The notes under the pieces: generated by a model | Told to the model about the DNA's origin: nothing | The model's database searches: none | The model's input: only the letters and a program-made list of their open reading frames with translations | Translations under genes and position numbers: made by a program | Assembly: GCA_002737635.1 (NCBI GenBank) | Contig: NSIC01000006.1 | Location: 1 to 33,898 of the forward strand | Source: Acidimicrobium sp. | Lineage (GTDB): Bacteria > Actinomycetota > Acidimicrobiia > Acidimicrobiales > Ilumatobacteraceae | Length of the DNA stretch: 33,898 nt | Reading direction: 5' to 3' | Part shown: positions 1 to 33,898 of the stretch, in pieces | Position numbering within the stretch: position 1 is the first letter of the stretch | Layout: every line of letters begins with the position of its first letter

Positions 1-248
1 ATTGACGAGAGCAAATGTTGATGATACTTGTGAATAGTCTCAAGAGTTCGCTGTGCTTCGTGATGCTCAAGTGCCGCGTCAGCAGTTTCGGCGACCATCG
101 CTCGCATTTCTTTTTCATGCGCTTCGCCCTCGATGAATGCAAGCTGCTCAGATGTAATGCGAAGTTCATCACGTAACTCGCGCATCGTCTGTGTGCCTCG
201 GCGCAAGCGCCGTTCAACAAAACGATTATTAAAATTTTGTGTTGTCAT
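1..248 (-). CDS. Partial conserved hypothetical protein, truncated at window edge (N-terminus MTTQNFNNRFVERRLRRGTQTMRELRDELRITSEQLAFIEGEAHEKEMRAMVAETADAALEHHEAQRTLETIHKYHQHLLSS)
   Basis: Open frame read by hand on the minus strand from CAT at 246-248 to the window edge with no stop; charged/helical composition; absent from the ORF track because it is truncated. Confidence 0.7.
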   Translation of the reverse strand, partial: MTTQNFNNRFVERRLRRGTQTMRELRDELRITSEQLAFIEGEAHEKEMRAMVAETADAALEHHEAQRTLETIHKYHQHLLSS

Positions 249-252
249 TTGT

Positions 253-334
253 GCCCGAGGCGGGAGTCGAACCCGCACGCCCTTTCAGACAACGGATTTT
301 GAGTCCGTCGCGTCTGCCATTCCGCCACTCGGGC
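253..334 (-). tRNA. tRNA-Leu, anticodon CAA
   Basis: Reverse complement GCCCGAGTGGCGGAATGGCAGACGCGACGGACTCAAAATCCGTTGTCTGAAAGGGCGTGCGGGTTCGACTCCCGCCTCGGGC: 7-bp acceptor stem, T-loop GGTTCGACTCC, class II variable arm, anticodon loop CTCAAAA. Confidence 0.95.
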
Positions 335-444
335 TTGCCCACTAAGCGTATCTACCAATATCTTGAGCCCACACTGTGCATCAACTGCACAATCACTCAC
401 ATTTCTTCTACGATGTAGTCAACACGAAAGGCACCTCTTAAACG

Positions 445-1620
445 ATGCTTGCATTCACCTTTCCTGGTCAAGGATCTCAACGACCAGGCATGGGCAAACC
501 TTGGATCAACCACGAGAGTTGGGAGCTCGTCACCGAGGCGTCCGAAATCACCGAGCGGGATGTCGCCGATCTGTTGCTCAATGCCGATGCCGAGACACTC
601 AAAGACACCCGTAATTCCCAGTTGACAACTTTTGTCTCAAGCCTGATGGTTCTCGACGCCGTTGAGCGTCTTGGCTTTGAGCCGAGCCTCTGCGCCGGTC
701 ATTCACTCGGCGAATACACCGCACTAACCGCCAACGGTGCACTCAGTTTTGAAGATGGCATTCGTTTGGTCGTCGAGCGAGCTGCTGCGATGCACGAAGC
801 GTGCGCGAAGAATCCCGGTGTGATGTCAGCAGTGCTCGGCCTTGATGATGAGCAAGTTGAGACTGCTTGTCGTCGCGCCGACAGCGATGTTTGGGTTGCA
901 AATTTCAATGCACCCGGTCAAGTTGTGATTGCCGGCACTTCGGCTGGCGTTCAATTGGCATCTGAACACGCCAAAGAGCTCGGTGCTAAGCGTGTGATGG
1001 CGCTACCTGTTTCTGGCGCGTTTCATACTCCACTAATGGCGCCCGCACGCGAGAGACTTCGTGAAGCAATTGCTTCGGCAAAACCGCGCGATTCAGACGT
1101 GCCGATCGTTTCAAATGTTGATGCCAAGGCGCACGACCAAGGCAATGAGTGGACGACGCTTTTGTCGGCGCAACTTTCTAGCCCCGTGCGTTGGAAACAA
1201 TGTCTACAGACGATGTCAAAAAGTGGGATAAACAACTTCGTCGAACTCGGACCAGGCGGTGTGCTCACAGGCATGGCCAAGCGCACGATCGAATCGGCGC
1301 GAACTCTAAGCATCAGCACACCAGATGAACTCGACAAGCTGATCGAATGGATCGGTGCGTCGTCTTTACCGGCACAACAGCTTCATGAAGGTGAACATCT
1401 TTTTGCTGTTGAACGCTTGGTTGTCAGCCCTGGAGCGGGTATATTCGTGCCGAGCAAATCAATCGCCAATGGTGCGCGTATTAGCGTGGGTGATGTGCTC
1501 GGCATGGTTGGCGAACGAGAAGTGCGCTCTTTTTTTGACGGCGTTTTACAGAACTACATCAGCGTTGACGGCGAGCGATTGACAGCACATCAACCAATCG
1601 CATGGCTCCGAACAATATGA
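445..1620 (+). CDS. fabD: Malonyl-CoA:ACP transacylase with extra C-terminal biotinyl/lipoyl-like domain
   Basis: FPGQGSQ start, GHSLGE nucleophile motif, GAFHTP catalytic His; about 75 extra residues at the C-terminus. Confidence 0.93.
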   Translation: MLAFTFPGQGSQRPGMGKPWINHESWELVTEASEITERDVADLLLNADAETLKDTRNSQLTTFVSSLMVLDAVERLGFEPSLCAGHSLGEYTALTANGALSFEDGIRLVVERAAAMHEACAKNPGVMSAVLGLDDEQVETACRRADSDVWVANFNAPGQVVIAGTSAGVQLASEHAKELGAKRVMALPVSGAFHTPLMAPARERLREAIASAKPRDSDVPIVSNVDAKAHDQGNEWTTLLSAQLSSPVRWKQCLQTMSKSGINNFVELGPGGVLTGMAKRTIESARTLSISTPDELDKLIEWIGASSLPAQQLHEGEHLFAVERLVVSPGAGIFVPSKSIANGARISVGDVLGMVGEREVRSFFDGVLQNYISVDGERLTAHQPIAWLRTI

Positions 1621-1633
1621 CCGTGACTTTTTC

Positions 1634-2584
1634 ATGCCGATAATTCCGGGGGGCGCAATCGGCGCAAAAATTATCGGCTGGGGCACTTCGTTGCCGCCAA
1701 AAGTCGTCACCAACGACGACCTATCAAAAACAATGGACACCTCAGATGAATGGATTCGTGAACGCACTGGCATCGAGCGTCGACATATTGGCGGCACGAC
1801 TGCAAGTTTGTCGATCGAGTCAGGCCGAAAAGCAATCGAAATGTCGGGCATTGATCCGTTGTCTATTGACGCGCTAGTTCTATCGACGACGACACCCGAC
1901 AGAACGGTGCCAGCAACAAGTGCCACCGTGCAACACGGTCTTGGTCTGCGATGCGGCGCATTTGACGTCAACGCAGCATGTTCGGGTTTCGTCTATGCAC
2001 TCATCACCGGTCACGGCCTCGTAGCGATGGGTATGAAACGAATTTTAGTGATCGGCACCGACACACTTTCACGCATTACCGATTGGACAGATCGCAACAC
2101 TGCGATCTTGTTCGCTGACGGTTCTGGCGCCGCAGTCATCGAAGCCACTAGCGGTCCTGGTCAATTACTCGGCTGGGACTTTGACGCTGATGGTTCACTC
2201 GAAGATCTTCTTTACGCGGAAATCGGGGGCACTTTACACATGGAAGGTAAAGAGGTCTTCCGTCGTGCCGTGCGCATCATGGTCGAATCTGCTGAAAAAT
2301 CTATCAAAGCAGCGGGTCTTACGACGAATGAAATTAATTTGGTTGTCCCCCATCAGGCGAACCTTCGCATAATTGAGGCTGCTTGCAAACGACTTGACAT
2401 TCCGATGAGCAAAACTTCGGTCGTTTTGAACGAGACAGGCAATACATCATCGGCGTCAATTCCATTAGCCCTGTTCGATGCAGTTGACCGGGGTCGCGTT
2501 AAGTCTGGCGACAACGTTTTGCTCGTTGGTTTTGGTGCCGGAATGACAGCCGCGAGCGCCGTCATAAAATGGAATCAATCATGA
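1634..2584 (+). CDS. fabH: Beta-ketoacyl-ACP synthase III
   Basis: Catalytic triad motifs NAACSGF (Cys), VVPHQAN (His), NETGNTSSASIP (Asn); follows fabD. Confidence 0.94.
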   Translation: MPIIPGGAIGAKIIGWGTSLPPKVVTNDDLSKTMDTSDEWIRERTGIERRHIGGTTASLSIESGRKAIEMSGIDPLSIDALVLSTTTPDRTVPATSATVQHGLGLRCGAFDVNAACSGFVYALITGHGLVAMGMKRILVIGTDTLSRITDWTDRNTAILFADGSGAAVIEATSGPGQLLGWDFDADGSLEDLLYAEIGGTLHMEGKEVFRRAVRIMVESAEKSIKAAGLTTNEINLVVPHQANLRIIEAACKRLDIPMSKTSVVLNETGNTSSASIPLALFDAVDRGRVKSGDNVLLVGFGAGMTAASAVIKWNQS

Positions 2585-3285
2585 GTCGAGTCGTCTTAAT
2601 AACTGGAGGTGCCAAAGGCATCGGTCTTGCCTGCGCTCAACATTTTGCGAAACTCGGCGACAAGGTTGCGATTACATACAACAGCACAAAACCGACCGAC
2701 GATTTTTTCGCCGTCAAGTGCGATGTCACATCTCAAACCGAAGTCGACGCAGCCTTCGCCGCAATCGAAGAAAAACTCGGACCTGTGCAAGTGCTCGTCT
2801 CAAATGCAGGTATCACTAAAGATCAGTTGCTTTTGCGTATGAGCGAAGCTGATTTTTCGTCGGTGATCGACGCCAACCTCACTGGCGCATATCGAGTTTG
2901 CAAACGAGCCACACAGAGCATGCTCCGCGCGCGTTCGGGTCGCATCATTTTGATGTCCTCAGTCGTTGGCCTACTCGGTTCGGCAGGTCAAGCCAACTAT
3001 GCAGCATCAAAAGCCGGGCTTGTAGGTTTCGCGCGATCATTGGCTCGCGAACTCGGCTCGCGAACGATCACCGTGAATGTCGTCGCACCTGGCCCAGTTG
3101 AAACTGACATGACAGCAGCGCTTACACAAGAACAACGCGACAACATGCTTAACGCTGTGCCACTCGGTCGAATGGCGACAGCGCAAGAAATCGCCTCGGT
3201 TGTTGTATTTCTCGCCTCGCAAGATGCTGGCTATATAACTGGTGCCGTAATCCCAGTCGATGGCGGTCTCGGCATGGGACACTAG
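2581..3285 (+). CDS. fabG: 3-oxoacyl-ACP reductase (SDR)
   Basis: TGGAKGIG cofactor motif, YAASKAG active site, VDGGLGMGH end; start set at the ATGA overlap with fabH (the track ORF begins at 2569). Confidence 0.92.
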   Translation: MSRVVLITGGAKGIGLACAQHFAKLGDKVAITYNSTKPTDDFFAVKCDVTSQTEVDAAFAAIEEKLGPVQVLVSNAGITKDQLLLRMSEADFSSVIDANLTGAYRVCKRATQSMLRARSGRIILMSSVVGLLGSAGQANYAASKAGLVGFARSLARELGSRTITVNVVAPGPVETDMTAALTQEQRDNMLNAVPLGRMATAQEIASVVVFLASQDAGYITGAVIPVDGGLGMGH

Positions 3286-3294
3286 ACTTATTAC

Positions 3295-3534
3295 ATGGAC
3301 CAACAACTTTTTGATCGTTTTAAAAAATGTGCAGTGGATGTACTGGCAGTTGATGCGGCCAAGATCACAATGGAAGCCAGCTTCAAAGACGATCTTGGCT
3401 CAGACAGTCTCGACTTGGTCGAATTCGTAATGGCCCTTGAAGAAGAGTTCGGCATCACAGTGCCTGAAAGCGATCTAGAAGGCGTTGACACTGTGGGCAA
3501 GGCCTTCAACCTCGTAACCACAAAAGTTTCTTGA
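3295..3534 (+). CDS. acpP: Acyl carrier protein
   Basis: 79 aa acidic protein with DLGSDSLDLVE phosphopantetheine motif, inside a fab cluster. Confidence 0.95.
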   Translation: MDQQLFDRFKKCAVDVLAVDAAKITMEASFKDDLGSDSLDLVEFVMALEEEFGITVPESDLEGVDTVGKAFNLVTTKVS

Positions 3535-3556
3535 TTTCTAACCTGCTCTAACTTTC

Positions 3557-4744
3557 ATGCAGGGTGCAGGTCATCGAGTTGCAATAACTGGCTACGGCGT
3601 AGTCGCGCCGTGCGGTATCGGTAAGCAAAACTTCTGGCAAGGACTTCTTGGCGCAGGCATTTCAGGCAGCCATACAGTACAAATCGAAAACTGGGATCCA
3701 TCGCCATATTTCGCGGGCCCAAAAGAGGCTCGCCGTTCTGACCGTTGCGAACAATACGCATTGGCCGCCGCATCAGAGGCACTAGCACAATCAGGATCAC
3801 TGCCCTACGACGCGACTCGCATCGGCACGATATTTGGCACCGGCATTGGCGGTTTGCGCACTCTCGAAGAACAAGTCATCGTTCGATTCGAAAAAGGCGA
3901 ACGCCGCGTCTCCCCGTTCTTGGTGCCAATGATGATGTCAAATGCATCGGGTGCAGCAATTTCGATGCGTTATGGTTTTCAGGGTCCTGCCGAAACTATC
4001 TGTACTGCATGCGCTGCAGCGACACACGCTCTTGGTTATGCCGCCCGACTCGTGGCCTGGGGTCGATGCGATGCGGTTATCTCTGGTGGCGCCGAATCTG
4101 CCGCGACGATCACTGCCGTTGCTGGTTTTGTAAACATGACAGCATTGTCAACGACAAAAGTAAGCAAACCGTTTGATGCAACGCGCGACGGTTTCATTTT
4201 CGGCGAAGGTGCCGCAGTTTTTGTTCTCGAGCGATTAGATCTAGCGCTAGCACGCAATGCAACAATTTACGGAGAAATCTTGGGCGCTGGCAGCAACGCC
4301 GATGCACACCATATAACCGCGCCGTCTCCTGGCGGCGTAGGTGCGATCGCGTGCATGAAACTTGCACTCGATGACGCTGGTCTTTCGCCGAGCGACATCA
4401 AACAGGTAAATGCTCACGGCACATCGACACCGCTTAATGACGCTGCCGAGGCAAGTGCAGTCACAGCGGTATTTGGTGCAACAAAACCACCCATGACCTC
4501 AATCAAGGGTGTGACTGGACACCCACTCGGCGCTGCAGGCGCTCTTGAGGCGGCAGCTGTTTTGCTTTCGTTCGAACACAAGTTGATTCCTCCGACTGCA
4601 AACACGACGGTTGTTGATCCTGGGATGTCAGGCGTTGATATCGTCACCGGCAAAGCGCGTGCTTGGCAACCGGGGCCAACGATTTCAAATAACTTTGGCT
4701 TCGGTGGCCACAACGGCTCGATAATTATCGCGCCACACCCTTAA
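3557..4744 (+). CDS. fabF: Beta-ketoacyl-ACP synthase II
   Basis: CTACAAATHA (Cys), NAHGTSTPLND (His), GVTGHPLGAAGALEAA (His) KAS-II motifs. Confidence 0.94.
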   Translation: MQGAGHRVAITGYGVVAPCGIGKQNFWQGLLGAGISGSHTVQIENWDPSPYFAGPKEARRSDRCEQYALAAASEALAQSGSLPYDATRIGTIFGTGIGGLRTLEEQVIVRFEKGERRVSPFLVPMMMSNASGAAISMRYGFQGPAETICTACAAATHALGYAARLVAWGRCDAVISGGAESAATITAVAGFVNMTALSTTKVSKPFDATRDGFIFGEGAAVFVLERLDLALARNATIYGEILGAGSNADAHHITAPSPGGVGAIACMKLALDDAGLSPSDIKQVNAHGTSTPLNDAAEASAVTAVFGATKPPMTSIKGVTGHPLGAAGALEAAAVLLSFEHKLIPPTANTTVVDPGMSGVDIVTGKARAWQPGPTISNNFGFGGHNGSIIIAPHP

Positions 4745-4759
4745 GCGCCACGGAACACG

Positions 4760-4781
4760 CGTCGATGCTCACGCATCGACG
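4760..4781. terminator. Hairpin between convergent fabF and fabZ, possible bidirectional terminator (9-bp stem CGTCGATGC/GCATCGACG, TCAC loop)
   Basis: Perfect inverted repeat read directly; lies 16 nt after fabF and overlaps the fabZ stop; no U-tract. Confidence 0.45.
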
Positions 4782-5224
4782 ATGACAAATAACAATTCGC
4801 ACTCGCAAGCAATTTCGCCGTTGACTTTGGCGACACCTGTGCCTTTGCCCGCTCGTGCCGACATGCGACCGAGTTGCACTGACATCTCAAGCACATCACC
4901 TGGCGAAATCTGACGCCGAAACCGCGCGCCATCGAGACCGCCGAAAAGTGGCAGTTTGCCTTTGAATTTTTCTTCGCTCAAAATCGCGCACGCCCCTACT
5001 TGAGCGATCGCCTCGCAAATCAACACACCAGGCAACGTCGGTCGACCCGGAAAGTGTCCTTTGAAAAATTCTTCGTCACCGGTCAAGCGCCAAAGACCTG
5101 CCGCGCTTTGTCCTGGCACCAATGCGACTAGTTCATCGACGAACAAAAACGGCGCACGATGCGGTATCAAGTCGCTCGGTTTTGGCAGCGAGAACTCCGG
5201 CGATTTATCGCTCGATTTCAACAT
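4769..5224 (-). CDS. fabZ: 3-hydroxyacyl-ACP dehydratase FabZ-like
   Basis: HRAPFLFVDE and GHFPGRPTLPGVLICEAIAQVGA hot-dog fold motifs. Confidence 0.92.
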   Translation of the reverse strand: MLKSSDKSPEFSLPKPSDLIPHRAPFLFVDELVALVPGQSAAGLWRLTGDEEFFKGHFPGRPTLPGVLICEAIAQVGACAILSEEKFKGKLPLFGGLDGARFRRQISPGDVLEMSVQLGRMSARAGKGTGVAKVNGEIACECELLFVIVDA

Positions 5225-5233
5225 GGCAACAAT

Positions 5234-6043
5234 TTAGCGTTTTGACACAACCGGGCTGTCAATCGCTGCACGAACCTCAGCAACATAGTTTGCAACAGAG
5301 TCAGCCCCTTCTTCGAGCAATCGTCGCACAACTGATGCACCTTGAATCACGCCGTCAGCAACAGAACAAGCCTGTTTGGCCTGCTCGGCGTTCGAAACGC
5401 CGACACCGACCAAGACCGGCATGTCGGTGATTTTCTTCAATCGCGTGGCCATCGCTACCGCGGTCGTTGCGAGTTCTGCCCGCTCGCCCGTAACGCCCAG
5501 CAAACCGACGGCATAGACGAAACCGCGCGCACGATCAATAACTCGTGGCAGTCGCTCATCGGGTGCGGTTGGCGCCGCCAACATCACCGTTTCTATCAGC
5601 GCTTTATCTGCCGCGACTGCCCACTGCGCCGATTCTTCGAGCGGAAGATCTGGCACGATTGCCGCAACTACCCCAGATTCACGAAGTGAGTTCGCAAATC
5701 GATCATGACCCGCTCGAAAAACGGTGTTGTAATAACACATAACTATTAACGGCACATCAACATCAACAGAGCGCAGTTCGTGCAAAATCGAAGTCGGCGT
5801 CGCACCATCACGAAGTGCTTTCTCTGAAGCCATCTGAATTATCGGTCCATCCATCACCGGATCAGAAAAAGGAATGCCAACCTCAATCGCATCTGCGCCA
5901 TTGGCTGCTGCTCCGCGAATCGCATCAATCCAACCAGCTAGACCACCCGTTATATAAGGAACAAGAATCTTGCGACCAAGTTTTCGAGATTCGCGCAACC
6001 GCGTCTCAAGTGCGCCCGGGTTATGCGTTGCAATCTTCATCAC
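5234..6043 (-). CDS. trpA: Tryptophan synthase alpha subunit
   Basis: GADAIEVGIPFSDPVMDGPIIQ and YYNTVFRAG-type motifs; adjacent to trpB. Confidence 0.95.
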   Translation of the reverse strand: MMKIATHNPGALETRLRESRKLGRKILVPYITGGLAGWIDAIRGAAANGADAIEVGIPFSDPVMDGPIIQMASEKALRDGATPTSILHELRSVDVDVPLIVMCYYNTVFRAGHDRFANSLRESGVVAAIVPDLPLEESAQWAVAADKALIETVMLAAPTAPDERLPRVIDRARGFVYAVGLLGVTGERAELATTAVAMATRLKKITDMPVLVGVGVSNAEQAKQACSVADGVIQGASVVRRLLEEGADSVANYVAEVRAAIDSPVVSKR

Positions 6044-6052
6044 CCTATTTGA

Positions 6053-7243
6053 TCAATCCAACTCGTCGCCAAGAATCGTCATCATCTGCGCAACATCTTT
6101 GTCGCCGCGACCTGACAAGTTCATCAAAACTGTTTGACCTTGAATATTTGGCGCCTCTTTGGCGATCCATGCAACAGCATGAGCGCATTCAAGTGCAGGA
6201 ATAATGCCCTCGGTGCGTGCCAACAACTTAAAACCCTCGATCACTTCTTGATCGTTCACGCTTGGATATTCGGCGCGACCGACAGACGCAAGATACGAAT
6301 GCTCTGGTCCTACGCCTGGATAATCGAGACCCGCACTGATCGAGTGCGCTTCTTGTACTTGACCATATTCGTCTTGCATTAAATAACTTTTCATGCCGTG
6401 CACGACACCTGGAGTACCTCGACCAACTGCTGCGCCGCCCGCAGGCTCGACACCGACTAATCGTGTTTTAGCATCGACGAAGCCAGAAAAAATACCCATC
6501 GCGTTCGAGCCACCACCAACGCATGCAACAACAACATTTGGGTCTGTACCGCCGCACATTTCTTGAAATTGCTTGCGCGCTTCTTTGCCGATCACACTTT
6601 GAAATTGACGAACCATAAATGGATACGGATGCGGCCCCATGACAGAACCGATGCAGTAGTAACTAGTTTCGACACTCGCCACCCAATCTCGCATCGCTTC
6701 ATTGACCGCATCTTTTAGAGTGCGACTGCCTGAATTCGCCGCTTCAACCGTCGCCCCGAGAAGTTTCATTCGAAAGACATTCAAAGACTGACGCTCAACA
6801 TCAACAGCGCCCATGTAAACCTTGCATTCAAGACCAAGCAGCGCTGCTGCCGTAGCAGCCGCGACACCATGCTGACCTGCGCCAGTCTCGGCGATAATTC
6901 GCTTCTTGCCCATTCGCTTGGCGAGCAGTGCTTGACCCAGCACGCTATTAATTTTGTGCGAGCCAGTGTGATTGAGATCTTCGCGTTTTAATATCAATCG
7001 AATGCCGAGCTGTGCACCAAGATTGTGGCACTCGGTCAAAATCGACGGACGACCCGCATATTCGCGCAACAGATCATCGAGTTCGGTTCTGAAAAGCGAA
7101 TCGTTCCACGCATCGTTGAACGCCCGCTCGAGTTCTTCGCAGGCTGGCACCAAAGTCTCCGGCACAAATCGACCGCCAAATTCACCAAACCGACCGTCGG
7201 CACCTGGCGTCAACAACTCACTCGGTACAGGTTTAGCGTTCAT
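6053..7243 (-). CDS. trpB: Tryptophan synthase beta subunit
   Basis: [19 protein letters not shown]-lysine motif, [16 protein letters not shown]-terminus, [10 protein letters not shown]. Confidence 0.97.
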
Positions 7244-7273
7244 GAAGACTAAATGTATCCTGAAACACTGCTA

Positions 7274-7945
7274 CTACGCCTCCCAATTAAAGGGCTGACT
7301 ATCGCCTTTTGTTTTCTCGTTTTCTCTGATCTGGTCTAAGTCTTCAAATGCTGCGCGGGCATTCTCGATAAATCGTTTCAATTTGATCGGATCTTTATAA
7401 CCGTGACTCTTCTCAACTCCCGACGAAACATCGACGCCCCATGGTGCCACCTGGGTAATCGCCACCGCTACATTTTCGTCAGTCAGCCCACCTGCCAACA
7501 AAACTCGAACCGTATTAGGTATTTGACTGAGCAATTCATGATCATAAGTTGAACCAGAACCTGGTATCGGTGAGTCAACCAAAATGAGGTTCGTCAAATA
7601 ATCGTCCGCGTTTTGCGCTTCTACCGAGCCAGCGACGACTGCCTTGACAACCCAATTGATCTCAACCATAACTTCGGCAACATTTGCGGCCGACTCATGG
7701 CCGTGAAGTTGCGCGCCGAATAAACCCGCCTCGCGCACTGTGTCGATGACTCGTTGCGGGTGTTCGTCACGAAACACACCTACAGTCAGAACATTTTGTG
7801 GCAAGCGTCGCACGATTTCTTTTACCCGTTGAGGCGCAACTTGTCGAGGCGACGGAGCAAAAATAAAGCCGAGCGCGTCAGCGCCAAGGGCGACTGCCAA
7901 CAAAGCATCTTGCTCGTTGGTTATGCCACAAATCTTGATGAACAT
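7274..7945 (-). CDS. trpF: Phosphoribosylanthranilate isomerase
   Basis: FIKICGITNEQDA, GADALGFIFAPSPR, LLAGGLTDENV motifs. Confidence 0.95.
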   Translation of the reverse strand: MFIKICGITNEQDALLAVALGADALGFIFAPSPRQVAPQRVKEIVRRLPQNVLTVGVFRDEHPQRVIDTVREAGLFGAQLHGHESAANVAEVMVEINWVVKAVVAGSVEAQNADDYLTNLILVDSPIPGSGSTYDHELLSQIPNTVRVLLAGGLTDENVAVAITQVAPWGVDVSSGVEKSHGYKDPIKLKRFIENARAAFEDLDQIRENEKTKGDSQPFNWEA

Positions 7946-8718
7946 CAGACCCGCAATTCGCTGAGAGTCTTGGCGATGTTGTCAGCCGTCACGAGTGACT
8001 CGCCCACCAAGACGGCGTGATAACCCGCATCGCGCAGTTGCTGAACGTCTGATCGTGTCTTCACGCCAGATTCGGCAACTCGCAACACACTGCTTGGTAT
8101 TTTCGCTGCCATGCGCACTGCTCGTTGCTGATCAACCTCAAAAGTTTTAAGGTCGCGTTGGTTGACACCCACAATTGATGCACCAATTTCTAACGCGATC
8201 TCAAGTTCAGGTTCGTCATGGACTTCGACCAAAACATCTAGATTCAGTTCTGTAGCAAAACTATGAAATTGCTTGAGCTCGGTTTTGTCGAGAGCCGCGA
8301 CAATCAACAACACACAATCAGCATTCATAATTTTCGCGTCACAAATGTCGTGCATCGACACGGTGAAGTCTTTGCGCAGCACGGGCAAATTGGTCGCGTT
8401 TCTGGCCGCCAGCAAATCTTGGGTTGAACCGCCAAAAAACTCTGAGTCGGTCAAAACTGATATACAACTTGCCCCTGCTTGTTGGTATTGCTGCGCGACG
8501 AGATCAGACTGCAAACTTTGGTTGAGTGCACCGCGTGACGGTGACCGACGCTTAATTTCGGCGATAACAGCCAAGTGGTGTTGAGACTCTTCGATTAATC
8601 GCTTGGCGAAACCTCGTGATTCACCACTCTTTTTAGCAACAGTTGTTAGATCTGTCAGTGATCTTGTGTCGCGCGACGCAACTTCGCGATGTTGAGCGAG
8701 AATTTTGTCGAGATACAA
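7945..8718 (-). CDS. trpC: Indole-3-glycerol phosphate synthase
   Basis: IAEIKRRSPSRG, LRKDFTV, VGVNQRDLKTFEVD motifs. Confidence 0.96.
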   Translation of the reverse strand: MYLDKILAQHREVASRDTRSLTDLTTVAKKSGESRGFAKRLIEESQHHLAVIAEIKRRSPSRGALNQSLQSDLVAQQYQQAGASCISVLTDSEFFGGSTQDLLAARNATNLPVLRKDFTVSMHDICDAKIMNADCVLLIVAALDKTELKQFHSFATELNLDVLVEVHDEPELEIALEIGASIVGVNQRDLKTFEVDQQRAVRMAAKIPSSVLRVAESGVKTRSDVQQLRDAGYHAVLVGESLVTADNIAKTLSELRV

Positions 8719-8721
8719 GAA

Positions 8722-9027
8722 TTAAAGTCCCTTGCCACCAATCGGTGTCAAAAACGAAAACTCTGGCGCGCCATCAACAAATGGAGCAAGAGTCTTTGAC
8801 CAAGACTTAAATGCTTCAGAGCCCATGTGCAGATTCGCCGCATCTTGATCGGCATACAGTTCATAGAACCACACCGTGTTCGGTTCAACGGCATCGTGAT
8901 GGAACGCATAGAACTGCGTACCTGCCTCACCCTTGGCTGTTTCAATGCCGGGCATGACGGCCTCGGTCATGGCCTCGCGTTGACCCTCTTTGATTTTAAG
9001 TTTTACCACTACTGCTACTTGCGACAT
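8722..9027 (-). CDS. ABM-type monooxygenase domain protein
   Basis: 101 aa single-domain protein with ferredoxin-like ABM pattern (KIKEGQ...GTQFYAFHHD...WFYELYADQDAANLHMGSEAFK). Confidence 0.8.
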   Translation of the reverse strand: MSQVAVVVKLKIKEGQREAMTEAVMPGIETAKGEAGTQFYAFHHDAVEPNTVWFYELYADQDAANLHMGSEAFKSWSKTLAPFVDGAPEFSFLTPIGGKGL

Positions 9028-9079
9028 TACTTCTCCTTTGATGTTTGCTTACGACATTTTAACTATCAATCATTTACTT

Positions 9080-10387
9080 CTAATAACCGAGTCTTTGAGA
9101 AAATTCGGACATCAACACATCGATCTTTACACGGCTCTGTGCCGTTGTATCTCGCTCACGAATAGTCACTGAATCATCTTCAAGCGAATCAAAATCAACA
9201 GTTACGCAATATGGCGTGCCAATCTCGTCTTGGCGGCGATATCGGCGTCCAATCGCCTGTGTTTCGTCGAAGTCACACATGTATCTCATGCCGAGCATCG
9301 CATGAATTTTTTTGGCCAAAGGCATCAGAGTGTCTTTTTTCGACAGCGGCAATACTGCAATTTGAAACGGTGCCAATCGTGGATGTAGGCGCAAGACGGT
9401 GCGTGGCTCGTCGTTAACCAAGTCTTCGTCATACGCGGCAAGCAAGAAAGCCGCCATTGTGCGATTTGCCCCGGCTGCAGGCTCTACAACATACGGAACA
9501 TATCTTTCGTTTGTTGATTGATCAAAATACTCGAGTTTTTGTCGTGAGTGCTCGGCGTGCTGTTTCAAGTCATAGTCGGTGCGTTGAGCGATGCCTTCAA
9601 GTTCGCCCCAACCCCACGGAAACAGAAACTCAATATCGCTCGTGCCCGCTGAATAATGCGAAAGTTCATCCTTGGCATGTTCACGTATTCGCAACATCTC
9701 AGCCGGAATGCCGTAGTCGATATACCACTGCAATCTTGACTTACACCAGTAGTCATACCATTGTGCGCTCTCGCTCGGCGGCACGAAAAACTCGAGTTCC
9801 ATTTGCTCGAACTCTCTGGTTCGAAAAATAAAATTGCCTGGGGTGATTTCGTTTCTGAAACTTTTACCAACTTGGGCAATACCGAACGGCGGTTTCTTGC
9901 GACTTGTCTGTAGCACATTGGCAAAATTAACGAACATCCCTTGCGCCGTCTCTGGTCGAAGGTAAACCGTCGCACCTTCACCTTCGACTGGCCCCGCATG
10001 AGTTTTGAACATCAAATTAAAGGCGCGTGCATCTGTGAATTCGCATCCCTTCTTCGATTGCGGACAATCTCGATCATCGATCTGATCTTGTCGAAAGCGA
10101 CGTTTGCAGACCGTGCAGTCAACGAGCGGATCGCTGAAATTGCTTAAGTGGCCACTCGCTTCAAACACTTGCGGAGCGCCAAGTATTGCGGCATCAATCA
10201 AAACAACATCGTCGCGTTGCTGCACCATCGTGCGAACCCACGCTTCTTTGACATTGCGCAACATCAACGAACCCAACGGGCCATAATCATACGACGACCT
10301 GAATCCGCCATAAATCTCACCACTCGGATATACGAATCCGCGGCGCTTACAAAGGTTGACGACCTGATCTAAATCTTTTGCTGGCAC
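9080..10387 (-). CDS. glyS: Glycyl-tRNA synthetase (single-chain alpha2 type)
   Basis: CKRRGFVYPSGEIYGG, YDYGPLG, LRPETAQGMFVNF, GKSFRNEITPGNFIFRTREFEQMELEFF class II motifs. Confidence 0.97.
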   Translation of the reverse strand: MPAKDLDQVVNLCKRRGFVYPSGEIYGGFRSSYDYGPLGSLMLRNVKEAWVRTMVQQRDDVVLIDAAILGAPQVFEASGHLSNFSDPLVDCTVCKRRFRQDQIDDRDCPQSKKGCEFTDARAFNLMFKTHAGPVEGEGATVYLRPETAQGMFVNFANVLQTSRKKPPFGIAQVGKSFRNEITPGNFIFRTREFEQMELEFFVPPSESAQWYDYWCKSRLQWYIDYGIPAEMLRIREHAKDELSHYSAGTSDIEFLFPWGWGELEGIAQRTDYDLKQHAEHSRQKLEYFDQSTNERYVPYVVEPAAGANRTMAAFLLAAYDEDLVNDEPRTVLRLHPRLAPFQIAVLPLSKKDTLMPLAKKIHAMLGMRYMCDFDETQAIGRRYRRQDEIGTPYCVTVDFDSLEDDSVTIRERDTTAQSRVKIDVLMSEFSQRLGY

Positions 10388-10436
10388 CCGCTCAGACTAT
10401 TACAAATCCATACAAATTTACGGTCAGGTTTTGCAA

Positions 10437-11162
10437 CTAATACTCAGGACGCTCAAACACTGCGACCGACTTGAGGCGACGCTCGAGATGATGCTCCATA
10501 CATTTTGTCGCAAGATCGGATACCTCGCGAGTTGCCGAACTCTCTGGCAAAGAAAGAGCCTGATTCAAATGTCCACCGACAATATTTTGGATGATCTTTA
10601 TCGCATCATTCGAAATAGTCGCGCCACTGCGACAACTCTGACATTGCCCGCCGCCACGAAATAGGTCGAACGCCACGATCTTGTCGCCAGACGCTCCGCA
10701 ACCCACACAACTCTCAACATGTGCACCAACTCCCTCAACGACAAGCAACTTAAAATAAAATGCAGCCAGAACCAACGCTGAGTCGTTTTCTGAAAGCCAT
10801 TGCAACGCTCCAACCAACATTTTGTAAAGGTGCGGTGTTGGCTCAGCCTCCATGCCGAGTTGGTCAACTGCTTCAAGCATTGCCAAACCGCGTGTCAGAC
10901 GATCCAAATCGCTGTATAGACCTCTTGCGTTCGTCACCAATTCAACCTGATTTACCGTGTCTAAGTCTTTGCCTTTGTTCAGCAATACATCAATATGACT
11001 TAATGGTTCTAGGCGAGCGCCAAACCGAGACGACATTTTTCGCACACCGTTGGCAACTGCGCGAACCTTTCCGTGTTCTTCGCTCATCATCACGATTATG
11101 CGATCTGCTTCGCGTAAATCATATGTGCGCAACACAACCGCCTTATCGCGATACAAACTCAC
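10437..11162 (-). CDS. recO: DNA repair protein RecO
   Basis: MSLYRDKAVVLRTYDLREADRI N-terminal OB domain and CVGCG/CQSC zinc ligands; GTG start overlapping the upstream stop. Confidence 0.93.
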   Translation of the reverse strand: MSLYRDKAVVLRTYDLREADRIIVMMSEEHGKVRAVANGVRKMSSRFGARLEPLSHIDVLLNKGKDLDTVNQVELVTNARGLYSDLDRLTRGLAMLEAVDQLGMEAEPTPHLYKMLVGALQWLSENDSALVLAAFYFKLLVVEGVGAHVESCVGCGASGDKIVAFDLFRGGGQCQSCRSGATISNDAIKIIQNIVGGHLNQALSLPESSATREVSDLATKCMEHHLERRLKSVAVFERPEY

Positions 11163-11755
11163 GAGTCGACACCACCAAAGCGACGATCGCGACGTTGAAA
11201 ATCACCGATAGCCATTTGAATGTGTTCGACATCGCATTGCAACCACGGCACATTCAAGAACACAAGTTCGCTATACGCGAGTTCCCACATCAAAGATTCA
11301 GGCACCTGAGTAGGCGCACCCAACACCAAAACCAAATCGGGTTCACCAGATGCTGGTGAGAGAAGTGTCGCCGCAAGCTTCTCTTCATCGATCTCTTGAC
11401 TACTGCTCAGTTGAGCCACGGCATTGACAAACCGCTCTTGACCATCCGCGCAAGTATCGACCACGACAATTAGTCCATGTTCAGCGATCACAGAAACTCT
11501 GTCACCAGAACGCTGACCACCAAAAATCGAAATGATTGAGTTACAGATTGCTGTGCGCTCAATCGCGCTCGCGTCCCCTGAGTAAGGATAAATAGAAAGC
11601 CACCGAACTCCGACTCCACCAACTGAACGCACCAACGCATCGATCTGAATTTTCCATTGGTCAGGGGTAGTTTTTAGCCATTCAACGATGGTTCCGGCAC
11701 ACACCAAGACATGAGCCAATTCGCTATTCAAATCGCGCGTTGTCTTAGACATCAT
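11159..11755 (-). CDS. Degenerate cis-prenyltransferase paralog (UppS-like, lacks catalytic MDGNGR motif, keeps C-terminal RxG motif)
   Basis: C-terminus MWELAYSELVFLNVPWLQCDVEHIQMAIGDFQRRDRRFGG matches the UppS C-terminal pattern (LWQxAYAELYF..WPDF...RERRFGG); N-terminal HVLVCAGTIVEWL replaces HVxxIMDGNGRWA. Confidence 0.8.
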   Translation of the reverse strand: MMSKTTRDLNSELAHVLVCAGTIVEWLKTTPDQWKIQIDALVRSVGGVGVRWLSIYPYSGDASAIERTAICNSIISIFGGQRSGDRVSVIAEHGLIVVVDTCADGQERFVNAVAQLSSSQEIDEEKLAATLLSPASGEPDLVLVLGAPTQVPESLMWELAYSELVFLNVPWLQCDVEHIQMAIGDFQRRDRRFGGVDS

Positions 11756-11814
11756 TACATTGTCTCACTTTTAAACGACTCAACTCGCCAATCAGAGTTG
11801 TTAGCGTTGAAATA

Positions 11815-12483
11815 ATGAATTCAAAATCGCTCCACGTGGCCTGCATCATGGACGGTAACGGAAGATGGGCTCGTAAGCGCGGTTTGCCCCGTACGGCTGG
11901 TCACACCGCGGGCGAAGAATCACTTGCCGATATTGTTCGTGCTGCTTCAAAGCGCGAGGTTGCATACTTGACGGTGTTTGGCTTTTCTACCGAAAACTGG
12001 GTGCGCCCGCGAGCTGAAGTTCGTCATATTCTCGGCCTGCACAAGAAACTCTTCGGACGAATTGCTGAACTTAATGAAAATGACGTTCGCGTCAATTGGA
12101 TAGGTCGTCCATTCGACGAGCCCGGTTCGCGCACACCGCTTTACGTGCAACGAGCAATTCGAAAAGCCATCGAAGACACCAGAAACAACACCGGCATGGT
12201 TTTGACTGTCGCATTCGACTATGGCTCACGAAGCGAACTGACTCGTGCAGCCAAAAAACTTGTTGAATCTAACGCCGACCTCACCCCCGCAAACTTGCAA
12301 CGAGATCTCTATGACGCGTCTTTGCCGCCGGTTGATGTACTCGTTCGAACCTCAGGTGAATCTCGAATCTCAAATTTCTTGCTCTGGCAAATCAAAGCGG
12401 CGAAAATCTATTTCACCGAGCGACCATGGCCAGATTTCGACGCCGTTGATCTTGACGCCGCCATCGCCCTGGCAAAGAACTAG
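11815..12483 (+). CDS. uppS: Undecaprenyl/polyprenyl diphosphate synthase, catalytic subunit
   Basis: HVACIMDGNGRWARKRGLPR, FGFSTENW, RTSGESRISNFLLWQ, ERPWPDF motifs; C-terminal RxG tail absent. Confidence 0.93.
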   Translation: MNSKSLHVACIMDGNGRWARKRGLPRTAGHTAGEESLADIVRAASKREVAYLTVFGFSTENWVRPRAEVRHILGLHKKLFGRIAELNENDVRVNWIGRPFDEPGSRTPLYVQRAIRKAIEDTRNNTGMVLTVAFDYGSRSELTRAAKKLVESNADLTPANLQRDLYDASLPPVDVLVRTSGESRISNFLLWQIKAAKIYFTERPWPDFDAVDLDAAIALAKN

Positions 12484-12516
12484 TCGATTAAACACGACGA
12501 TGCGCGAGACCTCGTA

Positions 12517-14424
12517 GTGCCGCCAAATATCGCCGACCAAGAAGTACTTGACGCATTGCGCCGTGTTACAAATGAATTGAGTAACGCTGAACTTCGCCAG
12601 GGTCAAGATGAGATGGCTGTTTTGGTTGGTCGTGCTCTCCGTAAAAACCGACATCTAATCGTGCAAGCAGGTACAGGCACGGGCAAAACGCTCGGCTATC
12701 TAGTGCCTGCAATTGTTTCGGGTCGACGCATTGTTGTATCAACGGTGACAAAGGCGCTGCAAGACCAACTTTCACAAAACGATCTTCCATTGTTGGCCAA
12801 AGCCCTAAACCCGACCCTCGATCACGAATTGACATGGACAGTTCTGAAGGGTCGCAGCAATTATTTATGTCGCCAGCGAATCGCCGAACTCGCCGATCGC
12901 GCCCAGTCTCGACTTGAACTCGACGACCTCTCGGTGCGCACAAAATCAGATATTAAAAAACTTTGCGAATGGGCAGAGTCGACACAGACGGGAGACGAAG
13001 GCGAACTCGATTGGCAACCACAACGAAATGCTTGGTCGATGGTTAGCGTCACCAGCGAAGAGTGCCCTGGTGCATCTCGATGCCCAAATGGTGAGAGGTG
13101 CTTTTCTGAGCGCGCAAGAAATGAAAGTCAAACCTCCGACATCGTGATCGTCAACGGTTGGCTTTATGCGTTAGACATCGTCACTGAGGGCACGATCATC
13201 GGTGAACATGATGTCGTCATTTTTGACGAGGCGCACGAGCTTGAAGATGTCGTCACCGATTCTGCGGGGCTTGCGCTATCACCGAGTCGCATAACGGCAA
13301 TTGGTTCGGCGATGAGATCGATAATTCGCGACGACGCGATGTCGGGTGGGTTTGCCAAGAGTGCCGCCCGACTGCGCGATGCGATTGTGCCGTTCATCAA
13401 CAAGCGACTTTCATTGCCCCTTGACAATGAATCTCGCGAAACTCTCGTCGAAGTGCGGGGTCGCGCAAACGGAGCACTCGAGTCGCTGCGCACCATCGCC
13501 ACAAATGACGAGTCAGCCAAACAAAGAAAACTCCGTGCGCAATCTCTTTGCACTCGTTTCATCGAGGACCTTGATTTGGCCCTCACCGATCGCAGCGGAT
13601 ATGTCGCATATGTCGCCGGCACACCTGACCGATGCTCACTTGAGATGCGCCCTTTAAATGTGGGTGCAGCGCTGCATGAAGCTGTTTGGTCACAGCGCAC
13701 TGCGATTTTGACAAGTGCGACAATTCCGAACAATCTGCCCGAGCGACTCGGCCTTGTGCCCGAGAGTTTTGATGCATGCCATGTGGCAAGCCCGTTTGAT
13801 TACGAAAATAATTCGCTGTTGTATTGCGCATCACATTTGCCCGATCCGGCACAGGGGGTGCGCGACAAAGCGGTGCATCGCGAAATTGAAGAGTTGATCA
13901 ACGCAGCCGGTGGCCGCACCCTTGCGCTATTCACGAGTTACGCGCGATTGAATAGTGCTTACAGCGAACTTGAAGACAAACTTGAATTCAAAATTCTCAA
14001 ACAAGACGATCTTCCAAAAATGGAGTTGCTGCGCAAATTCGCCGAAAATGAAGCTACATGCTTGTTTGCAACGCAAAGTTTCTTTCAGGGTGTCGATGTG
14101 CCGGGTCAAACGCTAAGTCTCGTAATCATTGACCGTCTGCCGTTTCCCGTGCCGACAGATCCGCTGATGAGCGCGCGCCGAGACGCCTACGGCAAATCTG
14201 CATTCACCGCGATTGACATTCCGATTGCTGCAACAAAATTGGCGCAAGCCGCTGGTCGACTAATTCGCACACAAACCGATATCGGAGTAGTCGCCGTTCT
14301 CGACCCGCGACTCGTGACGAAGGGTTACGGCAAGTCGATAATCGAAATGTTGCCCCCAATGGAGTTCACCAACAAACTCGCAAGAGCCAAAGAATTTTTG
14401 GCTTACGCCGTCAAAAGTCGATAA
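12517..14424 (+). CDS. DinG/XPD-family ATP-dependent DNA helicase
   Basis: QAGTGTGKTLGYLVPA Walker A, IFDEAHELEDV Walker B (DEAH), Cys cluster CPGASRCPNGERC, AAGRLIRTQTDIGVVAVLDPR motif VI; GTG start. Confidence 0.93.
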   Translation: MPPNIADQEVLDALRRVTNELSNAELRQGQDEMAVLVGRALRKNRHLIVQAGTGTGKTLGYLVPAIVSGRRIVVSTVTKALQDQLSQNDLPLLAKALNPTLDHELTWTVLKGRSNYLCRQRIAELADRAQSRLELDDLSVRTKSDIKKLCEWAESTQTGDEGELDWQPQRNAWSMVSVTSEECPGASRCPNGERCFSERARNESQTSDIVIVNGWLYALDIVTEGTIIGEHDVVIFDEAHELEDVVTDSAGLALSPSRITAIGSAMRSIIRDDAMSGGFAKSAARLRDAIVPFINKRLSLPLDNESRETLVEVRGRANGALESLRTIATNDESAKQRKLRAQSLCTRFIEDLDLALTDRSGYVAYVAGTPDRCSLEMRPLNVGAALHEAVWSQRTAILTSATIPNNLPERLGLVPESFDACHVASPFDYENNSLLYCASHLPDPAQGVRDKAVHREIEELINAAGGRTLALFTSYARLNSAYSELEDKLEFKILKQDDLPKMELLRKFAENEATCLFATQSFFQGVDVPGQTLSLVIIDRLPFPVPTDPLMSARRDAYGKSAFTAIDIPIAATKLAQAAGRLIRTQTDIGVVAVLDPRLVTKGYGKSIIEMLPPMEFTNKLARAKEFLAYAVKSR

Positions 14425-15092
14425 CCCATGCCGCGCACCGTCACAACTATTTTTGGGTCGTCTGGTACATCTTCGATTTTTAATCGCAGACGTCTGATGT
14501 GGGCGTCAACCAAACGACTATCGCCGAGATATTCGTAACCCCACACAAGTTCAAGCAATTGATCACGTGATAACACCTTGTTGGCGTTCTCCATAAAAAC
14601 ATGCAACAAGCGATACTCGGTTTTCGTCAGCGGAATTTCAACATCATTTTTTAGGACGATTCCTTGATCACTGCGCATCTCGACATCGCGCACCGTGAAT
14701 CGATCAAGAGTTGCAGAACTCATCGACAATAAAGTTGTTCGTCTCAGTGCTGCACGAATTCGCGCGGCGAGTTCTTTTGCCACGACGGGTTTAGTCACAT
14801 AATCGTCGGCACCCGCCTCGAGACCGGCCACTAAATCGTGTGTGTCGGTCTGAGCCGTCACCATGATTATCGGCACAAGACTCTTGCTTCGAAGTTCGCG
14901 ACAGACATCGAAACCCGACATGTCTGGCAGTCGCAAGTCAAGCAGCACCAGATCTACGGTTTCTGTCGAAAAAGTTTTCAAACCAGAAGCTCCGTCGGCG
15001 GCTTCAAGCACCTTGTAACCCTCGTCTTCAAGGACGAGTCGCAAGGCTGCCCGAATATCGCGATCGTCCTCAATAAATAGCAAAGTTTGCAC
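14403..15092 (-). CDS. OmpR-family response regulator, MtrA-like
   Basis: Receiver domain (IEDDRD, LLDLRLP, VTKPV) and winged-helix C-terminus (LVWGYEYLGDSRLVDAHIRRLRLKIE...VRGMGYRL). Confidence 0.93.
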   Translation of the reverse strand: MQTLLFIEDDRDIRAALRLVLEDEGYKVLEAADGASGLKTFSTETVDLVLLDLRLPDMSGFDVCRELRSKSLVPIIMVTAQTDTHDLVAGLEAGADDYVTKPVVAKELAARIRAALRRTTLLSMSSATLDRFTVRDVEMRSDQGIVLKNDVEIPLTKTEYRLLHVFMENANKVLSRDQLLELVWGYEYLGDSRLVDAHIRRLRLKIEDVPDDPKIVVTVRGMGYRLLTA

Positions 15093-15186
15093 GGCTCTAT
15101 TCTGCCCCGAAGTTGGATTTTGTTACGAGAAAGTCACAGTTTTATCGGGGTTTCATCAAATTGGCCGAGCAGTATTTGGTTGTCAC

Positions 15187-15225
15187 ACCGGCGGGAAGTC
15201 AGGCTCCCCCTTGACTCCCGCCGGT
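15187..15225 (+). promoter_or_regulatory. Strong hairpin in the divergent intergenic region between response regulator and kinase
   Basis: ACCGGCGGGA(A)GTCA ... TGACTCCCGCCGGT: 10 bp + 1-nt bulge + 4 bp, 10-nt loop. Confidence 0.6.
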
Positions 15226-15258
15226 GGGGGTTGGCAAAAATCCCGCAATGCTTGAAGT

Positions 15259-16716
15259 GTGCGAGCCCAAACTACGGCATCTGAGTCAAATCAAAGTAAA
15301 AACTTGAGTCGACTTGTAGATCTAAAAAACAAGATGCGCGGCCTTCGCGGTCGCATGATCCTTTATTTCAGTCTTAGTGCTTTCGCGGCCGCTCTTTCTT
15401 TGAGCATCGTTACTTATGCATCGACTCGTGCTTACTTGCTCGACCAACGGTCTGAACTGGCAACGAGTCAAGCGATCAATAACGCACAGTTGCTGCGCAC
15501 GCTCGTTGCCGTAAACTCGCAAGACGCTGGCGACATCGTCACCAACATCCGCACTGAAAGCGGGGGATACGCGATTCTGCACCTGGTCGATGAAGAATCA
15601 TTTTTTGCCCAAGAGCCTTTGCGCTTCACGCAATCAAACTTACCCAACGAACTCTTAACCAAAACTTTGGCTGGCCAAAGCGCCCGTCAACGGTTCGAGT
15701 TCAATGGTGAGCCATACGAAGCGCTCGGAATTTCAATTGCGGCAATTTCTGCAAACTATTTTGAAGCTTTTCCGTTGACTGATGTCGAACGCACGCTGAA
15801 TACGATTCGTACAACACTCATTTTCGGAATCATTTTGATCACAATTGCAGGTGGCATCTTCGGTTTTTCAAGCAGCGGCAGCGTGTTGCGACCATTACGC
15901 CGAGTCGCATCAGTTGCTACTGATATCGCATCAGGCGGTCTCGATGTGCGCCTTGAAGATGAAAGCGACCCGGAACTCTCAAGACTTGCTGTTTCGTTCA
16001 ACAACATGGTCGATGCAGTGCAAAACCGAATTCAACGCGAAACGCGATTCGCCAGCGATGTGAGTCATGAACTTCGCTCGCCGATCACTGCGCTCGCCGC
16101 AGCAGTCGAGGTGTTGCAAAGTCGCCGTGACGATCTGAGCGATCGCAACAAACAAGCATTCGACATTATCGCCAGCCAAGTTCATCGCTTCGATCGCACC
16201 GTTCTTGACTTGCTCGAATTGTCGCGCCTCGACGCTGGCGCCGGCAAAACCCAGGAAGAAATTGTCAATCTTGCCGATCTTGTCAAGCGCGTTTGCCAGC
16301 GTCACGGCTTCGCTGAAGTCGCTTTTGCGACAACGCTTGATGCCGACGATGAAGCCGTCATCGATAAACGCAGAATCGAACGTATCGTTTTAAATCTGCT
16401 TGAAAACGCCCGTGATCATGCTGGCGGTGCAATTTTGATTGCAGTGAGTGGTGATGAAAACCAATTACATATCGCAGTTGATGATGCTGGTGCAGGTGTC
16501 GCTCAAAGCGAACGCGAAAGAATTTTTGAGCGCTTCGCCAGAGGCACCGCATCACGAAACAGCACTGGCAGTGGGCTCGGTCTGGCAATCGTGCAAGAAC
16601 ACGCGCGTGCTCTTGGCGGACATGCGTGGGTCGAGACAAATAGCAACGGTGGCGCGAGGTTTATCGTCTCAATATTGCGCCAAAAATCAGCCGAATTGAC
16701 GAGACCGATGTTATGA
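15259..16716 (+). CDS. Sensor histidine kinase, HAMP-HisKA-HATPase, MtrB-like (true start may be ATG at 15334)
   Basis: TM segment, HAMP, RFASDVSHELRSPITAL H-box, NLLENARDHAGG N-box, GSGLGLAIVQEHARALGG G2 box. Confidence 0.93.
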   Translation: MRAQTTASESNQSKNLSRLVDLKNKMRGLRGRMILYFSLSAFAAALSLSIVTYASTRAYLLDQRSELATSQAINNAQLLRTLVAVNSQDAGDIVTNIRTESGGYAILHLVDEESFFAQEPLRFTQSNLPNELLTKTLAGQSARQRFEFNGEPYEALGISIAAISANYFEAFPLTDVERTLNTIRTTLIFGIILITIAGGIFGFSSSGSVLRPLRRVASVATDIASGGLDVRLEDESDPELSRLAVSFNNMVDAVQNRIQRETRFASDVSHELRSPITALAAAVEVLQSRRDDLSDRNKQAFDIIASQVHRFDRTVLDLLELSRLDAGAGKTQEEIVNLADLVKRVCQRHGFAEVAFATTLDADDEAVIDKRRIERIVLNLLENARDHAGGAILIAVSGDENQLHIAVDDAGAGVAQSERERIFERFARGTASRNSTGSGLGLAIVQEHARALGGHAWVETNSNGGARFIVSILRQKSAELTRPML

Positions 16717-17342
16717 AAAGGCTGATCGCGGTCGTTGTGTTAATAGCCATCAGCAGTTGTGGCGTACCAAGCACGAGCAAAGTAATCCAACTTTCGCCGT
16801 CAGAGTTGCCATCAGAACTCAGTGAACAAACGACAACAACTTCAACTACTACCACGACGATTCTCATCGACGAATCTGTCGAAGATAGGGCGACTTCGTT
16901 ACCAGAAGTTCTCGCTGAGCCAATTGAACTCTATTACATAAGTGCAAATCGGCTCGTTGCAACAACTTTGACGATTGCGAGCCCCGCAACCACTTCGCAA
17001 GTTTTAGCCGCTTTAATTGCCGGACCCCCACCTGGCGACAATGGAGTGGGTCTGCGTAGTGCACTACCGCTGAATCTGAATGCTGAAATACAAATATCTA
17101 AGGGCATCTTGCAAATAGACACAAGTTCTCAATTCTTGAGCGATCTCTCGCCAATTGATCAACGCTTGGCAATCGCTCAGATAGTTTTGACTTTCACCCG
17201 TCGTCCAGGCGTCGGCCAAATAATTTTTACGGTCGACGGACAAAGCATTGCCGTACCGCGTGGCCGAGGTGATCTCGCTAAACCTGGCACTGCAGTTAGT
17301 TTCGATGACTACTCATCACTATTAGTGACAGTCGCCGGCTAA
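16713..17342 (+). CDS. GerMN-domain lipoprotein (LpqB-like, short)
   Basis: Lipobox ISSC after a hydrophobic signal; Thr-rich linker; IELYYISANRLV...ALIAGPPPGDNGVGLRSALP...RLAIAQIVLTFTRRPGVGQIIFTVDG pattern; ATGA overlap with the kinase. Confidence 0.82.
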   Translation: MKRLIAVVVLIAISSCGVPSTSKVIQLSPSELPSELSEQTTTTSTTTTTILIDESVEDRATSLPEVLAEPIELYYISANRLVATTLTIASPATTSQVLAALIAGPPPGDNGVGLRSALPLNLNAEIQISKGILQIDTSSQFLSDLSPIDQRLAIAQIVLTFTRRPGVGQIIFTVDGQSIAVPRGRGDLAKPGTAVSFDDYSSLLVTVAG

Positions 17343-17351
17343 TCGCTTTAT

Positions 17352-18191
17352 CTAGTAGCCGAGGCGCTCGACCCGGTCGGCTCGATGTTGCCAGTCTTTG
17401 TCGACCACGACGAAAAGTTCGAGAAATGCACCTTCGGGCATCTGCTTGCGAACTTCAATGCCAACCGACTTGAGCACACTGCCTGATTTGCCAATCACCA
17501 TGCCTTTTTGACTTTTGCGCTCGACAACTATTTCGCAACGCACCCGAGGCCACTCCCATTCGGTGACGCGCGTGGCAATCGAATACGGCAACTCGTCACG
17601 AGTGACTGCCAACAACTGTTCGCGCACTAGTTCTGCCACCCACTGCGCTTGCGGCGTCTCAGATGTCATCTCGGGCGGATACATCGCCTGACCAATCGGG
17701 GCCCGCTTTACAAGTTCGGCGATCAATTGCTCGACACCCTCGCCAGTCTTGGCCGACACCGGAAAGTATTCGGCTGCACCCAAAGAAGAAATCGCGCTCA
17801 ACTGCGCCAGCAACTTTGCGTTGGAGACGGCATCAATCTTATTGATCACGACTATTGCGTTTTGAACATCGAGTTGCTCACTCACCCACTTGTCGCCTGT
17901 GCCAAAAGTTTGGGTCGCATCTATCAACAGACACACAATGTCTACGTCACGCATCGACTCAAGGGCTGTTGCGTTGACACGCTCACCGAGTGCCGTCGTC
18001 GCCTTGTGCAGACCTGGTGTATCGACAAAGACAAGTTGAGTGTCGTCAATATTGAGAATGCCCCGCACACGCGTTCGCGTTGTTTGCGGTTTGTTAGAAA
18101 CGATGCTGACCTTTTTTCCGATCAATCTATTGAGCAAAGTTGACTTGCCGACATTGGGTCGACCGACCAAAGAAATAAAGGCACTACGCAC
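17352..18191 (-). CDS. era: GTPase Era
   Basis: GRPNVGKSTLLN, DTPGLH, NKID G motifs; KH-domain GMVIGKSGSVLKSVG; GTG start. Confidence 0.96.
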   Translation of the reverse strand: MRSAFISLVGRPNVGKSTLLNRLIGKKVSIVSNKPQTTRTRVRGILNIDDTQLVFVDTPGLHKATTALGERVNATALESMRDVDIVCLLIDATQTFGTGDKWVSEQLDVQNAIVVINKIDAVSNAKLLAQLSAISSLGAAEYFPVSAKTGEGVEQLIAELVKRAPIGQAMYPPEMTSETPQAQWVAELVREQLLAVTRDELPYSIATRVTEWEWPRVRCEIVVERKSQKGMVIGKSGSVLKSVGIEVRKQMPEGAFLELFVVVDKDWQHRADRVERLGY

Positions 18192-18239
18192 GAAAGAAGG
18201 CTACCGAGATGAGATGCATCGATCTGCCAGAATTGAATA

Positions 18240-18680
18240 ATGTTAAACATTGATTGGCGCAAATGGTTTGATCGAATGCAACCACAGACGTTGCAGATCG
18301 CAGCGATGTTGCTCTATCTAAATGGCTTTTTTGCCCTAATCAGCGTCATTGATACGACAGATTATTTGGGATATCTGCGCAATCGCTTCTCTATCGGCGT
18401 GGTCGTTGGCTTGATAGTCGTCGCGTTGCACGCTCTTTCGGGTTTGTTGATGGCCAATGACCTAAAACTTGGATACAAGTTCGCGATCATTGCCGCGTTT
18501 TCACCGTTCGCCTTGAGGTTCTGGGCGTATACAGACCTTGAAAACGTGAGTGGCATCGGCTCGTCGTTCTATCGCAAACTAAGCGGAGGCAGCACTATTA
18601 GTTTGGTCTTCGAGATTGCGCTGTGCGCGCTGATCTTGCATCCACAAAGTCGGAGCCATCAGAAGATCTGGTATCGCTAG
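18240..18680 (+). CDS. Hypothetical membrane protein (about four predicted TM segments)
   Basis: 146 aa ORF with several hydrophobic stretches; non-overlapping intergenic position. Confidence 0.65.
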   Translation: MLNIDWRKWFDRMQPQTLQIAAMLLYLNGFFALISVIDTTDYLGYLRNRFSIGVVVGLIVVALHALSGLLMANDLKLGYKFAIIAAFSPFALRFWAYTDLENVSGIGSSFYRKLSGGSTISLVFEIALCALILHPQSRSHQKIWYR

Positions 18681-18722
18681 TTCAGTTCGTCACGCCGACC
18701 GACAGCCTGCCAAACTAGGGTC

Positions 18723-19181
18723 ATGGCAAAGCTTGTTATCAAAAATATTGACGAACTGAAGAACCAAAGCGGCAAACATCTCGGCTATTCCGAATATCTG
18801 ACGATCACCCAAGAGCAAGTTAATTTATTCGCCGATGCGACCGGCGATCACCAGTGGATTCACATCGATGTCGAGCGTGCTAAAGCTGGTCCTTTTGGTG
18901 GACCAATCGCCCACGGCTATTTGACTCTTTCGCTCGGACCAGTTTTTCTACCGCAAATTTTTAGCGTTGAAGGTATCGCGATGGGCGTCAACTATGGCAC
19001 GAATAAGGTTCGCTTCATGTCGCCAGTGCCGGTGGGTTCAAAACTTCGTGCTGGCGTAAAACTTTTGAGTGTCGAGGATGTAACTGGCGGCGTGCAGGTC
19101 ACGCTCGAAACTACATTCGAAGTTGAAGGTGCAAAAAAACCATCTTGTGTCGCAGAAGTTGTCTTTCGCTACTACTCGTGA
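18723..19181 (+). CDS. MaoC-like (R)-hydratase
   Basis: FADATGDHQWIHID...GPFGGPIAHGYLTLSL hydratase-2 motif. Confidence 0.93.
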   Translation: MAKLVIKNIDELKNQSGKHLGYSEYLTITQEQVNLFADATGDHQWIHIDVERAKAGPFGGPIAHGYLTLSLGPVFLPQIFSVEGIAMGVNYGTNKVRFMSPVPVGSKLRAGVKLLSVEDVTGGVQVTLETTFEVEGAKKPSCVAEVVFRYYS

Positions 19182-19192
19182 CGGCAATCTAG

Positions 19193-20161
19193 TTATCTGA
19201 AGTTCTTCATAACTTCGGCAAAAAGTTCGACAGTTTCGGTGCTCGGATAGTCGGCGCACCACGGCACGAAACCGCTGCAACCAAGATCAATATATTTCTG
19301 AACCTTCTCAGTTACCTGCTCGACAGTGCCGACGAGATTATTGCTTTGCCATTCGTCAAACGGGTCGGCGCGCAGACTCAACGAGCCCGCAGCCTTGATT
19401 TCTTTTTCGGTTCGCCGAATGAAAACGTCTGGCGACCAAGTCTTTCGAATCTCTGATTCGTCGCGACCCACGGCTGCGCAGTGACCTTTCAGAATTTCTC
19501 GCTTTCGCGCAAATTCTTCGGGGCTGCCACCGAAGTTCGAGTAATCGGCATAACGCGCCACGACTCGAAGAGTTAATTGCTCGCCCCCGCCGCCAATCCA
19601 AATTGGTGGGTGCGGCTTTTGCAACGGCTTCGGGTCACAGTTGCCCCGCACCAAGTTGTAATACTTGCCGGCATAAGTAGTTTCTTCTTCGGTCCACATT
19701 GAGCGCACAATCTCCACGCACTCTCGCAACATCGCGATTCGAACTTTCGGTTCGGGAAAGTCGTAGCCATATCCACGACACTCGTTCTCGTACCAGCCCG
19801 CACCAATACCCCAATCGAGGCGGCCACCAGAGATAACATCGAGCGTCGAAGTTATTTTCGCCAACAAACTGGGCTCGCGATAAAGATTGCAACCAACCAT
19901 TTGACCGAGTCTGATTTTTGAAGTTCGCTGACTTATCGCCGCCATCATCGTCCAACATTCAAAAACTGTTTCGTGTGCGGGTCGGGGCACATTATGAAAG
20001 TGGTCGTAAACCCAAATCGAGTCGTAACCGAGTTTTTCTGCCAATTGGGCGACTTCAACTGCTTTGTTCCATTTGGCAACAGGGTCTGAGATCGTGACTA
20101 ACTCCATTTTCCAACCTTGCGGAATGAACACGCCAAATACCGTGTGCTGTTTGGTCGTCAT
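19193..20161 (-). CDS. LLM-class (probably F420-dependent) oxidoreductase
   Basis: LGYDSIWVYDHFHN, LGQMVGCNLYREPSLLAKITSTLDVISGGRLDWGIGAGWYENE luciferase-like pattern. Confidence 0.92.
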   Translation of the reverse strand: MTTKQHTVFGVFIPQGWKMELVTISDPVAKWNKAVEVAQLAEKLGYDSIWVYDHFHNVPRPAHETVFECWTMMAAISQRTSKIRLGQMVGCNLYREPSLLAKITSTLDVISGGRLDWGIGAGWYENECRGYGYDFPEPKVRIAMLRECVEIVRSMWTEEETTYAGKYYNLVRGNCDPKPLQKPHPPIWIGGGGEQLTLRVVARYADYSNFGGSPEEFARKREILKGHCAAVGRDESEIRKTWSPDVFIRRTEKEIKAAGSLSLRADPFDEWQSNNLVGTVEQVTEKVQKYIDLGCSGFVPWCADYPSTETVELFAEVMKNFR

Positions 20162-21378
20162 AGTGGCAGATCTCCCGTCGCAGACTTGGTCGAGCCGTGA
20201 TCTTTATAGGCAGCGATCGTGCGTTGCGCGATGCGCATCTGATGTATCTCATCGGCGCCATCGGCAAAGCGGCTCCATCGGGCTTGTTGCAACATGTGTG
20301 CTAGGGGCGTATCGGTCGAATAGCCGAGTGCGCCGTGCACTTGAATTGCACGGTCGATGATTCTCCACAAACTATTGGCCACGAAATGTTTCGCCATCGA
20401 AACTTCTGACGTAAAACTCTGGCCATTTTCGATCTTGTATGCCGCGTGCAACACCATCAGTTTGCACTGATAGAGCTCCATCGCCGAGTCGGCGATCAGC
20501 CATTGAATGCCTTGTTTTTCGGCAAGTACCGAGCCATGTGAATATCGCTTCAATGCGCGATCGACCATCATGTCGAGTGCAATTTCTGCCTGACCGATCC
20601 AACGCATGCAATGCGCGAGTCGGGCTGGACCGAGTCGGTATTGTCCGAGCAAGTGACCTTGACCGCGCCCACCCAACATATTTTTTGCTGGCACCCGCAG
20701 GTCTTGCAACAAAATCTCACAATGATTATGACCGCCCGACATTGTTTCGACATCGCGGACAATGTTGAAACCTTCACTAGGAATGTCGACAATGAAACAA
20801 GAGTTCGCTGCTTGGGGCAGATCGGGATTATCTTCGGTGCGCGCGACCAATAGCGCGAACTGGGCGCCGCGTGCGCCAGAAATAAACCACTTGTGGCCGT
20901 TGATTACCCATTCGTCGCCGTCTTGATAAGCCTGCGTTTTAATCAGCGTCGGATCACTGCCGGCAACCTCGGGCTCGGTCATCGCGAAACAACTACGTGC
21001 AGTGCCCTCACAAAGAGGTCGCAAATATTTCTCTTTCTGCTCGTCAGTTGCCCAGTGTAAAAGAGTGTGTTGATTACCTTCGTCTGGCGCCTGAGCGTTC
21101 AGCACGAATGGACCAATGCTTACTTTCGCCGCCTCAGCAGAAACCGCGGCCATTGCTGTCGGACCAAGACCCATGCCACCCCACTCAGCAGGCATGTGCG
21201 GCAACCACAAGTGCCAATGTTCGCGAGCTCGACCGCGCAACTTGACGATTGTGCGCACAACTTCGCCACGATCTTTTTGATCAATTGCACCCCATTGAGG
21301 TCGCACTTCAGAATCCATGAATTCGCGAACCTTCATACGAACAGTTTCAACTTCTGGTGAAAATGAAAAATCAATCAA
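20158..21378 (-). CDS. Acyl-CoA dehydrogenase
   Basis: CFAMTEPEVAGSDPT, INGHKWFISGA, QVHGALGYSTDTPLAHM motifs; ATGA overlap with the LLM gene. Confidence 0.94.
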   Translation of the reverse strand: MIDFSFSPEVETVRMKVREFMDSEVRPQWGAIDQKDRGEVVRTIVKLRGRAREHWHLWLPHMPAEWGGMGLGPTAMAAVSAEAAKVSIGPFVLNAQAPDEGNQHTLLHWATDEQKEKYLRPLCEGTARSCFAMTEPEVAGSDPTLIKTQAYQDGDEWVINGHKWFISGARGAQFALLVARTEDNPDLPQAANSCFIVDIPSEGFNIVRDVETMSGGHNHCEILLQDLRVPAKNMLGGRGQGHLLGQYRLGPARLAHCMRWIGQAEIALDMMVDRALKRYSHGSVLAEKQGIQWLIADSAMELYQCKLMVLHAAYKIENGQSFTSEVSMAKHFVANSLWRIIDRAIQVHGALGYSTDTPLAHMLQQARWSRFADGADEIHQMRIAQRTIAAYKDHGSTKSATGDLPL

Positions 21379-21466
21379 GGCAAATGTCTCCGGTGTTAGT
21401 TTGTCAGACTTGTGTCACAAAACCACTACTAGCGCGACCAAACCGAGATCCCGTAGCCTGACACGC

Positions 21467-22186
21467 GTGACAGGCAAGGCGCAAAAGCGCAACAAGTGGG
21501 ATCGCCAAGATCTGCCCAAGGGTGCAGAAAAGGTTGAGGCGGTGCGCGAAATGTTTGATGCAATCGCCCCAAGATACGACTTCGTTAATCGTTTGATGAC
21601 TTTTAGATTGGATACTCGTTGGCGCAAAAAGACAATTGCCGCGCTCAATTTGCCCAAGGGTTCACGTGTGCTTGACCTAGCGAGTGGTACGGGTGATCTG
21701 TGCATCGAGCTTCAACAAAACGGTTACCAACCAATCTCAATGGACTTGTCGTTTGGCATGTTGAGCGCCGACCGCAGTGGAGCACCGCGAACACAGGTCG
21801 ACATTTTGAAACTACCAGTACCGAATATGTGCGTAGATGGTGTAACTTGCGGCTTTGCGTTGCGCAATCTTGAGAACTTGCAGATGTTTTTTATTGAACT
21901 GGCAAGAGTAACCCGACATGGTGGTCGCATCGCTCTGCTTGATGTGAGTGTGCCGACTAATCGGTTCGTGCGATTTGGCAACGGCATTTACTTTGGTCGC
22001 ATCGTGCCAATTATTGGTGGGTTATTCTCAGATCGGGCCGCTTACAAATATTTGCCACGAAGTGTCGCTTACCTACCATCAGCCGAAGAACTGATAGCGA
22101 TGTTGAGGCAATCAGGTTTCACCGATGCACAACACAAACAACTGTCCGGTGGCCTAACTCAATTGATCGTTGCCACGCGAAACTAA
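21467..22186 (+). CDS. menG: Demethylmenaquinone methyltransferase (UbiE/MenG); the track ORF starts at 21317 but a GTG at 21467 is a more plausible start
   Basis: EVKFDAIAPRYDFVN-like pattern (REMFDAIAPRYDFVNRLMTF), VLDLASGTGDLC SAM motif, FALRNL. Confidence 0.88.
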   Translation: MTGKAQKRNKWDRQDLPKGAEKVEAVREMFDAIAPRYDFVNRLMTFRLDTRWRKKTIAALNLPKGSRVLDLASGTGDLCIELQQNGYQPISMDLSFGMLSADRSGAPRTQVDILKLPVPNMCVDGVTCGFALRNLENLQMFFIELARVTRHGGRIALLDVSVPTNRFVRFGNGIYFGRIVPIIGGLFSDRAAYKYLPRSVAYLPSAEELIAMLRQSGFTDAQHKQLSGGLTQLIVATRN

Positions 22187-23377
22187 ATGCGCTCAACGAC
22201 TCAGTTACTCTCGGCGGTCACTGACCAGCAGATTGACCTAAACAACTTCGCGGCCGAAGACGGCTATCTATTCGTGCGAGACGGTGTCGGCGTCGCTGGT
22301 CGGGGTGTCGCCAAGCGAATTGGTCGCGATGAAGTCGCAACCGAGCTTGCCGCGATTAAAGATGACAACCAAAGTGGCATCGCGGATGCGGGCCCGATCG
22401 CAATTGGTTGCATCCCTTTCATTAGTAGCGACCCACATGAGTTTGTGATTCCCAGCGTTGTGATCGGCAAAACAGCCACGGGTCAACAATGGTTGACAAC
22501 GATTGATGATGCGGTTTTTGAATACCGAGCGCCGGCAACAACGATAGTCGCAGCATCGTTTTCAGTGAACCAAGGCGTTGCCATATCGCATTATCTTGAG
22601 GCGGTTCGTTCGACTGCTCAGGCGGTACGCGAGAAAAAACTCGACAAGGCCGTAATTGCTCGCGACATTTTTGTGACGAGCGATCGACCTTTTGACATTT
22701 GCGCTATCTTGCAACGCTTGAAATCATCGTTCGGGTCGAGCTACCGATACTTGGTTGACGGCTTTCTTGGCGCTTCGCCCGAGTTGCTTGTCGCTGTCCA
22801 AGGCAACAAGGTTTCAAGCCATCCACTCGCCGGCACTGCGCCACGCACGGGCGACCCGGATACGGATAAAAAAATTGCCAAAGACTTGGTCGCCAGCACT
22901 AAAAATCAACTTGAGCATCGCATCGTCATTGACATGGTGCACGAGACTTTATTGCCATGGTGCTCATTTCTTGACTGGCAACCTGAGCCATCGATAGTTG
23001 CAGTTGCAAATGTGCAACATCTCGGTACCGAAATTTCGGGCCAACTCAGCGAACCACGACCGAGTGTTCTTGATCTCGCTTACGCATTGTCGCCAACCCC
23101 GGCCCTTGGTGGTGCACCTAAACAAGCAGCGCTTGAGCAAATCGCGACGGTCGAAGGTATGAATCGGGGTCGCTACGGTGGCGCAGTCGGATATGTCAAC
23201 AAACAAGGCGAAGGGGTCTTCGCAGTTTCTATTCGTTGCGCCGAGTTCGACGCGGCGCGCAAGACTGCTCGCCTATTTGCTGGCGGTGGCATCGTCGGCG
23301 ATAGTGAGCCGATGAGCGAACTGGCCGAAACACAAGCCAAGTTTCAAGCGATGCTGGCAGCACTCATTCGACCGTAA
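22187..23377 (+). CDS. menF: Isochorismate synthase
   Basis: ASPELLVAVQG, HPLAGTAPRTGD, PTPALGGAPKQAAL, RYGGAVGYV chorismate-binding motifs. Confidence 0.92.
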   Translation: MRSTTQLLSAVTDQQIDLNNFAAEDGYLFVRDGVGVAGRGVAKRIGRDEVATELAAIKDDNQSGIADAGPIAIGCIPFISSDPHEFVIPSVVIGKTATGQQWLTTIDDAVFEYRAPATTIVAASFSVNQGVAISHYLEAVRSTAQAVREKKLDKAVIARDIFVTSDRPFDICAILQRLKSSFGSSYRYLVDGFLGASPELLVAVQGNKVSSHPLAGTAPRTGDPDTDKKIAKDLVASTKNQLEHRIVIDMVHETLLPWCSFLDWQPEPSIVAVANVQHLGTEISGQLSEPRPSVLDLAYALSPTPALGGAPKQAALEQIATVEGMNRGRYGGAVGYVNKQGEGVFAVSIRCAEFDAARKTARLFAGGGIVGDSEPMSELAETQAKFQAMLAALIRP

Positions 23378-23386
23378 CTAACAAAA

Positions 23387-25120
23387 CTAAAAATTCGTGA
23401 AAAGTAAACGCAAGTTCGAAGCCACCATTTGATTGATTCGGTCGTGTACTTTGACATTTTCTTGGCGATCAGTGACCACCCTTGCCAACCATGGGCCACG
23501 CTGTGACAAAACTTCACCGAGTTCTGAAAGATTATTGATCTCGTGAACGATGATTTGATGTGCCCGAGCCAACAAGTTGATATCAACTTCGTGTGGTGTA
23601 CCAAAAATTTTCTCAAATTTTGCCTGATCAAGCGCCTGAGCTTGGGGTAAGAACGAAAAAATACCACCGCCGTTGTTATCGATCACGATAATTCGTAAAT
23701 CAATATTTCGATCTGCAAGATTAAGCATTCCGTTCGCATCGTGCAACAGTGCAATGTCGCCGATCAGCAATGTTGTGGGTTGACCAGTCGCCAATGCCAC
23801 ACCCACACTTGTCGAAACAACGCCATCGATGCCATTGGCACCACGATTGGCGTGAACACGCAAACCAAATCTTGGCGCACCAAACCACTCGATGTCGCGA
23901 ATCGGCATTGAACTCGAAACAACCAGATGTGATGACTCTGGCAGCGACGAATAAATCGCACGAGCAACGCCCGGCTCGGTCAACCCTGGTTCGTCAGCGA
24001 GTGCCGCATTGATCGCTTTTTGGGCCGAGTCTTCAGCACTGCCCCACAAGTTCAACCATGAACTTTCACCAGCCGGGACATTTTTCGCTTTGTCGGCAAC
24101 TGATGATCGCGTAGCGATAATTTCTGCACAAAGTTCATCAATATCAGTAACCAGATGCATTGTGCATCGGCGATCTGGGTCGGTGAGGCTGGGTGTTGTC
24201 GTCACGACGATCTGATTTGCAACTGAATTTACTAGCCAAGAGTTCACAACTTTTGAGGCCGGCAGAGTGCCAAAACGTAACACGACATCTGGTTGCAATT
24301 GCTTTGCCGATTTTTCGTCGCGCAAAATTGAATCTGCCGCGGCGACGACAACTCTGTTTGGCACGCGAACATTGCTTCGCGGATCTGCAAGCACCGACCA
24401 ACCCAAAGTTTCGGCAAGCCTCAAAACCGATTCGGTGCGATAATTTTCTGGGCCGGCCACAATCACACCTTTTTTATGATTCAATGCGTTATCTAATTTG
24501 CGTAACTTTCGCTTCGACAATTGAGTGACCTTGTTGGCGATCACAGTCGATCGATCATCACGCGCTGGCAAAGTAGTTGCGGCGCCCATTAGGGGCTCAC
24601 GAAAGCGCAGATTCAGATGAACCGGTCCCCGAACTTGACCGACACTCGTCGCAAAGAGATCGCGCGCAAGTGTGCGCCAAGTGCGACTTTCTGAATCATC
24701 GGCAACTTCTGCGTTAAAAAACTTTCGCACGGCGACACCATAAAGATTTCGCTGATCAATCGTCTGTGGTGCACCAACACCTTGCAACTCGGCTGGTCGA
24801 TCTGCAGTGCAAATTAAAATTGGCACTTCGCTGTGGTGTGCTTCAACAACTGCCGGATGAAACTCGACTGCAGCAGTGCCTGATGAACAAACAAGTATCG
24901 CTGGCACTCCAGAGGCCTTAGCGATGCCGAGCGCGACAAAGGCCGCACTTCGCTCATCATGAAAAATATGCATTGCAATCTCGCTTCGATTCGCGATCTC
25001 AAGCACAATCGGTGTGGATCTCGAACCCGGCGAAACAACGGCATGGCGCACGCCACAGTGAAGCCACTCATCCACCAAAGTGGCGCAAAAAGTCGCCGTG
25101 GTCGCCGCCGAAGAAGCCAT
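23387..25120 (-). CDS. menD: 2-succinyl-5-enolpyruvyl-6-hydroxy-3-cyclohexene-1-carboxylate synthase
   Basis: VSPGSRSTPIVL, FHDERSAAFVALGIAKASG, ANRGANGIDGVVST, GDIALLHDANGML ThDP motifs. Confidence 0.96.
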   Translation of the reverse strand: MASSAATTATFCATLVDEWLHCGVRHAVVSPGSRSTPIVLEIANRSEIAMHIFHDERSAAFVALGIAKASGVPAILVCSSGTAAVEFHPAVVEAHHSEVPILICTADRPAELQGVGAPQTIDQRNLYGVAVRKFFNAEVADDSESRTWRTLARDLFATSVGQVRGPVHLNLRFREPLMGAATTLPARDDRSTVIANKVTQLSKRKLRKLDNALNHKKGVIVAGPENYRTESVLRLAETLGWSVLADPRSNVRVPNRVVVAAADSILRDEKSAKQLQPDVVLRFGTLPASKVVNSWLVNSVANQIVVTTTPSLTDPDRRCTMHLVTDIDELCAEIIATRSSVADKAKNVPAGESSWLNLWGSAEDSAQKAINAALADEPGLTEPGVARAIYSSLPESSHLVVSSSMPIRDIEWFGAPRFGLRVHANRGANGIDGVVSTSVGVALATGQPTTLLIGDIALLHDANGMLNLADRNIDLRIIVIDNNGGGIFSFLPQAQALDQAKFEKIFGTPHEVDINLLARAHQIIVHEINNLSELGEVLSQRGPWLARVVTDRQENVKVHDRINQMVASNLRLLFTNF

Positions 25121-25203
25121 GCCTCTATCGTGGCAGCAATGAGTTCAAAAAGTTTGCTGAGTAGGGCAAAGCGCACAAAGTCACTCTGGATTAGCGCAAA
25201 CTG

Positions 25204-25950
25204 ATGCTTGCCACAGAGCAATTTGGCAACGGACCAAGAACCGTTTTGGTGCACGGCTTCACACAGACGCGTGAAACATGGCAGCACACCATCAATGCAC
25301 TTGACCAACAATTCGAGATAGTCGCCGTCGATGCTCCTAACCATGGTGAGTCTTGCGATATTTCGCTCAATTTAGAGTCAGGCGCGAAAGCCATCGGCGA
25401 AGTCGGCGGCACTGCTAACTATGTCGGCTATTCGCTTGGGGGCAGATTTTGTCTGACGCTTGCGCTCGCTGAACCCCAAAAAGTTTCACGCCTGGTTTTA
25501 GTGAGCACAACAGCAGGCATCGAGGACAAACAATTACGACTAGACCGAATAAAAAGCGATGAAGATCTTGCCGTAAGAATCGAACAAATAGGCATCGATA
25601 AATTTTTGGATGAATGGCTCGCTCAACCACTTTTCAGAGACCTCACAACCGAGACAAATCAAAAATCTGTTCGCCTGAACAATACGGCAACTGGTTTGAG
25701 TTCGAGTCTGCGTCTTTGTGGCGCGGGTCGACAGCAACCAACCTGGTCAAGACTCGAAGAGTTAGCAATGCCAGTGCTCATAATCGCTGGTGCTGACGAT
25801 CAAAAATATCGCCAAATTGCTGAGCGTCTAGTTTCAGAAATCGGCGACAACGCAAGTTTGGCGATTGTTGCAAACTCTGGGCACACGCCACACCTCGAAC
25901 AGCCGGACTATTTTTTTAATCTGTTGAAAGATTTCTTGTCGGATCAGTAG
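25204..25950 (+). CDS. menH: MenH-like alpha/beta hydrolase
   Basis: VLVHGFTQTRETW, DAPNHGES, VGYSLGGRFCLTLAL, NSGHTPHLEQP; inside a men cluster. Confidence 0.85.
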   Translation: MLATEQFGNGPRTVLVHGFTQTRETWQHTINALDQQFEIVAVDAPNHGESCDISLNLESGAKAIGEVGGTANYVGYSLGGRFCLTLALAEPQKVSRLVLVSTTAGIEDKQLRLDRIKSDEDLAVRIEQIGIDKFLDEWLAQPLFRDLTTETNQKSVRLNNTATGLSSSLRLCGAGRQQPTWSRLEELAMPVLIIAGADDQKYRQIAERLVSEIGDNASLAIVANSGHTPHLEQPDYFFNLLKDFLSDQ

Positions 25951-25954
25951 CTAT

Positions 25955-26833
25955 TCAGCTAACCAATAAGCCGATACTAAGTGATAGTGCAACAATCATC
26001 TGCACGCGACCAGTCATCGTCAAGACTTCGATTAGCTCTGCGCCGGTAGCGCCGCGCACAACACGCTTAATCGGCTTGATCGCTGCAAGTAAACCGATTA
26101 ATCCCAACAATGCGGTTGTATGCGATACGGCAACAAGACAAACCGTGATGCCGGCAACAACGAACAAAGCAACGTAAAACTTTCGAGCACCTCTATCGCC
26201 TAGGCGTACTGCAAGGGTTCGCTTGTTTGCGAGCGTGTCACCAGCAATGTCTCGCAAATTGTTGACCGCCAAGAGGGCGCAAGCAAGACAACCGACAACG
26301 ACCGATGACAAAAAACTTTCAGTCGTTAGTGTCTGATTAATTACAAAGGTTGTACCCATGGTGGCCACAATGCCGAAGAATACGAACACGAAAACTTCAC
26401 CCAAACCCAGATAGCCATACGGATTTTTACCACCTGTATAAAACCATCCCGCGAAAAAGCAGAGCACGCCGACTAGCAATACCCACCAAGAAGTCGTTGC
26501 AGCAAGAGTCAGACCAAACACAGCAGCAATACCGAAAGCAACAAAGGTCGCGCGCTTAACTGCAACAGGACTCTTTGCCCCAGAACCCACGAGGCGTAAT
26601 GGCCCGACTCGGTTTTTGTCGGTGCCCCGAACTCCATCCGAATAATCGTTGGCGAAATTGACCGCAACCTGCAGGGCCAGACTGACAATCAAAGCCAAAA
26701 AAGCATTTGACCACTTATTCTGCGATGCGACTGAGAGTTGTGCGCAGGCGGCACCCACTACAACTGGCGCTATCGCTGCTGGCAAAGTTTTCGGTCGCGC
26801 GCCTTGGATCCATAATTTGGTTGAACCTTTCAC
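25955..26833 (-). CDS. menA: 1,4-dihydroxy-2-naphthoate polyprenyltransferase
   Basis: ARPKTLPAAIAPVVVG, NFANDYSDGVRGTD UbiA-type Asp motif, NNLRDIAGD second motif. Confidence 0.95.
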   Translation of the reverse strand: MKGSTKLWIQGARPKTLPAAIAPVVVGAACAQLSVASQNKWSNAFLALIVSLALQVAVNFANDYSDGVRGTDKNRVGPLRLVGSGAKSPVAVKRATFVAFGIAAVFGLTLAATTSWWVLLVGVLCFFAGWFYTGGKNPYGYLGLGEVFVFVFFGIVATMGTTFVINQTLTTESFLSSVVVGCLACALLAVNNLRDIAGDTLANKRTLAVRLGDRGARKFYVALFVVAGITVCLVAVSHTTALLGLIGLLAAIKPIKRVVRGATGAELIEVLTMTGRVQMIVALSLSIGLLVS

Positions 26834-26867
26834 ATCTCTAACTTAACAACAAAGCATCTACGCTGAA

Positions 26868-28031
26868 ATGGTGCGCGAACTAGTAGCAATCGATATGCCA
26901 GCTAGTGATGCATTCGTGACGACTGTTAAACAAATTTGGGATTCGGGTAATGCTGTGCTTCCGATAGACCAGCGACTGCCTGAAATCTCACGCACCAAGT
27001 TGCTCGCCGAGATGGGGGCATCGGCTGTCGTAAGCGCCGATGGGTCGCACACGACACTCGGGCACGGTCGACCCGTTGAAATTGGTGATGCACTAGTCAT
27101 CGCGACTTCAGGTTCAACTGGTCAATCAAAGGGTGTCGTTCATACGCACGATTCGATTCTCTTCGCAACGAAAACGACGGTCGCGCGACTTCGTTGCACG
27201 GCCGAAGACCACTGGCTGGCATGCATCTCACTTGCCCATGTTGGCGGACTGTCGGTCGTGCTACGGGCATTGCACCTTGGTTCGCGCCTGACTATCAATA
27301 GCCGCGCAGACCAAGCAACAATTTTGGCCGCGCTGGACAATGGCGCGACGATGACATCACTCGTACCGACGGTTTTACGGTCAGTCGATATATCCAGATT
27401 CAAAACTGTTTTGATAGGCGGATCAAATGCCCCCGACAATTTGCCTAGCAATGCAATTTCTACATATGGTTTGACCGAAACTATGGGTGGTGTTGTCTAC
27501 GACGGAGTGCCACTTGATGGTGTTGAAATTCGTCTCGGTGAAGACTCTGAAATCGAAATTCGAAGCAAGTCGTTGTTGCGCTGCTATCGCAATGGCGTTG
27601 ACCCGAAAACCAATGATGGCTGGTTACGGACAGGTGACTTGGGTGATCTGCGCGATGGAGGACTAAAAGTGCTCGGTCGCCAAGATGAGCTAATCAACAC
27701 CGGCGGCTTCAAAGTTTGGCCAAGCACCGTTGAAAACTCAATTCGACAACTTGAAGTGGTGACTGACGTTTTCGTTGCTGCTACACCAGATAAAAAATGG
27801 GGGTCAGCAGTAACGGCATGGGTCGTTTTGCAACCGAATGTTGCGAACCTGCAACTTATAGTGTTGCGTGATCATGTGCAAGAAACTCTGCCTGACTACT
27901 GTGCACCACGCAAACTATTTGTCGTCAAGCAGATACCGAAGTCGAGTCTTGGCAAAGTTCAAATGACCCAATTGCTGAAGCTCTCGCACGAGTCATATGA
28001 ACCACATGAATCGCACAAATCAATTGAATAG
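26868..28031 (+). CDS. menE: o-succinylbenzoate-CoA ligase
   Basis: IATSGSTGQSKGVVHTH P-loop, YGLTETMGG, LRTGDLG, GRQDELINTGGFKVWP ANL motifs. Confidence 0.93.
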   Translation: MVRELVAIDMPASDAFVTTVKQIWDSGNAVLPIDQRLPEISRTKLLAEMGASAVVSADGSHTTLGHGRPVEIGDALVIATSGSTGQSKGVVHTHDSILFATKTTVARLRCTAEDHWLACISLAHVGGLSVVLRALHLGSRLTINSRADQATILAALDNGATMTSLVPTVLRSVDISRFKTVLIGGSNAPDNLPSNAISTYGLTETMGGVVYDGVPLDGVEIRLGEDSEIEIRSKSLLRCYRNGVDPKTNDGWLRTGDLGDLRDGGLKVLGRQDELINTGGFKVWPSTVENSIRQLEVVTDVFVAATPDKKWGSAVTAWVVLQPNVANLQLIVLRDHVQETLPDYCAPRKLFVVKQIPKSSLGKVQMTQLLKLSHESYEPHESHKSIE

Positions 28032-29307
28032 CTCAAGCAGCGAACCTCACTCGCACTCACCCAGATTGCCAAAGTCTTACTGGCGATTATTCGCATCATC
28101 GACGATTTCGAACTTGGGTGACGGCATGGTCGTTGCGGCCGCACCATTGCTCGCGCTTACGCTCACGGACGACCCTCGATTGATTGCCGCGATTAGTTTC
28201 GCCGCAATGCTGCCATGGCTCGTGCTGTCGTTACCTGCCGGGGTCTACCTAGATCGTCAGGATCGCCAAAAGGTTATGTATCGCGCGAATCTTATTCGTG
28301 GTCTACTTTTTAGTTTGATTGCAATTGGCGCTGCGACAGAAACGCTAAATATTTACCTTTTGATTTCGGCTGCAGCCATTGGCGGAATCTGCGAATTGTT
28401 TTTTGACATGAGCTCGCAGGCAATTCTGCCGGCGATTGTCGACGAAGAATCTTTGGAGGTTGCGAATAGCAGGCTCTATATCTCGGAGATTATTAGTAAT
28501 GGCTTTGTTGGGCTTCCATTTGGCGCCTGGATCTTCGTAGTTGCCATCTACGCCCCTTTTGGAATAAATGCTGTTGCACTCGTATTGGCGGCACTGCTTA
28601 TTCACTCGATTCGAATCAAAGACAAACCGCTGACCGCGACTTTAGAGAATTCTTTCGGCGAAGATCTGAAGCAAGGCTTGACTTGGCTATGGCGACACGA
28701 TTTGCTGCGCACGCTAGCGATCATGCTCGGAGTGGCAAATATGTGCGGCATGTTTGCCCAAGCCGTATTTGTAAAATTCGCGCGAGATGAACTCGGGCTC
28801 GGTGCTCGCGGATTTGGCATCTTGCTTGCGGCAATCTCTGTTGGTTCAATTTTGGGTGGTCTGATCGGCGAAAGAGTTAGCAAAAAACTTGGCGCCACTA
28901 CTGCAATCATTCTCGCCTATATTGTTTTTGGTATATCAGATGTGATCCCAGGCGTGTTTCCTGAAGTTTGGGCAGTCGCGTTAAGTGGCATCGTGATGGC
29001 AATCGCTGGCACCACCTGGAATGTGATTACTGTCAGCATGCGTCAGCGTCTCATACCCACAGAGTTATTTGGTCGCGTAAATAGTGTCTACAGATTTATC
29101 GGCACCGGAAGCACAGCAATCGGCGCACTCATCGGTGGTCAGATCGCATTTTCGTTTGGTTTACGCGCAACTTATCTCACTTCGGGCGTGGTCTTGCTGA
29201 TCGCGCTGATTACCCTCGGCCCAGTGTTCTTACGGGCGGCGAAGATTTACATCGAGCCAGAGCGAACACCTGCACCACCGTCGATTACGATAAACAAAAA
29301 CGCATGA
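27997..29307 (+). CDS. MFS transporter (start 27997 or 28006)
   Basis: SYWRLFASSTISNLGDGMVVAAAPLLALT and multiple TM segments; C-terminal tail RAAKIYIEPERTPAPPS lies in a direct repeat. Confidence 0.9.
   Translation: MNHMNRTNQLNSSSSEPHSHSPRLPKSYWRLFASSTISNLGDGMVVAAAPLLALTLTDDPRLIAAISFAAMLPWLVLSLPAGVYLDRQDRQKVMYRANLIRGLLFSLIAIGAATETLNIYLLISAAAIGGICELFFDMSSQAILPAIVDEESLEVANSRLYISEIISNGFVGLPFGAWIFVVAIYAPFGINAVALVLAALLIHSIRIKDKPLTATLENSFGEDLKQGLTWLWRHDLLRTLAIMLGVANMCGMFAQAVFVKFARDELGLGARGFGILLAAISVGSILGGLIGERVSKKLGATTAIILAYIVFGISDVIPGVFPEVWAVALSGIVMAIAGTTWNVITVSMRQRLIPTELFGRVNSVYRFIGTGSTAIGALIGGQIAFSFGLRATYLTSGVVLLIALITLGPVFLRAAKIYIEPERTPAPPSITINKNA
29234..29284. repeat. 51-bp direct repeat, copy 1 (within MFS 3' end)
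   Basis: gggcggcgaagatttacatcgagccagagcgaacacctgcaccaccgtcga, identical to 31246-31296. Confidence 0.97.
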
Positions 29308-31226
29308 AATTTCGCTGCGACATACAAGGGCTACGTGGCTTTGCAGTACTCGCTGTTCTCGCTGACCATTTTGCCCCAGATGTCCGTCAGACTTCGGGAG
29401 GTTTTGTTGGGGTCGACATCTTTTTTGTTATCTCAGGATTTCTCATCACCTCAATTATCATCCGCGAATTAGACAACAACGAATTCACCCTTAAAAAGTT
29501 TTGGACGAGACGAATCAAACGAATTTTTCCAAGCTTGGTTGTCATGCTTGCGATCACGACCCTTCTACTGTGGACGGTGTCATCAGAGTACGTTAAGTAC
29601 GAATTACTTAGGAACTTAGCGAAAGCAGCAACTTTCACATCGAACTTGGGCTATTCCCAAACTCAGGACTACTTTGGTGGGCAAACACAGAATCCGTTGC
29701 TACATCTGTGGTCTCTGGCAATTGAGGAACAATTCTATCTTCTCTGGCCATTAACTTGCCTCTTTTTATATAGGACCAACAAGAAGCTAACAATCTACTT
29801 CAGTTACCTAATTACATCGATCTCCTTCTTCGCAAACCTGGTGGTTGTTTTTTATTTTGAAACCAAGTCTTTTGCTTTTTACAATACTTTCACTCGAATT
29901 TGGGAGTTGATGCTTGGCGCACTTCTTGCCCAACACTTGCTAAGAAGTGGAGACTCGGAGAATCGCAAGCCAAGTGCAACCCATCAATTAGTTTCATTAT
30001 TCGGACTTTTATTGATCGGCACTTCCCTCACGATCACAACTCAGGATTCAGCGTTTCCTGGGCACCTTGCTCTCCTGCCCACATTTGGAGCCGCAGCAAT
30101 TATCTTCGCCGGTCCACAGAATCTCATTAACCGACATGTTTTTGGAAATCATGTATTGACCTGGTTCGGCGGAATTAGTTACGCGTTATATCTCTGGCAC
30201 TACCCATTGTTGTTTTTGATGAGAACAATTAATCCAGGTAGAACTAATTTCTTGTTGCTTTCTTTTACGTTCTTGATTTCGGTTCTGGCTGCACACGCAA
30301 GCACAAAGTTTGTTGAATCACCGATTCGTCGAGTCGCCTTCCGTCGCTCGGCGTTTAAAGCGTTATCTGCATCCATGCCGGTGCTTCTCATTATCGCACT
30401 TATACTGCAAAATGCAATCGATAAGAATGATCTAAGTTTTGTTCTGGACAAATACTCTGCACTCGATTTGGGAAACCAATCCGACTTAGATTGCCTGCGA
30501 TTCCGAAAGGAAATCACTGTCAGAACATTGAAGCGTCAAGGATGCTTTGATGCTCCGAGTGATGGCGACAGAACTGTGTTTCTAGTCGGTGACTCTCACT
30601 CTGGTTCTTTACGAGCAGGACTACAACCATACTTAGAGTCCAACGGTATCTCTCTTTTTGGAGTCAGCACTGGATGGTGTAGCTGGTGGCAGATTAAACC
30701 CCTCGATGATGACCGCATTTGTGCAGAAATAACTCGAGAGTTTCTCGCATCGATATCAAGATCAAAACCCGAGATTTTAATAATTGACGGATATTGGGCC
30801 AAAATTGCACGTGGAGTTGATGTCCAGAATATATTGATTGAGTACATAGATCTGGTGCAGTCTTTGGGTGTCAAAAAAGTCTTAGTTGTGGGTCAAGTAC
30901 CCACTTACGAAGCCGGACTACCCCAGCATCTTCAGAACTTGTACGTCAGTAAAGGTCTTCCAATTCCCGAACTAACACCACGAGCACAAGTTACCAACGA
31001 TCCCAAAGGCACTCAGGAACACATGCGAAACTTTGCCTATCCTCTCAATGTCTATTATCGCTCAATTGACGATCTTCTTTGCATCAAAGACTCATGTCGC
31101 GTAACTATCGGCCCGAATCTTGCCAACGATCTCATAGTGTGGGACTACGGACATCTAACTGAAGCAGGTGCAACCTTCGTATCAAAAATTCTTTTTGCAG
31201 ATATCGAACAGTTACTTGCAAAGTAA
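29304..31226 (+). CDS. OafA/YrhL-type membrane acyltransferase with C-terminal SGNH domain
   Basis: DIQGLRGFAVLAVLADHF, GGFVGVDIFFVISGFLIT, HLWSLAIEEQFYLLWP, C-terminal FLVGDSHSGSL and DYGHLTEAGA. Confidence 0.95.
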   Translation: MKFRCDIQGLRGFAVLAVLADHFAPDVRQTSGGFVGVDIFFVISGFLITSIIIRELDNNEFTLKKFWTRRIKRIFPSLVVMLAITTLLLWTVSSEYVKYELLRNLAKAATFTSNLGYSQTQDYFGGQTQNPLLHLWSLAIEEQFYLLWPLTCLFLYRTNKKLTIYFSYLITSISFFANLVVVFYFETKSFAFYNTFTRIWELMLGALLAQHLLRSGDSENRKPSATHQLVSLFGLLLIGTSLTITTQDSAFPGHLALLPTFGAAAIIFAGPQNLINRHVFGNHVLTWFGGISYALYLWHYPLLFLMRTINPGRTNFLLLSFTFLISVLAAHASTKFVESPIRRVAFRRSAFKALSASMPVLLIIALILQNAIDKNDLSFVLDKYSALDLGNQSDLDCLRFRKEITVRTLKRQGCFDAPSDGDRTVFLVGDSHSGSLRAGLQPYLESNGISLFGVSTGWCSWWQIKPLDDDRICAEITREFLASISRSKPEILIIDGYWAKIARGVDVQNILIEYIDLVQSLGVKKVLVVGQVPTYEAGLPQHLQNLYVSKGLPIPELTPRAQVTNDPKGTQEHMRNFAYPLNVYYRSIDDLLCIKDSCRVTIGPNLANDLIVWDYGHLTEAGATFVSKILFADIEQLLAK

Positions 31227-31304
31227 ATCGGCAATGTGTTTTTGTGGGCGGCGAAGATTTACATCGAGCCAGAGCGAACACCTGCACCACCGTCGACCAC
31301 ATAA
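31227..31304 (+). pseudogene. Remnant of the MFS transporter 3' end (IGNVFLWAAKIYIEPERTPAPPSTT*)
   Basis: Same frame as MFS LGPVFLRAAKIYIEPERTPAPPS; begins immediately after the acyltransferase stop and ends at TAA 31302-31304. Confidence 0.7.
31246..31296. repeat. 51-bp direct repeat, copy 2 (covers the 3' end of the SDR gene)
   Basis: Identical to 29234-29284. Confidence 0.97.
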
Positions 31305-32008
31305 GTTTCGCCGGTAATCCACGACGCCAAATCAGAACATAGAAACAGTGCCATGTTGGCGATATCTTCGGGTTCACCGAGACGCTTGGTCGGCAATGCA
31401 GCAGCGAGTTTGTCGCCGAAATTCTCAATCAACACGGATGCGAACTGTGTTTTGACCAAACCTGGCGCGATGCCAACAACTCTGGTCTTACCCAACTCGC
31501 ACGCCAACTGACTCGTTAAGTGAATCACAGCCGCCTTGGTCAGATTGTAAACACCGAGACCTTGCTCGGCACGCAAGCCACCGACTGATGCGATGTTCAG
31601 AATCACCCCAGGATTGTTTTGCATTGAAGCGTTCCATACTGCTTGGCTCCAGAACAATGGGCCTTTTATATTGACTTGAAATGTCTTGTCGAACCTTGCT
31701 GAATCAACGCCGAGCGTCTCGCCGTAATAAGGATTAGTCGCCGCGTTATTGACCAATATGTCGATCTTGCCAAAGCGTTTCATCGTCGCATCAATGCAGG
31801 CTTGTGCTTGATCGATGTCACCAGCATTTGCTGCGAACACATCAGTTTCACCATCCATCTCTTTTGCGGCTGCCTGAAGAGCATCAAGTTTGCGTGATGT
31901 GAGCATGACTTGTGCGCCCGCATCTACAAAAGACTTGGCGATGGCTTTGCCGATGCCTCGTGACGCGCCAGTGACTACGGCAGTCTTACCGCGCAACGAG
32001 ATTTCCAT
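31259..32008 (-). CDS. SDR-family oxidoreductase
   Basis: VVTGASRGIGKAIA, NNAATNP, YNLTKAA, VVDGGAGVRSGSM. Confidence 0.93.
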   Translation of the reverse strand: MEISLRGKTAVVTGASRGIGKAIAKSFVDAGAQVMLTSRKLDALQAAAKEMDGETDVFAANAGDIDQAQACIDATMKRFGKIDILVNNAATNPYYGETLGVDSARFDKTFQVNIKGPLFWSQAVWNASMQNNPGVILNIASVGGLRAEQGLGVYNLTKAAVIHLTSQLACELGKTRVVGIAPGLVKTQFASVLIENFGDKLAAALPTKRLGEPEDIANMALFLCSDLASWITGETYVVDGGAGVRSGSM

Positions 32009-32025
32009 GAAGCGAGACTAACCGC

Positions 32026-33306
32026 TTACTTTTTGATTTGCGAAATTCTGATTACCTGAATACGACGACCGTCTAGTTCTTCGACGCGAAACGTCAATTG
32101 ATTAAGACTTACTGACTCACCCACTTCTGGCACATGACCAAGTTCGCCAAACACGAGACCACCAATCGTGTCGTAATCTGCGGTGCTGATTTCTGATTCA
32201 AGAATTTCATTTAGTTTGTCGATCGTTGTGACACCCACAACCAGCAGATCGCCATTGGGTTGTCGCTGTACAGACGTGTCGTCTTCATCGTGTTCATCGC
32301 CGATTTCGCCAACGAGCTCTTCGAGACAGTCTTCGAGGGTGACAAGACCTGCAAGCAGACCATACTCGTCGGCAACCATCGCCAAATGAAACTTTTCTTG
32401 TTGCATCTGGCGCATCAAATCAGCTACTGGTTTCATTTCAGGCACGACTTCGACCGAATGAACGGCAATTTTTATTGATTCAGAGCCACGACCTGCTCTT
32501 TCAACAGCGATTAAATCTTTTGCATAAACGACACCAACCAGATCGTCTTGATCATCGTCGTCAGCGCGCAAAACCGGCAGACGACTCAACTGACTATCGA
32601 CGATGATGTCAATTGCTTGAGTGACCGTTAGATCATCGTTGATCGTCACCACATCAGGACGCGGCACCATAATCTCGCGCACGACCGTGTCTCCAAACTC
32701 GATTACTGACTCGATTAGTTCGCGTTCTTCATGTTCGATCACTGCGTCATGCGCTGCAGCCTCAACGATGCCGAGAAACTCTTGTTCACTAATAAACGGA
32801 CCAGCAGCAAGACCTTTGCCACGAACGATCGCATTCGTCAATTTGATCAAACCATGCGAGATCATGCGTAATGGATAAAAACTTGTCAATGCATACACCG
32901 GCACAGCGGTGATTGTCGCACCACGTACAGGATGAATCAAGCCGTAAGTTTTTGGCACCGCCTCCGCCAAAACAAAAAAGACGAGCACGTTCAGTGTCAC
33001 GCCCACGGCGACGCCGGGTGCACCGAATAATCGACCCGAAACGATACCCATAAGTGTTGCTTGAACTGTCTGAAAGATGTTGACTGTCAAGAGCAAAGGA
33101 TTGACCCACTTTGTTGGATCTTCGGCAAGTTTCAAAATGATTTTCGCACGCTTTGCATTTTGATCTAGCAGCGCCTGGGCTTTTTGCTTTGTGATGCGTG
33201 AGAGACTCATCTCGGCAAGTGACAACCCAATTAGGGCAATCAGAAGTACAAGTACCGTAACTAACATCCAATAATCTACGGCGGTCGGCGCACTGGCGAA
33301 AATCAT
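32026..33306 (-). CDS. CNNM/CBS-domain transporter-like (hemolysin C/CorC family) membrane protein
   Basis: N-terminal DUF21-like TM domain, FGDTVVREIMVPRPDV, two CBS domains, MVADEYGLLAGLVTLEDCLEELVGEI; start set at the ATGA overlap with ybeY. Confidence 0.93.
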   Translation of the reverse strand: MIFASAPTAVDYWMLVTVLVLLIALIGLSLAEMSLSRITKQKAQALLDQNAKRAKIILKLAEDPTKWVNPLLLTVNIFQTVQATLMGIVSGRLFGAPGVAVGVTLNVLVFFVLAEAVPKTYGLIHPVRGATITAVPVYALTSFYPLRMISHGLIKLTNAIVRGKGLAAGPFISEQEFLGIVEAAAHDAVIEHEERELIESVIEFGDTVVREIMVPRPDVVTINDDLTVTQAIDIIVDSQLSRLPVLRADDDDQDDLVGVVYAKDLIAVERAGRGSESIKIAVHSVEVVPEMKPVADLMRQMQQEKFHLAMVADEYGLLAGLVTLEDCLEELVGEIGDEHDEDDTSVQRQPNGDLLVVGVTTIDKLNEILESEISTADYDTIGGLVFGELGHVPEVGESVSLNQLTFRVEELDGRRIQVIRISQIKK

Positions 33307-33893
33307 TCGTAAACCCTGCTGAACGTTGAAGGCATCGGACCACACCAATGATGCAGTTCGAGTAATTCTCGCTCACGCGACTGCATTTTCTTCGCGTCGC
33401 CGTCTTGATCGTGGTCGTAACCCAAAACATGCAATACACCGTGAGTGACCAAAAGAGCTAACTCGTCGTCGATATTGCCGGCATGTGTCGCTGATTGGCG
33501 CTCTGCTACAACCGGACAGACAACAACATCGCCGAGCAAAACAGGTAAATCATTTAAATCGATATTCGATTTATCAGGGCCGCGCGAAAACGCTCCAGGT
33601 CCTGGAGTGCGCACAGCATCTACAGCATCAAGCGGAAACGACAACACATCAGTTGAGCCGGTCTTGCCCATATATTTCTCATTCAATCCAGCGATCGCTG
33701 ACTCGGGCACGAACATCAACGTCAACTCGGCGGCGCCACGCACCCCTTCAGCGATCAGTACATTTTTTGCTAGTTGATGCCAACGTGCAACATCAATCAC
33801 CACGTCGGTCTGCTCGTCGGCACAGAAGACTTCAATCTCTCCATCTCCGCCAACTTTGCGCGGGCTAGTGCGTTTGATATGCGGCTCAAGCAC
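33303..33893 (-). CDS. ybeY: Endoribonuclease YbeY (5' end uncertain at window edge)
   Basis: HGVLHVLGYDHD metal motif, DVLSFPLD, LLGDVVVCP. Confidence 0.93.
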   Translation of the reverse strand: MLEPHIKRTSPRKVGGDGEIEVFCADEQTDVVIDVARWHQLAKNVLIAEGVRGAAELTLMFVPESAIAGLNEKYMGKTGSTDVLSFPLDAVDAVRTPGPGAFSRGPDKSNIDLNDLPVLLGDVVVCPVVAERQSATHAGNIDDELALLVTHGVLHVLGYDHDQDGDAKKMQSRERELLELHHWCGPMPSTFSRVYE

Positions 33894-33898
33894 GATTA

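Follow-up and report, generated by a model that had tools for sequence, protein, structure and literature searches.

Undecaprenyl-diphosphate synthase (UppS) is an essential enzyme of cell-wall lipid-carrier synthesis and is normally a dimer of identical proteins. In the Ilumatobacteraceae, which are free-living Actinomycetota, this enzyme appears to be split into one gene that carries the catalytic site and another that carries the C-terminal tail. The question raised by the locus described here, found in a 33,898 nt stretch of Acidimicrobium sp. contig NSIC01000006.1 (the window, i.e. the whole stretch that was analysed), is whether two neighbouring UppS relatives, each incomplete, together encode a single enzyme.

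The first of these genes, the non-catalytic gene (NC), lies on the minus strand at 11159-11755, with an ATG at 11755 and a TGA stop at 11161-11159, and encodes a 198 aa protein; the plus-strand reading of 11159-11755 is full of stops. An earlier note had described a 198 aa UppS paralog here that had lost the catalytic motif and kept the RxG tail. The ORF is indeed present, on the minus strand, and the quoted motifs are exact. Where HVxxIMDGNGRWA is expected, NC has HVLVCAGTIVEWL (11675-11713, minus strand), a degenerate catalytic P-loop in which the equivalents of D26, N28 and R30 are lost and the W is kept (residue numbers follow E. coli UppS). The WELAYSE helix (11267-11287, minus strand) retains the equivalents of Y211 and E213, and the protein ends in ...DFQRRDRRFGGVDS, including the RRDRRFGG tail (11171-11194, minus strand) with its RxG motif R192-F193-G194.

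NC matched Pfam family PF01255 with 46.2 bits (E-value: 5.4e-12, cut-off 27) over residues 104-194 (profile positions 124-219). Scores against the NCBIfam UppS models were at most 58 bits, under their equivalog cut-offs, and single-sequence profiles gave no match for the N-terminal half. Judged from these sequence comparisons, homology of NC to UppS is well above chance. The predicted structure (pLDDT 83) matched UppS structures in Foldseek with E-values down to 3e-8 and TM-scores mostly of 0.5-0.65, which supports a whole UppS-like fold. The alignment with the entire fold proposed in the earlier note is therefore upheld by the predicted structure, whereas the profile match covers just the C-terminal half. 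Residues 1-10 of the model are of low confidence, as are its last 7 residues, which is expected for a tail modelled without its partner. NC has no N-terminal membrane segment, as only 14 residues precede the first strand of the fold.

The second gene, at 11815-12483 on the plus strand, encodes a catalytic UppS subunit of 222 aa that has all of the tested catalytic residues but no RxG tail. This protein matched PF01255 with 224.6 bits over profile positions 1-209 of 219, and its model (pLDDT 85) matched UppS PDB entry 7cpn (E-value: 1.7e-22, TM-score about 0.8); by profile and Foldseek, both proteins thus belong to the PF01255 fold family. The catalytic P-loop, MDGNGRWA (11848-11871), is intact. 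At WQIKAAKIYF (12385-12414) the Y211 and E213 equivalents are lost (A195 and K197), and the protein terminates at ...WPDFDAVDLDAAIALAKN, before the RxG tail (truncated C-terminus ...AIALAKN and stop, 12454-12483). The absence of the tail and of the E213-equivalent glutamate had gone unremarked in the earlier note. A frameshift or sequencing error at this C-terminus was considered and rejected: reading all three forward frames past the stop revealed no RRFGG remnant, and the proteins of all relatives terminate at a similar position. The catalytic subunits also have a loop insertion in common (GRPFDEPGSRTP or IGRPFDEPGSRTP, compared with IGRRDWRVP in full-length UppS), which may have a bearing on the heteromer interface or on chain length.

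The residues lost from the two proteins are complementary. This was seen in an alignment of 34 catalytic proteins, 34 NC proteins and 40 full-length UppS proteins from other families of the order. Eleven positions that are invariant in full-length UppS (D26, N28, R30, H43, S71, N74, W75, R77, R194, R200 and S202) are likewise conserved in all 34 catalytic proteins and are mostly or wholly lost in NC. D26, R30, H43, R194 and S202 occur in none of the 34 NC proteins (the D26 position is a G in 33 of these, the other row being cut by the contig); survivors include S71 (19/34), R200 (11/34) and N74 (3/34). Conversely, every NC protein (n=34) has Y211, E213, R239, R241, R242 and G244, and full-length UppS (n=40) shows little or no variation at Y211, E213 and the RxRRFGG residues. 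The RxG tail is found in 0/34 catalytic proteins, which have mainly small residues at Y211 and, at E213, a K in 24 cases and an E in just two. Outside the conserved C-terminal motifs, NC falls to about 30% identity. Neither protein meets the criterion for a homodimeric UppS, namely the catalytic Asp/Arg/His set and the C-terminal RxG in one chain. The pair does show the two sequence features expected of a heteromer: a catalytic subunit with the substrate residues but no RxG (34/34 aligned), and a non-catalytic subunit with RxG (34/34) and without the Asp (0/34).

The same division of residues is found in the human enzyme. (The human DHDDS and NUS1 sequences used as queries agree with the PDB chains recovered in the search except at single residues.) DHDDS resembles the catalytic subunit in having SHSCLVF in place of the AYAELYF of UppS and in lacking RxG at the corresponding position, and NUS1 (NgBR) resembles NC in its dead active site, its retained glutamate (LPWHIRLTEIV) and its C-terminal RxG (RLGK end). 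Within the DHDDS/NgBR complex, the C-terminal end of NgBR reaches across the interface and contributes to the substrate sites of its partner; the RxG tail completes the active site there, and RxG mutations impair activity (PMC7573591). In contrast to human DHDDS/NgBR and yeast Rer2/Nus1, the present pair is bacterial and probably cytosolic: NC lacks the N-terminal membrane segment of NgBR and ends in RRFGGVDS rather than RLGK, while the catalytic subunit lacks the extra C-terminal helix-turn-helix of DHDDS. The fold is shared with homodimeric UppS (E. coli, B. subtilis and T. fusca), but there the catalytic residues and RxG are on one chain, whereas here they are divided between two genes.

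We consider it very likely that these two divergent genes encode an obligate heteromeric cis-prenyltransferase, although the pairing, active-site completion, product and essentiality are inferred. In the proposed mechanism, the 11815-12483 product would bind FPP/Mg2+ and IPP and carry out the condensations, while the 11755-11159 product, a dead UppS fold, would dock via the normal UppS dimer face. Its RRFGG tail, probably together with the glutamate side of WELAYSE, would insert into the partner's active site and complete the IPP site, which a homodimer provides on its own. The product would be a polyprenyl diphosphate carrier for peptidoglycan, probably of about C50-55 (undecaprenyl-type). 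There is no direct evidence for heterodimerisation or for activity of the pair. Because the genes are divergent and do not form one operon, subunit stoichiometry is not set by cotranscription; they are separated by a 59 bp intergenic region (11756-11814), around which a promoter scan identified no sigma-70-type consensus.

Two PF01255 censuses were carried out, one of 61 genomes and one of 148 genomes from about 60 families of the order. Genomes from outside the Ilumatobacteraceae almost always have a full-length UppS (profile positions 1-219), the gene being split over contigs, partial or missing in a few. No full-length UppS was found in any Ilumatobacteraceae genome searched; these have the truncated catalytic gene and NC instead. 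Both genes are present in 31 of the 37 Ilumatobacteraceae genomes in the 61-genome census, and the six exceptions (G003, G004, G006, G020, G023 and G031) are MAGs that are incomplete and mostly have the genes at the end of a contig; G004 has only NC fragments with broken frames at a contig end. The complete, single-contig genomes G061 and G161 contain exactly the pair and no third PF01255 gene, and no further UppS was found in the window's own genome, which is 71% complete. Co-occurrence of both subunits without another UppS, as expected of an obligate heteromer, thus holds apart from these incomplete MAGs, and an obligate heteromer is the most economical reading given that the complete genomes have no other UppS.

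Named NC loci were taken from the best 80 matches of a pattern search of genome contigs. Among these matches, the catalytic gene is on the contig at 74/80 NC loci, always with MDGNGRW and always divergent; RRFGG is absent from all 73 catalytic genes with a complete C-terminus, and NC ends with RRFGG in 79/79 readable tails, one more being cut by a contig end. Since the pattern used to search for NC is itself partly selective for the tail, the independent evidence comes from the tail-less catalytic genes and the unbiased PF01255 census. No NC-like protein was found elsewhere in Actinomycetota when 396 sampled genomes were searched with the NC profile: scores in the family are 145-337 bits, and the best match outside it (97 bits) is the C-terminal part of an ordinary UppS. 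The complementary pair is a family-wide trait of Ilumatobacteraceae genomes with readable loci. Nine loci with the pair (L071, L079, L083, L091, L094-L096, L109 and L121) are on MAGs with titles such as Bifidobacterium breve, Ferrithrix thermotolerans and Acidobacteria, which are apparently mislabelled. A second full-length PF01255 gene (profile positions 1-219) was observed in G067, G110, G112, G145 and G172, of families f29 and f31; this two-UppS state is distinct from the split pair.

The neighbouring genes indicate which copy occupies the original position. On the minus strand, recO (10437-11162, GTG start) overlaps the NC stop by 4 nt (GTGA), which supports the cotranscription with recO suggested earlier, and a DinG-like helicase gene (12517-14424, plus strand) is directly 3' of the catalytic uppS. 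Most sister-family loci that were checked have recO next after uppS in the same orientation, and dinG, at those loci where it was seen, is transcribed divergently from uppS; the arrangement recO-uppS / dinG there corresponds to recO-NC / cat-dinG in Ilumatobacteraceae. From this synteny, the slot next to recO is the ancestral place of uppS and is now taken by NC, with the catalytic copy between NC and dinG.

The alternative that survives best, although we regard it as improbable, is that the catalytic subunit acts as a tail-less homodimer and that NC is a stand-alone regulator or has another role, e.g. with RecO, whose gene NC overlaps. Tail-less cis-prenyltransferases can act alone, as does MM_0014 of Methanosarcina mazei, a homodimer (PMC8131916), and DHDDS homodimers are weakly active (PMC7573591). 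Full activity of the catalytic protein on its own is unlikely, though not excluded, because it lacks both the RxG tail and the E213-equivalent glutamate. Adjacency to recO is ancestral for uppS and so requires no new role for NC. Furthermore, what NC has kept (RRFGG and AYxE, 34/34), while the rest has drifted to low identity, is exactly the set of segments with which one UppS chain acts at the active site of its dimer partner. These segments are the very features that the catalytic protein has lost, and the two genes occur together in every case that could be checked on the contig, except in the fragmentary G004. The accessory-subunit reading of the earlier note is thus supported by the complementary residue loss, the DHDDS/NgBR-like division of residues and the synteny, with complex formation and enzymology unshown.

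A heteromer might also make something else. Eukaryotic heteromeric enzymes produce longer chains (PMC7573591, PMC7839719) and the catalytic protein carries a loop insertion of its own relative to full-length UppS, so the pair could conceivably synthesize a short-chain or >C55 product while an undetected enzyme supplied the cell-wall carrier. This is very unlikely: Ilumatobacteraceae, including G061 and G161, encode MraY-type enzymes (PF00953), for which undecaprenyl phosphate should be needed, yet their complete genomes have no third PF01255 gene, and the syntenic gene is the sole UppS of the sister families in nearly all cases.

NC is under strong purifying selection, with a median within-genus dN/dS of 0.049 (0.03 for the catalytic gene), although these values are rough because dS is high. 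That NC is merely a degenerating pseudogene of an old uppS copy, as might be suggested by the many catalytic residues and the portion of the N-terminal half that it has lost, is scarcely credible in view of this dN/dS, of frames that are open family-wide, of its invariant C-terminal motifs and of its presence in complete genomes of several genera. The paralog is thus neither absent nor decayed in close relatives that keep uppS, either of which would have counted against an accessory subunit. Evolutionary distances of NC and the catalytic protein across 71 loci have a partial rank correlation of 0.55, compared with 0.30 and 0.17 with RecO; we treat this correlation beyond RecO as supportive only.

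For the origin of the obligate heteromer, we propose that in the ancestor of Ilumatobacteraceae a pair of uppS genes lost complementary halves: the copy in the recO-linked ancestral slot would have lost catalysis, and the copy before dinG its tail. Such a duplication followed by reciprocal loss is a likely history, but an inferred one. The catalytic proteins form a monophyletic clade (SH-aLRT 100) on a long stem, and its grouping with Acidimicrobiales UppS was neither shown nor rejected (AU p 0.43); as its placement is unresolved, horizontal transfer of the catalytic copy remains possible. NC could not be placed in a tree of 78 C-terminal columns, from which NUS1 was absent. The NC profile matched bacterial UppS (E-value: 6e-18) more strongly than NUS1 (over residues 36-193, E-value: 1.2e-7), and this and the ancestral uppS slot argue for a local origin of NC. 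Because NC sits in that bacterial slot, an origin independent of NgBR is likely and descent from NgBR is unlikely; "NgBR-like", the term used in the earlier note, holds for the mode of action, whereas ancestry from NgBR is not supported. We think it probable that this is a bacterial heteromeric undecaprenyl-diphosphate synthase whose evolution, through duplication and reciprocal loss at a single locus, was separate from that of the eukaryotic and archaeal heteromers, and that it is obligate for cell-wall synthesis throughout the family.

If so, the ancestral state in sister families and the reciprocal loss would show how a homodimer evolves into an obligate heteromer, and the pair would offer both a divided form of an essential antibacterial target and a simple, soluble model of NgBR/DHDDS, in which RxG and active-site mutations lead to human disease. 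A gene annotated "uppS" in freshwater Ilumatobacteraceae would name half an enzyme. Heteromeric cis-prenyltransferases have been described from eukaryotes and M. mazei, and a review gives homodimers as the bacterial and plant form and heteromers as typically eukaryotic (PMC7839719). The archaeal enzyme is MM_0618/MM_1083 (Emi et al. 2019, cited in PMC8131916); it resembles the present pair in being prokaryotic and two-subunit and in being used for a glycosyl-carrier lipid, but it is archaeal, whereas the bacterial pair described here presumably serves peptidoglycan. In the open-licence literature we found no account of a heteromeric cis-prenyltransferase from bacteria, although an unseen report elsewhere remains possible, and the survey of NC distribution covered Actinomycetota, other bacterial phyla not being systematically included.

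Variation in locus layout was also observed. In a subclade comprising L037, L049, L067/L101 and L068, the gap between NC and the catalytic gene is about 2.2 kb instead of the usual 60 bp or so. In L037 it contains a gene (2321-4420, minus strand) for a polytopic membrane protein of ~700 aa with no Pfam match; in L049 the gap is present without an intact ORF of such length. In L058, L060, L201 and similar loci, the catalytic gene's stop codon seems to overlap an ATG of the downstream dinG-like gene, which suggests that uppS and dinG are coupled in several relatives.

Follow-up and report, generated by a model that had tools for sequence, protein, structure and literature searches.

The window, a stretch of 33,898 nucleotides from a member of the Ilumatobacteraceae, harbored two divergent genes related to uppS. 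The first (11815..12483, +) encoded a truncated UppS of 222 aa, considered here as the catalytic subunit, which displayed a full cis-prenyltransferase core (PF01255, E 1.4e-66) without the RxG tail. Its match covered positions 1-209 of 219, so that the tail alone was missing; the protein ended with ...ERPWPDFDAVDLDAAIALAKN before a TAG stop, its very last residues being ...DLDAAIALAKN. The DGNGRW motif (11851..11868, +), which includes the catalytic aspartate (D26 in E. coli), was invariant in catalytic subunits and lost in partners. According to the alignment column, Lys197 (12403..12405, +) occupied the place of a glutamate that is invariant in single-chain UppS (E213 in E. coli).

The second gene (11159..11755, -) encoded an NgBR-like partner subunit of 198 aa (PF01255, E 5.4e-12), composed of a degenerate catalytic half, a dimer-interface half and an RxRRFGG tail. 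PF01255 matched it only over positions 124-219 of 219, and its C-terminus was FQRRDRRFGGVDS. Within the tail, RRDRRFGG (RxG motif; 11171..11194, -), residues R189, R191, R192, F193, G194 and G195 were invariant in an alignment of 23 sequences, and Glu163 (11267..11269, -), equivalent to E. coli E213, was invariant in all partners. The N-terminal half displayed a GGT/AGT-type sequence where UppS has DGNGR.

The two start codons were separated by 59 bp (11756..11814), presumably a shared promoter region, in which a simple scan gave no sigma-70 promoter match. The partner gene overlapped by 4 bp with recO (10437..11162, -; PF11967/PF02565 and synteny), also a neighbor of the ancestral uppS. Directly 3' of the catalytic gene lay the gene of a DinG-like helicase (12517..14424, +; PF13307 and synteny), which in outgroups is divergent to a single-chain uppS. 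In many outgroup loci, dinG was divergent to one full-length uppS, beyond which lay recO (and glyS); in Ilumatobacteraceae, dinG adjoined the catalytic gene and was followed, in divergent orientation, by the partner gene, recO and glyS. The split pair sits at the ancestral uppS site between dinG and recO, with the partner in the uppS-recO position.

Some variation was encountered around this arrangement. In one sublineage (loci L053 and L055), approximately 2 kb separated the catalytic and partner genes and contained an ORF of ~700 aa (L053:3783-5885, L055:860-3037), probably a membrane protein, without Pfam match; a fragment of this protein preceded the partner gene in locus L056. A small ABM (antibiotic-biosynthesis-monooxygenase) domain protein was encoded between trpC and glyS (8722-9027, -) and its position was conserved in most related loci.

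Modeled as a single chain with AlphaFold2 (pLDDT 84.6), the catalytic protein matched UppS structures over its full length, the best PDB matches being the enzymes of T. fusca, S. pneumoniae and E. coli (TM 0.83-0.86). The partner model (pLDDT 83.7) displayed a reduced UppS-like fold (TM ~0.6), which began at residue 15 after a short N-terminal stretch of low confidence. Its tail was also of low confidence in the single chain, as would be expected if it became ordered only within a complex. A fold search with the partner retrieved UppS-type cis-prenyltransferases among its top 50 matches, and not NgBR, so that the link to NgBR rests on a profile match: besides bacterial UppS (E 1e-19), the profile of the partner family matched human NUS1/NgBR over profile positions 38-195 (E 3.5e-8).

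Complementary partition of UppS residues

The 38 full-length UppS of the order were aligned with 51 catalytic chains, 52 partners and the E. coli UppS. Sixty-six columns, each at least 95% conserved in the single-chain UppS of the order, were considered. Forty-one were retained by the catalytic chains only, nine by the partners only and six by both, the rest being mixed. The catalytic-only columns included D26, G27, N28, R30, R39, H43, N74, R77, E81, R194, E198, R200 and S202, while the partner-only columns were G147, E174, L191, Y211, E213, R239, R241, R242 and G244. All 51 catalytic subunits agreed with full-length UppS at D26, R39, H43, N74, R77, R194, E198, R200 and S202. D26, N28, R30, R39, H43, R77, R194, E198 and S202 were missing from all partners, for which the alignment is uncertain in the N-terminal half and unambiguous in the C-terminal half (R194, E198, S202, E213 and the tail).

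An RxRR[FYKM]G tail was found in none of the 51 catalytic homologues, in all 52 partners (always as RxRRFG) and, within the order, in 37 of the 38 full-length UppS, the remaining sequence being cut by a contig end. The catalytic homologues, which came from independent assemblies, all stopped 16 to 21 residues past the conserved W221 (E. coli numbering; 51/51) and displayed no DHDDS-like C-terminal helix-turn-helix extension. No RxRRFG-like tail was present in any frame downstream of the catalytic stop of the window. Three family matches seemingly crossing a TGA stop were also considered as possible frameshift or readthrough and proved to be arginine-rich chance sequence without the motif. The truncation of the catalytic chain is real, old and conserved.

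Position E213 emerged as a second swapped residue besides the tail. It was a glutamate in all full-length UppS (38/38) and all partners (52/52), and in only two of the 51 catalytic chains, which otherwise displayed lysine (29), alanine (6), arginine (5), proline (4), glutamine (3) and other residues including asparagine. A human counterpart of this swap exists: DHDDS reads ...WQTSHSCLVF..., with a cysteine at this position, and NgBR reads ...WHIRLTEIVSL..., with the glutamate. We take E. coli E213 to be a Mg2+ ligand; no paper on this residue as a metal ligand was found in the open-access literature searched.

These results agree with a preliminary description of the window, made from its sequence alone. 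The 222-aa UppS with catalytic motifs that stops before RxRRFGG was confirmed both by the extent of its PF01255 match and by all 51 homologues, and the only tail of the locus indeed sits on the divergent partner (11159-11755, -), as it does in 52 out of 52 partner sequences. The proposed split into two subunits appears even deeper than first described, with 41 against nine columns partitioned, including E213, which the preliminary description had overlooked.

Distribution, copy number and selection

PF01255 matches were detected in 191 of the 201 Ilumatobacteraceae genomes. According to a hand count of the match table, 172 of these 191 displayed two such genes, 15 displayed one and four displayed three. 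The better match usually ended at position 208-209 of 219, except in genomes G206, G215, G248 and G301, which carried one full-length UppS each; most other cases with one or three matches were incomplete or fragmented assemblies. Across the order (198 genomes), one full-length UppS was the usual state of the other families. A second UppS-like gene beside the full-length one was observed in five genomes of family f31 (G031, G081, G116, G147 and G173). A search with the partner profile in 395 genomes of the class and 397 of the phylum detected partners only in Ilumatobacteraceae, true partners being recovered at 5e-39 or better and ordinary UppS at 1e-27 or weaker.

The genome of the window, which is 71% complete, contained no third PF01255 gene. 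Three single-contig genomes of 99% completeness (G006, G134 and G229) carried the pair and no other UppS; the second complete UppS that the preliminary description had envisaged elsewhere was thus not encountered in near-complete, pair-bearing relatives. All five genomes tested for an MraY-type transferase (PF00953) contained one, and UppP (PF02673) was present in each of the eight genomes tested for it. The cultured Ilumatobacter coccineus YM16-304T, whose chromosome has been published (PMC3910706), very probably carries the split pair as well.

The exceptional genomes deserve separate mention. In G215 and G248 (genus g151; loci L069 and L070) and in G301 (locus L071), the only UppS was full-length, belonged to another lineage and lay outside the dinG-recO locus; the tails encountered were RRRRKG, RRRRMG and RKRRKG, and no split pair was detected. 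A one-chain UppS seems to have replaced the split pair in these three genomes, although the absence of the pair from G301, which is 72% complete, may reflect a gap in the assembly. In G206 (loci L068/L108), dinG and recO flanked a single uppS, the ancestral state; this genome is either a basal member of the family or a misplaced one, and should help to date the split.

Strong purifying selection acts on both genes, dN/dS being 0.02 to 0.12 among close relatives. The catalytic chains formed one clade (support 100/100) with a long stem; a single origin of the split arrangement is therefore most likely. A grouping of this clade with the UppS of the order gave an AU p value of 0.17, and the catalytic gene may be either an in-place duplicate or an import from another actinobacterium.

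A putative heteromeric UppS

The pair is very likely an obligate heteromeric cis-prenyltransferase acting as the sole synthase of undecaprenyl- (polyprenyl-) diphosphate, a reading drawn from sequence data. On the best reading, this role would extend to nearly the whole family Ilumatobacteraceae. The partition of residues matches that of DHDDS and NgBR, which favors an obligate heteromer in which each heterodimer has one active site. The truncated UppS would bind FPP and IPP/Mg2+ and do the chemistry by means of DGNGRW, R39, H43, N74, R77, R194, E198, R200 and S202, while the catalytically dead partner would dock via the usual UppS dimer interface (around W207-W221). The RxRRFGG tail of the partner would then reach across and complete the single active site of each heterodimer, as NgBR does for DHDDS, probably together with the partner glutamate at position E213. 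Both genes would be needed, since no complete UppS exists elsewhere in the near-complete genomes bearing the pair. As to its origin, the uppS between dinG and recO may have been replaced by a divergent pair, once and before the radiation of the family, complementary degeneration following thereafter.

It is improbable that the catalytic protein functions as an RxG-less homodimer while the partner serves another purpose, either as a regulator or as a degenerate paralogue. Such enzymes do exist: Methanosarcina mazei MM_0014, a homodimeric archaeal enzyme, is active alone without RxG, and relatives also lack this motif (PMC8131916), so that tail loss by itself is no proof of heteromery; the modeled catalytic fold is likewise complete without the tail. 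MM_0014, however, has a substitute TLGG end, of which no equivalent was seen in the catalytic chains considered here. Moreover, the homodimer reading fails to explain why a dead partner is retained family-wide with exactly those residues that are gone from the catalytic chain (RxRRFGG, the glutamate at position E213 and Y211) and with almost none of the catalytic set. Both genes are kept together across Ilumatobacteraceae and dN/dS is equally low for the two.

Less probable still, the pair could make a specialised prenyl product, with the undecaprenyl-PP of the wall supplied by another enzyme. Actinobacteria have secondary cis-prenyltransferases, and the genome of the window is only 71% complete. 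Nevertheless, three single-contig genomes of the family and most of its near-complete ones had only two PF01255 genes, and the pair occupies the ancestral uppS locus. Such genomes have an MraY-type transferase and UppP where tested, which indicates that undecaprenyl phosphate is used and hence that the product of the pair is needed. That the catalytic gene is an ordinary uppS deprived of its tail by an assembly or sequencing frameshift, an eventuality raised in the preliminary description, can practically be dismissed, because nothing favoring an artefact was found, no downstream frame holds a tail and 51 independently assembled homologues, including those of single-contig genomes, end at the same place.

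A two-protein synthase for the wall lipid carrier thus appears to be present in Ilumatobacteraceae, bacteria of fresh and marine waters. According to the open-access literature, such an arrangement has so far been described only in eukaryotes and archaea; no bacterial heteromeric UppS was described in the papers searched (subscription papers and preprints lay outside the search). A review assigns homodimeric cis-prenyltransferases to bacteria and heteromers to eukaryotes (PMC7839719); heteromers of archaea have been on record since 2019. A more extended scenario can be put forward only tentatively and is rather doubtful as a whole: an essential homodimeric UppS would have been replaced by a heteromer that evolved independently of the eukaryotic and archaeal ones from two uppS copies degenerating in a complementary manner, with RxG and E213 provided in trans and a carrier perhaps longer than C55. 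If true, the switch to a heteromer may have lengthened the wall lipid carrier (>C55), as heteromers do elsewhere.

The bacterial pair offers a simple and culturable system (probably including I. coccineus) in which to study the reasons for the emergence of heteromers, any effect on regulation or chain length of having a single active site in each dimer, and the identity of the residues acting in trans. Alongside RxG, E213 is now predicted to act in trans, which is testable in the human and bacterial enzymes. Annotation by PF01255 only hides the second, probably necessary subunit, and inhibitors of UppS may act differently in Ilumatobacteraceae.

Comparison with known systems

The catalytic chain resembles MM_0014 in lacking RxG. 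MM_0014 is nonetheless a stand-alone enzyme with a TLGG end and unusual acceptors, whereas a tail-bearing partner is conserved alongside the chain described here. Homodimeric UppS, such as E. coli IspU and M. tuberculosis Rv2361c, share with the pair their fold, catalytic residues and presumed pathway role, as well as, in relatives, the dinG-uppS-recO locus; the pair differs in being composed of two specialised chains, of which the catalytic one lacks both RxG and E213.

Among heteromers, the archaeal enzyme MM_0618/MM_1083 of M. mazei (Emi et al. 2019, as cited in PMC8131916) is, going by its description there, likewise a prokaryotic two-subunit enzyme serving a glycosyl carrier lipid. By the same description it is archaeal, whereas the bacterial pair sits at an uppS locus and looks locally derived.

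The closest parallel in working is DHDDS-NgBR (yeast Rer2/Srt1-Nus1). There, the tail of NgBR passes across the dimer interface, and its RxG region contributes to the S1 and S2 sites of DHDDS; NgBR itself is inactive, and the activity of the complex exceeds that of DHDDS alone ~400-fold (PMC7573591). Both systems combine a catalytic chain that has full motifs and no RxG with a non-catalytic chain that is UppS-like mainly in its C-terminal part, carries RxG and alone displays the glutamate at position E213. In contrast to DHDDS, the catalytic chain lacks the C-terminal helix-turn-helix domain and is much nearer to bacterial UppS, its best PDB match being the enzyme of the actinobacterium T. fusca (E 1e-48), than to DHDDS (E 5e-29); its expected product is a wall carrier rather than dolichol, and its genes lie at a bacterial uppS locus. 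The pair was not classified as a member of DHDDS/NgBR by descent, because it lacks the C-terminal domain of DHDDS and occupies that locus. It is best read as a heteromeric UppS that would work like DHDDS/NgBR and would have arisen separately in bacteria.
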